From Bacteroidales bacterium (GTDB lineage: Bacteria > Bacteroidota > Bacteroidia > Bacteroidales > F082): 64,000 nt of DNA. The stretch covers positions 1 through 64,000 of the forward strand of contig JAKSMV010000010.1 in assembly GCA_024400425.1 (NCBI GenBank). Direction: 5' to 3'. Positions 1-64,000 of the stretch are shown one piece after another. A program made the position numbers and the translations under genes. How positions within the stretch are numbered: position 1 is the stretch's first letter; each line of letters begins with the position of its first letter. The notes under the pieces are model-generated. The model searched no databases and was not told where the DNA came from. It saw nothing but the letters and a program-made list of their open reading frames with translations.

Positions 1-3000
1 TAAAGATTGCTGTTTGATGAATTATACTTATTTCCCCATACAACACTGTTAATCAATTTGTTATTTGTGGAAGATGTGCCAGTATAGAGGCCCGCACCGC
101 TCGAACTGCCGGTGTTTTTATTGCCGACCATGTCGCAGTTGATGATGCTGACATTATTCACGCCACTTTCAAGATAAACGCCTGCATAAGCGTAGGCCGT
201 ATTGTTGGCCACAAGGCAGTTGACCATGATGCTTTCAGCCGTGCCGTAAAAACGCACACCGGCATTGTAGCCACTCGCCGTGTTGTTCCTGATGATGCAG
301 CTTTCAATGATTGAACCCGTAGCATAAACGCCCGCAGCTTCTCCCCATGTCGTAGCATAAGTATTATTGACGACATTATCATAAACCTCGCAATTCTTCA
401 GCACACCATTTTCGAGATTGACTGCCGGATAAATAAACTGACAATTTTTACTTGCGGTAAGAGAATTGCCATGAATCTTACAGTTTTCGAGCGTTGCGCC
501 TTTGGCCATAACGAAACCGCCTTTCACTCCATAATAATTGTATTTCGGAATAGCCGTATTATTCTTAATCTCGCAATTACGGAGAACGCTGTTAGCCATG
601 AGATAAGCCGCAGGGCCAACTTCATCGACTTCCGAAAACTTTCCGTTCTGGATGGTGAAACCGTCCCAAACCGTAGTTTCAGTGAAATCGGTCTCTTGCA
701 GCAACACCCTACCGGCAGCATTGCCATCGAGGATGGTGGAATGAAGCGTAAGGTCTCTTTCTTGAAGCGATGTTTCATTGCCGGCAAAACCGCCGTAAAC
801 ATCAACGCCTTCCTTCATCTTGAACGAGCCGATAAAGGTGTCGCCTTTCACCCAAACCTCAGGCTTGTCCTGCATCATTACGGCTTCATTCAAGGCAAGC
901 TGCAACGATGAGGTCGCGTTTTCCCACGATGAGCCGTTGCCCGTTCCGCCCGCCTTGACAAAGATGATGTTATTTGCGTTTGGCACAATCGGCGACTCGT
1001 ATGCGTATGGCGACTCGAAAGCGCCCAAGTCGATGCCACCTTGCTGCACACGCTCATTTCCGGCAAGGTCAGGATTCCAATAGGATGCCGAAGCATTACC
1101 TTTATTGATAAGGTAGGAACCTTGCTGCAAGGAATAGTCGCCCATGACATCACTGGCACCGGCTTGAGCAGTCGGATTCACGAACTTCGGTCCCATTCCG
1201 CCGAGGTTAGAAGCTTCAAGAAGAACATTATCCGTGCCCTGTACCTCCGTAGTAAATGCGCAATAGCTTATGTTTCCACTATAACCTGAATTGATGTCAT
1301 CTTCAACGCCATTCTTCATATTGCCCCATGAAACCGTGTTCGTAATGACATTCGACGAATAGGTCGTATAAAGTCCTGCATTACTGCTTGTCGCTTTATT
1401 CCTCACAATCGTACAGCCGGTAACGGTATTGTTGCCGTTATAAATATACAGACCTGTCAAAGCCTCTGCTTCATTGTTGGCTATCAAACAGTTCTGCAAA
1501 GTATTGCCATAATAAACGCGGAAACCAGAAGCATAAACCGCCGTATTATTATACACCTTACAATTTATCGCAGTACTGTAATAATACATATAGACCACAC
1601 CGCCATTGTTTCCTGTGAGCGTATTGCCATAAATCTCGCAGTTTTCCATTCGAGCGTAATTCATATAGACAGCAGCACCTTGGTATGTATTGGTGTTATT
1701 TCTGACAATAGAGTTACGCAAGGTGCTATTTTTCAACAATCTGGCACCGCCGCCATTTCCCGAACCGCCGCCATTTTCGATGACGAAACCATCCCAGGCT
1801 GCAGCATCGCTTTCATTATCGAAATCGCCTGGCTGTACGAGTGTCGTACTCGTGCCGTCGCCATGCAATATGGTCAGATGTTCGCGCCAATTCCTTTCCT
1901 GAAGCGAGGCTTCCGTTCCGGCAAAACCGCCATAAACATCGGTGCGTGCCTTGATGGTGAATGGGCCGTCGTAAGTGCCTTCAGCTACCCAAACCGAAGT
2001 CCTGGTTTCACATGCGGCAGCCACCGCCAAAGCCTTGGCGAAATTCGAAGTGGCGTTTTCCCACGACGAGCCATCCTCGGTGCCCGATGCCTCCTGCTTC
2101 ACATAGATGATGCCATCCGCACTCGGCGTAATCATCACCACATTATAAGGAGTTTCGTAGGCGCCCACATCAACCTTCGAATATTGGACACGGTCATTAC
2201 CCGCGAAATCTTTTGCAGGCAAACCTTCAACGCCATTATCGCCCATGTTGATGAGAGCCGATCCATCCTTAGGCATCCAGTTAGCATCATCACAGGAGCA
2301 ACTCGAACCTACATCCGATGACGGAGTTGTGAACAAGGGTCCCGTACCGCTGTTGTTATCGGTATCAATCAGGATATTAGCCGTACCGGTAAGCTCGACA
2401 TCGGAAGCGCAATGCGAATATGAGCCTCCGGCAGCCGACACATTATTGCCATTACCCTTATTGCCCCAAATGACAGTGTTATACACATAATTGGCATCGC
2501 CTCCGTATGAATAAACTGCGTAATAACTGCTTGTCTGGCTGTAGCAATTCACCACATCGCAGTTAATCATCTCGTTTCCAGTCGAGTAGAAATAAACGCC
2601 AGAACCTTGTCCCGATGAAGTATTGTTTGCGATGATGCAGTTTATCATCACGGCACCACTATTGGCACAAATGCCGCCACCACAACCGTATGAATACGAG
2701 TATGAGTTTTGCGAATAGTTATTGTGGATGTAGCACGATGTCAATGTTGAATTGCTCGCATAAACGCCACCGCCATAAACCCTATAATAAGAGCTTGAAA
2801 TATATGCACCGCAATTCTTGATTTCGCAATTGGCGAGATCGGCATATCCAAGGATATAGACACCGGCGCCGTCACCACCATACTTATAGCCATTTTGAAT
2901 GACGAAGCCGTCCCAAACAACGCGCGTCTCTGCCGTAAATGCATTTTCCTGATACAAACAGCGCACATTGTTGTATCCGTCAATAATCGTATGATGTTCA

Positions 3001-6000
3001 GCAAGATTTCTTTCCTCCAGCGAGGTCTCAGTTCCTGCGAAACCGCCATACACATTGACGCCGGGCTGCATTTTCACAGGTCCATCGATGGTCATTTCAG
3101 CCACCCAGATAGTTGGAACAGGATTCATCGAGGCGCAATCCGCAAGGGCAAACTTCAGGTCGCCAATGGCATTTGCCCACGAGGAACCATTGCCGGAGCC
3201 GCCCGCTTTCACATACACGATGTTGCCTTCGCCCGGAACAATGAAAGCGGCCTTGTCGTAAGGTGTTTCGTAGGCACCGCAATCAACGATGTCTTTCTGA
3301 ATACGCTGATTGCCTGCAATATCAGTATCCGGAAGCGTCCTGGCATCATTAGTACCCCTGTTGATACAGGCCGAGCCTTCCTGAAGGTTCCAGTCGCCAT
3401 TTTCAGGGTCAACGAACTTCGGGACAAGACCCGAGCCCGTGTTTTCAGATGCAAGGGCTATATTGCCTTCGCCCGAGCAACCGCCTTCGACACATGAATA
3501 GGTAGCATTGATACTGCCGTAATTGCCCAAACCCTGCGTGTTGCTGTTGCCCCAGATGATGCAGTTCGTATAATAGCCATAATACGCACCGCCGGTGCCG
3601 GAATCATTGGAAACCGAGTTGTCGGCAATGGTGCAGTTGATGTACGAACCATCATTGGTTCCACCACCATTCCCTGTTGCCGTATTATTAACAATGATGC
3701 AGTTTATCATTGTGCCATCATTATTATAGCAACCGCCACCGTAGGCAGCCTGATTGCCTTCGATACGGCAATTCATCACCTCACCGTAACTGACAAACAA
3801 GCCGCCGCCATCAATCAATCCTGTACCGATATTATTCTTAATCAGACAGTTGGTAACGATACCGCCATCCATATAAAGGCCAACGCCACGGTATTCTTCA
3901 TATTCGCTTTCATTGACAATGACATTGTTGATGATTTTGCAGTCGCGCAATTCAGCGTTTCCTTCGAGATACACACCAGCTCCGTTGCCTTGCGCGAACT
4001 TTCCGTGTTGTATGGTAAAGCCCGACCAAGTGGTAGAGGTTTCAAAATATTCGCTTTGCGTCAGCACCCTGCCATTGTTCTGACCATCGAGGATAGTGAC
4101 GTTAGTCTCAGGGTTGGCCATGCGGGCCGAGGTTTCGGTTCCGTTGAAACCGCCAATCACATCAACGCCTTCGGTCATCACGAAGTTGCCGTAATAAGTT
4201 CCGGCTGCCACCCAAATATCAGGCTTGGTTGTGAAATAAACGCTTTCATTCAAGGCGAGTTCGAGATCAGATGTTGCATTTGCCCACGACGAGCCATCGC
4301 CTGTGCCGTCAGTCTTCACAAAGATGACACCATCTTCGCTTGCAACAATAGAAGAAGTCTTCTCAAAATCAGACTCATACGCACCAATATCAATGTCATC
4401 ATGACGGACACGGTCGTTACCGGCGAGGTCTGTCATAGGGAAATAATTCGGCATTTCCCTGATGGCATAATAGCCACGGCCAATCATCATGGAACCATTC
4501 TGCAACGTGAAATCGTTGTTTGTCGGGTCGGTGAACTTCGGATAAGAAGCGCCTCTGCCGACATTAGCCGAAGCAAGGTTGAGGATGGCCATGCCCGTGC
4601 AGCCGCCTTCTACAGCGCTATAGGCAAGACGCGTATTGTAATCATTATCATTGACTTGCGATGAAACACCATCGGCCTTGTTGCCCCAAACAACACAGTT
4701 CAGGATATTGTAATCATAAACACCACGGTCGCCTTTGTCGTATGCGTAATTTTCACCACTGATGCCGCCAAATCCTGTTGCGCTTGCACAAATGTTATTG
4801 ACAATGTCGCAGTTGAAAATACGTCCATACTGATAAAACACACCGCCAGCGTTTTCTGTTGCCGTATTATTGTAAATCAACGAATTATACAAATAACCTT
4901 CGCTCATTGCCACGCCACCACCTTCTTCAGCGGTATTGCCGTAGATTTTGCAATTCACGACAGGCGTATCATAATTCGACAGATACAAACCGCCGCCACG
5001 GGTTGCCGTATTGTCTCTGATGACGCAATTGCGGAGATTCATGCCTGAGTTGTAAATCAATACACCACCACCAAAACCTTCGTCATATTCGCCTTCTACC
5101 TTACCATTCGCGATAGTGAAGCCATCGACAACAATTATCTGGTCATCATAGAAGTAATTATCGTGATAAATGACACGCTGTGTGTTGTTGCCGCTCAAAA
5201 CCGTTTCATGAGCCGATGGATTTCTATCTTCAAGAAGCGTTTCATTTCCGGCAAAACCGCCATAAAGCTTTGTGCCTGCCGGAAACACAAAAGCATTTTC
5301 CGCTTCCGTATCGCCGGTATAAGTGCCTTCGGCCACCCAGATTTCAGGATAAATGTCATGGTCATGATAAATCTGTTGCGCCAAGTTCAAAGCCGATGGA
5401 ATGTCGCCCAAGGCACTCGTCCACGACGAACCGTCGCCCGTGCTCGCCGAACTTACATAAATGGTTTCAAGCAAGACAGAAGTCGTTGTGAATTCTATTG
5501 TCTTATAATCACTTACCTCATCTGGGCAAGTAGTTTTCGCCCTGACTTCATAGGTCGTGGCAGGAATAAGATTCTCAAATGCGTAGGTTCCATTTCCGCT
5601 TATTGCAGTGTAGTTTTCTTCACCCAATCGGCGGTATTCTATAGTTACCGTGTTTCCCTCGTCAACCGACCAGGTGAGTGTGGCCGAATTGGCCGTCACA
5701 TCCGAAACCGTCACCGATGGCGGGCAGCATGTGCATGAACTTATCAGCTTGATATTGTTGCGGTAAGCTGACGTTGCATAATAACTGCCAGCACTCGTTG
5801 GCGAGCTTGGATTGATATTACTACCATCACCATATCGGTAGATGCCACAAGCAGTTCCAGAAACATAATTTGTATAGAACTTCCTACTGCTATTATCATA
5901 AGACCCTGTATTGTCATCTACTGCAATCACGAGATTATTAACGCCATCGTATGTAAACGGCGTATTCAATTCAATTTCATACCAGTAATTGTTTCCTATA

Positions 6001-6350
6001 TTGTTAAAAGCAACATTTCCGGAAAAGACTTTTGTCATTGCCGAAAGACTCACGAAATCCGATGAGTTATTGAATGTTGCCTTGTTGACATTGCCCATGT
6101 ATATGTCAAGATTTCGGGTGGATGACGTAGTGTAGAAAAACTGGAAAGCAATCTTATCAATACTCATTGCACCGCCAATCTCAGATTGATAATAAATCTG
6201 CTGCGTATAGGAATAATTGTAATAAGTCTGCGTCGGGAAAAAATTACCATTGTCAGAACTTGTCGTATTTCCGATTTGCACTTCAATCTGTGCCTTCAGC
6301 GGAGCAACCGCCACGAACATCAATGCAAGGTATAAAAATATTCTCTTCAT
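1..6350 (-). CDS. Giant secreted modular parallel beta-helix protein (partial, C-terminus beyond window)
   Basis: The frame is open from an ATG at 6350 to the left edge, at least 2,116 residues; the stop lies outside. It begins with a signal peptide (MKRIFLYLALMF... ending LKAQ), then a Tyr/Asn-rich domain to about residue 205 and a fibronectin type III-like domain (about 208-290). Five tandem modules follow, starting near residues 295, 673, 1042, 1412 and 1794 (about 370 residues each). Each opens with a strand like IVYVK plus GSSW, continues with VYGGFAGTETS and WDGFTIQNG, carries many right-handed beta-helix coils rich in NNTA/NCxI, and ends with DLAGNxRVQ...IDxGAYE, the signature of choice-of-anchor Q type modules. 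Inference: a cell-surface or exported adhesin or glycan-binding protein. The C-terminal sorting domain, if any, is not visible. Frame checked in several places including both ends. Confidence 0.9.
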   Translation of the reverse strand, partial: MKRIFLYLALMFVAVAPLKAQIEVQIGNTTSSDNGNFFPTQTYYNYSYTQQIYYQSEIGGAMSIDKIAFQFFYTTSSTRNLDIYMGNVNKATFNNSSDFVSLSAMTKVFSGNVAFNNIGNNYWYEIELNTPFTYDGVNNLVIAVDDNTGSYDNSSRKFYTNYVSGTACGIYRYGDGSNINPSSPTSAGSYYATSAYRNNIKLISSCTCCPPSVTVSDVTANSATLTWSVDEGNTVTIEYRRLGEENYTAISGNGTYAFENLIPATTYEVRAKTTCPDEVSDYKTIEFTTTSVLLETIYVSSASTGDGSSWTSALGDIPSALNLAQQIYHDHDIYPEIWVAEGTYTGDTEAENAFVFPAGTKLYGGFAGNETLLEDRNPSAHETVLSGNNTQRVIYHDNYFYDDQIIVVDGFTIANGKVEGEYDEGFGGGVLIYNSGMNLRNCVIRDNTATRGGGLYLSNYDTPVVNCKIYGNTAEEGGGVAMSEGYLYNSLIYNNTATENAGGVFYQYGRIFNCDIVNNICASATGFGGISGENYAYDKGDRGVYDYNILNCVVWGNKADGVSSQVNDNDYNTRLAYSAVEGGCTGMAILNLASANVGRGASYPKFTDPTNNDFTLQNGSMMIGRGYYAIREMPNYFPMTDLAGNDRVRHDDIDIGAYESDFEKTSSIVASEDGVIFVKTDGTGDGSSWANATSDLELALNESVYFTTKPDIWVAAGTYYGNFVMTEGVDVIGGFNGTETSARMANPETNVTILDGQNNGRVLTQSEYFETSTTWSGFTIQHGKFAQGNGAGVYLEGNAELRDCKIINNVIVNESEYEEYRGVGLYMDGGIVTNCLIKNNIGTGLIDGGGLFVSYGEVMNCRIEGNQAAYGGGCYNNDGTMINCIIVNNTATGNGGGTNDGSYINCTIADNSVSNDSGTGGAYYGYYTNCIIWGNSNTQGLGNYGSINATYSCVEGGCSGEGNIALASENTGSGLVPKFVDPENGDWNLQEGSACINRGTNDARTLPDTDIAGNQRIQKDIVDCGAYETPYDKAAFIVPGEGNIVYVKAGGSGNGSSWANAIGDLKFALADCASMNPVPTIWVAEMTIDGPVKMQPGVNVYGGFAGTETSLEERNLAEHHTIIDGYNNVRCLYQENAFTAETRVVWDGFVIQNGYKYGGDGAGVYILGYADLANCEIKNCGAYISSSYYRVYGGGVYASNSTLTSCYIHNNYSQNSYSYSYGCGGGICANSGAVMINCIIANNTSSGQGSGVYFYSTGNEMINCDVVNCYSQTSSYYAVYSYGGDANYVYNTVIWGNKGNGNNVSAAGGSYSHCASDVELTGTANILIDTDNNSGTGPLFTTPSSDVGSSCSCDDANWMPKDGSALINMGDNGVEGLPAKDFAGNDRVQYSKVDVGAYETPYNVVMITPSADGIIYVKQEASGTEDGSSWENATSNFAKALAVAAACETRTSVWVAEGTYDGPFTIKARTDVYGGFAGTEASLQERNWREHLTILHGDGTSTTLVQPGDFDNESDAAAWDGFVIENGGGSGNGGGARLLKNSTLRNSIVRNNTNTYQGAAVYMNYARMENCEIYGNTLTGNNGGVVYMYYYSTAINCKVYNNTAVYASGFRVYYGNTLQNCLIANNEAEALTGLYIYNGNNTVTGCTIVRNKATSSNAGLYTTYSSNVITNTVSWGNMKNGVEDDINSGYSGNISYCAFTTEVQGTDNVLLEASNLGGMGPKFVNPTAQAGASDVMGDYSLQQGSYLINKGNASASYWNPDLAGNERVQQGGIDLGAFESPYAYESPIVPNANNIIFVKAGGTGNGSSWENATSSLQLALNEAVMMQDKPEVWVKGDTFIGSFKMKEGVDVYGGFAGNETSLQERDLTLHSTILDGNAAGRVLLQETDFTETTVWDGFTIQNGKFSEVDEVGPAAYLMANSVLRNCEIKNNTAIPKYNYYGVKGGFVMAKGATLENCKIHGNSLTASKNCQFIYPAVNLENGVLKNCEVYDNVVNNTYATTWGEAAGVYATGSIIESCIIRNNTASGYNAGVRFYGTAESIMVNCLVANNTAYAYAGVYLESGVNNVSIINCDMVGNKNTGSSSGAGLYTGTSSTNNKLINSVVWGNKYNSSNSNL

Positions 6351-6430
6351 ATAAATCAAATATCTCATTATCAATATTTTAAAACACTTCTTTCTACCAA
6401 TTACGCACCTTCAGAATGGGCGTAAAAATT

Positions 6431-6450
6431 GAGGGTACAAAAGTACCCTC
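6431..6450 (-). promoter_or_regulatory. Palindrome containing a -7 element, upstream of the giant protein gene
   Basis: GAGGGTAC-AAAA-GTACCCTC is a perfect 8-bp inverted repeat. Read on the minus strand it contains TACTTTTG (6438-6445), matching the Bacteroidota -7 consensus TAnnTTTG, about 90 bp upstream of the giant gene start. A short T-run follows it on the minus strand, so it could instead, or also, terminate the response regulator transcript. Confidence 0.5.
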
Positions 6451-6559
6451 TTAGTTTCATATAATTGCAGGTATTTTTACCTGATTATTAGACTTTTTTT
6501 TCAACAAAATCCCATTATCATTCAACTAACAGGTCGCACGAAGGAACAAATAGAAGCCA

Positions 6560-7207
6560 TCAGCTTCCTAAAATGCCATGGCTAAAGGCATAGTTGATGA
6601 GTTCGCCGATGTTCTTGAAACCCATCTTTTCGAAGATGTGGCTTTTGTGCCCTTCGATAGTCCGACGACTCAGAAAGAGCTTCTCGGCGATTTCTTGGGC
6701 GCTCATGCCTTGGGCACAAAGCTCCATCACTTCCAACTCGCGCGGTGTCAGCATCTTGCTGATGTCTTCGTCGGCAGCTGTGGCCACTTCATCGACCAAA
6801 TTCATGATAATCTTTCCATAATAGCCCATTCCCAGCATGACGGCATTGATGGCCTCGTTAAGTTCTTCGGCCTGAACGTCTTTGCTGATAAAGCCGTTGA
6901 TTCCTTCATCGATAAGGGCGACGATGTGCTTGGGATTCAGGTCAACCGAGATGACCAGCACTTTGGTCTCGGGCTTCTTTTTCTTGAGATAGCCCAGCAG
7001 CTCCGCACCATTGCCATCGGGCAAATTGAGGTCGAGCAACACGAGATCGATGACTGCAAGTTCATCCACTTTCTCCTTGGCTTCTTTCAGGCTACCCGCC
7101 TCAGCCACAATATCCAATCGTGGGTTCATCTGCTGCAACGCCATAGCGGTTCCTTTCCTATACAACGGGTGGTCATCGACCAACATGATACGTATTCTTT
7201 CTTCCAT
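6560..7207 (-). CDS. LuxR/NarL-family response regulator
   Basis: A 215-residue two-component response regulator. The receiver domain shows the acidic pair in LVDDHPLY, the phospho-acceptor Asp59 in VLLDLNLPDG and a conserved VISVD strand. The C-terminal LuxR-type helix-turn-helix runs through LTPRELEVMELCAQG...SRRTIEGHKSHIFEKMG. The ATG at 7207 is preferred; a TTG three codons upstream (7216) is possible. It lies downstream of a sensor kinase on the same strand, separated by a repeat block, so the two probably form a cognate pair. Being directly upstream of the giant surface protein, it could regulate that gene, but this is inference only. Confidence 0.95.
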   Translation of the reverse strand: MEERIRIMLVDDHPLYRKGTAMALQQMNPRLDIVAEAGSLKEAKEKVDELAVIDLVLLDLNLPDGNGAELLGYLKKKKPETKVLVISVDLNPKHIVALIDEGINGFISKDVQAEELNEAINAVMLGMGYYGKIIMNLVDEVATAADEDISKMLTPRELEVMELCAQGMSAQEIAEKLFLSRRTIEGHKSHIFEKMGFKNIGELINYAFSHGILGS

Positions 7208-7278
7208 AATTCTCAATTAACTTCGTTGAATTTCCGTTTTCTGATTCTTGATTCTCAGGGTTTGCATTGATTTAGATG

Positions 7279-7333
7279 GAACAAATAACAATGTCATTTC
7301 GACCGCAGGGAAGAAATCTATTGTTATTTGTTT
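7279..7333. repeat. Imperfect inverted repeat, REP-like
   Basis: Arms 7279-7292 (gaacaaataacaat) and 7320-7333 match at 13 of 14 positions around a 27-base centre. It lies between the kinase and response regulator genes beside a second palindromic repeat. Confidence 0.6.
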
Positions 7334-7343
7334 CACTCAAAAA

Positions 7344-7423
7344 AAGCCTATAGATACTCTCCTTCGTCGGTATGACATAGGCTAAGCCTACAGATACTCT
7401 CCTTCGTCGGTATGACATAGGCT
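7344..7423. repeat. Two tandem 40-bp palindromic units (possible terminator)
   Basis: Copies 7344-7383 and 7384-7423 are identical except for one t/c difference. Each unit begins AGCCTA and ends TAGGCT, so each can form a hairpin. Runs of T flank the pair on both strands, so it may terminate the sensor kinase transcript. The layout resembles REP/BIME elements. Confidence 0.75.
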
Positions 7424-7471
7424 TTTTTTTGGAAAACCCAAACAAGAACCTCATTCTTCATTCTTAATCCT

Positions 7472-9388
7472 TCATTTCTCTTCAAGCCTAAACCCAATAG
7501 TAGTGCCCCCTCCCAGGCAACTCGACACCTGGATAGAGGTTCCCATCTCCTCAAGCAACTCGTTGCACACGAACAGACCGAAGCCCAAGCCCTTCTCCCC
7601 TCTCGTCCCTTCCATCGACGAATTGGTCCCGTCGAGCAGCAGCTTCACCTTCTCCTCGCTCATTCCGGTACCGTGGTCTTCAACCTGCAAGAATCCATCA
7701 CGATAGCTGACAACCACTTCGCCATCCTGATACGAGAACTTCACGGCATTCGACACGAGGTTGCGGAGCACGATTTTCGTAATGTTCAAATCGCTGAAAA
7801 CCACAACGCCGCCATCAATCTCATTGACCAATTTCACTCCTTTCGATTTGGCGTTTGCCGACTCGGTCTTGAAACATTCATCCACCACTTTCCCGAGTTT
7901 GAATTTCACCTTGTTCAGCTTGAAGTTACCATTGCGGAACATGACCCACGACACGAGATTACCAAACTGATTGTTGAGCGAGTCGGCAGATTCCCTCAGT
8001 TGGTGAATATCGTCCTTCAGATCGGTTGGTGACTCCCTATCGAAGTTATCGTCGATTCTTTCCAGCACCTGTTTCTGGGCCAGCACCGAGGTGCGCAAAT
8101 CGTGCGTGACGATGCTGATGAGCCTAGTCTTGTTCTCGTTGCTCTGCCGGAGTGCCTCGTTGCGTTTTCCGATGATGCGCCGCAAGTGCAAGTCGATGAT
8201 GAGCATAGCCGCCAAGGCCACCACAATCACAGCCAGCAAGACAATGAGCATGCCCCGTTTTCGGTTTTTCATGGTCTCAATCAAAATCTGGTTTTCCTTT
8301 TCCTGGCTCTCGTATTGCGTCTTAAGCTCAAGCAAACTTTTATTGGTCTCGATCTTGAAGAGGCTGTCGTTTTCCCTGCCCCAAAGTCTCAGGCACTCGT
8401 AGGCCTCCTGATAACGTCCCATACTCGCCATCAGGTGGTATTGATGCTCATGCACCTCGTGTCTCACCGTGGCATAGCCATACTTGTCACACAGCGCATC
8501 GGCTTCAAGCAAATATTTCTCGGCCTCCTCATAATGGCGAAGCAGATATTCACATTGACTCAGGTTGCTGAGTGCCGTCGCATAGTAATAGTTATCGCCC
8601 AACGACTTGAACTGCTGCATACTCTCAGTGATAGGCTGCAACATTTCTTCATACTTTCCTTGCACCATCAAGATGTCAGCCTTGATGAGGTTGCGAAGCG
8701 CCATCTTGCGATAGCGGCCAGCCTCTTTGTCCAATGCCAAAGCTTCGTCAATATCTTGCACGGCCTCGTCGTATCTCTTAAGCATCTTCAGCACATCGGC
8801 ACGCACGCCCAAGCGCACCGCCAAGCGGTCTTCTCGTCCGAGTTTCCGCTCAATGGCAACCGCCCTGTTGGCATATTCCAACGACTCGTCGTAGAGTCTC
8901 AGACGAGCGTTCAGCACGGCCAACGAATTCAAAGTGATGCTCAAGAAATCCTTACGACCCAGCTTTTCATGCAACTTCATCTCCTGCTCACAGCAGTTCA
9001 CCGCGAGGTCGTATTGGCCCAACAACTGGTAGTCCATGCCCATGAGCGACAGAAACTCGAACTGCCAGACCAAGGAATCTTGCGGCAACTTGTCGATTGA
9101 CTTTTTCGCCAATTCCAACGACTCCTGGACACGCCCGCTGACATAATATTCTGTTGCGATGCCAAAATCCACAACCATATCGAAATAGTCGTTCGAGACA
9201 TTCTCGTCTAACGAAATTGGAGTATCGACATAGCCCTTTGATTGGAATATCGCTATGAGATTCAAGGCTTTATCCCTAACCTCGCCACGCGAGGCACGCT
9301 GATAGTCGAGATAGAGCGAATCGACATTCTGCGCCTCGGCGAGAAACGCTGTCAGCAAAGCCGCGATTAGAATAATGTATTTCTTCAT
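7472..9388 (-). CDS. TPR-containing sensor histidine kinase
   Basis: 638 residues from an ATG at 9388, chosen because it starts a signal peptide (MKKYIILIAALLTAFLAEAQ); the in-frame TTG ten codons upstream is unlikely. The periplasmic part is a series of tetratricopeptide-like helices (for example residues around ALEYANRAVAIERKLG). One membrane segment (MLIVLLAVIVVALAAMLII) leads to a HisKA domain with the phospho-acceptor His429 in SIVTHDLRTS, then an HATPase domain with N-box NLVSNAVKFS, G1 VEDHGTGMS and G2 GEKGLGFGLF. It is typical of Bacteroidota kinases that pair with LuxR-type regulators, and the regulator is the next gene downstream. Confidence 0.95.
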   Translation of the reverse strand: MKKYIILIAALLTAFLAEAQNVDSLYLDYQRASRGEVRDKALNLIAIFQSKGYVDTPISLDENVSNDYFDMVVDFGIATEYYVSGRVQESLELAKKSIDKLPQDSLVWQFEFLSLMGMDYQLLGQYDLAVNCCEQEMKLHEKLGRKDFLSITLNSLAVLNARLRLYDESLEYANRAVAIERKLGREDRLAVRLGVRADVLKMLKRYDEAVQDIDEALALDKEAGRYRKMALRNLIKADILMVQGKYEEMLQPITESMQQFKSLGDNYYYATALSNLSQCEYLLRHYEEAEKYLLEADALCDKYGYATVRHEVHEHQYHLMASMGRYQEAYECLRLWGRENDSLFKIETNKSLLELKTQYESQEKENQILIETMKNRKRGMLIVLLAVIVVALAAMLIIDLHLRRIIGKRNEALRQSNENKTRLISIVTHDLRTSVLAQKQVLERIDDNFDRESPTDLKDDIHQLRESADSLNNQFGNLVSWVMFRNGNFKLNKVKFKLGKVVDECFKTESANAKSKGVKLVNEIDGGVVVFSDLNITKIVLRNLVSNAVKFSYQDGEVVVSYRDGFLQVEDHGTGMSEEKVKLLLDGTNSSMEGTRGEKGLGFGLFVCNELLEEMGTSIQVSSCLGGGTTIGFRLEEK

Positions 9389-9483
9389 AAATAGGATATT
9401 CTTTTGTATGTCAATCAATTAAATCAAGCATACAGGTCATCAAGCCTCGCCAATGACAAGTTTTGCAGATAATGAAAAGGATG

Positions 9484-9491
9484 CAAAAATA
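9484..9491 (-). promoter_or_regulatory. -7 element TATTTTTG for the sensor kinase gene
   Basis: Minus-strand TATTTTTG lies about 96 bp upstream of the kinase ATG and matches TAnnTTTG. Confidence 0.55.
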
Positions 9492-9585
9492 GTTTTTTTC
9501 GGTGTGATAGCGCCCTTGGCGTTTCATTTTTTTACACAACCGGCCTTCGCTATAGGCAGGCCCCACTCCCGCTTCGCGTCATGGC

Positions 9586-9622
9586 GAGGAGGAACAGCGA
9601 TGCCATCCAGATCTTCACTTCT
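9586..9622. repeat. Intergenic copy of the GTCATTGCGAGGA-type dispersed repeat
   Basis: The stretch starting cgtcatggcgaggagg and ending gatgccatccag matches, with scattered substitutions, the repeat units inside the GH95 gene near 48.5 and 49.1 kb (rc form cgtcattgcgaggagg...gaagcaatctag). This family is common in many bacterial genomes. Confidence 0.65.
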
Positions 9623-9700
9623 CTTCATCGTTCCTTTTCTCTTGAAAGAAAAGTAACCAAAAGTTCAAGGGGAAAAATAATGGCCTCCGCACTGTCTGCC

Positions 9701-9762
9701 TATAGACTTGATTTTCAAGCATCATGTCATAAACGCAGATACATGAAAATCAAGCCTATAGT
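9701..9762. repeat. Inverted repeat in a gene-poor stretch (9389-10083)
   Basis: Arms 9701-9718 (ctatagacttgattttca) and 9745-9762 (tgaaaatcaagcctatag) are inverted copies with one mismatch. A second short palindrome is at 9938-9960 (CATCGGA...TCCGATG). The rest of 9389-10083 shows no convincing gene: open frames there have a skewed, highly charged composition and no recognisable domain. Confidence 0.6.
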
Positions 9763-10083
9763 CAGCCCTTCAGGCGGGCGCTGCTCCGATTTTTCCCCAT
9801 TCCCCTCGCGCCCTGCCCGGACAAGTTTCGCCATTCCCTCTTCTTTATTTGCCTCTTTTTCCCTTTCCCTTTTCCTTCTTTCCTTCAATTGCCTTCTCTC
9901 TAAGGTTTTCCTCTGCAACCTAAGCATTGAAGCCAAGCATCGGAGATGCGACATCCGATGACACCGATTAGGGGAATCGAAAACAAAAAGCCAATATGGG
10001 ATTGGCAATAGGATTTGTTCCAGATTTGTTTGAGATTTGTTTCCTTCATTCTTGCGTCCGGCAGGCAGAAGCACTTTCAAAGC

Positions 10084-10272
10084 TCAATGCCTAGTCAAGA
10101 TATGCCACCATATCAAACGTTTATAAGGCTTGAGGTTATCGGGGAGTATTTCGTCCAGAGGGTCTTTAAACCTAGATTTCGAGTCCCATAGCTGCTTGCG
10201 TCTCTTCTGTATTCTCCTCTCCAACCTTCTGTGTCTGCGTTCGCTCTTTCTCTGTTCTCTTCTTTCATTCAT
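10084..10272 (-). CDS. Small basic hypothetical protein
   Basis: 62 residues, starting MNERREQRKSERRHRR and very rich in Arg/Lys, ending with a Trp-containing tail (LIWWHILTRH). It is not recognised. A near-consensus -7 element (one mismatch) lies in the palindrome gatgcaaatatgcatc about 30 bp upstream of the ATG, the main reason to keep it. It may equally be a chance frame in a repeat-rich region. Confidence 0.3.
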   Translation of the reverse strand: MNERREQRKSERRHRRLERRIQKRRKQLWDSKSRFKDPLDEILPDNLKPYKRLIWWHILTRH

Positions 10273-10352
10273 GGCTGATGCTTTTTATCGTTACACGATG
10301 CAAATATGCATCTTTTTTCTTTTGGTTGCACTGGGTTGCAAGGTTGCAAGCC

Positions 10353-10412
10353 GGACATCACCCATCACCATTCACCATTCACCCATAACCCATCACCCAT
10401 AACCCCATCACC
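10353..10412. repeat. Degenerate low-complexity CCATCACCCAT repeats
   Basis: Irregular reiterations of cacccatcaccattcacc-like units lie between the small basic frame and the HTH-like gene. There is no fixed period. Confidence 0.6.
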
Positions 10413-10417
10413 AGCCC

Positions 10418-10624
10418 TCACACCATCAGTCTGATGAGGCCTTCCGACTTGCAGAACATGTCGGGATAGTGCATGCATACGGCATAGACCTGTTTGCCCG
10501 TGACGGGCTGTCCGTCCTTGCGCACATGCAGCCGCTTCGCGTTGATCATCTCGGCGAGTTGCTCGGTCCGCATGCCGCGGTTCGAGGTGATGAGGCAATA
10601 CACTATGGCTTCGGGAAGGGACAT
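10418..10624 (-). CDS. Small HTH-like (HARE-type?) protein, copy rebuilt next to the DUF1016 gene
   Basis: 68 residues beginning MSLPEAIVYCLITSNRG, with RTEQLAEMIN, HVRKDGQPV and KQVYAVCMHYPDMF. The pattern of a short helical domain with RKDGxP and YPxxF looks like HARE/winged-helix modules attached to nucleases, but this is a weak resemblance. The start lies inside a direct repeat whose other copy, at 11793-11878, carries the same first 28 codons followed by unrelated codons. This copy is therefore the intact one and lies immediately downstream of the inserted DUF1016 gene, 2 bp after its stop codon. Confidence 0.6.
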   Translation of the reverse strand: MSLPEAIVYCLITSNRGMRTEQLAEMINAKRLHVRKDGQPVTGKQVYAVCMHYPDMFCKSEGLIRLMV

Positions 10625-10626
10625 GG
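10541..10626. repeat. 86-bp direct repeat, left copy
   Basis: Identical to 11793-11878 except for t/c at 10559/11811. It encodes (minus strand) the first 28 codons of the small HTH-like gene. The DUF1016 cassette (10627-11792) lies exactly between the two copies. Confidence 0.95.
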
Positions 10627-11703
10627 CTAGTCGCCTGTTGAAACATTGTTTTCCTTTGCTATCAAAATCGAGCGATTCAGCTTGTCAATAAACCACTGCT
10701 TATCCGGCAAACATGTAAGATATTGAGCCACTTTGATGTGTTCTTCGTTCAACATCATCAGCTCAACGTGCTCCGTATTGCCTTCACTGCATAGCAGCAA
10801 ACCGATTGGTGGGTTTTCACCTTCCTGCATATCATATTTCTGCAAATACTTCAGGTACAATTCCATTTGTCCTTTGTATTGAGGCTTGAACTTCCCTAAC
10901 TTCAAATCTATAGCGACAAGACATTTCAATTTGCGATGGTAGAAAAGCAAATCGAGGTAATAGTCCGTTCCATCAATGGAGAAACGCTTTTGCCTTTCAA
11001 GAAAAGCAAATCCTTGTCCAAGTTCCAGTATGAAATTTTCCAACTGCTTGACTATTGCATCCTCCAATTCATTTTCCGAATAAAAGCCACTCAATCCGAG
11101 AAAGTCAAGAATATAAGAACTCTTTAGCACCACATCTGTTTCGACGTGTTGAGGAGTGATTTTTTCCAGCACGCTGACAATTTCATCATCAGGTTTGGCA
11201 GCGATGAGTGAACGCTCGTATGTCATCTCATCCTGCTTGCTCCGCAGTTGGTTTACGCTCCAGTGCTCCGCTATGCCCATCTGCTGATAGAACAGGCGTT
11301 TCGTGTCGTCTTTTATGGTTATCAGTTCAACGAAATGGCTCCATGTCAATGTTTGCGACATTGTCGCAAACATTTCTTTATCGTTGTAGATGCGCGCTAC
11401 ATTCATCATCCTGGTAAGGGCAGAATAAGTGTATCCCTTTCCATAGCGAGCCATTAATCTTTGCGACAGCGTCGCAAGAATCTTTTGACCATAAGCGGAA
11501 TACGCCTGATACTCCATATCGTTGATGATAAAGTTGCCTACATTCCAAAATGTAAGGCTCGTTTGGGCATTGACGTATGCAACGACCGATGTCCGTGCCT
11601 TGTCAATGATTTCCACAACACCCTCGTAAAGCCGAGCGCTGACTTGCCCGATGATGGCCGTGCCGGATGTCTGGTTTGGTAATATATTGTTTGATGTTGA
11701 CAT
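10627..11703 (-). CDS. DUF1016 (YhcG-type) PD-(D/E)XK nuclease family protein
   Basis: 358 residues from the ATG at 11703; an upstream TTG start would overlap the promoter -7 box and is rejected. The N-terminal half is the DUF1016 N-terminal domain (FWNVGNFIINDMEYQ, YGKGYTYSALTRMM). The C-terminal half is a PDDEXK nuclease domain with IDGTDYYLDLLFYHRKL, LVAIDLKLGKFKP and GQMELYLKYL; Asp and the Asp-x-Lys pair are the likely metal site. YhcG-type proteins are mobile, often found in accessory or defence contexts, and their exact role is unresolved. The gene with its own promoter forms a 1,166-bp cassette bounded by 86-bp direct repeats that duplicate the start of the neighbouring gene. Confidence 0.9.
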   Translation of the reverse strand: MSTSNNILPNQTSGTAIIGQVSARLYEGVVEIIDKARTSVVAYVNAQTSLTFWNVGNFIINDMEYQAYSAYGQKILATLSQRLMARYGKGYTYSALTRMMNVARIYNDKEMFATMSQTLTWSHFVELITIKDDTKRLFYQQMGIAEHWSVNQLRSKQDEMTYERSLIAAKPDDEIVSVLEKITPQHVETDVVLKSSYILDFLGLSGFYSENELEDAIVKQLENFILELGQGFAFLERQKRFSIDGTDYYLDLLFYHRKLKCLVAIDLKLGKFKPQYKGQMELYLKYLQKYDMQEGENPPIGLLLCSEGNTEHVELMMLNEEHIKVAQYLTCLPDKQWFIDKLNRSILIAKENNVSTGD

Positions 11704-11717
11704 ATCGTTTATTGGCG

Positions 11718-11725
11718 CAAAGATA
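11718..11725 (-). promoter_or_regulatory. -7 element TATCTTTG for the DUF1016 gene
   Basis: Minus-strand TATCTTTG lies 14 bp upstream of the ATG at 11703 and inside the repeat-bounded cassette, so the gene carries its own promoter. Confidence 0.65.
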
Positions 11726-11726
11726 G

Positions 11727-11876
11727 TCAATTATCTTTATCAGCAGTTGCCCCTCCAGAAAAATGCCCAAAATGAACAGTCGAAAAATCAAAGTTGATCA
11801 TCTCGGCGAGCTGCTCGGTCCGCATGCCGCGGTTCGAGGTGATGAGGCAATACACTATGGCTTCGGGAAGGGACAT
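11727..11876 (-). pseudogene. Truncated 5' copy of the small HTH-like gene
   Basis: The frame starts at ATG 11876 with the same 28 residues as the intact copy (MSLPEAIVYCL...EQLAEMIN), then switches to unrelated FDFSTVHFGHFSGGATADKDN and stops. The break is exactly at the edge of the 86-bp repeat. It follows the NERD gene by 35 bp, which was presumably the original position of the gene before insertion of the DUF1016 cassette. Confidence 0.8.
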
Positions 11877-11878
11877 GG
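11793..11878. repeat. 86-bp direct repeat, right copy
   Basis: Partner of 10541-10626 with one mismatch (c at 11811). See the left copy. Confidence 0.95.
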
Positions 11879-11911
11879 GTGGAAGTTTAGCTGTAATGAT
11901 TGATGATGTGT

Positions 11912-12694
11912 TTATTGTTCGCAAGTAAAACGGCATTTCGGGTAGTTGGAACACCCGTAAAATGTTCCATACTTGCTATTCCGTAGCACCAGACTGCCAC
12001 CACACCTGGGGCAGATGCCGTTATTGATTTTCTGGTTTTTCTGGTAGATGGCTTGCTGCACGTTACGCACATGGGTCTTATCGTCAACTGAATCTCTGAC
12101 ATTGTTATGTTCCAAGGCATCACACACCCGGAGCACATCGCCATCAGTCATCAGCGCCTCTGTGTAATCCATGATGACATTCTTCAGACTTTCAAGGTGT
12201 ATGACGTGATATTTCGTCCAAACATTTGAAAGATTGGCATTGCCGGCGAACACTACGACAGGTATGGCGGGCATCTGCGGCCAATTCATCAGTTTCTCAA
12301 TGGCGGTAATATGGGTGAAGCATTGCTTTATGGGATTATACATTTTGTTTTTTGTGACGTATGTATATTCCTTCCAGAACTTTTTTTCATACCTAACCGG
12401 AGTGACGATGATTTGTTTCCAGTCCTCCTTGTCGTCGCTGCCATAGATGTCGCCTCGGTAGTTCTTGGTTTCAATGACGAAGACGCCATAACGCGACACC
12501 ACCACATGGTCAATCTGAGTGGTGCCCCAGCTGGTCTTCAGCACCACGTCGTCATAAGCATGATAATCCTCTGGAAGCTCGGCCAAGACGTCGTGCACAC
12601 GCTTCTCTCCCATCTTGCCTTTGAATTTGGGCGAACGAAGATACCACAATGCGACAACACCCGTAATTATCAGAATAACAAAAATTAACGACAT
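11912..12694 (-). CDS. Membrane-anchored NERD nuclease-like protein with topoisomerase-type zinc finger
   Basis: 260 residues. An N-terminal membrane segment (MSLIFVILIITGVVALWYL) precedes a NERD domain with GEKRVHDVLAEL, WGTTQIDHVVVSRYGVFVIETK and RGDIYGSD; the D...E-x-K pattern is that of a nuclease-related fold. The C-terminus is a zinc finger of topoisomerase type (CPRCGGSLV...FYGCSNYPKC). NERD proteins are associated with DNA processing, but their function is usually not known. The start is 20 bp downstream of the CoiA-like gene, so they are probably co-transcribed. Confidence 0.9.
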   Translation of the reverse strand: MSLIFVILIITGVVALWYLRSPKFKGKMGEKRVHDVLAELPEDYHAYDDVVLKTSWGTTQIDHVVVSRYGVFVIETKNYRGDIYGSDDKEDWKQIIVTPVRYEKKFWKEYTYVTKNKMYNPIKQCFTHITAIEKLMNWPQMPAIPVVVFAGNANLSNVWTKYHVIHLESLKNVIMDYTEALMTDGDVLRVCDALEHNNVRDSVDDKTHVRNVQQAIYQKNQKINNGICPRCGGSLVLRNSKYGTFYGCSNYPKCRFTCEQ

Positions 12695-12714
12695 GATTTA
12701 AATATTGTATAAAA

Positions 12715-14379
12715 TCACCTTTGTATCACCTTAATCCTACCATACCTAGATTTGATCATTTCTTCCAAACTTTTATCAACTTTAAAATATGGACAATTAA
12801 CGGGCATTTCTCGAAGAGGATAATGGGGGGTTCCTTTTGTTTTATAACGTTTGCAAATAGCTTCAGATACTCCGTAAAATCTAATTGGCTTATCGAAAAA
12901 AAAGCAAATCTCACAATAACAAGCTTTTCGTTTCTGTTCGTAGCATTTTAATAAAGAATACCATTTTGCATCTTGTTCTTGCCAATTTTCAATTTGTTCA
13001 GTAAACAAAAGTTCCATAACCGAAGCGTTTTTTCTCATATTAACCAGAGAACACGAAACTGTTTCTAAATAATACTTTCCACTTCGGAATAATGAAAACT
13101 TTAAAACACCTCTTTCTATTTCCGATCGCGATACTGTCTTACCATTGTCACGCTTGAAATTGATAAATGAAGTTGAAGTCTCTCCTATCGATTTGTTAAG
13201 CAAGGTCCAAAGAGAAAAATGACCAAGCACTTCTATCTCAATAATCTTTAACTTCTCGTCATCGACATCTACGTGACAAGACCCTGCTTTTATGCTTATA
13301 GCAATAGCATCATTATAGCCATCATTACGTTGGAATACCAAATCACATTTAGACTTCCTCCCTGGCAGTTTGAAATCCTGAAGACACTCATTATAGCCGT
13401 GTGCTTTTAGATTGTATGAGAATCTCCTTTCCATCAAACATTCATTTGGATTAAAAAAAACGCAAACCTCTTTTTCTGCGCAATTCACATTCTGAGGAAC
13501 AAGTATGTTAAACTCTTTCGATGTCCTAAACTTTTGCGCAATGATATTCTTTGCAGCTTCACGTAGGTAAAGGTCGTCTTCACAAAAGACAAATTCATCC
13601 AAATGGGCAAAACTATACTCTCCTGTTTCATTAACATCAATTGACAATTCTCTACCGCAAGCAAGACAAAAATAGGTGTGAACATTCAAGTCGACCTCGT
13701 CATCCAATAAGTTGACAAGTACGCCATTTTCATCTTTTGCAAATGTACGTTTCACAGGCCTCAATTCATCGTATTCATAACGACATGCAACATAGCGGCT
13801 ACCACAACCTGCTTCTCTAATCTGAACATTATTATCTCTAATCCAAATTCTGCGTTCAGTTTCTTCAACAATAAATTTTCGAACAGCATTTGGGTCAAGT
13901 TCACAGCCATTAAGGTCCAGCTCAACGCAATCTATCTTGGCTGAAATTATCTTTCCTTTCTTCTTAACATCAACTGCATGTGTACGTTTAAACTCAATCC
14001 ATAGAGATCTATCGCCATAGTATCCAATGCAATCAGGGCGAAGACACGTTTCTTTGTCATAAAATTCGACTTCTACTCTATCAAATCTCAATTGTTCTCC
14101 ACGGATTCCATTCAGTCTATTTGGCAGTTGCAAGCACAGCGATTCTTTCAGTACATTTTTAGCCATCTTATGCAATGCAGATTCAATTGCGCCAGCACAA
14201 TCTGAGCCACTTAAATGGGCAAAATGATGAACCATTTTTTCGCCAGTGCCACCATTTTTCGCGCAAAGTCCACTTTTACAATGTGGGCAGTAACAACCAC
14301 AATCATTACCATTAGCTACGCTATCAACGTGAACTAAATCGCCATTTTGATTGATAGCGTATGTCAGGTATGCCTTCAT
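12715..14379 (-). CDS. CoiA-like / DUF6035-like nuclease with zinc-binding modules
   Basis: 554 residues. The N-terminus has a CYCPHCKSGLCAK zinc motif, HHFAH and ESALHKMAKNVL, all typical of competence-protein CoiA-like families. A PD-(D/E)XK-like core follows (LRPDCIGYYGDRSLWIEFKRTH). A second Cys pair (YFCLACGREL) with FAHLDEF is near residue 235, and a C-terminal Cys cluster (CYCEICFFF, CPYF). The DNA is visibly more AT-rich than the surrounding core genes. It lies between a helicase-nuclease gene (gap 40 bp) and the NERD gene (gap 20 bp). Natural transformation CoiA usually stands alone, so this clustering suggests a defence or DNA-processing role (inference). Confidence 0.75.
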   Translation of the reverse strand: MKAYLTYAINQNGDLVHVDSVANGNDCGCYCPHCKSGLCAKNGGTGEKMVHHFAHLSGSDCAGAIESALHKMAKNVLKESLCLQLPNRLNGIRGEQLRFDRVEVEFYDKETCLRPDCIGYYGDRSLWIEFKRTHAVDVKKKGKIISAKIDCVELDLNGCELDPNAVRKFIVEETERRIWIRDNNVQIREAGCGSRYVACRYEYDELRPVKRTFAKDENGVLVNLLDDEVDLNVHTYFCLACGRELSIDVNETGEYSFAHLDEFVFCEDDLYLREAAKNIIAQKFRTSKEFNILVPQNVNCAEKEVCVFFNPNECLMERRFSYNLKAHGYNECLQDFKLPGRKSKCDLVFQRNDGYNDAIAISIKAGSCHVDVDDEKLKIIEIEVLGHFSLWTLLNKSIGETSTSFINFKRDNGKTVSRSEIERGVLKFSLFRSGKYYLETVSCSLVNMRKNASVMELLFTEQIENWQEQDAKWYSLLKCYEQKRKACYCEICFFFDKPIRFYGVSEAICKRYKTKGTPHYPLREMPVNCPYFKVDKSLEEMIKSRYGRIKVIQR

Positions 14380-14419
14380 AAATTAAGTACAATTACTTAA
14401 TAGAATCTTAGAAAAACGC

Positions 14420-16579
14420 CTATATTTCCTTAATCCCCAGTTCCTTCAAATACTCATACGTCCCATCATAAAATTCAGGAAGTCGGGTCGGATCTTGCGG
14501 GGAACCATCAATGTTACGTAAGTTATTTCCTTCCGGAACACAAATCACCATGCCTTGACGGGCTCGGGTAAGCAACACCCTATATGCATTTATTTGATAC
14601 ATTCTTCGCATATCTGATGCAATGTTTTGCCAAACGCCCCCTGTAAATGATCGATGAGTCCACGAATCCTGCGTAAGTTCCTTCTTCTTCCTATCTGCAG
14701 GTTTCAAAACTTTGTGTTCTGGATCAAATACCATATCGCCATCCCAAACCACACCAGCCCAATCGAGTTCCAAACCTTGAACATCAAACTCTGTAGCCAC
14801 ATCTTCAAGAAACATTGATGAACGTATGTCTGTGACATCATCTAAGAACCAATGTACCGTGTCAGCTTTACAACGCACGTCTATTGCCAATGGGCGCAGC
14901 CGATAAGCTTGCGACGATACTAAAAGACCGTATCTTTCAGTTCCTCTCGCATGCTTGCGAAGCCATACTTTAGCTTTGTCAATATCTCGAGTCAATACTA
15001 TCGGATACATCGATGCCAATTTATCAAGTTGTTCCCGAGCCGCTTCTTCATTAGCATCAAGTAGTTCCTTGACAAACTTACTGAGGTTTTCAGCCCTAAA
15101 CGAACGCATGCTGACTTTTAAATGCAAATCTGCAAGTGGATGCTTCCTCTCTGCAGGAAAATCTTCTAGATATTGTTCGACCTTACCGTCTGCATATTCT
15201 CTTTCCTTCAGATTATTAGGATAATATACATGCCAATTATCGAAAGTGTCCTTGATAGCCTTTATCCAGGTAGAAATACCAGCTTCACCCGTATTAATCT
15301 CTTGGCCACCTCCCACAAGGCAAACGATGGTTGCCCAGTCTTTTTTCTTGTCAAGTCCCCAGGTCAGAAATTCCGGTTCCGACATAGGGAAATTTGCAAT
15401 ACCTTTTTTACGTGACAGCCATCCAGATAGTTGCTCGTATGTCCAGCTTCGCTGAGCCTCGTCAAAAATGTCAACATGCTCGTGCAGCCATGTATGTCCA
15501 TTATCATCCGACTTCTTTTTATCGACTTCCAATGGCATACCTTTCGCTATCGGCCGTTTCACCATATTAAGCACATAATTTCTATGCTGATATACATCCA
15601 TTATAAAACTATCCACAGCTTTGTGCGCTTCCGTCTTAGTGTATCTAGTTCCTGGATTGAGTAGCCTTTGTTGTTCCACTGAATCACGCACAAGTGCTTC
15701 ACGCAGCACCTTCACCAGAGGACCATTCCCACTAAGATATACAGCCAAGCTCCTTTCATTCTCGCTCACATTCTCACTGTCTTGGAAGAGCTGGATAGCA
15801 ACATTAAGACCAACAAGAGTTTTTCCTGCGCCAGGAACACCTGTAACAAAGACAATACTTTTCTGATTGTTTTCCCTAGAATAATTGATTACGTCAAGAA
15901 CTGTTTCTGTAGTTTTCTTCAAACTTTGACCAGAAGCCGAAGTCCGGGTTATATCCTCGATAGATTTATTCTTCAGATTTTTCCTTTTATACAACACAGT
16001 AGCAGCCTGAATTATGGTAGGTGTGGGTTCATATCTGCTATTCTTCCAATTTTCAGGAGTTTGCCCTTGACCATATTCTTCAGCTATTATATCAACCAAT
16101 TCGCGAAGCGAAGTATCATTAGTACAAATCGGTTCAAAGACTTTATCATTATACACTGAAAAACGCAATTCCTTTGACACATGATTTGCTTTTGTTGCAA
16201 TTAGTATGGGAGCGATGAACAAATCGCGGCTTAACCAATGAAAATTCTTCAGGTCAAGTGCATAGTCCCACACTTGCTCAATATCCATACGATGAAAAGA
16301 ATTAGCTCCTACCTTATATTCCAAGACAAAAACCACACCAGCCACCAGAAGGACGACGTCAATTCTCTTACCTAGTCGAGGTATTGTATATTCAAACAAG
16401 ATCTCACCATCTAAGCCCACCAATGACAATTGCAAAGATTGAATTTCATGCATCCATGTGTCTTTTTGTTCAATGTCATCTGAAAATTTACTATTGCGCG
16501 AAATTTCACCCCAAATCATTTCAGGGCCTTCTTGGAGAAATTGGGAAATAGATTCAGAATAAAGGTATCTTTCAGCCAT
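14420..16579 (-). CDS. DUF2075-type SF1 helicase with N-terminal nuclease-like domain
   Basis: 719 residues from ATG 16579; a TTG two codons upstream is less likely. The N-terminal part contains GKRIDVVLLVAGVVFVLEYK, a D...E-x-K pattern of a PD-(D/E)XK fold. The motor has Walker A VTGVPGAGKTLVGLN, Walker B VDIFDEAQRSW, motif V-like VQGLELDWAGVVW and motif VI-like RVLLTRARQGMVI. DUF2075 proteins are ATP-dependent DNA/RNA helicase-like enzymes frequently seen in accessory and defence regions. First gene of the cluster, with its own promoter at 16631-16638; AT-rich relative to the housekeeping genes. Confidence 0.9.
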   Translation of the reverse strand: MAERYLYSESISQFLQEGPEMIWGEISRNSKFSDDIEQKDTWMHEIQSLQLSLVGLDGEILFEYTIPRLGKRIDVVLLVAGVVFVLEYKVGANSFHRMDIEQVWDYALDLKNFHWLSRDLFIAPILIATKANHVSKELRFSVYNDKVFEPICTNDTSLRELVDIIAEEYGQGQTPENWKNSRYEPTPTIIQAATVLYKRKNLKNKSIEDITRTSASGQSLKKTTETVLDVINYSRENNQKSIVFVTGVPGAGKTLVGLNVAIQLFQDSENVSENERSLAVYLSGNGPLVKVLREALVRDSVEQQRLLNPGTRYTKTEAHKAVDSFIMDVYQHRNYVLNMVKRPIAKGMPLEVDKKKSDDNGHTWLHEHVDIFDEAQRSWTYEQLSGWLSRKKGIANFPMSEPEFLTWGLDKKKDWATIVCLVGGGQEINTGEAGISTWIKAIKDTFDNWHVYYPNNLKEREYADGKVEQYLEDFPAERKHPLADLHLKVSMRSFRAENLSKFVKELLDANEEAAREQLDKLASMYPIVLTRDIDKAKVWLRKHARGTERYGLLVSSQAYRLRPLAIDVRCKADTVHWFLDDVTDIRSSMFLEDVATEFDVQGLELDWAGVVWDGDMVFDPEHKVLKPADRKKKELTQDSWTHRSFTGGVWQNIASDMRRMYQINAYRVLLTRARQGMVICVPEGNNLRNIDGSPQDPTRLPEFYDGTYEYLKELGIKEI

Positions 16580-16630
16580 GTTCAAGAGATAAGTGACTTA
16601 TGATTTTTACATGTGGTTATTATTTGGCTG

Positions 16631-16638
16631 CAAATATA
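16631..16638 (-). promoter_or_regulatory. -7 element TATATTTG for the nuclease/helicase cluster
   Basis: Minus-strand TATATTTG lies about 50 bp upstream of the DUF2075 gene. No equally good element is seen between the next three genes, which supports one transcript. Confidence 0.6.
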
Positions 16639-16857
16639 GCAAATTTCCGGCACCTTTGCACATGCTCCCGAAAAGTTTTGGGGATTTTATACTTTTCGAC
16701 CCATATTAACTGCCAAAGTCTTGCAAATCGGCGGGCACATCTCGATTAGATACGTTAAGTTGGCAAAACAAAGGAAATTGGTTTTTACGACCTTTTTATG
16801 ACAAATTATAATGCTTGCTTTTGTGTAACAAACACATTATCAATAATATGATAAAAT

Positions 16858-17043
16858 TCATTTTGTCAAAAAATCATTTGTCATTTTGTCACAATAAGCA
16901 AATTCAACCTCCTCGTCATTTGTCACCTATTAATAAAATAATTAATAATATATTATTAATTAGGTATTATAAGCAGGCGAAAAGAGATTGGGACATCGAA
17001 ATCGCTTATTGTGATTTTTTGACAAATGACAAAATGACAAAAT
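16858..17043. repeat. AT-rich region with imperfect inverted repeat of TGACA-containing arms
   Basis: The left arm (16858-16899) and right arm (17004-17043) share TCACAATAAGC in inverted orientation and several permuted blocks of TTTGTCA/TGACAAA. The centre (about 16929-16972) is almost pure A/T (attaataaaataattaata...). There is no convincing gene in 16580-17517. The arrangement looks like a protein-binding or recombination site rather than a terminator, but nothing here identifies the binder. Confidence 0.6.
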
Positions 17044-17086
17044 CGCCATGCTGAATACAAGGCTATACCCGGGCTATACCAACGCT

Positions 17087-17290
17087 ATCTCCGCATCCAG
17101 TCTCCTGCCGCTCCGCTCCCACTCCGCTTCGCTGCGCAACGGAGAAAAGCTTCAAAAGACTACCGGACGGGGTGCATAAGACACTGCCTTGGCATTGCCC
17201 ATGTCGCTTGTTTTCGAATCTCGCTGCGAGATTCAGAGGCGGATAGAGAAAGGTTTTGGATGTTTTGGTCATTAAAAGGACAATTTGCAT
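17087..17290. other. GC-rich repeat-like intergenic block
   Basis: The stretch contains iterated cgctccgctcccactccgc-like bases and the perfect palindrome GAATCTCG-CTG-CGAGATTC (17216-17234). It contrasts sharply with the AT-rich DNA on both sides. No gene is supported; the only open frame has no recognisable domain. Confidence 0.4.
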
Positions 17291-17446
17291 TTATTCCCTT
17301 GAAAAAGTGTGAAATTTTTGAATTATTCGCTTGAAAAAGTGTGAGAATCCAAAATTATTCGCTTGAAAAAGTGTGAAAATTCCAAATTATTCCCTTGAAA
17401 AAATGTGAAACTTTTGAATTATTCGCTTGAAAAAGTGTATTTTACA
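17291..17446. repeat. Five tandem 32-bp repeats
   Basis: Units start at 17291, 17323, 17355, 17387 and 17419, an exact 32-bp period. The conserved core is TTATTCSCTTGAAAAARTGT, followed by a variable 12-base A/T-rich tail; the last unit is incomplete. There are no spacers of CRISPR size. It lies about 70 bp from the 3' end of the DUF368 gene. Confidence 0.9.
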
Positions 17447-17517
17447 ACCAAACAAAGGAAAGGACCATCTCATATTGGAACGAAAGATGGGGAAAACCAG
17501 AAAGCCAAACGGCAGCG

Positions 17518-18426
17518 TTAGCGGCGATTACGGCGGGCCAACACCTCGATGAGATAGACCGTCAAGCCACCCAAAACCGCCATTGCCAAGGCCACGAGCA
17601 GTTGCCCTACCGTCGGCGGAAGATGGAAGACATACTCCGTACCCAGCAGCGACGGTTCCTTCCACGGATACACCACGGGCAAGCTGCCCAGCATGAAGCC
17701 CGAAAGCACCATCAGGGTGAAATCGCGATAGTCGCGCATCAGCCAAGTCAGCAAGTGCGAGAAGAACACGATGCTGACGACCGCACCCAAGGCAAATGGG
17801 AACAGCACCTTCAGCCCCATCCAGAATGTTGCAGCATGCGTCAGGTTGGGGATGGCCTCCGTCACGATAAGCTCGTAGTTGCCCATGAGCAGCATCAGAT
17901 GCGACCCCGAGATGCCTGGCACCACCATGCCCATCGAGCCGACAATGCCGCACAAGACTAGATACAGGAAACCATCGTTGGAGATAGGATTCGACTTGAC
18001 GGAAAGCCAAAACGACATTGCAAAGCCCAACACCAGCAGCGCCCAGCCTTTCTTCTTGAAACTACCGATGCCTCGCAGCACATAAATCACCGAAGCCACA
18101 ATCAAGCCAAAGAAGAACGACCACGACTGCACTTCGAACGACTTCAAGGCATGTTTCAGGAAGACCGAAGTGAGCATCATGCCCACAAAAATGCCCAACA
18201 TGATGAAGGAGAAAAAGCGGAAGTCAGTCTGACGGGCGAAACCATGGAAATCGCCTCCGAAAAGAAGCTTCATGTTCTTGCGGTTCAGCGACTTGATGCT
18301 CTTCAAGAAACGTTCGTAAACACCCAGCACCAACGAAATCGTACCACTCGAAATGGGGAACACGTTCACGATGCCCATGATCATGCCTTTCAGGAATGTC
18401 AGAAAGGAGGAATACCAGGTCTTCAT
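17518..18426 (-). CDS. DUF368 family membrane protein (putative undecaprenyl-phosphate translocase)
   Basis: 302 residues with many hydrophobic segments. The family-typical N-terminal motif (FLKGMIMGIVNVFPISSGT) and the repeated internal motif (GSMGMVVPGISGSHLMLLMG) are present. Members of DUF368 (PopT) have been shown in other bacteria to recycle undecaprenyl phosphate across the cytoplasmic membrane, feeding wall and capsule synthesis. Transcribed divergently from the MATE gene, each with its own -7 element. Confidence 0.9.
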   Translation of the reverse strand: MKTWYSSFLTFLKGMIMGIVNVFPISSGTISLVLGVYERFLKSIKSLNRKNMKLLFGGDFHGFARQTDFRFFSFIMLGIFVGMMLTSVFLKHALKSFEVQSWSFFFGLIVASVIYVLRGIGSFKKKGWALLVLGFAMSFWLSVKSNPISNDGFLYLVLCGIVGSMGMVVPGISGSHLMLLMGNYELIVTEAIPNLTHAATFWMGLKVLFPFALGAVVSIVFFSHLLTWLMRDYRDFTLMVLSGFMLGSLPVVYPWKEPSLLGTEYVFHLPPTVGQLLVALAMAVLGGLTVYLIEVLARRNRR

Positions 18427-18477
18427 AACTAAGTTTCTTTTGTTTGATGATTACGGAAACACGCATCAAAAATTGTG

Positions 18478-18485
18478 CAAATCTA
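18478..18485 (-). promoter_or_regulatory. -7 element TAGATTTG for the DUF368 gene
   Basis: Minus-strand TAGATTTG about 52 bp upstream of the DUF368 start. Confidence 0.5.
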
Positions 18486-18528
18486 GTAAAAAAATTAAAT
18501 GTCAGTATAGTGACCATCAAGAATGCCT

Positions 18529-18536
18529 ATCTTTGC
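18529..18536 (+). promoter_or_regulatory. -7 element TATCTTTG for the MATE gene
   Basis: TATCTTTG lies 21 bp upstream of ATG 18558 and supports that start over the longer in-frame extension. Confidence 0.65.
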
Positions 18537-18557
18537 CGCCAGAAAGGAAAAAATGTC

Positions 18558-19877
18558 ATGGACAAGTCACTTAACCATTCCATCATACGATTAGCCATAC
18601 CCAACATCATCAGCAACATCACCGTCCCTTTGCTCGGTTTGGTTGACATGATCCTGATGGGGCACCAAGACTCCGTTGCCTACATCGGCGCCATCGGTCT
18701 GGGCGGCACGATTTTCAGCGTCATGTATTCCGTCTTCAGCTTCATGCGTGCCGGCACCACGGGCTTCACCGCACAAGCCTACGGCGCCAACGACGAGAAA
18801 GAAATCTCCTATTCCTTCTATCGGAGCATCTGCATTGCGCTGATAGCCACCATCCTGGTGCTCTCGTTGCAAAGTCCCATCGAATGGGTCAGCATGAAGC
18901 TGCTCAACGGCAGCGACGAGGTGCTGCGCCACACCGCACAGTATTTCCGTGTGCGCATCTGGGCCGCTCCCGCCGTGCTTTGCCTCTATGCCTTCAACGG
19001 CTGGTATATCGGCTTGCAGAACACCACCATCCCGATGACCATCGCCATCCTCATCAACGTGGTGAACATCGTGCTCAGCATCCTCTTCGTCAACGGCATG
19101 GGCATGGGCGTGCAAGGCGTGGCCTTAGGCACCGTGTTGGCACAATACTGCGGTCTGCTCACCGCCCTCATCTTCCTCTTCACGAAATACCGCAAGTATC
19201 TGATTCCCATTAGGAAAGAAGTGTTGCTGCAACGCGACAAGCTGAAGCGTTTCTTCAAGGTGAACACCGACTTCATGATCCGCAGCATCCTGCTCGTGCT
19301 CAGCATCGCCTTCTTCACCAACCAATCCGCCAAGTTGGGCGACGACATCCTCGCCGTCAACATGATACTGATGCAGTTCTTCTACATCTTCTCCTACTTC
19401 ACCGACGGCTTTGCCTACGCCGGCGAGGCCTTGGTGGGTCGTTTCACCGGTGCCCGCGACCTTGGCAACCTAAAGAAGACCGTGAAGTATCTGCTCGTCT
19501 GGGGCGTCAGCCTCAGCCTACCCTTCACCTTGCTCTATTGGGCCTTCCCCGACACTTTCATCCACCTCATCTCCGACCAGCCCGAAGTGGCGTTGCAAGC
19601 CCAACCCTATCACCTCTACATGATTCTCATCCCCGTCATCACCTTTGCCGCCTTCCTGTGGGACGGCATCTACATCGGTGCCACGGCAGCCTCGTCGATA
19701 CGCAACACGATGCTTATCGCTTCGCTGCTGGTGTTCCTTCCTGCCACCCTCATCCTCATGCCCCAGTTCGGCAACCATGGCCTTTGGATTGCCTTCCTGC
19801 TCTTCATGATAGCCCGAGGCCTGACGATGACCCTCATGGCCCGAAAAGCCATATTCCGCCCATTAGAGAAATTTTGA
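18558..19877 (+). CDS. MATE family efflux transporter
   Basis: 439 residues from ATG 18558, preceded by a purine-rich stretch (agaaaggaaa) and by a -7 box; the 38-codon upstream extension would cross the promoter. The protein has about 12 hydrophobic segments and the two-fold repeat of MATE transporters (IIRLAIPNIISNITVPLLG in the first half; SILLVLSIAFFTNQSA and GFAYAGEALVGRFTGA in the second). MATE proteins export drugs and metabolites against H+ or Na+; the substrate is not predictable. Closest in style to DinF-type members. Confidence 0.92.
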   Translation: MDKSLNHSIIRLAIPNIISNITVPLLGLVDMILMGHQDSVAYIGAIGLGGTIFSVMYSVFSFMRAGTTGFTAQAYGANDEKEISYSFYRSICIALIATILVLSLQSPIEWVSMKLLNGSDEVLRHTAQYFRVRIWAAPAVLCLYAFNGWYIGLQNTTIPMTIAILINVVNIVLSILFVNGMGMGVQGVALGTVLAQYCGLLTALIFLFTKYRKYLIPIRKEVLLQRDKLKRFFKVNTDFMIRSILLVLSIAFFTNQSAKLGDDILAVNMILMQFFYIFSYFTDGFAYAGEALVGRFTGARDLGNLKKTVKYLLVWGVSLSLPFTLLYWAFPDTFIHLISDQPEVALQAQPYHLYMILIPVITFAAFLWDGIYIGATAASSIRNTMLIASLLVFLPATLILMPQFGNHGLWIAFLLFMIARGLTMTLMARKAIFRPLEKF

Positions 19878-19878
19878 C

Positions 19879-19886
19879 TATCTTTG
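19879..19886 (+). promoter_or_regulatory. -7 element TATCTTTG for the DUF493-acylphosphatase pair
   Basis: TATCTTTG begins 2 bp after the MATE stop codon and 17 bp upstream of ATG 19903. Confidence 0.6.
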
Positions 19887-19902
19887 CAGAAAAATAAGCG
19901 CA

Positions 19903-20169
19903 ATGACAAAAGAAGCGAAAATAGAATACCCACAGAACTTCGACATCAAGCTGGTCGTCGCGGCAAGCTATCCTCAAGACGACACCAAGCAAGCCATCAG
20001 CCGCATCCTCTCCGAATGCAAGGTGGTGCACAATTTCGTCAACGTAAGAGCCAGCACCAAAGGCAATTACCTCAGTTATGCCTACAACATCGACATCGAG
20101 AGCAAGGAGCAACTCGACCAGACTTACCAAGCCCTCACCCAAGTGCCTGGACTGAAATTCGCCCTATGA
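19903..20169 (+). CDS. DUF493 (YbeD-like) protein
   Basis: 88 residues, compact alpha/beta protein with the family pattern of an N-terminal strand (FDIKLVV), a central segment VRASTKGNYLSYAYNIDIES and a C-terminal helix ending QVPGLKFAL. DUF493/YbeD proteins have an ACT-like fold and a presumed regulatory role that is not established. Its stop overlaps the start of the acylphosphatase gene (ATGA), so the two are translationally coupled. Confidence 0.8.
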   Translation: MTKEAKIEYPQNFDIKLVVAASYPQDDTKQAISRILSECKVVHNFVNVRASTKGNYLSYAYNIDIESKEQLDQTYQALTQVPGLKFAL

Positions 20170-20444
20170 CCCGAGCCTACGAGATAAGGATTTATGGCCG
20201 CGTGTTCAACGTGGGTTTCCGTCGCTATGTACATCGCTATGCGGTGGAATGCAACATTGTGGGTTACGTCGAGAACGACCATGCCGACGACAGCGTCCAT
20301 ATCGTCGCTGAAGGCGAAGAGAAGGACTTGAACCGTTTCAGCATTCTTTGCGGCGAAGGGACGCCTTATTCCATTGTAACAGACATGAAGATTGAGGCAA
20401 AGGAAAGCAGCGGCAACTATATTGATTTCAGGCAGATAAGATAA
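20166..20444 (+). CDS. acyP: Acylphosphatase
   Basis: 92 residues. It hydrolyses the carboxyl-phosphate bond of acyl phosphates. The signature GRVFNVGFRRYVHRYA carries the phosphate-binding Arg (R19), and VGYVEN supplies the catalytic Asn (N37), both at the positions expected for the roughly 90-residue family. The usual VQGVGFR is varied to VFNVGFR. Start at 20166 overlaps the DUF493 stop. A hairpin follows the gene. Confidence 0.9.
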   Translation: MTRAYEIRIYGRVFNVGFRRYVHRYAVECNIVGYVENDHADDSVHIVAEGEEKDLNRFSILCGEGTPYSIVTDMKIEAKESSGNYIDFRQIR

Positions 20445-20481
20445 AGCAAAAGCACTTCGGCTCCGCTCAGTGCCCGCAAAA

Positions 20482-20509
20482 AAAATAGCCACTCGAAGGC
20501 GGCTATTTT
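20482..20509. terminator. Bidirectional terminator between acyP and the OMP gene
   Basis: AAAATAGCC and GGCTATTTT form a 9-bp stem around a 10-base loop, with A/T runs on both sides. It separates two convergent genes. Confidence 0.8.
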
Positions 20510-20532
20510 CATTTTCTGATGACGATTCTATA

Positions 20533-21099
20533 TTAGAAAGTCCACCACAAACCGAGGGTGAAGGCTGAGTTGTCAACATTGACGCCCCAACGCTTTTCGC
20601 CGTCCTTTTGGCTGTAGTAGCCCAACGAACCGATGCGTGCAGCAAAGGTGATGTTGTCGGAAGCAGCGAAGCTGACACCTGGCTTCAGGCCAACCATGAA
20701 ATAGGATGAGCTCATTTCTTCAGAAACTGTACCTATTGTACCCTTTTCGACAGCGTAACCATATTCGAAACCACCATCGATGAAGAAACCGACTTTACCA
20801 CAGTTGATAGCCTTGTAACGGAGATAAGGTTGGACAGAAATGGCAGATTTATTTTCCTTTACAGTAACGCCCACGACCTCGCCTTTAGCGCTTTGGCCAG
20901 CATATTTCAGGCCAACAGCCAAATCAAACTTTGGAGCGATTGAGAAACCGACTTCAGGAGCGATTGAATAATTGTAAATTGGATTTGCATCCTTGTCAGC
21001 CTTAGCGCTGTTAAAACCAAACGAACCACCCATCCAAACTTGGGCATTGGCAGCCATAGCCATGAAAACCACAGCAAGAGTCAAAAATACTTTTTTCAT
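20533..21099 (-). CDS. Small outer-membrane beta-barrel protein
   Basis: 188 residues. Signal peptide MKKVFLTLAVVFMAMAANAQ, then alternating aromatic/hydrophobic strands typical of an 8-stranded barrel (APEVGFSIAPKFDLAVGLKY, FFIDGGFEYGYAV) and a C-terminal strand ending GLWWTF, with the terminal Phe recognised by the BAM complex. Belongs to the OmpX/OmpW-like beta-barrel group common in Bacteroidota; ligand or role unknown. A clear promoter stands about 50 bp upstream. Confidence 0.88.
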   Translation of the reverse strand: MKKVFLTLAVVFMAMAANAQVWMGGSFGFNSAKADKDANPIYNYSIAPEVGFSIAPKFDLAVGLKYAGQSAKGEVVGVTVKENKSAISVQPYLRYKAINCGKVGFFIDGGFEYGYAVEKGTIGTVSEEMSSSYFMVGLKPGVSFAASDNITFAARIGSLGYYSQKDGEKRWGVNVDNSAFTLGLWWTF

Positions 21100-21147
21100 T
21101 GTTTTAAGTTTTAGTTAATGATAAATTGTTCTGCAAAATTGCAGTTG

Positions 21148-21155
21148 CAAACATA
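21148..21155 (-). promoter_or_regulatory. -7 element TATGTTTG for the beta-barrel gene
   Basis: Minus-strand TATGTTTG about 49 bp upstream of the OMP start. Confidence 0.55.
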
Positions 21156-21258
21156 CAACTATTATTCCAAACGGCAATGGACATTCGCCATTTTTCAACA
21201 AAACGGCAGATTCTACAACATTTTTACGCTCCATCATATCTATCAAACGATTTTTATC

Positions 21259-21266
21259 TACCTTTG
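21259..21266 (+). promoter_or_regulatory. -7 element TACCTTTG for the exonuclease-DUF2779 pair
   Basis: TACCTTTG 27 bp upstream of ATG 21293. Confidence 0.6.
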
Positions 21267-21292
21267 CGGAGATTAACCCAAACCCTTACATC

Positions 21293-22000
21293 ATGAATAT
21301 CGACTTTTCCAAAATCTTGTTTTTAGACATCGAGACCGTCTCGCACGAAAAGAGTTACGACGACCTCAGCGAACGCATGCAGCATTTGTGGGACAAGAAA
21401 GCCAACTACCTGCTGAAACCTGGCGAAGAGACTTCCCCCAAAGACCTCTACGAACGTGCCGCCATCTATGCCGAATTTGGCAAAATCATCTGCATCTCAG
21501 TAGGCTTCATCAACGGCAACCGACTCAGGCTGAAATCGTTCTACGGGCACGACGAAAAGACCTTGCTCATCGACTTCGCCAACATGCTCAACCAGTTCTA
21601 CTTCAACCCCGAGTTCATGCTCTGCGCCCACAACGGCAAGGAGTTCGACTTCCCTTACATCGCCCGCCGCATGATGATCAACCAAATCGAGGTTCCGAAA
21701 ATCCTGCAAGTGGCCGGACGCAAGCCTTGGGAGACCAACTTCATCGACACCATGGAATTTTGGAAGTTCGGCGACTACAAGAACTACACCTCGCTCGACC
21801 TGCTCTGCGCCGTGTTCGACATACCCACACCGAAAGACGACATCAACGGCAGCCAAGTCGGACAGGTTTATTGGGAAGAAAACGACCTTGAGCGCATCAA
21901 GACCTATTGCCAGAAAGACGTCGTCGCCATCGTACAACTGATGCGTCGCTACAACTACCAACCCCTAATTTCTGACGACTGCATCGATTACACCAACTAA
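21293..22000 (+). CDS. DEDDy 3'-5' exonuclease (PolB-exonuclease-like)
   Basis: 235 residues with the three exonuclease motifs in order: ExoI FLDIETVSH near the N-terminus, ExoII CAHNGKEFDFPYI near residue 120, and ExoIII YCQKDVVAI near residue 207 with Tyr, the DEDDy arrangement. This is the predicted 3'-5' exonuclease related to the proofreading domain of family B polymerases; it is not part of a polymerase here. Its stop overlaps the next start (TAATG), so it is coupled to the DUF2779 gene. Confidence 0.88.
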   Translation: MNIDFSKILFLDIETVSHEKSYDDLSERMQHLWDKKANYLLKPGEETSPKDLYERAAIYAEFGKIICISVGFINGNRLRLKSFYGHDEKTLLIDFANMLNQFYFNPEFMLCAHNGKEFDFPYIARRMMINQIEVPKILQVAGRKPWETNFIDTMEFWKFGDYKNYTSLDLLCAVFDIPTPKDDINGSQVGQVYWEENDLERIKTYCQKDVVAIVQLMRRYNYQPLISDDCIDYTN

Positions 22001-23406
22001 TGCACATCCTTTCGAAATCAACCTACATCAAAGGTCTGCAGTGCCCTAAGGCGCTGTACATGACCAAGAAGCATCCATACCTTCGCGACAAGCTCAGCAT
22101 CGAGCAACGCGCCAAGTTCCAGCGCGGCACCGACGTCGGCATCTTGGCACACGAGTATTTCCCTGGCGGCATCGACATGACGCCCAACTCGCCAACGCAG
22201 TTCCCGCGACGCGTGCAGGAGACCATGGCCAACCTCAGCAATCCCGAAGTCAATGTGATGTATGAAGCCGTGTTCCAATACAACGACACGCTCATCATGC
22301 TCGACATGCTCGTCCGCGACGGCGACCGCTGGCTGGCCGTGGAAGTGAAAAGCTCGATGCGCCTCAGCGACACCTATTATAATGATGCCGCCTTGCAATA
22401 CTACGTGCTGCATGGCAGCCAAGTGCCCCTCAGCGACTTTCGCCTCATGTATCTCAACGGCGACTACACCAAGGACGGACCCATCGACGTGAAGCAACTA
22501 TTCAAGATGGAATCGGTGATGGATTACGTAAAGGAACGCGAATCGTTCGTGGCACAGAACGTTGAACGGCTGAAAGGTGTGGTAGGCCAAGAGCATGCCC
22601 CACTCATCAACATCGGCACACAATGCCACAACCCCTACACCTGCGACTTCTTGGGACATTGCTGGAAACTCATTCCAAAAAACAGTTTCCTCTTCACCAA
22701 TGCCATCGACGACGAGAGACTCTTCGAATGCTATTTCAACGGCATCAACTCAAACGAGAAGCTTCTGGCCCAAATCGACCCACAAAGCCTTGAAGCCCAC
22801 CAGATTGAAGCCCTCGAGACCAACTCGTTCTATATCGACTACAAGAGCCTCTTTGCCTTGGCGCCACAACCCAAGCCAAAGACGATAGCTTTCCTCAACC
22901 TCTTGCTCAATCGCCCCGCTGTCCCCGAGATGGACGGCACCAAACCCTACGAGGAAATGATTCTGGCCTTCGCCCTGAAAGGCGACAACGAGCCCGATGG
23001 CGTCACACTCTGGGACTGTTTCGACGACCACAGCCGTTGGCGCGAAGCCATCAGCCTGCTCATCGAGAAGCTAGCACACTACGAACTCATCGTATGCTTC
23101 ACACCGCAAAATCTCACCACTACCCTACTCCGCCACGAAATCATCCAGAACCGCGAGATAGGACACAAGATTTTCAACCTCTTCGACGTGCTGCAGCAAG
23201 CCAGCTTCTTCCATGCAAAAATCAAGTCGGGATTCACCTTGCAACACCTTTCCGAAGCCATCACGGGAGAGCCTAAACTATTCGAGCACAGCCGAATCAT
23301 CGTCGAAGCACTCAGCAACGACCTCTTGGGTTATCAACAGGCAAAAGACGACTTAATTGATGAAAATGAAGAAGTTGCATTTATTTATAACAAATTCTTC
23401 AAATAG
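22000..23406 (+). CDS. DUF2779 family protein with Cas4-like nuclease core
   Basis: 468 residues. The N-terminal half opens with SKSTYIKGLQCPKALYM, whose Cys is a conserved feature of Cas4/RecB-like nucleases, followed by ALYNDTL-like strand and LVRDGDRWLAVEVKSSM (D...E-x-K) and a Cys cluster CHNPYTCDFLGHC that could complete an iron-sulfur site. The C-terminal half matches DUF2779 in style and begins FYIDYKSLF. Many DUF2779 proteins are larger and have an exonuclease-like C-terminus; here a separate DEDDy exonuclease is encoded directly upstream with a 1-bp overlap. Inference: a two-subunit DNA end-processing pair. Confidence 0.8.
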   Translation: MHILSKSTYIKGLQCPKALYMTKKHPYLRDKLSIEQRAKFQRGTDVGILAHEYFPGGIDMTPNSPTQFPRRVQETMANLSNPEVNVMYEAVFQYNDTLIMLDMLVRDGDRWLAVEVKSSMRLSDTYYNDAALQYYVLHGSQVPLSDFRLMYLNGDYTKDGPIDVKQLFKMESVMDYVKERESFVAQNVERLKGVVGQEHAPLINIGTQCHNPYTCDFLGHCWKLIPKNSFLFTNAIDDERLFECYFNGINSNEKLLAQIDPQSLEAHQIEALETNSFYIDYKSLFALAPQPKPKTIAFLNLLLNRPAVPEMDGTKPYEEMILAFALKGDNEPDGVTLWDCFDDHSRWREAISLLIEKLAHYELIVCFTPQNLTTTLLRHEIIQNREIGHKIFNLFDVLQQASFFHAKIKSGFTLQHLSEAITGEPKLFEHSRIIVEALSNDLLGYQQAKDDLIDENEEVAFIYNKFFK

Positions 23407-23452
23407 TTGATAACTTGCCCGTGAGAGTTCCCACAGCCTTGCCATAAATTCG

Positions 23453-23460
23453 TACTTTTG
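23453..23460 (+). promoter_or_regulatory. -7 element TACTTTTG for the dnaB operon
   Basis: TACTTTTG 26 bp upstream of ATG 23486. Confidence 0.6.
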
Positions 23461-23485
23461 CATCCTCAAAACAAGACGAACAACA

Positions 23486-25090
23486 ATGCCAACACCTAAT
23501 GATATAACACGCCGTCCGTTTGGCGATGCCAGCAGACGCACACAGATAAGCGCCGACCCGATTCTTGCCAGTCAAGGCCGCATACCACCACAAGCCACCG
23601 ACCTGGAAGAAGTGGTGCTTGGTGCCTTGATGCTCGAAAAAGATGCCGTCAACCAAGTCATCGACATTCTCACGCCCGATGCCTTCTACCTCGACAAGCA
23701 CCAGAAGATTTTCGCTGCCATCAAGTCGCTGTTTGGCAAGTCGGAACCTATCGATATCCTCACCGTCACCAACGAATTGCGCTTCACTGGCGAACTCGAG
23801 ATGGTGGGCGGTGCCTACTACATCTCGAAACTCACCAACCGCGTTGTTTCGTCGGCCAACATCGAATACCATGCCCGTATCATCATGCAGAAACACATTC
23901 AGCGTCAGCTGATTGAGATTTCCTCGCAGATGATTCACGAAGCTTTCGAAGACACCACCGACGTGTTCGACCTCTTGGACAAAGCCGAGAACAACCTTTT
24001 CCAGATTAGCGAGAACAACCTGCGTCGCAGCTACGACACCATGCAAGACTTGGTGAGCAAGGCCATCAAGGAAATCCAAGACGCCAAAGATGCCGACCAG
24101 AAACTCCGTGGCGTGCCATCGGGTTACACCGCCTTGGACCAAATCACCCAAGGCTGGCAGAAGTCGGACCTCATCATCTTGGCAGCACGTCCAAGTATGG
24201 GTAAGACCGCTTTCGCACTCAACCTCGCCCGCAATGCCGCTGTGCAATTCCATCGTCCCATCGCCTTCTTCTCGTTGGAAATGTCGTCAGTCCAGCTAGT
24301 CACTCGTCTGATTTCGACCGAGACCTCGCTGACCGCCGACAAGCTCCGTTCGGGCGACCTCGCCGAACACGAATGGACCCAACTCAACACCCTCGTCACT
24401 CCGCTTATCGAAGCACCTATCTACATCGACGACACGCCACAGCTCTCCATCTTCGAGCTTCGCGCCAAGTGCCGCCGTCTGCACCAACAATATGGCATTC
24501 AGATGGTTTTCATCGACTATCTGCAACTGATGACCACCAAAGGCGAGAACCGAGGCAACCGCGAACAGGAAATCAGCACCATCTCACGCTCGCTGAAGAG
24601 CTTGGCTAAGGAATTGCAGATTCCGGTGCTTGCCCTATCGCAACTCAGCCGTAGCGTCGAGCAGCGTCCCGGATCGAAGAAGCCAATCCTTTCCGACTTG
24701 CGCGAATCGGGCGCTATCGAGCAAGACGCCGACATGGTCATGTTCATCTACCGTCCGGAATACTACAAGGACAGCGCCGAGGCCGAAGACAAGCCTAAGG
24801 GCTATACCATCATCGACATCGCCAAGCACCGTAACGGTAAGTTAGGCGAAGTGGAACTGAAATTCGTTGGACAATACGCACGTTTCGAAGACCTTGACCA
24901 AAGCTTCAGCAACGGCTACGACCCCATCACGCCCAATAATGACTTCAACAATTCGATGGTCGTAGGCTCGAAGATGAACAACGAAAGCAACGACTTCGGA
25001 AGCTACGACAACGGAGGCAATACATTCTCCGGCTACAACCCATTTGACCAGCCAGGCAACGCTGACGGCAGCACTCCATTTGACATGTAA
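23486..25090 (+). CDS. dnaB: Replicative DNA helicase DnaB
   Basis: 534 residues. The N-terminal DnaB domain (ATDLEEVVLGALMLEKDAVN) is followed by the RecA-like motor with GVPSGYTALDQITQGW, Walker A ARPSMGKTAF at about residues 233-242, Walker B VFIDYLQLM and SQLSRSVEQRP. It unwinds DNA at the replication fork and recruits primase. A Gly/Asn-rich tail of about 50 residues follows the core. First gene of a tight operon: gaps of 26, 22 and 5 bp lead through a DUF6263-like gene, rluA-type gene and aroQ. Confidence 0.97.
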   Translation: MPTPNDITRRPFGDASRRTQISADPILASQGRIPPQATDLEEVVLGALMLEKDAVNQVIDILTPDAFYLDKHQKIFAAIKSLFGKSEPIDILTVTNELRFTGELEMVGGAYYISKLTNRVVSSANIEYHARIIMQKHIQRQLIEISSQMIHEAFEDTTDVFDLLDKAENNLFQISENNLRRSYDTMQDLVSKAIKEIQDAKDADQKLRGVPSGYTALDQITQGWQKSDLIILAARPSMGKTAFALNLARNAAVQFHRPIAFFSLEMSSVQLVTRLISTETSLTADKLRSGDLAEHEWTQLNTLVTPLIEAPIYIDDTPQLSIFELRAKCRRLHQQYGIQMVFIDYLQLMTTKGENRGNREQEISTISRSLKSLAKELQIPVLALSQLSRSVEQRPGSKKPILSDLRESGAIEQDADMVMFIYRPEYYKDSAEAEDKPKGYTIIDIAKHRNGKLGEVELKFVGQYARFEDLDQSFSNGYDPITPNNDFNNSMVVGSKMNNESNDFGSYDNGGNTFSGYNPFDQPGNADGSTPFDM

Positions 25091-25116
25091 TAATTAGACA
25101 ATCAATACTATAAACT

Positions 25117-25887
25117 ATGAAAAAGCACATCACTATTATCTTATCTGCCATCGTCGCATTGACAATGGTTTCATTCATGGCCAACGACAGCGTTTTGCTG
25201 CGCCTCAAGCCACAAGTCGGCAAGACCATGACCATTAACATGAAATCGTCACAAATCATGACCATGAACGTGCAAGGCCAAAGCATAGCCAACAGCCAAA
25301 CCATCGAGTCGAAAACAGAGATGACCGCCACCAACGTCACCGCCGACAGCATCTTCTGCACAGCAAAGATGAAATCCATGAAGATGACCCAAAGCGCCAT
25401 GGGCATGACCATGACATACGACACGGAACACCCCGAAGACGCTAACCCCATGCTTGCGGGAGCCATGAAACCCTTCCAAGATGCCATCGACAAGGAACTG
25501 CAGGTCGTCTTCGACCCACTGAGCAAAACCATGAAGATGCCATCCGAAAACATTCCTAACATCAGCGCTACCTATCCCGTAGAGGCTGTCAGCGTTGGTT
25601 CACAATGGACCGCCGACAACACCCAAAACATCGCGGGCACCGATATCGTCATGACAGCGACCTACACCGTGACCAAGATCACCAAGAAGGAAACCACAGT
25701 CAACGTGGAGAGCGTCATCAAGTCGGACATCGCAAGTGGCACCAACTCGGGTTCCATGGTGATTGACAATGCCACCGGCCTCACCAAGACCAGCACCATC
25801 AAGACCAACATGAGCCTTACCATCTCCGAACAAGGCCTTTCCATCCCAACCACCGTCACTGCCACCACAACACTCAACATCGAATAA
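25117..25887 (+). CDS. Secreted DUF6263-like protein
   Basis: 256 residues with a signal peptide (MKKHITIILSAIVALTMVSF) and a Met/Thr/Ser-rich body (KTMTINMKSSQIMTMNVQGQ; SAMGMTMTYD) of alternating strands. The pattern of LRLKPQVGKT, the central FDPLSKTMKM and the later GSMVIDNATGLTKTS resembles DUF6263, a family with no known function. Probably periplasmic or surface beta-structure. It lies between dnaB and a pseudouridine synthase, with no obvious functional link. Confidence 0.65.
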   Translation: MKKHITIILSAIVALTMVSFMANDSVLLRLKPQVGKTMTINMKSSQIMTMNVQGQSIANSQTIESKTEMTATNVTADSIFCTAKMKSMKMTQSAMGMTMTYDTEHPEDANPMLAGAMKPFQDAIDKELQVVFDPLSKTMKMPSENIPNISATYPVEAVSVGSQWTADNTQNIAGTDIVMTATYTVTKITKKETTVNVESVIKSDIASGTNSGSMVIDNATGLTKTSTIKTNMSLTISEQGLSIPTTVTATTTLNIE

Positions 25888-25909
25888 AAATACGTTCAAT
25901 TTTCAGGAA

Positions 25910-26827
25910 ATGAACAAAGACAAGAAGCCACATTCGAAAAGCAACCCTTTGAAATTCAACGTCACCGAAGCCTCGCCTCTGATGGAATTCCTCATGGCGA
26001 AGATGGACGGTATAGCACGCAACAAAGTGAAGCGTATGCTGGCCAACGGTATCGTCTCAGTTGACGGCGAAAAGACCACCCAATACGACTTCGCCCTCCA
26101 GCCTGGCATGGTGGTTGAGATAGGCAAACCCAACGCAAAGGAACGGTTCCATAGCCCATGGCTGAAAATCGTTTACGAAGACAAATACCTGCTCGTCATC
26201 GACAAGAAGGAAGGTCTGCTCACCAACAGCCCGACCAAGGAACAAGATACAGCCCAAAGCATCCTCAACCAATATTTCATCGCCACACAGCAACGCTGCC
26301 GTGCCCACACCATCCATCGCCTCGACCGCGACACCTCCGGACTGATGCTCTTCGCCAAAGACAAGAAGGTGGCTCTCATGTTCGAGGAAGACTGGAAAGG
26401 CACCGTTTACGACCGTCGCTATGTGGCCGTCGTGAGTGGCGAGATGGAACAGAAGGAAGGCAAGGTGGAGTCGTGGCTCAAGGACAACAAGGCATTCATC
26501 ACCTACTCCTCGCCCACCGACAACGGAGGCAAGTTTGCCGAAACCTACTACGAGACGCTCTTCAGCACGAAACGCTATTCGTTAGTGGAACTGCGCTTGC
26601 AGACGGGCCGCAAGAACCAGATACGCGTCCACATGCAAGACCTTGGCCACCCCGTAGTCGGCGACAAGAAATACGGCAATGGCGATGATAGTCTGGGGCG
26701 TTTGGCACTCCATGCCTACAAGCTCTGCTTCCGTCATCCCGTGAAAGGCACCGAACTCGAATTCGAGACTCCGTTCCCAAGCGTCTTCAAGAAGCCTTTC
26801 CCGCAACTGAAAGACGAAGAACTGTAA
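25910..26827 (+). CDS. RluA-family pseudouridine synthase
   Basis: 305 residues. The N-terminus is an S4-like RNA-binding domain (NKVKRMLANGIVSVDGEKT). The synthase core carries LLVIDKKEGLLTNSP and the catalytic HRLDRDTSGLMLFAK, whose second Asp-containing RLDxxTSG motif gives the nucleophile near residue 138. Later come RKNQIRVHMQDLGHPVVGD and LHAYKL. It isomerises uridine in rRNA or tRNA; the exact position cannot be told from sequence. Member of the dnaB operon. Confidence 0.93.
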   Translation: MNKDKKPHSKSNPLKFNVTEASPLMEFLMAKMDGIARNKVKRMLANGIVSVDGEKTTQYDFALQPGMVVEIGKPNAKERFHSPWLKIVYEDKYLLVIDKKEGLLTNSPTKEQDTAQSILNQYFIATQQRCRAHTIHRLDRDTSGLMLFAKDKKVALMFEEDWKGTVYDRRYVAVVSGEMEQKEGKVESWLKDNKAFITYSSPTDNGGKFAETYYETLFSTKRYSLVELRLQTGRKNQIRVHMQDLGHPVVGDKKYGNGDDSLGRLALHAYKLCFRHPVKGTELEFETPFPSVFKKPFPQLKDEEL

Positions 26828-26832
26828 GCGCC

Positions 26833-27252
26833 ATGAAGCACCTTATCATCATCAACGGGCCAAACCTCAACCTCTTGGGGCGACGCGAGCCTGAAATTTA
26901 CGGCAGCCGAAGCTTCGAGGACTATCTTGAATCACTGAAAGCCGACTTCCAGCAAGTCCAGATTGACTACTATCAAAGCAATGTGGAAGGCGAAATCATC
27001 AACAAGTTGCATGAAGTTGGCTTTTCGTATGACGGCATCATACTCAACGCAGGAGGCTATAGCCACACGAGTGTAGCCATCCACGACGCCATCGCAGCCA
27101 TCACCACGCCCGTCATCGAGGTGCATATCAGCAACATCTACGCCCGTGAAGAATACCGCCGTCACTCCTTACTCAGCGATGCTTGCCGGGGTGTGATTTG
27201 CGGTTTAGGCTTAGACGGCTATCGATATGCCGTAGAAGCGTTTGAAAGCTAA
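26833..27252 (+). CDS. aroQ: Type II 3-dehydroquinate dehydratase
   Basis: 139 residues, the normal length. It dehydrates 3-dehydroquinate to 3-dehydroshikimate in the shikimate pathway. The sequence has IINGPNLNLLGRREPEIYG with the catalytic Tyr and flexible-loop Arg, YQSNVEGEIINKLHE, ILNAGGYSHTSVAI and VEVHISNIYAREEYRRHS, all family hallmarks. It starts 5 bp after the pseudouridine synthase gene and is the last gene of the operon; the next gene is convergent with only 1 bp between the stops. Confidence 0.97.
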   Translation: MKHLIIINGPNLNLLGRREPEIYGSRSFEDYLESLKADFQQVQIDYYQSNVEGEIINKLHEVGFSYDGIILNAGGYSHTSVAIHDAIAAITTPVIEVHISNIYAREEYRRHSLLSDACRGVICGLGLDGYRYAVEAFES

Positions 27253-27253
27253 C

Positions 27254-27874
27254 TTATTTCTCCCAAATACTCTTTATCTCGCCAATGTAGAACGAGTGAA
27301 GTCCCATCCGCTGGTAGAAATTTTCATTCACATCGGCAGGCACCAGTTCCGCCTTGAACTCGTCGACATAGATTTTCTCGCATTCGATGCACAGATTGCC
27401 TTCGGCAATACGCACATTGCCCATTTCCGTGATTTCTGTGGTCAAGCCAGCAGCAGCAATCTTGTCGTCATAATCGCGTCCCGACTTCGTGCCGAGGAAT
27501 CTCAGTGCCTCGCGGTAGCGTTCCTCGTCAGGAAAAGCCGTCACCGTGAAGCCATCGGCATGGTCCATCATGGCTTTCGAATAGCGGTCGCTCGACACAT
27601 ACACGATGACGACCGGCTTGCTCCATAGCATTCCGATAGTGCCCCAGGCAATCGTCATGGCATTCGACTTGTCGCCATCCTTCACGCCAAGAGCCATCCA
27701 TTGTTCATCAAAAAGGTAAAAAGGTCGTGTAGCGAACTCGTCAGGACTGACAGAGTGCCATTCGTTGGTGTTTTGTGTTTCCATTGTCTCAGTATTTTCA
27801 GTTTCCGTCGGATTTTGTCTATAGCAAGCCATCAGTGTGGCGATGCAAAGTGCGATGATTGCAAGTCTCTTCAT
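27254..27874 (-). CDS. Lipoprotein with flavin-reductase-like (FMN-binding split-barrel) domain
   Basis: 206 residues from ATG 27874, chosen because it begins a lipoprotein signal (MKRLAIIALCIATLMAC, lipobox Cys17); a longer start would spoil it. After a Glu/Thr/Asn-rich linker the body resembles the flavin reductase-like family: YLFDEQWMALGVKDG, NAMTIAWGTIGMLWSKPVV, FTVTAFPDEERYREALRFLG and a C-terminal GLHSFYIGEIKSIW. Such enzymes are generally cytosolic, so an exported, lipid-anchored member is unusual. It might bind FMN at the envelope or have lost catalysis. Confidence 0.8.
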   Translation of the reverse strand: MKRLAIIALCIATLMACYRQNPTETENTETMETQNTNEWHSVSPDEFATRPFYLFDEQWMALGVKDGDKSNAMTIAWGTIGMLWSKPVVIVYVSSDRYSKAMMDHADGFTVTAFPDEERYREALRFLGTKSGRDYDDKIAAAGLTTEITEMGNVRIAEGNLCIECEKIYVDEFKAELVPADVNENFYQRMGLHSFYIGEIKSIWEK

Positions 27875-27924
27875 ATCAGAAGCCCTATTTCGTGTCGGGC
27901 ACAACTATGAGATTATTGTGCCGA

Positions 27925-27932
27925 CAAAGATA
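27925..27932 (-). promoter_or_regulatory. -7 element TATCTTTG for the flavin-reductase-like lipoprotein
   Basis: Minus-strand TATCTTTG about 51 bp upstream of ATG 27874. Confidence 0.6.
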
Positions 27933-27973
27933 CGATATCTGTAGGTATAAATGGAAGGGTAAAACACAAAAGA

Positions 27974-28008
27974 AAAATCCTAACTGATTTTCAATCAATT
28001 AGGATTTA
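27974..28008 (-). terminator. Terminator after the tRNA-Leu genes
   Basis: AATCCTAA and TTAGGATT form a stem around a short loop, just beyond the tRNA 3' end; T-rich sequence follows on the minus strand. Confidence 0.7.
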
Positions 28009-28016
28009 TTTTTCTT

Positions 28017-28100
28017 GGTGCCCCGAACAGGAGTCGAACCTGCACACCTCTCGATATACGCACCTGAAACGTACGCGTCTACCAATTCCGCCATCGGGGC
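28017..28100 (-). tRNA. tRNA-Leu (CAG)
   Basis: Reverse-complement reads GCCCCGATGGCGGAATTGG... with anticodon loop TTCAGGT in a TACGT/GCGTA stem, a long variable arm, TTCGACTCC T-loop and closing TCGGGGC. CCA is encoded after the discriminator base (28017-28019). Confidence 0.95.
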
Positions 28101-28112
28101 TTATGAATGGGT

Positions 28113-28195
28113 GCCCAGGACAAGAGTCGAACTTGCATGCCGTAATCGGCACTACCCCCTCAAAGTAGCGTGTCTACCAATTTCACCACCTGGGC
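28113..28195 (-). tRNA. tRNA-Leu (GAG)
   Basis: Reverse-complement reads GCCCAGGTGGTGAAATTGG... with loop TTGAGGG in a CTACT/GGTAG stem, a class II long variable arm and GTTCGACTC T-loop. The CCA is not cleanly encoded. It is 12 bp from tRNA-Leu(CAG), in the same transcript. Confidence 0.93.
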
Positions 28196-28208
28196 TTGAT
28201 TTCGGCGG

Positions 28209-28216
28209 CAAAAATA
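28209..28216 (-). promoter_or_regulatory. -7 element TATTTTTG for the tRNA-Leu pair
   Basis: Minus-strand TATTTTTG 13 bp upstream of the tRNA-Leu(GAG) 5' end. Confidence 0.6.
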
Positions 28217-28290
28217 CAGCTTTTTCACATACTAGCAACACCTTTTGAGAAATATTTTCAAAAAAAGATTCATCACATTACATAATTTAC

Positions 28291-28298
28291 TATCTTTG
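28291..28298 (+). promoter_or_regulatory. -7 element TATCTTTG for the DUF4301 gene
   Basis: TATCTTTG 22 bp upstream of ATG 28321. Confidence 0.6.
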
Positions 28299-28320
28299 AG
28301 CCGTTTAAAAATTGAAAATT

Positions 28321-29832
28321 ATGCTCAAAAAAGAAGACTTAGCTCAATTAAAGGCTCGTAATATCACTGAAAATCAAGTTGAAAATCAAGTTGCCCAACT
28401 GAAAAGAGGTACTGCTTTCGTCAATTTGAAGCGTCCTGCCCTACTCGATGACGGCATTGTTCGCCTCAACGAAGATGAAATCTCTCGATTGGTAAAGGTG
28501 TTTGAGGAAGACCGGGAGTTTTATCGCTTCACAAAGTTCGTTCCTGCATCGGGTGCTGCCTCACGTATGTTCAAGAACCTCTTCTCGTTCATGGAAGATG
28601 GCCAAGAAAACGACTTCACAGACAAGTTTTTCAATGGTTTGCAGCACTTTGCCTTTTACGACGACCTCAACGGAAAGGTAAAGCAGCGCTTCGGTTGCGA
28701 CCTCAACGAGATGATGAGCAACAACCGCAAAGTGGAAATCGTGAACACCTTGCTCACCGAAGCGGGTTTAGCCTACGGCAAGTTGCCCAAGGCCTTGCTG
28801 AAATTCCACCATTACGATGGCTACGACCGTCTTGCTTTGGAAGAGCACCTCGTGGAAGCAGCGCACTATGCCACTGATAGCGACGACTGTGCATGGCTGC
28901 ATTTCACCGTATCGCCCGAGCATGAGCAGATGTTCAAAGACACTGTAAATCAACTGAAAGGCAAATACGAGCAAGAGTATGGCATCAAGTATGAAATCAC
29001 CTATTCATGCCAGAAGCCTTCCACCGACACCGTCGCCATCGACGCCAACGGCGACCTGTTCCGCGAAAGCGACGGTAGCATCTTGTTCCGTCCTGGCGGA
29101 CATGGCGCCCTCATCGAAAACCTCAACGACCTCGAAGAGGAAATCGTCTTCATCAAGAACATCGACAATATCGTTGCCGAACCCAAGTCAGAAGCCACCA
29201 TCCTTTACAAAAAGGCTTTGGCAGGCATGTTGATTCAGCTTCAGCAAAAGACCTTCGAATACTTAGAGATGCTCGACGACGGTTGCCTCAACGACACCGA
29301 AATCAACGAAATCGTCGCCTTCGCAAAAGACAAGCTGATGATTGACATCCCCGATTTCGTGATGGACTACAATGAAATTGAGAAAGTAGATTTCCTCTAT
29401 AACAAGCTTAATCGCCCGATGCGCGTTTGCGGCATGGTGAAAAACGAAGGCGAACCTGGAGGTGGCCCATTCTGGATCAGCAATCTGGACGACGAAATTT
29501 CGCTCCAAATCATCGAGTCGTCGCAAATCAACCACAGCGACACGCAGCAAGAAGCCATCTTCAAGGCATCGTCACACTTCAACCCTGTCGATTTGGTGTG
29601 CGGCTGCTGGAACTACAAGGGCGAAGCCTTCAACCTCACCGATTTCGTTGACCCGAGCACGGGATTCGTCTCAAGCAAGTCGAAAGACGGCAAGGAACTG
29701 AAAGCCTTGGAGTTGCCAGGCTTATGGAACGGCGCCATGGCCGACTGGATTACCGTCTTCGTCGAAGTGCCCATCGAGACCTTCAACCCAGTGAAGACCG
29801 TGAACGACCTATTGAAGCCGATGCACCAATAA
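28321..29832 (+). CDS. DUF4301 family protein
   Basis: 503 residues from ATG 28321 (an in-frame TTG three codons upstream is unlikely). The sequence shows the family-typical KFVPASGAASRMFKNL, GLAYGKLPKALLKFH, FRPGGHGALIENLND and NEGEPGGGPFW motifs. DUF4301 is a Bacteroidota-enriched cytosolic family with a nucleotidyltransferase-like look (GxxSRMFK and Gly-rich loops), but no activity is established. The gene is monocistronic between tRNA-Leu genes and a convergent transporter. Confidence 0.9.
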   Translation: MLKKEDLAQLKARNITENQVENQVAQLKRGTAFVNLKRPALLDDGIVRLNEDEISRLVKVFEEDREFYRFTKFVPASGAASRMFKNLFSFMEDGQENDFTDKFFNGLQHFAFYDDLNGKVKQRFGCDLNEMMSNNRKVEIVNTLLTEAGLAYGKLPKALLKFHHYDGYDRLALEEHLVEAAHYATDSDDCAWLHFTVSPEHEQMFKDTVNQLKGKYEQEYGIKYEITYSCQKPSTDTVAIDANGDLFRESDGSILFRPGGHGALIENLNDLEEEIVFIKNIDNIVAEPKSEATILYKKALAGMLIQLQQKTFEYLEMLDDGCLNDTEINEIVAFAKDKLMIDIPDFVMDYNEIEKVDFLYNKLNRPMRVCGMVKNEGEPGGGPFWISNLDDEISLQIIESSQINHSDTQQEAIFKASSHFNPVDLVCGCWNYKGEAFNLTDFVDPSTGFVSSKSKDGKELKALELPGLWNGAMADWITVFVEVPIETFNPVKTVNDLLKPMHQ

Positions 29833-29846
29833 GCGGTTCAGTTCAA

Positions 29847-31043
29847 TTAAGCAGCCAGCAAGACAAGCAGTTGCGCGCTAAAGATGCGCAAGAACATCGT
29901 CAAAGGATAGACAGTGGCATAACCCGTGTTAGGCAGTTTGCAACCTTCGGGAGCTACCGTATTGGCGAAAGCCAAAGTCGGCGGGTCGGTGGTGGCACCG
30001 CCTATGACGCCCATCAAGGTGTAGTAATTCACATGCAATACAAGGCGGGCAAAGATGGCAACGATAAGTTCAGGCACCATGGTGATGATGACGCCATAGA
30101 GCACCCACATGTAACCACCTTCGGCAATAGTCTGCACGAAGCTGCCGCCTGCACTCAAACCCACAGCGGCGAGGAAAAGGGCGATACCTACTTCACGCAA
30201 CATCCAAATGCCATGACTGTCGGTGAAATCAGTGCCGAACCAGTTTTTCTTCACACCTAACCAGCTCACCAACAAAGCTATCACCAAAGGACCGCCAGCC
30301 AAGCCCAACTTGACGGGAGCCGACATGCCGACAGGAACGGGAATAGAGCCAAGGATGACACCCAATGCGATGATGACGAAAATCGGTATCAGGTTCACCT
30401 TATGACGCAACGAGGTAGGAGTAGCTTGTTTTTCAGTCTGAACAGGAGCGCCTTCCTCCAATATCGGTTCGTCTTTCAGATTGATGCGGCAGATAGGACG
30501 CAGCAAAAGGCAGGTGACGATAAGTCCGACAACGCCCAACGGATAAGCCACAGCATAACCGCTGGCAATGGTATCAGCCGTGCCCAAACCCAACTCGGTG
30601 ATGGTCTGTTGGGCAGCCGACATACCCGGTGTGTTGGTGATAGCACCCGTATAGACACCCGCCATCACAGCCAGCGATTCACCGCTTATCTTACTGATAA
30701 TAATAGTAGTTATCACGCCCAAAGCAACGATGGCAACCGCCAGGAGATTGAGTTTCAGTCCACCTTTCTTGAACGATTTGAAGAAGCCTGGACCTACTTG
30801 GATACCCACAGCGGTAACGAAGAGAATCAAGCCAAACTCCTTGATGACATGAATCATGTCGTGGTTCAAATCGACACCCAAGGCACTCACCAAGATACCC
30901 ACAAAGAGCACCCATGTGATGCCTAACGAAACACCCTTGACTTTGATACGGCCCAAAAGAAGGCCTGCGAAAATAGCAAATGATAGATAAAGCACGGTAG
31001 GCCCGACGCCCGAACCGCAAAAAAGACTTGTAAACCAATTCAT
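29847..31043 (-). CDS. AspT/YidE/YbjL-family transporter, short form
   Basis: 398 residues with ten or more membrane segments and the internal duplication of the family: GLILFVTAVGIQVGPGFF in the first half is repeated as GIALFLAAVGLSAGGSFV in the second, as are GAITNTPGMSAAQQ and GGATTDPPTLAFA. Usual YidE-type proteins are about 550 residues and have two TrkA-C domains between the halves; here only about 40 charged residues are found (LKDEPILEEGAPVQTEKQ). The start overlaps the stop of the transketolase-LOG gene (ATGA), so it belongs to that operon. Substrate unknown; an organic anion is likely. Confidence 0.85.
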   Translation of the reverse strand: MNWFTSLFCGSGVGPTVLYLSFAIFAGLLLGRIKVKGVSLGITWVLFVGILVSALGVDLNHDMIHVIKEFGLILFVTAVGIQVGPGFFKSFKKGGLKLNLLAVAIVALGVITTIIISKISGESLAVMAGVYTGAITNTPGMSAAQQTITELGLGTADTIASGYAVAYPLGVVGLIVTCLLLRPICRINLKDEPILEEGAPVQTEKQATPTSLRHKVNLIPIFVIIALGVILGSIPVPVGMSAPVKLGLAGGPLVIALLVSWLGVKKNWFGTDFTDSHGIWMLREVGIALFLAAVGLSAGGSFVQTIAEGGYMWVLYGVIITMVPELIVAIFARLVLHVNYYTLMGVIGGATTDPPTLAFANTVAPEGCKLPNTGYATVYPLTMFLRIFSAQLLVLLAA

Positions 31044-32926
31044 ATATTTTGTTCTTTAAATCTCACCAAAGCTTCGATGATTTCGTCGTTATCATCGGAA
31101 ATGGTGAGAATCATGTTCTTGTAAATGCCACGGTCGCTAAAATCCTTGAGCATGGAATAAGCCGGTATGTGATTGGTAAAGTAATCCTTGCCCATGAAAA
31201 TCATCGGGCTGGCGTAACCCACACTCTCATAGTGGTTTTGGGCGGCATCTTGGAAGATTTCCTGCATGGTTCCGGCACTGCCGGGCGTATAGATGATACC
31301 CCCCTTGGCAACGGTGACGACACCATCTTCGCGGATGCTGTTGTCGAAATATTTGGCAATGTCGGTAGCAAAAGGAGCCGTTGGCTCGTGGCCATAATAC
31401 CAAGTCGGGATGGCCAAGCTACGATATTCGGTCTGCAACGGGAAGCGTTCCATCACCTCGAACGAACGGCGCAGCCAACCCTCGTCTCGGAAGGTTGGCG
31501 AAGGGCTCAGCATTCCAATCGCTTCATCCACTTCGGCCTCACTCCTTCCCGCCATCCATGCGCCCAGATGCGTGGCTTCCATCGCGCCCGGACCACCACC
31601 AGTCACCATCAGACGGCCCATTTCGGTCAGTTTCTTGCTCAGCAACACAATCTGACGATAGCCTGGGTCATCGCGGCGTTTGGCATGGCCGCCCATGATG
31701 CCGATGACCATCTTTTCGTCATACGTATCCAAGAGACGATACATGCAACGCGTGATGAAATGGTCGTGCAAGGAACGCGCCAAGGTTTCACGGACATCCT
31801 TGCCTCGTTGCTTGCCATAACTGATGTAATGCTTATATACACGCGTATCGAAACATGTCTCGAAAGTGCTTTCATCGTGGTAATCATAACCAGCATACAG
31901 CTCTTTAAAGGAGTAGAGTTTGCGTGGATAAGTCGGGAAAGGCTTGTCCATCTGGGGAATGAACAGACTCAAATCGGACCGTGCTTCTTCCAAAGCCATA
32001 CGATTCACGATACCAGCCGCATCAAGGTGATATTTGTGGAACAAAGCCGATGCCTGCCCCGACTCGCCGAAATGGTCGTCCATGCCGATGCGCACCACAC
32101 GAATCGGGTGATGCTCGGCCAAGAACTCGGCCACGGCACTACCCAGACCACCTGCAATCTGATGTTCTTCGACGGTGAAAATCATTCGGGTCTCAGTTGC
32201 CGCCTTCAGCAGAACATCGCCATCCAAAGGCTTGATAGTATGCATATTGATAACCCTAATGGAAAGACCCATCGTTTCCAGCATATCGGCGGCTTTCAAG
32301 GCTTCCCACACCTCGTGGCCCGTGGCAACAATGGTAATGTGACGGCCTTCGCGCACCACCTGAGCCTTACCGATTTCAAAGTCCTGATTCTCATCGGTGA
32401 AATCCGGCACGGCTTCACGGCCAAAACGGATATAAACCGGTCCATCGAGTTCGTTGATGGCTTTTTGCACCGCAATTTTGGTCTGCGTGGCATCGCAAGG
32501 CGATATCACGGTCATGTTGGGCAATACGCGCATCGTGGCGATGTCTTCCAAAGCCTGATGCGTTGCGCCATCGGGACCCACCGACACGCCAGCATGAGCA
32601 CCGCCAATGACGACATGCACATTGTTGTAACATACCGAAATACGGATTTGGTCGTTGGCACGATGCGCTGCAAAAACACCGTATGTGCTGAACACCGGAA
32701 CCTTGCCACTCAAGGCCAGACCCGCAGCCGTTGCCACGCAATCCTGTTCGGCGATGCCCATCGAGAAAAAACGCTCGGGGAACGCCTCTGCAAAAAGATT
32801 CATGCCAACCGATGCGGTGATGTCAGCACCAAGTCCGACGACATTAGGATTGGCCTGAGCTGCCGCCAAAACACCTTCGCCAAAACCCGTTTTGGTGGGT
32901 TTGTTACCTTTATTAATATAGTTCAT
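31040..32926 (-). CDS. Fusion of transketolase C-terminal subunit and LOG-family phosphoribohydrolase
   Basis: 628 residues in one uninterrupted frame. Residues 1-310 are the transketolase C-terminal subunit: TGFGEGVLAAAQ, the cofactor Glu in MGIAEQDCVATAAGLAL, THQALEDIATMRVLPNM and VYIRFGR. After a linker of about 50 residues, residues 370-628 form a Rossmann protein of the LOG/TIGR00730 type, with GIMGGHAKRRDDPGY, the signature TGGGPGAMEATHLGA, and IYTPGSAGTMQEIFQDA, a variant of the PGGxGTxxE catalytic motif. LOG-type enzymes cleave nucleoside monophosphates to base and ribose 5-phosphate, which is a transketolase substrate. It overlaps the N-terminal subunit gene by 14 bp and the transporter by 4 bp. 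Confidence 0.93.
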   Translation of the reverse strand: MNYINKGNKPTKTGFGEGVLAAAQANPNVVGLGADITASVGMNLFAEAFPERFFSMGIAEQDCVATAAGLALSGKVPVFSTYGVFAAHRANDQIRISVCYNNVHVVIGGAHAGVSVGPDGATHQALEDIATMRVLPNMTVISPCDATQTKIAVQKAINELDGPVYIRFGREAVPDFTDENQDFEIGKAQVVREGRHITIVATGHEVWEALKAADMLETMGLSIRVINMHTIKPLDGDVLLKAATETRMIFTVEEHQIAGGLGSAVAEFLAEHHPIRVVRIGMDDHFGESGQASALFHKYHLDAAGIVNRMALEEARSDLSLFIPQMDKPFPTYPRKLYSFKELYAGYDYHDESTFETCFDTRVYKHYISYGKQRGKDVRETLARSLHDHFITRCMYRLLDTYDEKMVIGIMGGHAKRRDDPGYRQIVLLSKKLTEMGRLMVTGGGPGAMEATHLGAWMAGRSEAEVDEAIGMLSPSPTFRDEGWLRRSFEVMERFPLQTEYRSLAIPTWYYGHEPTAPFATDIAKYFDNSIREDGVVTVAKGGIIYTPGSAGTMQEIFQDAAQNHYESVGYASPMIFMGKDYFTNHIPAYSMLKDFSDRGIYKNMILTISDDNDEIIEALVRFKEQNI

Positions 32927-33725
32927 CGATAAATTCTCCCAATTGTTCTTTTGTCGGCACCTTACCGTGCCACTTGTTGTTGTCTTCGATGGATTTCACA
33001 CCTTTGCCCATCACGGTATCGGCAATGATGACCGTCGGTTTGCCTTGCATTTTGTCGGCCATATCCAAAGCCATCTTGATTTGGCTAAAGTCGTGACCAT
33101 CAATTTCGATGGCGTTCCAGCCGAAAGCCAACCATTTGTCTTTCAGTGGGTCGATGGCCATAACTTGCTCCGTTCCGCCGTCAATCTGGAGGCGGTTTCT
33201 GTCGATGATGGCGCAAAGGTTATCCACCTTTTGATGTGCCGCTGCCATCGCCGACTCCCACACGCTTCCCTCCTGCTGCTCGCCATCGCCCATGATGCAG
33301 AACACGCGGTTTGGATTGCCATCCATCTTGGCTGCCAGAGCCATGCCCAAAGCTACGCCCAGACCTTGTCCTAAAGAACCCGAACAAGACTCCAAACCAG
33401 GCAGTTGGAACTCATAACTCGGGTGGCCTTGCAGACGGCTTCCCATTTTGCGCAAGGTCATCATTTCCGCTTCCGGGAAATAACCCGCAGCCGCCAAAGT
33501 GGCATACAAGACCGGTGCCGTATGTCCGATGGAAAGAATCACTTTGTCGCGGCCTTCCCATTTTGGATTGTCTGGATTGTGACACAAGTGATTGAAATAC
33601 AATACCGTGAAAATATCCACCAAATCCATTGAACCACCCGTATGACCCGAACCTGCCTCCGCCAAGGAAGTCAGAATCAGTTCGCGGATGTGAGTGGCTT
33701 TCTGTTTCAGTTCGTCGTTTGTCAT
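32913..33725 (-). CDS. Transketolase N-terminal subunit
   Basis: 270 residues. It binds the pyrophosphate end of thiamine diphosphate and pairs with the C-terminal subunit. The motifs are EAGSGHTGGSMDLVDIFTVLY, PGLESCSGSLGQGLGVALG and GDGEQQEGSVWES...IIDRNRLQ, the ThDP GDG-N signature. Split two-gene transketolases of this size are common in Bacteroidota and archaea, so this is not a frameshift. First gene of the operon; its own -7 box lies upstream. Confidence 0.95.
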   Translation of the reverse strand: MTNDELKQKATHIRELILTSLAEAGSGHTGGSMDLVDIFTVLYFNHLCHNPDNPKWEGRDKVILSIGHTAPVLYATLAAAGYFPEAEMMTLRKMGSRLQGHPSYEFQLPGLESCSGSLGQGLGVALGMALAAKMDGNPNRVFCIMGDGEQQEGSVWESAMAAAHQKVDNLCAIIDRNRLQIDGGTEQVMAIDPLKDKWLAFGWNAIEIDGHDFSQIKMALDMADKMQGKPTVIIADTVMGKGVKSIEDNNKWHGKVPTKEQLGEFIDELY

Positions 33726-33745
33726 GATGATACATAAATAAATTG

Positions 33746-33753
33746 CAAAAATA
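33746..33753 (-). promoter_or_regulatory. -7 element TATTTTTG for the transketolase operon
   Basis: Minus-strand TATTTTTG 20 bp upstream of ATG 33725. Confidence 0.6.
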
Positions 33754-33788
33754 ATCTTTTACTTCATTCATCATCCATTCCTTTTTCA

Positions 33789-33796
33789 TATATTTG
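33789..33796 (+). promoter_or_regulatory. -7 element TATATTTG for the leucine-rich repeat gene
   Basis: TATATTTG 22 bp upstream of ATG 33819. Confidence 0.6.
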
Positions 33797-33818
33797 CAAA
33801 CAACAAAATCATTGTACA

Positions 33819-35777
33819 ATGAAAAGAGTCTTATTATTCGTCTTGTTATTGGCAATTTGTACCTTTCATGCTTTAGCCTACGATTTTACAGCTACATGTC
33901 CTAGTGGCCAAACACTCTACTATACCATTCGCGATGCTAGCCAACACGCCATCGCCTTAGTAGCACCCAATGACGAGCACTATCCCCCTTATCAAGGTTA
34001 CACCAGTCCCCAAGGAGCCATCGAGCTTTCCGCGACTGTAGAACATGAAGGCACAACCTACACCCTTGTCGAGATAGGTCCCTATGCCCTCGGCTATCTT
34101 AGCTCCGATGTCCATGGCGACATCGTCATCCCCAACACAGTGACCCTCATCGGCAAGCAGGCCTTCTCACACAGCTATTTCGATGGCACCATCACCATCG
34201 GCGACCACGTCGTCACTATCAGAAGCTCAGCCTTCAATAGTACATTCTGTCACGGATCGGTAGTTCTGCCATCCAGCGTTAGGACAATAGAAAAATATGC
34301 CTTTTCCGAAAATGAGTACCTTGATGGCGAACTCATCCTTAACGAAGGGCTGGAAAGCATCGGCGAGCGTGCCTTCTTCAGATGCCCGTCGTTTCAAGGT
34401 CCATTGCGACTTCCAAGCACACTCACCTACCTTGACGATTTCTGTTTTGCCTACTGTTCAGGCTTCACGGGCGAACTTGTCATCCCCGAAGGAATAGAAA
34501 CTATTCCCGACTATGCTTTTAGCCATTGTTCCGGTATAGAGAGCCTTTCTTTTCGCGGCAATATATCCCGAATCAATTCGAGGGCCTTTGAGTACTGTTC
34601 GGGGCTTTCAGGTACCTTGAACTTACCGTCGACTATAACCTACACAGGCGCCCATGCCTTTTCCTATTGTTCCGGTTTCACCCACCTCATCCTACCCGAT
34701 ACATTCTACAGTTTTAACTCAGGGTGCTTTAGGGGCTGTACTGGACTCTCCGGCGACATCGTCATTCCACAAGGCACAACCAGCATACCTAACGAAACCT
34801 TTGCCGGATGCATAAACATCGAACATGTACAGTTTCCACAATCCTTAACTGTCATTGGAAGCGATGCCTTTGCCGGATGCACTAGTTTGAGCGACTTGCA
34901 ACTTCCCAATGGTCTAAAAACCATCAAAAGCGATGCTTTTGATGGTTGCATCAGTCTGGAAGGCGAACTGATTCTGCCTGAGAGCCTCACTTCTATTGAT
35001 GATAGAGCATTCTTCGACTGTGCAGGACTTACCGGCACGCTCATCATTCCAGACAAGGTCCAAAAGGTTGGCTTTTACGCCTTCGAAGGTTGTTCAAACC
35101 TAGGTCCCGAAGCTATCATAGGGTCCTCGGTATTAGAACTTGGCCAAAGATGTTTCTACGACACAGGCATCACACATCTAACCTTCCGCAGTACAACGCC
35201 ACCCTATGCCAACTACGGTATGGGGCTAGATTCTGCCGACTGCACTGTTCCCTGCGGAACAGTTTCGGAATACATAAACCGATTCGGCGACCATTTCACG
35301 GATTACGAAGAGGGCATGGTCTTCCGCTATAACGTCGTCAGCAACGACCTTACCCTTGGCAATGTTGCTATTGTGGAAACACCCGTTTGCGACAATAATG
35401 CCCACCTTGTTGCCATCGCCAATCCCTTGCCAGAGAAGGTTTTCAGTCACTGGACCGTTAACGGCAACATGGCCGGGAACGACACCATCTTGAGCATCAC
35501 TGTGGAACGCGACTGTGAAGTCATGGCTCATTTCCTTGGAGGCGCAGGTATGGAAGAAGCAGCCATCCAAATTGAAATCCATCCAACCATCACCAGCAAC
35601 ATCATTAGGGTGAACGCCGACCACCTGCTATACCTTGAAATATACGACCTCAATGGACGCTGCGTCGCTCATTCTGAGGAAAGTCAAATTGACCTCAGCA
35701 ACCTTTCTTCGGGATGCTACATTGCCCGAGCACGGCTGAAGGAAGGTGAGGCAATACGCAAAGTCATCAAGATGTAA
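33819..35777 (+). CDS. BspA-type leucine-rich repeat surface protein with T9SS-like C-terminal domain
   Basis: 652 residues. Signal peptide (MKRVLLFVLLLAICTFHALA), then about 15 LRR_5 repeats of 22-24 residues (for example LPSTLTYLDDFCFAYCSGF; LPESLTSIDDRAFFDCAG) covering residues 80-450. A beta-sandwich-like segment with HWTVNGNMAGNDTI follows. The last 80 residues (LYLEIYDLNGRCVA ... SSGCYIARARLKEG) have the form of a type A T9SS sorting domain. BspA-type proteins bind host or microbial surfaces. Secretion by the type IX system is inferred. Confidence 0.9.
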   Translation: MKRVLLFVLLLAICTFHALAYDFTATCPSGQTLYYTIRDASQHAIALVAPNDEHYPPYQGYTSPQGAIELSATVEHEGTTYTLVEIGPYALGYLSSDVHGDIVIPNTVTLIGKQAFSHSYFDGTITIGDHVVTIRSSAFNSTFCHGSVVLPSSVRTIEKYAFSENEYLDGELILNEGLESIGERAFFRCPSFQGPLRLPSTLTYLDDFCFAYCSGFTGELVIPEGIETIPDYAFSHCSGIESLSFRGNISRINSRAFEYCSGLSGTLNLPSTITYTGAHAFSYCSGFTHLILPDTFYSFNSGCFRGCTGLSGDIVIPQGTTSIPNETFAGCINIEHVQFPQSLTVIGSDAFAGCTSLSDLQLPNGLKTIKSDAFDGCISLEGELILPESLTSIDDRAFFDCAGLTGTLIIPDKVQKVGFYAFEGCSNLGPEAIIGSSVLELGQRCFYDTGITHLTFRSTTPPYANYGMGLDSADCTVPCGTVSEYINRFGDHFTDYEEGMVFRYNVVSNDLTLGNVAIVETPVCDNNAHLVAIANPLPEKVFSHWTVNGNMAGNDTILSITVERDCEVMAHFLGGAGMEEAAIQIEIHPTITSNIIRVNADHLLYLEIYDLNGRCVAHSEESQIDLSNLSSGCYIARARLKEGEAIRKVIKM

Positions 35778-35788
35778 ATGATTATGGT

Positions 35789-36298
35789 TTAAATCAACCC
35801 TACCAAATCCTTGACAACGTAGAAGATGCACACGCAGCCATAGACTATTTTGACGAAGGTGCCAGCCATGAAACCGATGAACGAGCCGAAGGCCGAGCGC
35901 CAAGCCAATTTGTCAGGCGTCTTGTTGATCTTTTCGCCGATATAGGCTCCGAAAAACGGTCCCGCCAACACTACTATGAAGCCGACGGGGAAAAACAGCG
36001 TTATCAAAAGGCCTAAAATCAAGCCGATGGTGCTGCCGCGCACACCCGCTTTGCTGCCGCCGAATTTCTTCGTTCCCCAGACGGGAACGACATAATCGAG
36101 CGTAAAGACAATGGCACCGATAACGCCCATAATCACAAGAAACTTAGTGGAATAATCAATGCCTTCAACAAACGACAAAGCCAGCAGGCCGAGGAAACTG
36201 ATAGGCGTTCCGGCAATGCCCGGGACGACAGCGCCCACTATGCCTATCAACACCAACAAAATGGCTACTATAATTAATATGATTGACATTCCGCTCAT
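35789..36298 (-). CDS. DUF456 family membrane protein
   Basis: 169 residues from ATG 36298, chosen because longer in-frame extensions run through the divergent promoter and into the next gene. It has four to five hydrophobic segments: IILIIVAILLVLIGIVGAVV with PGIAGTPISFLG, FLVIMGVIGAIVFTLDYVVP, GLILGLLITLFFPVGFIVVL with GPFFGAYIGE, and a C-terminal helix. GTKKFGGSKAGVRGSTIG is the conserved glycine-rich loop of DUF456. Function unknown; present in many Bacteroidota. Convergent with the LRR gene. Confidence 0.88.
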   Translation of the reverse strand: MSGMSIILIIVAILLVLIGIVGAVVPGIAGTPISFLGLLALSFVEGIDYSTKFLVIMGVIGAIVFTLDYVVPVWGTKKFGGSKAGVRGSTIGLILGLLITLFFPVGFIVVLAGPFFGAYIGEKINKTPDKLAWRSAFGSFIGFMAGTFVKIVYGCVCIFYVVKDLVGLI

Positions 36299-36325
36299 GT
36301 TAGGCCTTTGAATTATTATTTCGAG

Positions 36326-36333
36326 CAAAATTA
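36326..36333 (-). promoter_or_regulatory. -7 element TAATTTTG for the DUF456 gene
   Basis: Minus-strand TAATTTTG 27 bp upstream of ATG 36298. Confidence 0.55.
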
Positions 36334-36374
36334 CACATTTTTTCAAATTCCGTTGGCTTTTACCTTTCTTTTTG

Positions 36375-36382
36375 TAATTTTG
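36375..36382 (+). promoter_or_regulatory. -7 element TAATTTTG for the PorV-like operon
   Basis: TAATTTTG 22 bp upstream of ATG 36405. Confidence 0.55.
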
Positions 36383-36404
36383 TGGAATCAAACACATTGG
36401 ATTC

Positions 36405-37232
36405 ATGAAAAGACTATACCTTCTTCTTATTGTATTGTCGTTTGGCAGTAGCGTCTTTGCCCACGACGTCATCAGTCCGATAGGTGGTCGAGCCGCGGCC
36501 ATGGGCGGCTGCTCGGTGGCCTCGAAAGGACTCTGGGGCATACAGAACAACCCAGCAGGACTAGCCGGATTGGAGCACATCAGCCTGGGTCTCTACTACG
36601 AAAACTGGTGGATGCTGCCCGAAACTGCCTACAAATGCGGTGCTTTCGCCTTGCCCGTCAACCATTTCGGTACTTTGGGACTGAGCTTCAACCAATTTGG
36701 AAGCAGCAAATACTCAGAGAACAAATTCGGGCTAGCCTACGCCAAAGCCTTCGGACAATACCTGCAAATCGGCTTGCAACTCGACTACCTATCCATCAAA
36801 GCGACCGACAACTACGACAAACTCAGTGCCGTGACCTTCGAACTTGGCATACAGTCGCAAGTCAGCGAAAAACTCACCCTTGGCACCTACATCTTCAACC
36901 CCATCGACATCACGCTGAAGGAGACCATCAACCACGAGAAGCTGCCCATCGTCTTCCGCTTTGGCGCTTCATACCTGTTCACGAAAGGCTTCACCGGACA
37001 ATGCGAATTGGAGCGGAACACCACGTGCGACGGCCTCACCATCAGAGGCGGACTGGAATATGAAGCCCTAAAGAATTTCTACCTTCGCGCCGGACTGCAA
37101 GCCAATCCAGGCATCTTGAGCTTCGGACTGGGCTACGAAATCAGCATCGTGCAAATCAACGTGGCAGCGCAACTGCACCAACAACTTGGCAACACCATTC
37201 AAGTGGGGATGATCTTTAGTTTTGGAAAGTAA
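36405..37232 (+). CDS. PorV/PorQ-like outer-membrane protein
   Basis: 275 residues with a signal peptide (MKRLYLLLIVLSFGSSVFA). The N-terminal GGRAAAMGGCSVASKGLWGI and QNNPAGLAGL match the PorV/FadL-like entrance of Bacteroidota barrel proteins (typical AMGGAxVA...NPAGLA). Amphipathic strands run to the C-terminal QVGMIFSFGK. T9SS PorV is about 400 residues, so this shorter barrel is better called PorV/PorQ-like. It leads a co-directional set with a DUF1016 gene and an HhH outer-membrane protein. Confidence 0.82.
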   Translation: MKRLYLLLIVLSFGSSVFAHDVISPIGGRAAAMGGCSVASKGLWGIQNNPAGLAGLEHISLGLYYENWWMLPETAYKCGAFALPVNHFGTLGLSFNQFGSSKYSENKFGLAYAKAFGQYLQIGLQLDYLSIKATDNYDKLSAVTFELGIQSQVSEKLTLGTYIFNPIDITLKETINHEKLPIVFRFGASYLFTKGFTGQCELERNTTCDGLTIRGGLEYEALKNFYLRAGLQANPGILSFGLGYEISIVQINVAAQLHQQLGNTIQVGMIFSFGK

Positions 37233-37262
37233 ATTCACGAATTCACATATTCAAAAATCATT

Positions 37263-38384
37263 ATGAGTCAACTCATTGTAAAAGATAATGATTATGCGGC
37301 TTGGGTAACAGACATCAAGCAGCGATTCAAGAGCACACAAGTAAAAACTTCAGTAAAACTCAATCAGGAAGTGTTGCTGTTTTACTGGAATTTGGGGCGT
37401 GATATGGTAAATATGAACATCGAAAAACGATGGGGCGAAGGCGTAATGAAAATGCTTAGCCAAGACTTGAAAGATGCGCTTCCTGAAGTGAACGGTTTTT
37501 CTGTTACAAATTTGTATTACATAAAAAGATTTTATATTACTTATAATCAAGTATTTGAAAATTTACCCCAAGCCGAGGTAAATTTCAACGATGAAAGCAT
37601 TTCAGAATTTTTACCCCAAGCTGGGGCAAAAATGAAAGGCAACGCGAACATGCTTTTCTCAATTCCGTGGACTCACCATAAATACATTTTAGACAAAGTG
37701 AAAGGCAATGCCCAAAAAGGCTTGTTTTTCGTTCAAAAGACAATAGAAAACAATTGGAGTCGTTCAGCATTGTTGAACTTTTTGGACACCGACCTCTATG
37801 AACGGCAAGGAAAAGCCATCACAAACTTTGTCAATACATTACCAACAGTACAAGGAGACTTAGCAAGTGAATTGATTCATGACCCTTATAATTTCGATTT
37901 TCTAACTATGACAGAAGGATATAGGGAAAAAGAATTAAAGCAAGCCCTTATTGACAATATTGTCAAGTTTCTAATGGAATTAGGAAGAGGATTTGCTTTC
38001 ATGGGGCAAGAATATCGTTTACAGGTAAGCAGCAAAGAGCAGTTCCTCGATTTATTATTTTACAACACCCAAATACATTGTTATGTGGTTGTTGAAGTAA
38101 AAGTAACCGAATTTGAGCCTTCTTATCTTGGCCAACTATCTGCATATGTATCATTTGTGAATCACACATTAAAGGCAGAACAGGACAATCCTACCGTTGG
38201 CTTGCTAATTTGCAAATCAAAAGACAATGTATTTGCACAATACTCATTAGAAGGATATAATCAACCAATTGGAATATCCGAATATGAAGGCATTAACCTT
38301 TTGCCAACAGATTTCAAGAGCAATTTGCCAAGTATTGAAGATATTGAAGCACAATTAACAGCAAAGAGCAATGAGAAAGTTTAG
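37263..38384 (+). CDS. DUF1016 (YhcG-type) PD-(D/E)XK nuclease family protein, second locus
   Basis: 373 residues. The N-terminal DUF1016 domain contains KLNQEVLLFYWNLGRDMV and GFSVTNLYYIKRFYITY; the nuclease domain has SSKEQFLDLLFYNTQIHCYV, VVEVKVTEFEPSYLGQLSAY and GLLICKSKDN. It shares the architecture of the gene at 10.6-11.7 kb but with low identity by eye. The DNA is plainly more AT-rich than both neighbours. It sits between two envelope-protein genes and its stop overlaps the next start by 14 bp. No direct repeats of its edges are visible. Probably a recent insertion (inference). Confidence 0.9.
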   Translation: MSQLIVKDNDYAAWVTDIKQRFKSTQVKTSVKLNQEVLLFYWNLGRDMVNMNIEKRWGEGVMKMLSQDLKDALPEVNGFSVTNLYYIKRFYITYNQVFENLPQAEVNFNDESISEFLPQAGAKMKGNANMLFSIPWTHHKYILDKVKGNAQKGLFFVQKTIENNWSRSALLNFLDTDLYERQGKAITNFVNTLPTVQGDLASELIHDPYNFDFLTMTEGYREKELKQALIDNIVKFLMELGRGFAFMGQEYRLQVSSKEQFLDLLFYNTQIHCYVVVEVKVTEFEPSYLGQLSAYVSFVNHTLKAEQDNPTVGLLICKSKDNVFAQYSLEGYNQPIGISEYEGINLLPTDFKSNLPSIEDIEAQLTAKSNEKV

Positions 38385-40509
38385 GACGCTTGGAATATTG
38401 GTTGCATTCTTGGGCATCACTGTCATGGCGAAGGCCCAAATCGCCATCGACACGCTGAGTTCGGATGCGCTGAACCAACTGCTCATCGAGCAGATTGAGC
38501 GTCTGGCTGACGAAGGCGAAGAAGAAAACGACTATGAAGAACTGCTCGACAACTACATCTTCTACAGCGAAAATCCCATCAACCTGAACAGCGAAGAGAT
38601 TGTCCACCTCGCCGAGCTACAACTCATCAACGCCTTCCAGCTCGAAGAACTGCGCAAATACCGCCGCTATTATGGCGACTTCCTTTTCCTCGATGAATTG
38701 GAGATGGTGGAAGGCTTCGACGAGCAGACCATCAACATCTTGCGGCCCATCGTTTGCATCCGCGAAGACAACTCAAAAGACAAAATCACAGGTCAGAAAC
38801 TGGCACGTTATGGCAAGCACCAAGTCATCGGTCGTTATGAGCAAGTCCTTGAAAAACAGCAAGGCTATTACCCTATCAGCGACGAGGAGTTGCTTGACAA
38901 GCCCAATTCAAGATACTTAGGCAGTCCACAGAAATACGAACTTCGCTACAGCTACAACTACCGCAACAAGATTCGGGCAGGCTTCGCGCTCAAGAAAGAC
39001 GCTGGCGAATTGTTTTTCAACGACAAGTTGAGCGACACCATCAAATCCGTTTTGGGCAATAAACGCTATAGCGGCTTCGACTTCTTCGGTTTCCACCTCT
39101 ATGCCAACGACTTAGGCTGCGTCAAAGACGTCGCCTTGGGCGACTACCAACTCTCTTTCGGACAAGGACTCACCCTTTGGTCGGGCATGAATTTCGGCAA
39201 AGCTGTGGCAGGAAGCAGCGTGATGAGACAAGGCAGAGGCATCAGGCCGAAGGCCTCGTCGAGCGAAGCCACATTCATGCGCGGTGCCGCCGTCACCCTA
39301 AATTTTGGCAAATTCTACGGAACGGCATTCTACTCCAACCGCATGATTGACGCCAACGTTTCCATGGCCGATTCGCTGGACGAAGCGGAATATGTAAGCA
39401 GCATTCAAGAGACTGGCTATCACCGCACTATAGGCGAAATCCTCGACCGCCATGCCATCCGTCAGCAAGTGTTTGGCGGACATCTGGCCTTCGCCAACGA
39501 GCACCTCGAAATCGGCTACACACTACACCACACCATGCTGAGCGCCGAGTTGCAACTCACACCGAGCCATTTCAACCAATTCTATTTCCAAGGCAACCAA
39601 CTCACCAACCAAGGCCTCGACTTCAAGTATGTCAACGGCAAGTTCGCCCTCTTCGGTGAAGGCTCGATGAGTTTCAACAAAGCCTTTGCCGGCCTCGTCG
39701 GCCTGACGGTACGTCCTACAGGCTATATCAATTTCACTGCCCTATATCGCAACTACGACAAACGCTACCAGAACCTCATAGCCTCGCCATTTGCCGAAAG
39801 CAGCCGTGGACAAGGCGAGAAAGGCGTGTATCTCGGCATCGAAGTGGCACCCGCACCCTATTGGAACATCCTGCTCTATGCCGACCAGTTCCAATTCACA
39901 TGGCTCACCATGCAAGCCTATGCGCCATCGTGGGGACACGACTACTACTGCCGTATCAGCCACAGTATCAACAAGAAGACATCATATTACTTGCAGTTCA
40001 GGTCGAAGACCAAGATGAAGAACTCGACTGACGAACACACTTTCAGCTACTACCCCATCTTCTACACGAAAAACTCAGTCAAATTCAATATCAACTACAT
40101 GATTGGCAACAACTTCGCACTTTGCAACAAGGCCGAATATGCCCACTACAAGAACGACGACGGCAGCAATTCGCGTGGTTATTTTGTATGCCAGGATGTG
40201 GCCTACAAACCACAAAATAAGCCATTTAGCCTCACTTTCCGCTATGCGCTCTTCGACACTGATGACTACAATGCCCGAGTTTATGCCTACGAAAACGACG
40301 TGCTCTATTCCTTCAGCATTCCTGCCCTCTACGGCAAAGGAATGAGGATTTATCTATTAGGTAAAGTAAAGCTATTCAACGCATTGACGATATATGCGCG
40401 CATCGGTCGCACCATTTATTCCAACCAAGACGAAATCAGCAGCGGTCCGAGCCTCATCAAAGGCAACCACAAGACCGACCTGAAAGTTGAAGCCATTTGG
40501 AAATTCTGA
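38371..40509 (+). CDS. Helix-hairpin-helix outer-membrane protein
   Basis: 712 residues with a signal peptide (MRKFRTLGILVAFLGITVMAKAQ). A helix-hairpin-helix pair lies near residues 60-125 (NLNSEEIVHLAELQLINAFQ; ELEMVEGFDEQTINIL), of the ComEA type. The remainder is a long series of beta strands with GRYEQVLEKQQGYYP, SFGQGLTLWSGM and ALYRNYDKRYQNL, ending DLKVEAIWKF with a terminal Phe. This architecture is a Bacteroidota family of predicted outer-membrane beta-barrels with a periplasmic HhH domain; binding of DNA is conceivable but not shown. Start overlaps the DUF1016 gene. Confidence 0.85.
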   Translation: MRKFRTLGILVAFLGITVMAKAQIAIDTLSSDALNQLLIEQIERLADEGEEENDYEELLDNYIFYSENPINLNSEEIVHLAELQLINAFQLEELRKYRRYYGDFLFLDELEMVEGFDEQTINILRPIVCIREDNSKDKITGQKLARYGKHQVIGRYEQVLEKQQGYYPISDEELLDKPNSRYLGSPQKYELRYSYNYRNKIRAGFALKKDAGELFFNDKLSDTIKSVLGNKRYSGFDFFGFHLYANDLGCVKDVALGDYQLSFGQGLTLWSGMNFGKAVAGSSVMRQGRGIRPKASSSEATFMRGAAVTLNFGKFYGTAFYSNRMIDANVSMADSLDEAEYVSSIQETGYHRTIGEILDRHAIRQQVFGGHLAFANEHLEIGYTLHHTMLSAELQLTPSHFNQFYFQGNQLTNQGLDFKYVNGKFALFGEGSMSFNKAFAGLVGLTVRPTGYINFTALYRNYDKRYQNLIASPFAESSRGQGEKGVYLGIEVAPAPYWNILLYADQFQFTWLTMQAYAPSWGHDYYCRISHSINKKTSYYLQFRSKTKMKNSTDEHTFSYYPIFYTKNSVKFNINYMIGNNFALCNKAEYAHYKNDDGSNSRGYFVCQDVAYKPQNKPFSLTFRYALFDTDDYNARVYAYENDVLYSFSIPALYGKGMRIYLLGKVKLFNALTIYARIGRTIYSNQDEISSGPSLIKGNHKTDLKVEAIWKF

Positions 40510-40520
40510 ACCACACGCCC

Positions 40521-41945
40521 ATGAAAATCAAGACAGCAGTCATATCGGCAGCCTCATTAGCAGCCATCAGCGCTTGCAACACAAGCGAAACGGAACAAAG
40601 CGAGCAACGCAAACCCAATATCGTGTTCATCGTCGCCGACGACTTAGGCTATGGCGACATTGGATGCTTCGGGCAAGAGACCATCCTCACGCCCCACATC
40701 GATGCCTTGGCGGAAGCCGGCGTGCGCTTCACACAAAGCTATTCGGGCACCACGGTCAGCGCACCATCACGGGCTTGCTTGCTGACAGGATTACACAGCG
40801 GCCACACCCCAATCCGCGGCAACTTCGAGATTTTCCCCGAAGGCCAAATGTCGATTCCAGAAGGCACCTATACCCTATTCCAGATGTTCAAGGATGCGGG
40901 CTACGCGACGGGAGCCTTCGGCAAATGGGGCTTAGGCGCTCCCAAATCGGAAGGCGCTCCCGAAAACCAATCGGTTGACGAGTTTTTCGGCTACAACTGC
41001 CAACGCCTATCGCATAGTTATTATCCCGATTATCTCTACCACGATTCGACACGTATCACACTGAAAGCCAACGCTGAAGCCCACAATGGCACATACGCCC
41101 CCGATACCATCCAATACGAGACCTTGCGGTTCATCGAAGAGCACAAAGACGAGCCTTTCTTCCTCTTCGTTCCTTGCATCTTGCCTCACGCCGAGCTGAT
41201 TGTTCCCAACGACAGTCTGTTTACGCAATATGATGGCAGCTTTACTGAAGAGAATCCTTTCACGGGCTGCGATAAGGAATGTGAAAGTTTCCGCAAGGGC
41301 GGCTACTGCTCACAAGACCATCCTTTGCAGACCTATGCTGCCATGGTGTCGAGATTCGACCTTTATGTAGGGCAAATCGTTGAGAAACTGAAGTCGGAAG
41401 GGCTGTTCGACAACACGCTTATCGTCGTCACTTCCGACAACGGTCCACACTGGGAAGGCGGCAACAACCCCGACGTCTTCAAGAGCAACGGCATCTACCG
41501 TGGCTACAAGCGCGACCTTTACGAAGGCGGCATCCGCGTGCCTACCATCATGGTTTGGAACGGCAAAATAGAGTCAAACAGCAAGTCGGATTTTATGTTC
41601 ACCTTTTGGGACTATCTGCCCACCTTTGCTGAAATCGCTGGTATCGAGCCACCTAAGACCGATGGCATCAGCATCGTCCCTACCCTTTTCGGTCAACAGC
41701 AGGAAGGCCACGATTATCTCTACTTTGAATTCCAAGAGTTAGGCGGGCGGCAATGTGTCAGGAAAGGCGACTGGAAACTCATCAAGCTGAATGTCAGCAC
41801 CGAACCAATCTACGAGCTTTACAACATCAACGACGACCCGACGGAAAGCCACGACCTTTCCGATGCAAATCCTGAAATGTTGAATGAACTGAAGACGCTG
41901 CTGGAAAACGAGCGCACCGCCGACCCCAACTGGGAGTTCAAATGA
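40521..41945 (+). CDS. Serine-type sulfatase, lipoprotein
   Basis: 474 residues from ATG 40521, chosen because it begins a lipoprotein signal (MKIKTAVISAASLAAISAC, Cys19). Metal ligands are in PNIVFIVADDLGYGDIGC. The catalytic site S80-A-P-S-R is the S-x-P-S-R form, so the formylglycine would be made from Ser80 by an anaerobic sulfatase-maturating enzyme. Also present are AFGKWGLG, VTSDNGPHWEGG and the C-terminal LYNINDDPTESHDLS. It removes sulfate from a glycan or ester; the substrate is not predictable. No SusC/D pair is nearby. Confidence 0.93.
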   Translation: MKIKTAVISAASLAAISACNTSETEQSEQRKPNIVFIVADDLGYGDIGCFGQETILTPHIDALAEAGVRFTQSYSGTTVSAPSRACLLTGLHSGHTPIRGNFEIFPEGQMSIPEGTYTLFQMFKDAGYATGAFGKWGLGAPKSEGAPENQSVDEFFGYNCQRLSHSYYPDYLYHDSTRITLKANAEAHNGTYAPDTIQYETLRFIEEHKDEPFFLFVPCILPHAELIVPNDSLFTQYDGSFTEENPFTGCDKECESFRKGGYCSQDHPLQTYAAMVSRFDLYVGQIVEKLKSEGLFDNTLIVVTSDNGPHWEGGNNPDVFKSNGIYRGYKRDLYEGGIRVPTIMVWNGKIESNSKSDFMFTFWDYLPTFAEIAGIEPPKTDGISIVPTLFGQQQEGHDYLYFEFQELGGRQCVRKGDWKLIKLNVSTEPIYELYNINDDPTESHDLSDANPEMLNELKTLLENERTADPNWEFK

Positions 41946-41953
41946 GGGCACAA

Positions 41954-41980
41954 AAAAAAGGAGACTTGCGTCTCCTTTTT
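41954..41980. terminator. Terminator between sulfatase and M49 peptidase genes
   Basis: GGAGAC-ttgc-GTCTCC stem with an A-run before and a T-run after, so it may act for both convergent genes. Confidence 0.85.
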
Positions 41981-42003
41981 CATTTTGGTAAGTATCGAGC
42001 CGA

Positions 42004-44058
42004 TCAATGATGAGCCTTGAGGAAGCTGTAGTGCTTTCCGAGGTCCATGTGTTCGGCAACGAAATCGTCAGGATATTCCACCTTGTAATCCACCACTTGA
42101 CCGTTTTCCTCGACAGGAACAACGACTGGGTTGATGAAACCACCGTATGGCTTCAGTCCAAGGGCGTCGTAACGTTCCTTCACTTCCTTATGGAGGACAG
42201 GGTCCACCTTGACGGCATATTGTTCCACTAAAGCCTTGCCAGCGGCATAGTCGCCTTCGCTCTTGATGCGCTGCACTTCGGCGAGCAGTTCACCAAAGAG
42301 GCCGCGGAGGGCTTCATAGTCGTTGATGACGAAATAGGTCTTGCCGTTTTCCACCTTCTTCTCGATGACGTTGTTGGCTTGGCCGTGTTCGAAGCACCAT
42401 TCGGCGATGAGCTTGCGGTTTTGCATGTGGCTTTCGGTGACGTCTTTGCCTAATTCAACGCGGGCCAGCTGTGTCATCAAGCCATTGCGGATGTAGCCAG
42501 CATACTCAGCCTTGTAGGCTTCAAGGTCGGAGATGACGCCCAGTTCCACCATCTTAGGATCGGCGAGATAATACAGACCAAAGAGGTCGGCACGGGCTTC
42601 TTCAAGAGTGCTGCTGAATTCCTTCAAAGCGCCAGGTTGTGTGCCAGGCAGAAGTTTACCTGAACCGTGGCCGAGGCATTCGTGCAGGTTGGTGTGGATG
42701 ACATCGGTTTCAGAGCCATACTTCTTGCAGAGGTCAATTTCCTCTTGCGAGTAAGCGAACTCGGCGAGGGCGCTACGTGGGCATTCGTCGGCAGCCTTGT
42801 CGTAGGCTTCCATCAGATTGGTGATGGTGACGCTCTTCGAGCCGTAGTCCTTGCGAATCCAGTCGGCGTTAGGCAGGTTGATGCCAATCGGGGGTGAAGG
42901 GAAGCACTCACCAGCCAAGGTAGTGGTGATGATGCTCTTAGCCGACACGCCCTTGCACTCTTCCTTCTTGAAGCGTGGATCGACAGGCGAGTTGTCCTCG
43001 AACCACTGGGCATTGTCGCCGATGAGGGTGCTGCGCTTGGTAGCTTCGAGGTCCTTGAAGTTGACGATGGCTTCCCAGGTAGCCTTGCGGCCCATCGGGT
43101 CGGCATAGTCTTCGATGAAGCCGTTGGTGTAGTCAATCAGCGAGATGGTGTCTTGCACCCAAGCGATGTTGTATTCGTCCCAAATGTTCAGGTCGCCAGT
43201 GGTGTAATAGGCGATGAGCTTGTTGGTGTAGTCGCGTTGGATGTCGTTTTCGGCCACTTCGTTGGCTTTTTGCAGCCAGCCGATGATGGCTTGGATGGCT
43301 TCGCCATAAAGTCCGCCAACCTTATACACATCTTCGTGCAGACCGTTTTCGTCTTTTACGAGTTTGGAATTCAAGCCGTAGGAGATTGGAGTCTCGTCGG
43401 TAGGATCGGCCATGGCATCGTAGAAAGCGGTCACTTCGGCAGCGGTAACGTCACCTTCGTAGAAGTTGACAGCCGAGTTTTGTACGATGTCGTCTTCGCT
43501 GCTGCGGCGCATCTTGTAGAGGCCGCGGTCGAAGATCACGGGAGTCAGGAACTCGATGAAGGCATCCACTGTCTCGCCTTCGTTGAGCGGCAGCAGTTCG
43601 GCATTCGAGTTCTTGATGAGGTCAGCGAAATAAGCCTCCGTCACTTCCGGGAAGAACTTGTCTTCGGCATAGTGATGATGGATGCCATTGCTGAAGAACA
43701 CACGTTTGGCATAGACCATGAAGTTCTGGAAATCAGCACATTCACGGTCGCCTTGATACGATTCGATGACAGCCTCAATGGTCTTGCGGACAGTGAGGTT
43801 GTACTTGAAGTTTTGGTCGGCGAGGATGTCGCGGCCACATTTGGCGGCTTCATTCAAGTAATAAATGTAAGCCTTCTGGTTCAGCGTCAGTTGGTCCCAT
43901 CCAGGGATTTGGTAACGCATGATGCGCAGGTCGGCGAACTCATCGACGAGGAACTTGAAAGATTCCTCTTGTTGCGGTTGAGGTTCTTCGACCGGTTGCT
44001 TGGGCGAGCAGCTCACTAAGGCTCCCGCCAATCCGAGACAAATCATGAACTTTTTCAT
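42004..44058 (-). CDS. Dipeptidyl-peptidase III-type metallopeptidase (M49), lipoprotein
   Basis: 684 residues. Lipoprotein signal (MKKFMICLGLAGALVSC). The zinc motif HECLGH is at residues 459-464, and the second zinc/catalytic motif EEARAD is at 486-491. HECLGH in place of the eukaryotic HELLGH is known from the Bacteroides DPP III group. It cleaves dipeptides from the N-terminus of short peptides. The lipobox suggests placement at the periplasmic side of a membrane or at the surface. Convergent with the sulfatase gene across a shared terminator. Confidence 0.93.
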   Translation of the reverse strand: MKKFMICLGLAGALVSCSPKQPVEEPQPQQEESFKFLVDEFADLRIMRYQIPGWDQLTLNQKAYIYYLNEAAKCGRDILADQNFKYNLTVRKTIEAVIESYQGDRECADFQNFMVYAKRVFFSNGIHHHYAEDKFFPEVTEAYFADLIKNSNAELLPLNEGETVDAFIEFLTPVIFDRGLYKMRRSSEDDIVQNSAVNFYEGDVTAAEVTAFYDAMADPTDETPISYGLNSKLVKDENGLHEDVYKVGGLYGEAIQAIIGWLQKANEVAENDIQRDYTNKLIAYYTTGDLNIWDEYNIAWVQDTISLIDYTNGFIEDYADPMGRKATWEAIVNFKDLEATKRSTLIGDNAQWFEDNSPVDPRFKKEECKGVSAKSIITTTLAGECFPSPPIGINLPNADWIRKDYGSKSVTITNLMEAYDKAADECPRSALAEFAYSQEEIDLCKKYGSETDVIHTNLHECLGHGSGKLLPGTQPGALKEFSSTLEEARADLFGLYYLADPKMVELGVISDLEAYKAEYAGYIRNGLMTQLARVELGKDVTESHMQNRKLIAEWCFEHGQANNVIEKKVENGKTYFVINDYEALRGLFGELLAEVQRIKSEGDYAAGKALVEQYAVKVDPVLHKEVKERYDALGLKPYGGFINPVVVPVEENGQVVDYKVEYPDDFVAEHMDLGKHYSFLKAHH

Positions 44059-44095
44059 TTATTTGATATTTATTTAGGATTTCGTTTAGGAACGG

Positions 44096-44103
44096 CAAAA
44101 ATA
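44096..44103 (-). promoter_or_regulatory. -7 element TATTTTTG for the M49 peptidase gene
   Basis: Minus-strand TATTTTTG about 38 bp upstream of ATG 44058. Confidence 0.55.
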
Positions 44104-44121
44104 GGATTTTTTTCTTTTAAT

Positions 44122-45138
44122 TCACTCTATTCTCTGCCAACGTTGATTATGCACTCTCTTGTTATTGCCAAGGCCAATGAGATTCCATAAAAATTGCTGC
44201 AAATCATCTAATTTCGCATCTTCGCCTTCACCACGGAAAATGACGTGGTAACGGCCATTTACTTTGGTTTCGAGGCAATAATACACATCGTTGAGCTTTT
44301 CGTTACCTGTGAAAGTCGGTGCCTTACGTCCAATGTCGTTTATCATTTTCTTGAATTGCTCAAATGTTTGAGAACTAATGGATAAGACATCACAGCCGCC
44401 TCCTTTGTTATAAGTATGATAGTTACAAAACAAGATGGCCGACCCATCCTCCTGTGCTTCAATCCTAACGGCATACGGATCATATTCATAGAAAAACCAA
44501 CTGCTCATCCATGTGAAACGATATACCTCTTTGTGGTAATTGTGGCATAGAACAGGTTCGTCCAACCTTTTCAAAAAATCAGAGCAGTGCTCTGCAATAG
44601 AAAGAGTGTCTTGCCTTTGAACTACTTTAGGGAAAAAGCTATAATCAATATGACTTAAAAACAGTTTGCTTTCTGCACATAGAGCAGGAACATATTGCAG
44701 GGCCTCAATTTCATTTTTCAGCCACATAACCTCCTTGTATTCATTAACTTCGATAGACATCATCGGAAGCTTTATGGCTGAATTGCTATTGAGCAAGCAA
44801 TCGAGACTCACATTGACTACATCGGATTTGTTTGGTCGAATCGTTATGGATGTACTACAGGAATCATAATAGCTTTTTAAGAAAACGATGTTGGCAATTC
44901 CATCCTCACAACAATAGCATTTAAAGCGGCCTTGATCATCTCTCAGATAAACATTGCCACAAAATCCCGACCCATCCAAATTTTTGATTTCCAACGACAA
45001 TTGCATAAGGTCTTTCGGAGCTTCAAAAATGCTCAAAGTAGTTTCATCTGTTTTTTTAGGATCAAGGTCCTGCACCTGTGCCTTGACTGCAAAAACGGAG
45101 ACAATCAACAATACAAGAACAATAATGATTCTTTTCAT
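44122..45138 (-). CDS. Secreted protein of unknown function
   Basis: 338 residues with a signal peptide (MKRIIIVLVLLIVSVFAVKAQ). Not recognised. A Cys-containing beta segment (NVYLRDDQGRFKCYCC) suggests a surface or CarbopepD-like strand set near residues 50-110; a later part contains YRFTWMSSWFFYEYDPYAVR and ILFCNYHTYNKGGGCDVL. It is AT-richer than neighbours. Its 3' end approaches the M49 peptidase promoter; no own promoter is evident. Confidence 0.75.
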   Translation of the reverse strand: MKRIIIVLVLLIVSVFAVKAQVQDLDPKKTDETTLSIFEAPKDLMQLSLEIKNLDGSGFCGNVYLRDDQGRFKCYCCEDGIANIVFLKSYYDSCSTSITIRPNKSDVVNVSLDCLLNSNSAIKLPMMSIEVNEYKEVMWLKNEIEALQYVPALCAESKLFLSHIDYSFFPKVVQRQDTLSIAEHCSDFLKRLDEPVLCHNYHKEVYRFTWMSSWFFYEYDPYAVRIEAQEDGSAILFCNYHTYNKGGGCDVLSISSQTFEQFKKMINDIGRKAPTFTGNEKLNDVYYCLETKVNGRYHVIFRGEGEDAKLDDLQQFLWNLIGLGNNKRVHNQRWQRIE

Positions 45139-45163
45139 AGCATCGAAATTGTTATAACCATTT

Positions 45164-45556
45164 CTATTTCATCGTCTCGACAAACTCACGAGGCAGGATG
45201 ACATTCTCCATGTCGAGAGCATCAGCGAACAGCGGGCCAATCTCTTCGATGCGGAAACCCGCAATGCCACATGCAATCTTGGTGACGAGGAATTTCAGTT
45301 CGGGGTGCGATTGGGCGCAAGCCAAGAAGTTCTTCACTTTTCCGGCAATATAGTCCACGCCACCTTCCATCGTGGGCAAGGCGTAGCACTGACCTGTGAG
45401 GCCTTCGCCAACGCCCCATTCGGCACCAAACTTGTGGCAAGCGACAGCAGCCGCACCACCACCATGGAAACCATGTATATTGCTGCCAAACACGAAGATT
45501 TCGTTTGGCTTGAGTTCGGTAATGAACTCCGGAGTGTATGCTCTATTATATGACAT
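45164..45556 (-). CDS. A1S_2505-like (phage non-structural protein-type) domain protein
   Basis: 130 residues. The opening TELKPNEIFVFGSNIHGFHGGGAAA is the hallmark of the A1S_2505 family, small proteins found in bacteria and phages; the following GAEWGVGEGLTGQCYALPTM and the C-terminal FLVTKIACGIAGFRIEEIGPLF are consistent with it. The fold is thought to be macro-domain-like, which suggests ADP-ribose or nucleotide binding, but no activity is established. Preceded by its own -7 box; not obviously part of a prophage here. Confidence 0.8.
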   Translation of the reverse strand: MSYNRAYTPEFITELKPNEIFVFGSNIHGFHGGGAAAVACHKFGAEWGVGEGLTGQCYALPTMEGGVDYIAGKVKNFLACAQSHPELKFLVTKIACGIAGFRIEEIGPLFADALDMENVILPREFVETMK

Positions 45557-45578
45557 ATAGTTATGATTTGATTTGTTG

Positions 45579-45586
45579 CAAAGGTA
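45579..45586 (-). promoter_or_regulatory. -7 element TACCTTTG for the A1S_2505-like gene
   Basis: Minus-strand TACCTTTG 23 bp upstream of ATG 45556. Confidence 0.6.
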
Positions 45587-45668
45587 CAGATTATTTTGAT
45601 TTTTGAGAAAAACATTAAAGATACTTCCGAAAAAAACGGAACAATTTCAAATCATATCAGGTTTTTCA

Positions 45669-45676
45669 TAACTTTG
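45669..45676 (+). promoter_or_regulatory. -7 element TAACTTTG for the beta-propeller-like gene
   Basis: TAACTTTG about 40 bp upstream of ATG 45717. Confidence 0.5.
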
Positions 45677-45716
45677 CCGAAAATTCTTTCTTTTTGTCCA
45701 CCAACACCTGATGATC

Positions 45717-47213
45717 ATGAAAAAGCTTCTTCTCCTTGTTTCTAGCATTCTTTTCTCTTCATTTCCCTTGCTGGCGCAAAACGACTACGCCATTGCTGGG
45801 ATGAACAGCAGCGGCACCCCTATCGTGGCCGACAAGCACACATTTCCCGAAGCAATATCCATTTTCACCGGCGACACTTCGTCTGACAATGTGCTGCTTG
45901 AATTTCAAACACCTTATATCGAAACTGCGTTGTATCAGAAAGACTACAACAAAAGCACAGCCATTTATTACGATTTCGAACACAATGAAAAATTGTGGGA
46001 AAAAACCTTCGACTACACCAATAACAAAATCTACAAGAATGGCAATATCATCATTATGAACAAAGAAGGCCGTTCTTTTCTCCTTGACGAAAAAACAGGA
46101 AAGGATATTTGGAAATTCGACAACTATTATCATTTCCCATTCATTGACTCAAAAAGCCAAAAATGTTTGCTGTTTCGTCCTTCATTCACCAGCAATATCA
46201 CATTAAGGTGCTTCGACCTCAACAGTCGCAAGATACTATGGAAGAAGAACATGCCCCAAGTTGCAAGTTGCAATGTTATAGGACAGCTTAATGACTCGAT
46301 TTTACTTCTTTCAGCACGCGGAATACACCGTATCAACATCAACACGGGCGAAGGATGGGATTATTATGCCATGAAGATAAAGGAAAAGTACTTCCGCATA
46401 CCTGCCTATGGCGAAATATCAGTGTATAGGTCAGGTACAGGAGCAACCGTTACCGACAGTACAGGTTGTGTGGTGTTTGCTTCCGTCGATAAACTTGTCA
46501 AAATCGACAACAATGGAGTCGTCCTATGGGTTGATACCTTAGACCGGCTAAACACCGATTATAGCATCAACATCATAGCCGACACTCTTTTCCTGCTTTC
46601 TTTTGGCGATTTTTATTTCGACCAATACGAGCCCCCGGTCTTAAGTGCCTACAACTACGAAACAGGAGAAAGGTATTTCTCAAATTTTATAGGTAAGGAC
46701 GAACAGATTGTCAATTCTTTCCACAACAACCGCAATCGCATGTTAATCACCTTCACTAACAAACAAGATTCCTGCACGATGAAGCTCTTCGACTTGAGGA
46801 CTGGAGAACTGATGAAACAAAAGGCATGGGAAATATACGACAGTATCAATTGGAAAGACAGATTTATGCTTGATGACAAGTATATCAAAAACGACTCTGC
46901 GCTAATACATGCAAAACATACCGATAATGACCATCTTCTTGCCATCACCAACAACTACATCTATAAAGTTGACCAGGAACTGAACGTATGCGACTCGGTG
47001 CCCGTCGATGACTATTACGTCTTTGTCTGCAAATACGGCAACATGAGATTCTTCAACAAAAAGAACCGGACCTACATCTTTGACAACGACGATAACGAAG
47101 TAGCCTGGCTCGACTTCAAGGGTTTTTCTTTCACAAAGACAAAGATTTACACCTGCATTGACAAAACCGTATATGCTATCGACCTAAATCAGATTGAAGG
47201 TTTCGAGCATTGA
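45717..47213 (+). CDS. Secreted PQQ-like beta-propeller protein of unknown function
   Basis: 498 residues from ATG 45717 (an ATG two codons upstream is also possible). Signal peptide MKKLLLLVSSILFSSFPLLAQ. The body has repeated strands with the quinoprotein-style pattern of Trp-Lys and Gly-Lys turns: DFEHNEKLWEKTFDY, LLDEKTGKDIWKFD and FDLNSRKILWKKN, then Val-Asp-Thr and Tyr-Glu-Thr-Gly turns (YNYETGERYFS). It resembles PQQ-like eight-bladed propellers without a clear cofactor site. Exported, probably periplasmic or surface; a partner is not evident. Convergent with the GH95 gene, 17 bp apart. Confidence 0.75.
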   Translation: MKKLLLLVSSILFSSFPLLAQNDYAIAGMNSSGTPIVADKHTFPEAISIFTGDTSSDNVLLEFQTPYIETALYQKDYNKSTAIYYDFEHNEKLWEKTFDYTNNKIYKNGNIIIMNKEGRSFLLDEKTGKDIWKFDNYYHFPFIDSKSQKCLLFRPSFTSNITLRCFDLNSRKILWKKNMPQVASCNVIGQLNDSILLLSARGIHRININTGEGWDYYAMKIKEKYFRIPAYGEISVYRSGTGATVTDSTGCVVFASVDKLVKIDNNGVVLWVDTLDRLNTDYSINIIADTLFLLSFGDFYFDQYEPPVLSAYNYETGERYFSNFIGKDEQIVNSFHNNRNRMLITFTNKQDSCTMKLFDLRTGELMKQKAWEIYDSINWKDRFMLDDKYIKNDSALIHAKHTDNDHLLAITNNYIYKVDQELNVCDSVPVDDYYVFVCKYGNMRFFNKKNRTYIFDNDDNEVAWLDFKGFSFTKTKIYTCIDKTVYAIDLNQIEGFEH

Positions 47214-47230
47214 CGACCTCTGAAAGGACT

Positions 47231-49642
47231 TCACCGCTCCGTCACTTTCACCACCTTGCCATCCTTCCATTCGCAATCGACGACCTTGCCGCCACGGGTG
47301 CGGAGACCTTTGAAGTGGCCGTTTTGCCATGCCGAAGGCAAGGCGGGCAAGAGTACGACCTCGCCATCGTGACTTTGAACCAGCATCTCGGCGATGCCAG
47401 CACAGCCACCGAAGTTGCCGTCAATCTGGAAAGGCGGATGGGCGCAGAAAAGGTTGGGATAGGTGCCTGCACCGCTGCCATTGTAGGTCGTCCCCTCAAG
47501 AGGCAGACTAGGCTGCAAGAGGTTTTTGAGCATCAGATAGGCATGGTCGCCATCGCCGAGACGCGCCCAGAAGCAAATCTTCCATGCCCGCGACCATCCT
47601 GTGCCCCCATCGCCCCGACGGAGCAAGGTCGTACGGCAGGCATCCATCAGCTCAGGCGTCTTCTTCGGAGTAATGGTATTTCCAGGATATAAGCCAAAGA
47701 GATGCGACACATGGCGGTGCTGCGGGTCGGTCTCACAATAGTCCTTCAGCCACTCTTGCAAGTAGCCTCTTTCACTGACCTGCATAGGCGGGAACTTGGC
47801 CTTGGCTTGTTGCAGCGAGTCGGCAAAAGCGGAGTCACAGGCAAGAATTGTGGCGGCATCACACACCGCATCATACAACTCGCTGATGATTTGCACATCC
47901 ATCGTGCTGCCCATGCACACCGAAGCCGTGCGAACCGAATCGACAAAAAAAGCGTTTTCAGGCGAGGAAGTCGGAGCCGTGACGAGCCATCCGTGTTCAG
48001 GTTCCTCAATCATTGCATCAAGGAAAAACCGGGCTGCGCCTTTCATCATCGGATAGGCTTCTGTCAAGAAATCAACATCTTGCGTGAATTGGTAATGTTG
48101 CCAGGCGTGCAACGCAAGCCATGCGCCACCCGTATTGGTTGCGCCCCACGAAGGATGCTCGCCCGGAGCGGTGAAACCCCATAGGTTGGTGGCCCAATGA
48201 CACACCCAGCCGTTGGCATCATAGAAGCCTCGTGCCGTCTGTTCGCCCGATGGGACCATATTCTCAGTCATTCGAATCAAAGGCAGATGCAGTTCCGAAA
48301 GGTTGCAGACTTCACAAGGCCAATGGTTCATCTGGACGTTAATATTGGTATGGTAGTCACCGTTCCACGGGGTGTTGATGGTGTTTGCCCACAGGCCTTG
48401 CAGGTTGGGCGGCAGCAAGTCCTCACGCGTCGAACTGATGAGAAGATAGCGACCAAACTGGAAATAGCAGACGGGCAGCCAAGGGTCGTCGCTATCAAGG
48501 AAGGCCTGCCAATGTTGGGCTAAGGTCAGTGTATCATAATTGTCTAGATTGCTTCGTCGTGCCTCCTCGCAATGACGAGAAGAAGCAATTTGACCATCTG
48601 GATTGTCAAGTTCTTCGCAATGACGAGATGCTGGCTCGATATACAATTCAACGCGGTCGAAAAGCTCATGATATGAGTCAAGATGGCGTTGTTTTAAGGC
48701 ATCGTAACCCAATGAAGCGGCATTATCCAAGGTCACATCAAGCTGATGTTCAAAGTCATCTGTCAAATAATCGGTAAAGTTGGAGAACAAGATTACGGCC
48801 GCATCAGCATCACGCACCACGATGGCGGAATCGGAACAGTCCACCACTCCCCCATCATTCAGCACTAGCACACCTGCACAATAGCGCATTCCGCCAAGGC
48901 TATCAACTCCATTGGAAAGCTGGCCACTCATCTTCAGCGTGTTGCCATCTTCATAAACCGTGAAATGCTCGGGGCGTGAGAGGCGAAGTGTAAACGCGAC
49001 TTTGCCTTCGCAGTCGGCTTGAAGGCGAATCACACCGACATCATCGGTGCGCGAGGTGAAATATTCGCGGGTAAATGTCGTGCCATCCTTTATGAAAGTC
49101 GTGTTTGCTGTGGCATCGCTAATGTTCAATGACCTTAGATATGAATTATTGTCTGGATTGCTTCGTTCCTCGCAATGACTAGAAGCGGCAGTCAGCGAAT
49201 CTGAAGGTCCCTCAAACTCGATTTCCATTGTTCCCAAAGTCTGATAGCAACCGAAAGGAACCGCGGCGCCATTGCCATGACCCGAGCCTTGTCCGCCACA
49301 GACGAAAGTCTCATACATCAGTTCCTGAGCCTCGTAGTTCTTGCCTTCTTTCAGCAGTTTTTGGATTTCGGGCAGCGATTGTCGGGCCAAAGGATTGCTG
49401 TCGTCGCTTGGCGAACCCGACCATAAGGCAATGTCGTTCAACACGATAGTTTCCTTTCCGATACCGCCATCGGGCATCATGCCAAGGTGGCCATTACCCA
49501 AAGGCAGCGTTTCTTCCCATATCTTTGCGGGAGCATCGAAACGCATCACCAGCAGATTTCTTTCCGGTTCCGAATCGCGGCAAGACGGAAACGAAAAAGC
49601 GATGAAAGCAAGAAGCAAGACACTGAAAAGCAGATTTTTCAT
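47231..49642 (-). CDS. Glycoside hydrolase family 95 (alpha-L-fucosidase/galactosidase type) with intragenic repeats
   Basis: 803 residues, lipoprotein-type signal ([21 protein letters not shown]). The N-terminal domain contains [20 protein letters not shown], typical of GH95. The catalytic core has [18 protein letters not shown] (the N-x-N pair assisting water activation), [23 protein letters not shown] (general acid Glu) and [19 protein letters not shown] (Asp). GH95 enzymes cleave alpha-1,2-fucose or related linkages of host and plant glycans. Three short segments ([10 protein letters not shown] near residue 160; [10 protein letters not shown] and [12 protein letters not shown] near 340-370) are translations of dispersed repeat units and interrupt otherwise normal family sequence. 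No PUL is seen around it. Confidence 0.93.
48538..48580. repeat. GTCATTGCGAGGA-type repeat inside GH95, copy B
   Basis: Contains attgcttcgtcgtgcctcct and cgcaatgacg; read on the coding strand it gives [15 protein letters not shown] in frame. Confidence 0.75.
48594..48633. repeat. GTCATTGCGAGGA-type repeat inside GH95, copy C
   Basis: Contains ctggattgtcaagttcttcg and caatgacgag; translated in frame as [11 protein letters not shown]. It directly follows copy B, forming a doublet. Confidence 0.7.
49148..49180. repeat. GTCATTGCGAGGA-type repeat inside GH95, copy A
   Basis: Contains tgtctggattgcttcgttcc and tcgcaatgac; translated in frame as [11 protein letters not shown]. Confidence 0.75.
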
Positions 49643-49665
49643 AGGAATATGATTTAAATCGCTTG

Positions 49666-49673
49666 CAAAGGTA
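49666..49673 (-). promoter_or_regulatory. -7 element TACCTTTG for the GH95 gene
   Basis: Minus-strand TACCTTTG 24 bp upstream of ATG 49642. Confidence 0.6.
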
Positions 49674-49697
49674 ATTGTTTTTGGATAAAAACAAAAA

Positions 49698-49795
49698 AGG
49701 GTAAGCTACTTATATCGCACCGCTCGACCACCTACCCTTGCTACCTTCCGGTCCTGGGGGATTTCAGCAGGAGCTGGTCGTATAAGACTTACCCG
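49698..49795 (-). ncRNA. ffs: Signal recognition particle RNA (4.5S type)
   Basis: The minus strand begins CGGGTAAGTC and ends GCTTACCC, pairing the two ends. The apical part contains CAGGACCGGAAGGTAGCAAG, the conserved Ffh-binding loop with GGAA tetraloop and the internal AGCA. About 98 nt, the usual bacterial short form. It binds Ffh and targets membrane and signal-peptide proteins. Its -7 box ends 4 bp upstream. Confidence 0.93.
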
Positions 49796-49798
49796 ATG

Positions 49799-49806
49799 CA
49801 AAAGTA
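49799..49806 (-). promoter_or_regulatory. -7 element TACTTTTG for the SRP RNA
   Basis: Minus-strand TACTTTTG immediately upstream of the RNA 5' end. Confidence 0.65.
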
Positions 49807-49929
49807 CAACCTTTTTGGGAATTGGCAAGCGTTTTTCTAACAAAAATACGCTCACATCTTCTAACAAAGTGATTCTCTTATGGTTTTATCTTTGATACTT
49901 AATGATATGGGCTTCGCCCAGAAATCAAA

Positions 49930-49972
49930 GAGGAAATCTTTGAATAGAAATTTCTTCTTCCAAGATTTCCTC
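49930..49972 (-). terminator. Inverted repeat downstream of purF-like gene
   Basis: GAGGAAATCTT (49930-49940) and AAGATTTCCTC (49962-49972) are perfect inverted arms around a 21-base centre, following the stop at 50009 on the minus strand. The U-run is weak. 49807-49929 shows nothing further. Confidence 0.5.
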
Positions 49973-50008
49973 ATAAATTTCTGCACGAAGTGCATAAAAC
50001 CTTTGTAA

Positions 50009-51415
50009 TCAATAGCCATAGCTTGAGCCATCGAAGCAGTGCGTGCAGAGCTGGCACTTAGGCAATCCGATGGCCTTCACCACGTTTTCCAAAGTGTTGA
50101 ATTTGAGCGAATCCACACCAAGTTTCTTACGCATCATTTCCACCATGGCTGCATATTCCTTGGTAGTGTGGTCGCAATATTTTTCTATGTTTTTCTCGCT
50201 CGATCCTTCCAGTTGTTCCACGAAACGACGTGTGGCAAGTTCCAAAACATTCTTCGAAGCCGAGAAATTGAGGAACGGGCAACCATACAACAAAGGTGGG
50301 CAACTGATACGGATGTGCACTTCCTTTGCGCCAAAATCGTAAAGCATCTTCACGTTGTCGCGCAACTGCGTTCCACGCACGATGCTGTCGTCGCAAAACA
50401 CGACTTTCTTACCTTCAAGCAACTGACGGTTGGCAATGAGTTTCATCTTGGCCACATGCTCGCGTTGAGCTTGGTTGACAGGCATGAAACTGCGCGACCA
50501 AGTAGGCGTATATTTCACCACGCCACGCTTATAAGGCACCTTACGGATATTGGAATAGCCCAAAGCCATGCCGATACCCGAATCAGGGATAGCACTCACA
50601 TAGTCGATATCAATGTCATCGTCACGGCCGATTTCAATGCCTTCGCGATAACGGGCTTCTTCCACATTGATACCTTCATAATCGGTGACAGGATAGCCAT
50701 AATACACCCAAAGGAAAGAACAGACCTGGCTCTTCGGATTGGGTGCGAGCAGTTGCTTGACGCCATCCAAAGTTACCTTCACGATTTCTCCTGGAGCAAC
50801 ATTATAACAAGTAGTGTAATCGAGGTTAATATAACTATGGCTTTCGGAGGCTACGCAATAGCCTTCCTCATCCTTGCCCACCGCGATAGGCGTACGTCCA
50901 TAGAAATCACGAGCCGCAATGATGCCGTCGTCGGTCAGAATCAGCATCGAGCACGAGCCTTTCACCTTATTATATACATTCTGGATGCCTTCCATGAAGG
51001 TCTCGCCTTGGTTGATGAGCAAGGCAATCAGTTCGGTCGGGTTGGTCCTTCCCGAATTCAGTTCAGAGAAATGCTGACGGCGTTCCAGGCAATCTTTCAC
51101 CAATTCGTCAAGGTTATTGATGCGAGCCACCGTCACGATAGCGAAACGACCAAGGTGAGAGTTCATCACGATAGGCTGCGCATCGGTATCGCTGATGACA
51201 CCAATGCCCAAGTTCCCTGTGAACTTACCTATCTCATCGCTGAATTTGGTGCGGAAATAATTGTTCTCGATATCGTGGATGGAACGATGAAAGACATCGT
51301 CTTCGCGCGTAACCATGCCGGCACGCTTTGTGCCAAGATGTGAATGATAATCAATGCCATAGAACAAGTCTGTGGCGCAAGGGTGTTGTGAAATAACGCC
51401 AAAAAAGCCTCCCAT
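50009..51415 (-). CDS. Amidophosphoribosyltransferase (PurF) homologue without the glutaminase cysteine
   Basis: 468 residues. Canonical PurF starts with Cys after removal of Met or a propeptide (CGIxG); here the start is MGGFFGVISQHPC. An in-frame TGA lies two codons upstream of this ATG, so no longer form with the Cys exists. The rest of the glutaminase fold is kept (YGIDYHSHLGTKRAGM, ISDTDAQPIVMNSHLGRFAI, ARDFYGRTPIA), as is the phosphoribosyltransferase part with the PRPP loop VVFCDDSIVRGTQL near residues 338-351. The C-terminus has KCQLCTHCFDG. It may use ammonia, or act as a paralogue or regulatory protein. Confidence 0.9.
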   Translation of the reverse strand: MGGFFGVISQHPCATDLFYGIDYHSHLGTKRAGMVTREDDVFHRSIHDIENNYFRTKFSDEIGKFTGNLGIGVISDTDAQPIVMNSHLGRFAIVTVARINNLDELVKDCLERRQHFSELNSGRTNPTELIALLINQGETFMEGIQNVYNKVKGSCSMLILTDDGIIAARDFYGRTPIAVGKDEEGYCVASESHSYINLDYTTCYNVAPGEIVKVTLDGVKQLLAPNPKSQVCSFLWVYYGYPVTDYEGINVEEARYREGIEIGRDDDIDIDYVSAIPDSGIGMALGYSNIRKVPYKRGVVKYTPTWSRSFMPVNQAQREHVAKMKLIANRQLLEGKKVVFCDDSIVRGTQLRDNVKMLYDFGAKEVHIRISCPPLLYGCPFLNFSASKNVLELATRRFVEQLEGSSEKNIEKYCDHTTKEYAAMVEMMRKKLGVDSLKFNTLENVVKAIGLPKCQLCTHCFDGSSYGY

Positions 51416-51437
51416 GAGTCAAATGAATTTGAATGCG

Positions 51438-51445
51438 CAAAAATA
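51438..51445 (-). promoter_or_regulatory. -7 element TATTTTTG for the purF-like gene
   Basis: Minus-strand TATTTTTG 23 bp upstream of ATG 51415. Confidence 0.6.
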
Positions 51446-51483
51446 AGGATTAAAACCGAATTCCAACAACGGATTCAAGAAAA

Positions 51484-52785
51484 TTACAAAACGATGCTAA
51501 GTCCCAATAAAGCAGCTAATAAAGCAGGCAGAGCCACCGTAATACCGATTTTCAGGAAATCGAGATAACCGAACTTCAGGCCATGCTCGTTGAGGATGCC
51601 GCTCCACATGATGCCTGCCAAGGCACCGATGGGAGTCAGGAAGGCGCCCACGTTGGAACCAACGATGGTGGCAAATACCGCTTTCGTCATCACTACCGGA
51701 CTTGCGACCTCCATAATCGAGCAAAACAGCACGCTCATCGGGATGTTGTTCACCACGTTGGCCGCTACAAACGAAGCAAGACCATAGCGCAACAAGGTAT
51801 ATTCCGAACCCAAGAACTGTCCAATGCTTTGCGTCACGCCTTTGTCGGCAAGCACGATAGTCATCACGAACATGGAGAGTACAAAAGGAACCAGCTGCCA
51901 AGGCGCACGTTTCATGCAGGCTATCAACTCATTAGGCAAACGTTTGCTGCAAAGGTCGATAACAAGGCACCAAATCACCAAACTACCAACAGCACAAGCC
52001 GACACCGCCCACATCTCGATGCCCACATACGAAGAGATGGCGAGCATCACCGTACAAACCGCCAAATGGATGATGCCCACCCAAAGACTAAACTTTTCCT
52101 TGATCACCACGTCTTCAGCTTCGCCACAAATAGGCTGCTTCAACTGCTTGTGGAACAGCAGATAAAGCATCGCAAAAGCCACCAAACCCGACAACAAGGT
52201 TGGGACAATCATGACTTTCAGATATTCAACGAAGCCGATACCATTGGCCGTGGCCAGATAGATGTTCGTCGGGTTACCGATAATCAAAGTCATGCTCCAA
52301 GTGTTGGCCGCCACAAACTCAGCCGCCAGATATGGTATCGCGTTGATTTTCGCGTTCTTGGCGAAATAACAAATAAAAGGTGTGAACGACAAGATGATGA
52401 CATCGTTGGAGGTGAACACCGTCAGCACCGAGACAATCAGATAAAGGTAAAGGAAGAGCTTCATCTGGCTGTTGCCCGCGTGTTTCAAGGTCTTGTTGGC
52501 CAAATAGCGGAAAAATCCCAACTCATCCAAGTAAATCGACAAGATGGTCATCGAGATGAACAAGACTAGGATTTTCAGAGGATTGATGGCATTGTCCGTC
52601 ATCAAGGCGCTGCCAATTCGCTGAAAATCAGTCTGACCAGAAACCACCAGCAACAAAGCTCCAATCAAGGCTATCACCCAATAGGATGCCACACCGTTCT
52701 TCCCCACTTTGATTTTCGGGAAAAACAACACCCCGAGAATCATTACGAGGCAAGTAATGGCGCTGATGACAACAGATGTAAGCAT
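51484..52785 (-). CDS. ArsB/NhaD/SLC13-type anion permease
   Basis: 433 residues with about 11 hydrophobic segments. Conserved family pieces are LVLFISMTILSIYLDELGFFRYLA, LTVFTSNDVIILSFTPFICYFA with the re-entrant NDV site, and NTWSMTLIIGNPTNIYLA; in the second half VVNNIPMSVLFCSIM and GSNVGAFLTPIGALAGIMWS mirror them. This is the ion transporter superfamily (arsenite, Na+/H+ or dicarboxylate); the substrate cannot be told. Separate promoter; monocistronic. Confidence 0.88.
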   Translation of the reverse strand: MLTSVVISAITCLVMILGVLFFPKIKVGKNGVASYWVIALIGALLLVVSGQTDFQRIGSALMTDNAINPLKILVLFISMTILSIYLDELGFFRYLANKTLKHAGNSQMKLFLYLYLIVSVLTVFTSNDVIILSFTPFICYFAKNAKINAIPYLAAEFVAANTWSMTLIIGNPTNIYLATANGIGFVEYLKVMIVPTLLSGLVAFAMLYLLFHKQLKQPICGEAEDVVIKEKFSLWVGIIHLAVCTVMLAISSYVGIEMWAVSACAVGSLVIWCLVIDLCSKRLPNELIACMKRAPWQLVPFVLSMFVMTIVLADKGVTQSIGQFLGSEYTLLRYGLASFVAANVVNNIPMSVLFCSIMEVASPVVMTKAVFATIVGSNVGAFLTPIGALAGIMWSGILNEHGLKFGYLDFLKIGITVALPALLAALLGLSIVL

Positions 52786-52805
52786 TTACTACGTTTTTGA
52801 GCGCG

Positions 52806-52813
52806 CAAAAGTA
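52806..52813 (-). promoter_or_regulatory. -7 element TACTTTTG for the permease gene
   Basis: Minus-strand TACTTTTG 21 bp upstream of ATG 52785. Confidence 0.55.
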
Positions 52814-52867
52814 GTGTTTTTAGTTTAGAGTTTTGTGTTTAAAGTTCAGAGATCTGGAATTTATTCT

Positions 52868-52875
52868 TACTTTTG
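52868..52875 (+). promoter_or_regulatory. -7 element TACTTTTG for the TsaC/Sua5 gene
   Basis: TACTTTTG 24 bp upstream of ATG 52900; it overlaps and so disfavours the TTG start at 52873. Confidence 0.65.
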
Positions 52876-52899
52876 CGGCTCAAAACGAACAAGTTCAAT

Positions 52900-53514
52900 A
52901 TGTTACTGAAACTCTATCCTACAAATCCCAATCCACGCTACATCAAGATGATCATGGAATGCCTGGCCGACGGAGGTCTCATCATCTTCCCGACCGACAC
53001 CATCTATGGTCTGGGCGGCAGCATCACAAGCCAGAAAGCTTTGGAACGCATTTGCCAAATCAAGGGCATAAAGAAAGAAAAAGCCAATTTCTCATTTATC
53101 TTCCACGATTTGAGCATGTTGTCGGAGTTTACACGCCCCATCAACAACGATGTCTTTAAGATGATGAAGCGCAACCTACCCGGTCCGTTCACCTTCATCT
53201 TGGAAGCCAACAACAACATTCCGCGCATCTTCCAAAGCAAGAAGAAAACCATCGGCATCCGTATCCCCGACCAACCTATCATCACCAACATCGTCCGCGA
53301 GTTTGGCTCACCCATCATGACTACCTCTCTGGTTGATGAAGAAGACGAAATCGGCGAATACCTCACCGATCCAGAGGAAATCTACGAGCGTTATCAGGAC
53401 AAAGTGGATATTATCATCGATGGAGGCTATGGCGACAACCAAGCCAGTACTATTGTGGATTGTACTGACAATGAGATTATTATAACACGTCAGGGCAAAG
53501 GAATCTTGGATTAA
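52900..53514 (+). CDS. L-threonylcarbamoyladenylate synthase (TsaC/Sua5/YrdC family)
   Basis: 204 residues from ATG 52900. It makes threonylcarbamoyl-AMP for the t6A37 modification of ANN-decoding tRNAs. The YrdC fold shows LADGGLIIFPTDTIYGLGGS, KRNLPGPFTFILEAN, KKTIGIRIPDQPI, GSPIMTTSLV and the C-terminal DIIIDGGYGDNQASTIVD. The length fits the TsaC/YciO type without the extra Sua5 domain; YciO paralogue is the main alternative. Followed at 72 bp by tRNA-Lys(UUU), itself a t6A tRNA. Confidence 0.88.
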   Translation: MLLKLYPTNPNPRYIKMIMECLADGGLIIFPTDTIYGLGGSITSQKALERICQIKGIKKEKANFSFIFHDLSMLSEFTRPINNDVFKMMKRNLPGPFTFILEANNNIPRIFQSKKKTIGIRIPDQPIITNIVREFGSPIMTTSLVDEEDEIGEYLTDPEEIYERYQDKVDIIIDGGYGDNQASTIVDCTDNEIIITRQGKGILD

Positions 53515-53560
53515 GAAAAAAAAATAGTCGATTATTGAGGTAACGTATCAAAAAAAACAC

Positions 53561-53568
53561 TACTTTTG
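53561..53568 (+). promoter_or_regulatory. -7 element TACTTTTG for tRNA-Lys
   Basis: TACTTTTG 18 bp upstream of the tRNA 5' end. Confidence 0.6.
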
Positions 53569-53585
53569 CACCCGCAAAAACGGAT

Positions 53586-53661
53586 GACTCGGTAGCTCAG
53601 CAGGTAGAGCATCACACTTTTAATGTGGGGGTCCTGGGTTCGAGCCCCAGCCGGGTCACCA
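53586..53661 (+). tRNA. tRNA-Lys (TTT)
   Basis: GACTCGGTAGCTCAGCAGG... with anticodon loop TTTTAAT (anticodon TTT) in a CACAC/GTGGG stem, TTCGAGCC T-loop, closing CCGGGTC and encoded CCA. Confidence 0.97.
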
Positions 53662-53669
53662 AAATAACA

Positions 53670-53702
53670 AACCCTAATTGATTCCATCAGTTAGGGTTTT
53701 TC
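53670..53702 (+). terminator. Terminator after tRNA-Lys
   Basis: AAACCCTAA and TTAGGGTTT pair around a 13-base loop, followed by T's. Confidence 0.8.
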
Positions 53703-53716
53703 ATTAAGACACTATT

Positions 53717-54142
53717 ATGGTTCAAAACCCAAATCGCAAAAAAAACGTGCGTGACATATTCCTTTGGGCCACCTTCGTCCCAATTGGACTCAGTCTCTTC
53801 GCCACTGGCGAACTCGTTGGGTTCTCATACAATTTCCTTGCCGACATTTTCAGTTTGGGTTTTATAGGTAAATTATTGGCCTACCCCGCACAACTCATCA
53901 CATCTTGCATTGGGTTATACATCGCCATCCTCATCGCCCTCAACATTGTTCCAAACAAATGGCTAGGCGGCATCATTATCTCCACCACATTTCTCGTATT
54001 GTTCACCACATCTGTCATCCTTGCGATCGAAAAAACAGTTGAGGTCAGCCTATTTTTCTATCTCGAGATGGCTATACTTATGGGCATGCTGGTGTTTTTC
54101 CTTATCCGAATCATTCCGAATAAGGAAAAACTTTACCAATAA
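53717..54142 (+). CDS. Small integral membrane protein of unknown function
   Basis: 141 residues with four predicted membrane helices (IFLWATFVPIGLSLFATG; LLAYPAQLITSCIGLYIAIL; IIISTTFLVLFTTSVILAI; FFYLEMAILMGMLVFFLIRI) and basic ends. Not recognised. Its ATG is 14 bp after the tRNA-Lys terminator; no clear -7 box is visible, so part of the tRNA transcript may read through. Convergent with the aldolase gene. Confidence 0.7.
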   Translation: MVQNPNRKKNVRDIFLWATFVPIGLSLFATGELVGFSYNFLADIFSLGFIGKLLAYPAQLITSCIGLYIAILIALNIVPNKWLGGIIISTTFLVLFTTSVILAIEKTVEVSLFFYLEMAILMGMLVFFLIRIIPNKEKLYQ

Positions 54143-54153
54143 TCGGAAGGGAA

Positions 54154-55182
54154 TCATTCCTTCATCAGTCTCTTCAGCAAGTTGCTGAAATCAGCAATGT
54201 CTTGTTCAGTGGTATCGAATGCACACATCCAACGCACCACGTCGGCATCCTCGTCCCAATCATAGAAGAAATAGTGATTTTGCAACTCTTTCCACACCTT
54301 TCGTGGCAGTTGGGCGAACACGCCGTTGGCTTGCACTGGATAGACGACCTTCACGCCAGGGATGTCTTTCACCGAATTGTAGAGCAACTGCGCCATACGG
54401 TTGGAATGCTCTGCATTGCGTCGCCACAAGTCGTTGGCGAAATAGGCATCGAATTGCGCTGCGATGAAGCGCATCTTCGAGCAAAGCTGCATAGCCTGCT
54501 TACGACGATACTTGAAGCCTTCAGCCAAAACGGGATTCAGCAACACGACGGCCTCCCCCATCATCAGTCCGTTCTTCGTGCCGCCAAACGAAACCGCATC
54601 CACGCCAAGGTCAGTGGTCATCTCCTTAAAGGTGCAATTCAACGCCACGGCAGCATTGCCAAGGCGGGCACCATCGATGTGGAGATACATCTTATATTCG
54701 TGCGCCAGATCCACCAAAGCCTTGATTTCGTCGAGCGTGTAGAGTGTGCCGAGTTCTGTAGGTTGCGTGATGCTGATGGCCTTGGGTTGTGAATGATGCT
54801 CGAAACCGAAGCAATGGAGCTGTGTCTCCACCAATTCGGGCGTCAACTTGCCATCAGGCGTGGGTACGGTGAGCAAACGGCAACCCACAATACGCGACGG
54901 AGCGCCGCATTCATCCACGTTGATATGAGCCGTCTCGGCACACACAACTGCCTCGTGACTGCGCACCATGGCATCGATACACAAAGTGTTACATCCCGTG
55001 CCATTGAAGGCGAAATACACATTAGCTTGTTCGCCAAAATGCTGGCGGAAAAGTTTTTCCGTTGCAGCACAATACTCGTCGTCGCCGTATGCCAAAGCAT
55101 GTTGCTCGTTGACACGCGCGATGGATTCCAAAACTTCAGGGCAAATGCCCGAATGATTATCGCTTCCGAAACCTCTTTTCAT
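54154..55182 (-). CDS. Low-specificity L-threonine aldolase-like PLP enzyme
   Basis: 342 residues from ATG 55182 (MKRGFGSDNHSGICPEVLES, the normal family start). Fold type I PLP enzyme with YFAFNGTGCNTLCIDAM, IDGARLGNAAVALN and the cofactor Lys in VDAVSFGGTKNGLMMGEAVV. It cleaves threonine or allo-threonine to glycine and acetaldehyde, and related beta-eliminating lyases are the main alternative. Own promoter at 55201-55208. Confidence 0.93.
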   Translation of the reverse strand: MKRGFGSDNHSGICPEVLESIARVNEQHALAYGDDEYCAATEKLFRQHFGEQANVYFAFNGTGCNTLCIDAMVRSHEAVVCAETAHINVDECGAPSRIVGCRLLTVPTPDGKLTPELVETQLHCFGFEHHSQPKAISITQPTELGTLYTLDEIKALVDLAHEYKMYLHIDGARLGNAAVALNCTFKEMTTDLGVDAVSFGGTKNGLMMGEAVVLLNPVLAEGFKYRRKQAMQLCSKMRFIAAQFDAYFANDLWRRNAEHSNRMAQLLYNSVKDIPGVKVVYPVQANGVFAQLPRKVWKELQNHYFFYDWDEDADVVRWMCAFDTTEQDIADFSNLLKRLMKE

Positions 55183-55200
55183 GATGATAGAATTTGTGTG

Positions 55201-55208
55201 CAAAAATA
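55201..55208 (-). promoter_or_regulatory. -7 element TATTTTTG for the aldolase gene
   Basis: Minus-strand TATTTTTG 19 bp upstream of ATG 55182. Confidence 0.6.
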
Positions 55209-55242
55209 TCGTTTTTTGCAACACGCGAAGACGAAAAACGCA

Positions 55243-56181
55243 TCAAAGCATCTTTGAGCGTTTGATGAGGTAGCTGGTCAGGATTTGGTTGTAGTCCTTA
55301 TTAATATCAGCTTCCACATAGTCGATTTGATATTGGTAGCAATGCTTCAGCACGGCTTCCTTGCGTTCCGCCATCAGTTGCCGGTAGCGCTGCTGCACCT
55401 CTACGGGATTGAGTTTCAGCATGTCGCCCGTCTCCAAATCGACAAAACGGTACGGGCGGTTTTCGAAGTCGAGGTTTTGCTCCAAGTCGCCATCATAGAC
55501 GTGGAACAAGATGACTTCGTGTTTGTTGAACTTCAGGTGTTCGAGAGCCTCAAACAGTTGGTTGTAGTCGTCGAGGCTATCCAGAAGGTCAGTGAAGATG
55601 ACCACCAACGAGCGTCGATGCGTCATCTCGGCAATCTGATGCAGGCATTGCGTCGTTGAGGTTGTCTTCTTTTGCGTCTTGTCATAGTTGGCAATCAAAC
55701 TCTCTAACTGACTATAAACAAGTTTGTTATGTGCAGCAGACGACTTAGCTGCTTCATGAAAGGCAATGGTCTCGTCGAACAAATCCAAGCCCACAGCATC
55801 ACGTTGGCGGCGCATCAACTCCATCAGCGAGGCGGCAGCATAGACCGAGAAGAACAGCTTGTTGGGATGCTCGAAATCAATCTTTTGACGCACAGGGAAA
55901 CACATGCTCGAACTTTGGTCGATGACAAGTTGACAGCGTAAGTTGGTCTCCTCTTCGTAGCGCTTCACGAAAAGTTTCTCGGTTCGGCCATACAATTTCC
56001 AGTCGATATGACGGATTGGTTCGCCCGTGTTGTAAAGGCGGTGTTCGGCAAACTCAACGGAGAATCCATGGAACGGACTTTTGTGAAGGCCCGTGATGAA
56101 GCCTTCGACAATCTGCCGCGCCAAAAACTCCAAACTGCCGAACTGGGTCAAGCGGTTCCTATCGATGGAAAAGCCCGTCAT
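55243..56181 (-). CDS. DUF58 family protein (vWA-like)
   Basis: 312 residues. The DUF58 signature region is GEPIRHIDWKLYGRTEKLFVK followed by VIDQSSSMCFP, a D-x-S-x-S metal-site strand of vWA-like domains, then a second strand VVIFTDLLDSLDDYNQL. DUF58 proteins usually lie next to a MoxR ATPase and BatA/B, where they are thought to act in maturation of large complexes. No MoxR gene is visible here: the neighbours are an aldolase and thioredoxin. No signal peptide; cytosolic. Confidence 0.9.
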   Translation of the reverse strand: MTGFSIDRNRLTQFGSLEFLARQIVEGFITGLHKSPFHGFSVEFAEHRLYNTGEPIRHIDWKLYGRTEKLFVKRYEEETNLRCQLVIDQSSSMCFPVRQKIDFEHPNKLFFSVYAAASLMELMRRQRDAVGLDLFDETIAFHEAAKSSAAHNKLVYSQLESLIANYDKTQKKTTSTTQCLHQIAEMTHRRSLVVIFTDLLDSLDDYNQLFEALEHLKFNKHEVILFHVYDGDLEQNLDFENRPYRFVDLETGDMLKLNPVEVQQRYRQLMAERKEAVLKHCYQYQIDYVEADINKDYNQILTSYLIKRSKML

Positions 56182-56199
56182 GATATAAAATTCTATTTA

Positions 56200-56355
56200 T
56201 CAAGAATTAGAGAATTAGAGAAAGAGACAACCTGTTACTGAAGTTTTGTGCGCAGCGCGCCTTTGAATTCGAGAATCAATTCTCCAATTCTCGCGCAAAG
56301 CGCAAACTTCAAGTAAGTCAGCGTCAAAGCAATTCTCTCATTCTCTAATTCTTGA
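56200..56355. repeat. Nested long inverted repeat between DUF58 and trxA
   Basis: Outer arms 56200-56222 and 56333-56355 are inverted copies with one mismatch in 23 bp (tcaagaattagagaattag...). Inside lie a second imperfect pair, gaagttttgtgcgcagcgcg (56240-56259) and cgcgcaaagcgcaaacttc (56292-56310), and a central GAGAATcaATTCTC. The whole could fold into one long hairpin. No gene. Confidence 0.85.
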
Positions 56356-56402
56356 CATAAAAATTAGAGGAATATCACAAATAATCCTTAATCAGGATAT
56401 TC

Positions 56403-56720
56403 TCAGAACAGCTTCTCGAGTTTTTCGACGAAGACCTTCTTAGGAGCAGCGCCGACATTCTTATCGACCACTTGGCCACCTTTGAAGAACAGCACCGAAG
56501 GGATGTTCATGATGCCGAACTTGGCTGCGGTGTCGCTGCATTCTTCCACGTCGCATTTCACGGCAATCATCTTGCCTTCGTATTCTTCCGAGATTTCCTC
56601 GACGATAGGTTCAACCTTCTTGCAAGGGCCACACCATGTAGCGCCAAAGTCAACCATTACTGGAAGTTCCGATTTCAGGACGACTTCTTCGAATTGGTCG
56701 TCAGTCATTTGAATAACCAT
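56403..56720 (-). CDS. trxA: Thioredoxin
   Basis: 105 residues, the usual size. The redox site is W29-CGPC-K, followed by VEPIVEEISEEYEGKMIAVKCDVEEC and the cis-Pro strand NIPSVLFFKGGQVVD. It reduces cytosolic disulfides as an electron donor. No signal peptide. The gene follows dnaE on the same strand, with its own -7 box inside the gap. Confidence 0.95.
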   Translation of the reverse strand: MVIQMTDDQFEEVVLKSELPVMVDFGATWCGPCKKVEPIVEEISEEYEGKMIAVKCDVEECSDTAAKFGIMNIPSVLFFKGGQVVDKNVGAAPKKVFVEKLEKLF

Positions 56721-56797
56721 AATATTCTATTTTTGATTGTTAATGTTGATTTACTTATCAGGATGCACATTGCATCATTTCTTTTTGAATCAGTCCG

Positions 56798-56805
56798 CAA
56801 AAGTA
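56798..56805 (-). promoter_or_regulatory. -7 element TACTTTTG for trxA
   Basis: Minus-strand TACTTTTG about 78 bp upstream of ATG 56720. Confidence 0.55.
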
Positions 56806-56816
56806 ATAAAAATGTT

Positions 56817-59800
56817 TTACCTCAAATCAAATTCCACAAAATCCATTTTCTCGAAATGTTTCAGCACTTCGTTGGCGTTGACGGTGCCCTTGCGAGGCGA
56901 CATGTTGCATGACAACTGGTTTTTCTTGTCAATCAGATGAATCCTGTAGTGTTGCTTGCCCGGGTTTTCCTTGATGACCTTGATGAAATCCTTCATTTTA
57001 TCTTCATCCATTTCATCAACATCAAGGGTGAGGTAAACCGTCTTTGAAGTCGTTTCAAGCAAGGCATCAAGCATACGCACCTCGGTGAAATATGGCTCAA
57101 GTGTTGTAGGAGCTGCGGTCGGGTCTTGTCCGGCTTTTGGATAAGGCTTCCTGAGCGTTCCCGAAAGCAAGACATACTCGTTGAGTACCAACAACTTCTG
57201 GCAATTCCGATAGTTCTCCTTGAACAAGCTGAACGAGTAGGAACCCGTCTGGTCTTCAATGGTAAAGCGTCCGTAAGGGTTACCGTTTTTGGCCATATAT
57301 TCCTCTGCCTTCGTGATTTGTCCTCCCAAACGAATCGGCATGCCATCGTTCTTCACGGGATCTTGCATGGCATTGAGAAGGCCGTCAATCTTCATGTTGG
57401 CGAAATATTTCAGCGGCAGGTGATACACTTCCATCGGGTGGCTTGAGATGTAGAATCCCAAAGCATCGAGCTCCATCTGCAATTCCTTCATCTTGCTCCA
57501 CGGCTCGCAATCGGGCAGCGGGATGCTAAAGGCATCACCTTCCCCATTTTCGTCACCGAAGCCGAACAAGTCGAACTGCACCGAGTTTTTCTTTTCCTTG
57601 TAGGAGGCCACCATTCGCAAGGCGCGTTCAGAGAAAGGCACCGAGTCGTTTTCCTTGACTTGGAACAGCATGGCGCGATGGAAGCCCGGGAACGAATCGA
57701 AGCAGCCCGCCTGGTCCATGCTTTCCAAAGCGCGACGGTTGAGGCCTTTATCCGAAACGCGGACGAGGAAGTCGGTGAAATCCTTGAACTTGCCATTCTT
57801 TTCGCGTTCTTCCACGATGCCAGCCACAGCCGCTTCACCCACATTCTTGATGCCGCCCATGCCATAGCGGATTTCGCCCTTGTCGTTGACGGAGAACTTG
57901 TATTCCGACTCGTTGACATCAGGTCCCAACACGGCGATTTTCATGCGCTTGCATTCCTCGGTCATGAAATTCACTTTCTTGATGTCGCCCAATTCGTTGT
58001 TCAGCACTGCCGCCATGAACTCGGCAGGATAGTGTGCCTTAAGGTAGGCCGTCTGATACGAAACCCACGAATAGCAAGCTGCGTGCGACTTGTTGAAGGC
58101 GTAGGATGCGAACTTCTTCCACTCTTCCCAAATCTTGTTCAAACGCTTCTCGACCTCGGCCTCTGGCAAATTCTCCGTCTTGGTAAGCTTGGCCACACCT
58201 TGTTTCATGAACTTGCCGTAAAGCTCTTCCATCTTAGCCAACTGCTTCTTACCCATAGCCTTACGCAAGGTATCCGACTCGCCTCTCGTGAAATCGGCCA
58301 ACTCGCGCGACAGCAGCATCACCTGCTCTTGATAGACGCAGATGCCATAGGTGTCGCCCAAGTATTTCTCCATACACTGGAAGTCGTAGGTAATCTCTTT
58401 ACGGCCTTGCTTTCGCTCAATGAACTCAGGGATGTTGTCCATAGGTCCCGGACGATAGAGCGCATTCATTGCAATGATATCGCCAATGACGGTAGGCTTC
58501 AGATTAATAAGGTGTTTCTGCATACCCGGCGATTCGAACTGGAACGTGCCGATGGTCTGACCCGATGCATAAAGAGCGTAGGTCTCGGCATCGTCAATCG
58601 GGATGTGGTCAATATCGACATCGATGCCGCGGGTATGCTTGATGTTGTGCAAGGCATCCTTGATGAGCGTCAAGGTCTTCAAGCCGAGGAAGTCCATCTT
58701 GATCAAGCCCACCGATTCAATGACGTGGCCATCATATTGCGTCACCACCACGTCCTTGCCACTCACCTTATCCTTGATGGCAGCCACAGGAGCCACATCG
58801 GTCAAATCCTGGGCACCAATGATGACGCCGCAAGCATGAACGCCAATCTGGCGGTTGGTGTCTTCCAACTCCGAGGCATAGGTCAACATGCTACTGATGT
58901 TCTCGTCGTCGCCTTCCACCATGCCCTTCAACTCTGGCACATACTTATAGCAGTTTTTCAGATTCACTTTAGGCATCTTCTTCGGCAAGGTACCTTCAAC
59001 CGCTTTCACAGCCTCTTCATCGAACTCTTTCTCAGGGATATAGCCTTTGATTTTAGCCACATCCGACAGCGGAACCTTCTGCACACGGCCCACATCGGCC
59101 ACAGCGCTCTTGGCCGCCATGGTGCCGTATGTGATGATATGCGCCACCTTCTCCTTTCCGTATTTTTCGGTGACCCAATCCAGCACACGTTCGCGACCAT
59201 CGTCATCGAAGTCAACGTCAATATCGGGCAACGAGATACGGTCGGGGTTAAGGAAACGCTCAAACAGCAAGTCGTATTTTAACGGGTCTAAATCGGTAAT
59301 TTTCAAGCAATAAGCCACAACGGAACCAGCCGCCGAGCCACGGCCTGGACCTACCGAAACGCCCAATTCCTCACGAGCGCCACGGATATAGTCTTGAACG
59401 ATAAGGAAGTAGCCAGGGAAACCCATGGTCTTCATCACATGAAGTTCAAAGATGATACGTTCTTTCTGTTCTTCCGTCAGTTCCTCGCCATAACGCATTC
59501 TTGCACCTTTCCAAGTGAGTTCGGCAAGGTAATCGGCCTCCAGCTTGATACGATACAGGCGGTCGTAGCCACCCAGTTTCTTCACCTTCTTCTCGGCCTC
59601 TTCCTGACTCAGCACCACTTCGCCATGTTCATTGCGTGTAAACTCATCAAACAATTCCTGTTCGGTGAATTTCTGACGGTATTCTTCTTCAGTCCCAAAC
59701 TCTTCAGGGATTGGGAACATTGGCATAATCGGGTCGGAATCAATGCTGTAAGTCTCAACCTTATCGACGATTTCCTGCGTATTTTCGAGTGCGAAAGGTA

Positions 59801-61436
59801 CATCGGCGAAAATCTTTCCCATCTCAGCCGGGGTCTTCAGCCATTCCTGTTTGGTATAGTGCATTCGCGTTGCATCGTCCAAGTCCTTGCCCGTCGAGAG
59901 GCAAATCAGTCGGTCGTGAGCTTCGGCATGTTCTTCTTCCACGAAGTGCACGTCGTTGGTAGCCACCACCTTGATATCATATTTCTTGGCCAAGTCGAGA
60001 AGCACCTTATTGACTTCCTTCTGACGTTCATAAACTTCGGTATCACCACCAGGCTTATCCGTTTTATGTCGTTGTATTTCAAGATAATAATCTTCACCAA
60101 AAAGTTCCTTGAACCACCTGATGCTTTCTTCGGCACCAGCCATGTCGCCATTCATGATTTTCTGAGGAACTTCACCGCCCAAACAGGCTGAGCAGCAAAT
60201 CAGGCCTTCATGATATTGTTGCAAAAGGCTGTGGTCGATACGCGGATTGTAGTAGAAACCATCCGTATAGGCGATGGAACTCAGTTTGCAAAGGCTGTGA
60301 TAACCAGTCTTGTTCTTGGCTAATAATATTAGGTGCCATCCCCTATCCTGACGGCCATCGCGCTTGTCGATGCTGACGGGAGCGCAATAGGTCTCGATGC
60401 CGAAAATCGGCTTGAAGAACTGGCCCTTAAGCTTGTCGATTTCTGCTTGGGCGTTTGCCTTTTCCTCATCGGTAGCGTCTTCTTTCTTCAAGATGGCTTC
60501 CTGCTCCTTGATGGCATCCTTCACGCCTCCGTTTTCCTTGTTCACCGTATCAGCCAAATCCTTGATGCCGAACATGTTGCCATGGTCGGTAAGCGCAATG
60601 CTGAACATACCGTTCTTCTTGCATTTCTTCACCAAATCGGGCACCTTCGACATGCCATCCAAGATGGAATAATGCGAGTGGACATGCAGGTGAGTAAAAT
60701 GTTGTGGCACATAGTCATCATTGACGATGACCTCTTCTTTAGGTTGTTCCTCTTCTTCGAAATTGGCTTCCACAACGATGCCCGCAGGCTGCATCACATC
60801 GGGATTGGCAGCTTGGAAATCAGCGAAGAACTGGGCATCGACATGCAAGTCGGTTTCGTCGAGCACTTTGCGGCGCAACAGTTCGAGAAATACACGAGCC
60901 GTAGCTTCAACATCGGCGCATGCATTATGGGCCGAATCGAAGTCCTCACCAAACAAGAGATGATGTATCTCGTTCAGCTTCGGGAACTTGAAATGGCCGT
61001 TCTTTCCTCCAGGCAACATGCAGAAGTTGGCGGTCTTCTCCGTGCAAGTGTCCACAATCTGCCAACGGCGCAAAGGATTTTCGCGTCCCATGCGCAAGAA
61101 CTCGCAACCCAACACATTGAGGTCGAACTGTATGTTATGTCCGACGAGATACTGAGCCTTGGCAGCCGATGCCATGAAGATATCCAGCACTTCGCCGAGC
61201 GGCTTGCCATGCTTGCGGGCATAGTCGGTCGAGATATGGTGCACCATCATGGCGTCGATGGGGATCTCGTAACCCTCAGGGATGACGATATGGTTGTGAG
61301 CCTCAACGAGATGACCTTTGTCGTCGTGGATTTGCCATGCCAACTGCACCATCCTTGGCCAGTTATCGAAGTCGCTCAACGGAGCATTATTAATCTTGGG
61401 CAGACCAGTGGTCTCGGTATCGAATACTAGGAACAT
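56817..61436 (-). CDS. dnaE: DNA polymerase III alpha subunit with N-terminal epsilon-type exonuclease
   Basis: 1,539 residues; typical DnaE proteins are about 1,150-1,250. Residues 1-215 are a DEDDh exonuclease (ExoI FLVFDTETTGLP, ExoII YLVGHNIQFDLNVLG, ExoIII HNACADVEAT). From about residue 240 comes the PHP domain FTHLHVHSHYSILDGMSKV, with a charged insertion (ILKKEDATDEEKANAQAEID) near 310. The polymerase core contains VGPGRGSAAGS and the catalytic PDIDVDFDDDGRERVLDW. The helix-hairpin-helix and OB-fold regions (IRLGGQITKAEEYMAKNGNP) follow. So polymerisation and proofreading are probably on one chain. Its -7 box is at 61499-61506. Confidence 0.95.
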   Translation of the reverse strand: MFLVFDTETTGLPKINNAPLSDFDNWPRMVQLAWQIHDDKGHLVEAHNHIVIPEGYEIPIDAMMVHHISTDYARKHGKPLGEVLDIFMASAAKAQYLVGHNIQFDLNVLGCEFLRMGRENPLRRWQIVDTCTEKTANFCMLPGGKNGHFKFPKLNEIHHLLFGEDFDSAHNACADVEATARVFLELLRRKVLDETDLHVDAQFFADFQAANPDVMQPAGIVVEANFEEEEQPKEEVIVNDDYVPQHFTHLHVHSHYSILDGMSKVPDLVKKCKKNGMFSIALTDHGNMFGIKDLADTVNKENGGVKDAIKEQEAILKKEDATDEEKANAQAEIDKLKGQFFKPIFGIETYCAPVSIDKRDGRQDRGWHLILLAKNKTGYHSLCKLSSIAYTDGFYYNPRIDHSLLQQYHEGLICCSACLGGEVPQKIMNGDMAGAEESIRWFKELFGEDYYLEIQRHKTDKPGGDTEVYERQKEVNKVLLDLAKKYDIKVVATNDVHFVEEEHAEAHDRLICLSTGKDLDDATRMHYTKQEWLKTPAEMGKIFADVPFALENTQEIVDKVETYSIDSDPIMPMFPIPEEFGTEEEYRQKFTEQELFDEFTRNEHGEVVLSQEEAEKKVKKLGGYDRLYRIKLEADYLAELTWKGARMRYGEELTEEQKERIIFELHVMKTMGFPGYFLIVQDYIRGAREELGVSVGPGRGSAAGSVVAYCLKITDLDPLKYDLLFERFLNPDRISLPDIDVDFDDDGRERVLDWVTEKYGKEKVAHIITYGTMAAKSAVADVGRVQKVPLSDVAKIKGYIPEKEFDEEAVKAVEGTLPKKMPKVNLKNCYKYVPELKGMVEGDDENISSMLTYASELEDTNRQIGVHACGVIIGAQDLTDVAPVAAIKDKVSGKDVVVTQYDGHVIESVGLIKMDFLGLKTLTLIKDALHNIKHTRGIDVDIDHIPIDDAETYALYASGQTIGTFQFESPGMQKHLINLKPTVIGDIIAMNALYRPGPMDNIPEFIERKQGRKEITYDFQCMEKYLGDTYGICVYQEQVMLLSRELADFTRGESDTLRKAMGKKQLAKMEELYGKFMKQGVAKLTKTENLPEAEVEKRLNKIWEEWKKFASYAFNKSHAACYSWVSYQTAYLKAHYPAEFMAAVLNNELGDIKKVNFMTEECKRMKIAVLGPDVNESEYKFSVNDKGEIRYGMGGIKNVGEAAVAGIVEEREKNGKFKDFTDFLVRVSDKGLNRRALESMDQAGCFDSFPGFHRAMLFQVKENDSVPFSERALRMVASYKEKKNSVQFDLFGFGDENGEGDAFSIPLPDCEPWSKMKELQMELDALGFYISSHPMEVYHLPLKYFANMKIDGLLNAMQDPVKNDGMPIRLGGQITKAEEYMAKNGNPYGRFTIEDQTGSYSFSLFKENYRNCQKLLVLNEYVLLSGTLRKPYPKAGQDPTAAPTTLEPYFTEVRMLDALLETTSKTVYLTLDVDEMDEDKMKDFIKVIKENPGKQHYRIHLIDKKNQLSCNMSPRKGTVNANEVLKHFEKMDFVEFDLR

Positions 61437-61498
61437 ATAGGGTTTTCTATTAAAAGATTACTGATTATCAGCGCAAAGCGCCTCCATAAATTGAGCCT

Positions 61499-61506
61499 CA
61501 AAAATA
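61499..61506 (-). promoter_or_regulatory. -7 element TATTTTTG for dnaE
   Basis: Minus-strand TATTTTTG 63 bp upstream of ATG 61436. Confidence 0.5.
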
Positions 61507-61559
61507 AGCGTAATTTTGGAACGGCGCAAGTCCCACTTCAAAAAAAATCGGAGCGAGAA

Positions 61560-62438
61560 CTACTTTTCCGTCAAAATCATAAACAGAATGGAGAACAAAA
61601 TGAGAGCCACACCGATAGCCACATTGAGCGTGAAGGCTTCGTGAAACACCACCGTACCGATGAAGATGGCCGTCAGAGGCTCCAAGATGCCGAGGATGGA
61701 AGTTTTGGTGGCACCCACCGATTTAGTAGCCGCCGCCAAAGTAATGGTGGCGATTGTGGTAGGCAGCACTGCCAGACCTAGTATATTGAGCCAGCATGAA
61801 GTGTCGGGCACTGCGTTGAGTTTCAATCCGAAGCCCGAGAGGCAGAACAGCATCACCGAACCGATGAAGAAGCAATAGAAGGTCAACGTAAGATTCGGCA
61901 AAGCCTTGATTTGCTTGCTCTGGTTGACGATGACAATAAACAAGGTATAGCAGAGGCCCGAAGCCACCACCAGCGCGATGCCACGCCAATCGATGAAGCC
62001 ACCCTCACCTTTCAGCGAGAGGAGTACCGCCCCGGCCACGCCCGCGAAGATGGAAATCCAGGTTTGCCACGAAGGTTTTTGGCCGAGAAAGACCATAATC
62101 AGGGCCACCATGATGGGATAGACATAAAGAATGCTCGTAGCGATGCCAGATGGGATGTATTTGTAAGATTCAAACAAGGTCAGGCTACATGCCGTGAACA
62201 AAATGCCCACTATCGTCATCAGTCCAAACTGCTTCCATGTGATGCGGACTTGCTTCTTTGCCAACAGCATGAAAACTAACATCAGCACTGTTGCCACACC
62301 ATAACGATAGAACAGCAACGAGTTGACATCCAACCCCTTATTGATGACAGGCACGCCAAACAACGGATTCATGCCATAGGTGATACCCGAAATGATACCG
62401 GCCAAATAGCCCCAACTGAGTCTGCTTTTATTCTCCAT
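61560..62438 (-). CDS. EamA/DMT family transporter
   Basis: 292 residues from ATG 62438, with ten hydrophobic segments and the two-fold EamA repeat. First half: IISGITYGMNPLFGVPV, LLFYRYGVATVLMLVFML, SYKYIPSGIATSILYVYPIM. Second half: WRGIALVVASGLCYTLFIVI, AVLPTTIATITLAAATKSVG, SILGILEPLTAIFIGTVVFHE. It exports or imports small metabolites; the substrate is unknown. Confidence 0.92.
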   Translation of the reverse strand: MENKSRLSWGYLAGIISGITYGMNPLFGVPVINKGLDVNSLLFYRYGVATVLMLVFMLLAKKQVRITWKQFGLMTIVGILFTACSLTLFESYKYIPSGIATSILYVYPIMVALIMVFLGQKPSWQTWISIFAGVAGAVLLSLKGEGGFIDWRGIALVVASGLCYTLFIVIVNQSKQIKALPNLTLTFYCFFIGSVMLFCLSGFGLKLNAVPDTSCWLNILGLAVLPTTIATITLAAATKSVGATKTSILGILEPLTAIFIGTVVFHEAFTLNVAIGVALILFSILFMILTEK

Positions 62439-62463
62439 TTTCAAAATACCTCAAAAAAGATTG

Positions 62464-62471
62464 CAAAAATA
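62464..62471 (-). promoter_or_regulatory. -7 element TATTTTTG for the EamA gene
   Basis: Minus-strand TATTTTTG 25 bp upstream of ATG 62438. Confidence 0.6.
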
Positions 62472-62622
62472 CCGATTTTTTCTCTCCCCCACAGTTGAAA
62501 TTTTGGCTGCCACGGACTATTCTTTAATAGGATTATGGAAAAAGAATCACCTGTGCCCACCTTTGGCACACCTTTATTGTCACTTTGCAGCATCGGAACA
62601 AACAAAAAAAACACCATACACT

Positions 62623-64000
62623 ATGAGAAACACCAGAAACACGCAACCAACGGGAAAATCAACCATCAACGACGAACAAATCAGCGGCAGTGTCGAAGAC
62701 ACCCTCATGGCCCACATCGAGCGCGTGGTCAACATTGCCATCAAGTGCAAACTCTGCGACAGCGTCTATACCAAGGCTGAAGATTCGCTGAATTATCTTG
62801 CGAAGCGCATGAACCTCACCCCACGACAAGCCTTGCTTTTCGCTCTCTTCATGGAGCTGAGCCACTACTCTACCATCTATGTAAGCCAACTCTCCAACCT
62901 CACCGACTGCCGCCATGTCCGCATATTGTCGCTCCTCGGCGAGGACAGGGCGCTCATTGCGCGCAAACTCCTCCGCACCGTCAAAGACGACGACGAGAAC
63001 GCCTACCGTGTCCCAAAGGTCGTCGTCAGTGCCATCAAGAACAACGACGCCATACTCACCAAACGCGAGGCTCTCAGCATCGATGCCTTCTTCGAACGTC
63101 TGTCATTCATCATCGACGGCGCTGAAGACTGCCACGACAACCTCTGCAACGACATCAACGAACTCATCGACGACAACATGCACCTCCCCTTCTGCAAAGC
63201 CTTCAGGAAACACTTTGGCGATGAAGGCTCCTTGGAAAGCGAAGGCATCTTGTTCATGATTTTCGCCCACAGATTAGTCAACGAGGAAGACGACTGCATC
63301 GGCGAGCACAACTGGAACTCCTACTTCCCGAAATACCAGGTCCGGCATCTGCGCAAGACGCTGTTCGACAAGACTTCCTTCCTCCTCACCCACAATCTTT
63401 TTGAAGAATTGGGCAGCGAGGGCATGCGCGACAACTACTTCTACCACATCTCCCCCATGGCCAAGGATGAGTTTTTCGTCGGGATGGAAGGCATGCAAAC
63501 GGCACAGACCAATGTCAAGGAACTGCAGACCTACACCACGCTCAGCAAGAAGCGACTCTTCTACAACGAGCGCGAGGGCGAGCAGATTGCCAAACTCTCG
63601 TCGCTCATCTCCATCAGCAAGTTCGGTCAAGTGCAGAAACGGCTCGAGAGCATCGGCATGCGCAAAGGCTTCGCCTGCCTGTTTTACGGTGCCCCGGGAA
63701 CGGGCAAGACCGAGACGGTGTATCAGCTGGCACGCAAGACCAAACGCGACCTCTTCGTCATCGACGTGGCAAAAATCAAGAGCTGCTGGGTGGGCGAAAG
63801 CGAAAAGAACATCACACAGGCCTTCGTCAACTACCGCAACTGCGTGAAACGGTGCCGCAAGCAGGGCAAGAACATCCCCATCCTTCTCTTCAACGAGGCC
63901 GATGCCGTTTTGGGCATCCGCAAGGAAGGAGCCGAAAGCGCCGTCGATAAGATGGAAAACTCCATCCAGAACATCATCTTGCAAGAGATGGAGCGCCTGG
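62623..64000 (+). CDS. AAA+ ATPase with novel N-terminal region (partial, runs off right edge)
   Basis: At least 459 residues from ATG 62623, still open at 64000. The first 330 residues have no recognised domain; they are helical and acidic, with KRMNLTPRQALLFALFMELS, CDSVYTKAEDSLNYL and a stretch HNWNSYFPKYQVRHLRKTLF. The AAA+ module follows: Walker A FYGAPGTGKTETVYQLA at about 354-370, a pore-like KSCWVGESEKNI, and Walker B ILLFNEADAVLG at about 420-431 with Asn in place of the usual Asp before Glu. It resembles Cdc48/FtsH-like or classical substrate-remodelling ATPases; the C-terminal part is missing. Confidence 0.85.
   Translation, partial: MRNTRNTQPTGKSTINDEQISGSVEDTLMAHIERVVNIAIKCKLCDSVYTKAEDSLNYLAKRMNLTPRQALLFALFMELSHYSTIYVSQLSNLTDCRHVRILSLLGEDRALIARKLLRTVKDDDENAYRVPKVVVSAIKNNDAILTKREALSIDAFFERLSFIIDGAEDCHDNLCNDINELIDDNMHLPFCKAFRKHFGDEGSLESEGILFMIFAHRLVNEEDDCIGEHNWNSYFPKYQVRHLRKTLFDKTSFLLTHNLFEELGSEGMRDNYFYHISPMAKDEFFVGMEGMQTAQTNVKELQTYTTLSKKRLFYNEREGEQIAKLSSLISISKFGQVQKRLESIGMRKGFACLFYGAPGTGKTETVYQLARKTKRDLFVIDVAKIKSCWVGESEKNITQAFVNYRNCVKRCRKQGKNIPILLFNEADAVLGIRKEGAESAVDKMENSIQNIILQEMERL

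Follow-up and report, generated by a model that had tools for sequence, protein, structure and literature searches.

Split transketolase genes are limited to archaea and some thermophiles, according to the available text of the report on the Carboxydothermus hydrogenoformans enzyme, whose chains are active when reconstituted (PMC7661550). In Thaumarchaeota, the accessible portion of a second report gives a fusion between the N-terminal transketolase subunit (TktN) and ribulose-phosphate 3-epimerase in 73 of 98 assemblies (PMC11237513). For LOG enzymes, the available sections of two studies assign a role to the PGGxGTxxE motif (PMC5379747, PMC4979012), and in CgLOGII loss of Lys156 also abolishes activity (PMC5379747). 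The two enzyme kinds have been linked metabolically in E. coli. Here, as far as the available text goes, a rise in sedoheptulose 7-phosphate and erythrose 4-phosphate is ascribed to PpnN-derived ribose 5-phosphate, and the starvation rise of both is absent when ppnN is deleted (PMC10311079). Among the papers listed in searches of the open-licence PMC literature, none mentions a LOG-transketolase fusion in its title or opening abstract lines.

A transketolase subunit and a LOG-like domain in one frame

The fused gene lies on the minus strand of the window, by which we mean the whole stretch of 64,000 nucleotides analysed (contig JAKSMV010000010.1; Table 1). Its frame begins with ATG and contains no internal stop, and the DNA at the junction is continuous. 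An earlier note on this DNA, which left the strand unstated, had read a TktC subunit followed by a LOG domain in one frame, overlapped by a TktN gene. This reading is borne out, as are the quoted motifs TGGGPGAMEA (residues 442-451) and PGSAGTMQE. The LOG segment, placed at residues 370-628, is present but belongs to a wider domain: conservation with free-standing relatives begins at about residue 329. A stop or frameshift at the junction, named in advance as grounds for rejecting the fusion, was sought and not found in the window. Across the genus the frame runs on without a break in 37 genomes, counting that of the window, and this rules out an assembly artefact. The TktC-LOG fusion is real and beyond chance. 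As a separate observation, the plus strand opposite the gene (window 31049-32932) is open for 627 codons, probably an effect of codon usage.

Table 1. Features of the fused locus, in window coordinates.
Feature	Position	Strand	Remarks
DUF4301 gene	28312..29832	+	PF14134; frequent downstream flank (synteny)
AspT/YidE-like transporter	29847..31043	-	PF06826, 4e-79; 4-nt ATGA overlap with TktC-LOG
TktC-LOG fused gene	31040..32926	-	628 aa, one open frame
LOG-like domain, residues about 328-628	31043..31945	-	
PGSAGTMQE, residues 548-556	31259..31285	-	equivalent of LOG PGGxGTxxE; Glu556 is the proposed catalytic Glu
Arg532	31331..31333	-	invariant in 47/47 rows; aligned with the type-II LOG catalytic Arg
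GGGPGAMEA, residues 443-451	31574..31600	-	kept in 47 LOG-bearing rows, except Met for Ala448 in one
Linker, residues about 311-327	31946..31996	-	block pLDDT 65-68, below 50 at 319-322
TktC part, residues 1-310	31997..32926	-	Pyr and C-terminal transketolase domains; PF02779, PF02780
Glu60	32747..32749	-	invariant in 27/27 TktC rows
Lys12	32891..32893	-	Lys in 24/24 rows of this Tkt clade
TktN subunit	32913..33725	-	270 aa; PF00456, 2.8e-54; overlaps TktC-LOG by 14 nt
DUF456 membrane protein	35789..36289	-	PF04306, 4.5e-32; conserved neighbour, upstream in all three gene states

Transcription on the minus strand runs from TktN through TktC-LOG to the transporter. Pfam and NCBIfam find the domain set of a split transketolase complete, with the ThDP-binding domain in TktN and the Pyr and C-terminal domains in TktC (Transket_pyr at residues 11-174, 3.1e-42; Transketolase_C at 186-306, 2.9e-32). 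The best solved relative of TktN is the N chain of 6yak (3.8e-82), and TktC shares 46-49% identity with the C chain of the split transketolase 6yaj. DXS and pyruvate dehydrogenase were ruled out as identities, transketolase models being the top match for both subunits (303 and 328.5 bits). Glu60, His111, Asp119 and Ser39 of TktC are invariant across 27 of 27 alignment rows; we take them to be catalytic residues, with roles by the human and yeast enzymes, Glu60 presumably being the ThDP-activating Glu. Position 12, which we assume to be that of the phosphate-contact Arg (human Arg318), holds Lys instead, a conservative change. Three other transketolase rows have Arg there, among them the second transketolase of the same genome. 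The four Tkt-only rows, which lack LOG, all have Lys12 too, so its presence does not depend on the fusion. The second transketolase (G000:C23:54494-56256) is split as well. Short frames of 281 and 288 aa encode the two TktN subunits of the genome, and a search of this assembly, which is 96% complete, gave no transketolase of full length. Every transketolase found in this Bacteroidales genome is of the split type.

The LOG assignment follows from a profile of 37 relatives, which matches type-II LOG structures (2.2e-12), and from the predicted model of the domain, which has a LOG fold and resembles type-II LOGs and PpnN most closely, with sensors well behind. None of the LOG-family cut-offs is reached by the window protein, which scores 21.6-23.7 bits with PF18306 (SLOG cluster LDcluster4; cut-off 26.3), 18.1-19.9 bits with PF03641 (cut-off 27) and, over the core region only, 18.2-21 bits with the PpnN family model (cut-off 450). 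TIGR00730 does not match it at E 0.01, a threshold at which 31 of the 37 relatives do match. Of the original LOG/TIGR00730 label, LOG-like can therefore be kept, while TIGR00730 is only loosely right. Pfam scans of the window protein gave no match to the alarmone-gating domains that flank PpnN. The large LOG-related branch to which the domain belongs lacks a curated family; its few named members are called hypothetical protein.

Both the catalytic Arg and the catalytic Glu of LOGs are present, as Arg532 and Glu556. In the profile alignment Arg532 falls on the Arg of VRK in 5zi9 and 1wek, and the Glu position is kept in 46 of 47 LOG-bearing rows. The PGGxGTxxE motif reads PGSAGTMQE, and the Lys that follows the Arg, Lys156 in CgLOGII, is replaced by Glu533. 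The domain would act as a phosphoribohydrolase on a 5'-nucleotide. A non-hydrolysing nucleotide sensor that regulates transketolase, like SLOG-fold domains elsewhere, seems unlikely in view of the ranking of folds given above. Moreover, the Arg, the Glu and the phosphate loop are kept even in far stand-alone members, and in LOG-only genomes the domain persists unattached to any transketolase.

Known LOGs carry other residues at the base site than the Glu533 and Gln555 seen here, and this, together with the Lys12 fixed throughout the Tkt clade where the three other rows have Arg, would fit unusual substrates: the LOG domain might split a non-standard nucleotide and the transketolase take a sugar phosphate other than ribose 5-phosphate. 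The genome already holds other copies of both enzymes, and there is a precedent in AgmA, a LOG homologue that acts as AMP phosphoribohydrolase in angustmycin biosynthesis (PMC8599513, in the part available). We nevertheless consider such substrates improbable, given that Lys12 is unlinked to the fusion and that no conserved sugar-modifying genes were recognised beside the locus.

Other LOG proteins came to light alongside. The same genome encodes a second LOG fusion (L202:1327-2511, G000:C14), a 395-aa frame from the chosen Met in which a canonical LOG precedes a P-loop kinase-like domain (AAA_18; a deoxynucleotide kinase match lies below cut-off); the gene right behind it looks dCMP deaminase-like by eye. 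Two free-standing LOG relatives in Prevotellaceae records (L097:4884-5903 and L083:4887-5894) have, by eye, a signal peptide-like start, with a lipoprotein-like Cys in L097, and this LOG branch may be exported there.

Distribution and history of the fusion

We surveyed 173 genomes of the family for the LOG domain (E ≤1e-20) and 99 genomes of the genus for this TktC type (E ≤1e-110). The LOG domain occurs in 42 family genomes, all in the window's genus: in 37 the open frame measures 599-681 aa and includes TktC, and in five it measures 348-381 aa. This TktC type is found in 49 genus genomes, fused in 37 and with frames of 319-328 aa in 12 (the free TktC of L181 measures 315 aa from its own ATG). 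The genus thus divides into 37 genomes with both, always fused, 12 with Tkt only, five with LOG only and 45 with neither; none of those examined carries TktC and LOG as two separate genes. Some of these genomes are incomplete, so that single absences may be gaps, and completeness is listed as at least 90% for most of the genomes that have one half only (8 of 12 with Tkt, 3 of 5 with LOG). The co-occurrence of TktC and LOG in the genus (Fisher p 1.4e-11) is not used as evidence, because it is mostly caused by the fusion itself and by shared descent.

Among 393 genomes sampled from the order, the LOG domain occurs in 20, including 17 outside the genus with frames of at most 442 aa; among 395 from the phylum it is present in 13, the window's own included, and the other 12 have frames of 372-460 aa. 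No fusion was seen outside the genus in these order and phylum samples (LOG-domain frames of 80-460 aa). This answers how widespread the fusion is, as the earlier note had proposed to ask, within a survey that reached up to the phylum and, for GTDB, the best 80 of 573 loci; further fusions may exist. A search of 5.8 billion proteins with the LOG region gave 6878 matches. Among the 120 listed, the transketolase C-terminal Pfam domain is present in 119, all but a 368-aa protein with no domain annotated, and 113 have both TktC Pfam domains.

On GTDB contigs, the best 80 of 573 loci comprise 36 fused ones, five LOG-only ones of the same clade (76-80% identity) and 39 free-standing ones from other Bacteroidota records. 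None of these 39 has a Tkt gene in the stretch of contig covered around it, nor do they have any neighbour in common, sharing being confined to groups of close relatives. Where a source is named, the fused loci come from the gut of horse, roe deer, red deer, water buffalo, yak and sheep, and we take RUG labels to denote rumen genomes; the named organisms include Candidatus Limimorpha equi and bacterium F082.

Fused, Tkt-only and LOG-only genes occupy one shared site behind c3, c2 and DUF456 (all 12 Tkt-only and all five LOG-only loci, together with the window). Downstream the site is variable, often with the DUF4301 gene or a C69 peptidase. Two further genes were noted near the window locus: a leucine-rich repeat protein of the BspA type, bearing a type IX secretion tail, between DUF456 and TktN (window 33819-35777), at whose position L029 has a 617-aa gene and most relatives have none, and a YhcG-type PD-(D/E)XK nuclease gene (DUF1016_N and YhcG_C; window 37263-38384).

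The history of the locus was followed in trees from quick searches, with SH-aLRT support only. In the TktN+TktC tree, rooted with two rows from other families, seven LOG-less genus members form the sister clade to the rest (support 93). Two changes account for the fused state, in keeping with a single gain of LOG and one later loss in five genomes nested in the fused clade. In the LOG tree, LOG-only proteins fall inside the fused clade; they retain a short N-terminal stretch like the end of TktC and the linker, and in L038 and L051 their genes start directly behind DUF456. For these reasons, the LOG-only state would fit a later loss of TktN-TktC. The tree of the flanking genes c2 and c3 (50 rows) is less simple: here the three states need 7 changes, against 2 or 3 for a simple history, and some rows are placed unlike in the Tkt tree, which could reflect exchange between species.

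For the window compared with its nearest relative (L025, L197), dS is 0.27 in TktN, 0.36 in TktC, 0.81 in DUF456, 1.85 in LOG and 1.68-2.33 in DUF4301, c3 and c2, the high values being near saturation. Given the low values in TktN-TktC against that in LOG, the Tkt part has probably been exchanged recently, apart from the LOG part. Median dN/dS is 0.062 for TktN (53 pairs), 0.052 for TktC (28) and 0.061 for LOG (21), for pairs among 12 fused relatives with dS between 0.1 and 1.5. Compared with L025 and L029, window 31991-33725 shows a drop in dS as if an exchange breakpoint lay near the fusion junction.

Such apparently independent recombination of the halves raises the question whether two unrelated enzymes were simply joined by loss of a stop codon, neutrally or for expression level, with each half still working. 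The low-confidence linker, the free TktC of 12 genomes and free LOG of five, and the distance of stand-alone LOGs from any Tkt are all in line with this. However, the fused form persists across a diverse clade, in which identity falls to 78% in TktC and 76% in LOG, and 31 of 36 fused GTDB proteins (among the best 80 of 573 loci) measure 625-631 aa. As no examined genome keeps both halves as separate genes either, we give a purely neutral or expression-level joining a low probability.

A proposed ribose 5-phosphate hand-off and its relation to known systems

The most economical reading, and one that is partly supported, is a hand-off of ribose 5-phosphate within the fused protein. By analogy with the Carboxydothermus enzyme, TktN and TktC-LOG would pair as an alpha2beta2 transketolase carrying LOG domains. 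The LOG domain would release ribose 5-phosphate from a nucleoside monophosphate, leaving the base, and the protein's own transketolase would use that sugar phosphate together with xylulose 5-phosphate, forming sedoheptulose 7-phosphate and glyceraldehyde 3-phosphate. In the full-length model of TktC-LOG the domains are confident (mean pLDDT 86.1), but pTM is 0.58 and the linker is weak; two transketolase loops are also weak, as would be expected of a model from which TktN is absent. The linker suggests a flexible tether, so that LOG and transketolase would be linked by proximity, and its low confidence lends no support to a closed channel. That the fused protein cleaves nucleoside monophosphate and hands the ribose 5-phosphate to its own transketolase appears to us evenly balanced. 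A direct conversion of nucleotides to heptulose and triose phosphates by the TktN/TktC-LOG complex is a possibility we put forward tentatively.

Of the hand-off as first proposed, the fusion, the TktN overlap and a LOG-like domain with its Arg and Glu stand. The AspT-like transporter, said to complete the unit, adjoins 3 of the 36 fused GTDB loci (best 80 of 573) besides the window and is ruled out as a member of the system. Several observations weaken the hand-off. Neither half needs the other, because either is kept alone in some genomes, and the two were probably exchanged independently; the lack of Tkt near free-standing LOGs and the 7 changes on the flanking-gene tree are further points against it. 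The unreached LOG cut-offs, with Glu533 for Lys and PGS for PGG, count against it as well, as does Lys12, in so far as the Arg it replaces has the phosphate-contact role assumed above. The TktC-LOG system is accessory, since the genome holds a further split transketolase as well as two canonical LOG domains.

If the hand-off is true, gut Bacteroidales would have nucleotide salvage physically wired to the pentose phosphate pathway. The fusion would make local a link between nucleotide breakdown and this pathway that in E. coli was argued from metabolite levels, and TktC-LOG offers a defined protein on which to test it.

Taken together, the fusion is a genuine, clade-specific combination of known enzyme kinds whose proposed role is plausible; it is surprising but no new class. 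With the split transketolase of C. hydrogenoformans (6yaj, 6yak; PMC7661550, available text) it shares the TktN and TktC chains and the same domain split; that enzyme has no LOG domain and carries Arg where the window protein has Lys12. With the type-II LOGs CgLOGII (5wq3), ScLOGII (5zi9) and TT1465 (1wek) it shares the predicted LOG fold, the catalytic Arg and Glu and GGGPGxMEA. It differs from them in its low identity (20-24%), in PGS for PGG and Glu for the Lys after the catalytic Arg, in a family-specific N-terminal part and in the fusion to TktC. E. coli PpnN (6gfl; PMC6717881, PMC10311079) has a related fold and likely the same reaction class, whereas the window protein has no match to its flanking regulatory domains. 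The TktN-epimerase fusion of Thaumarchaeota, as described in the accessible text of PMC11237513, likewise joins half of a split transketolase to a pathway neighbour, with the other transketolase half, another partner and another domain of life.
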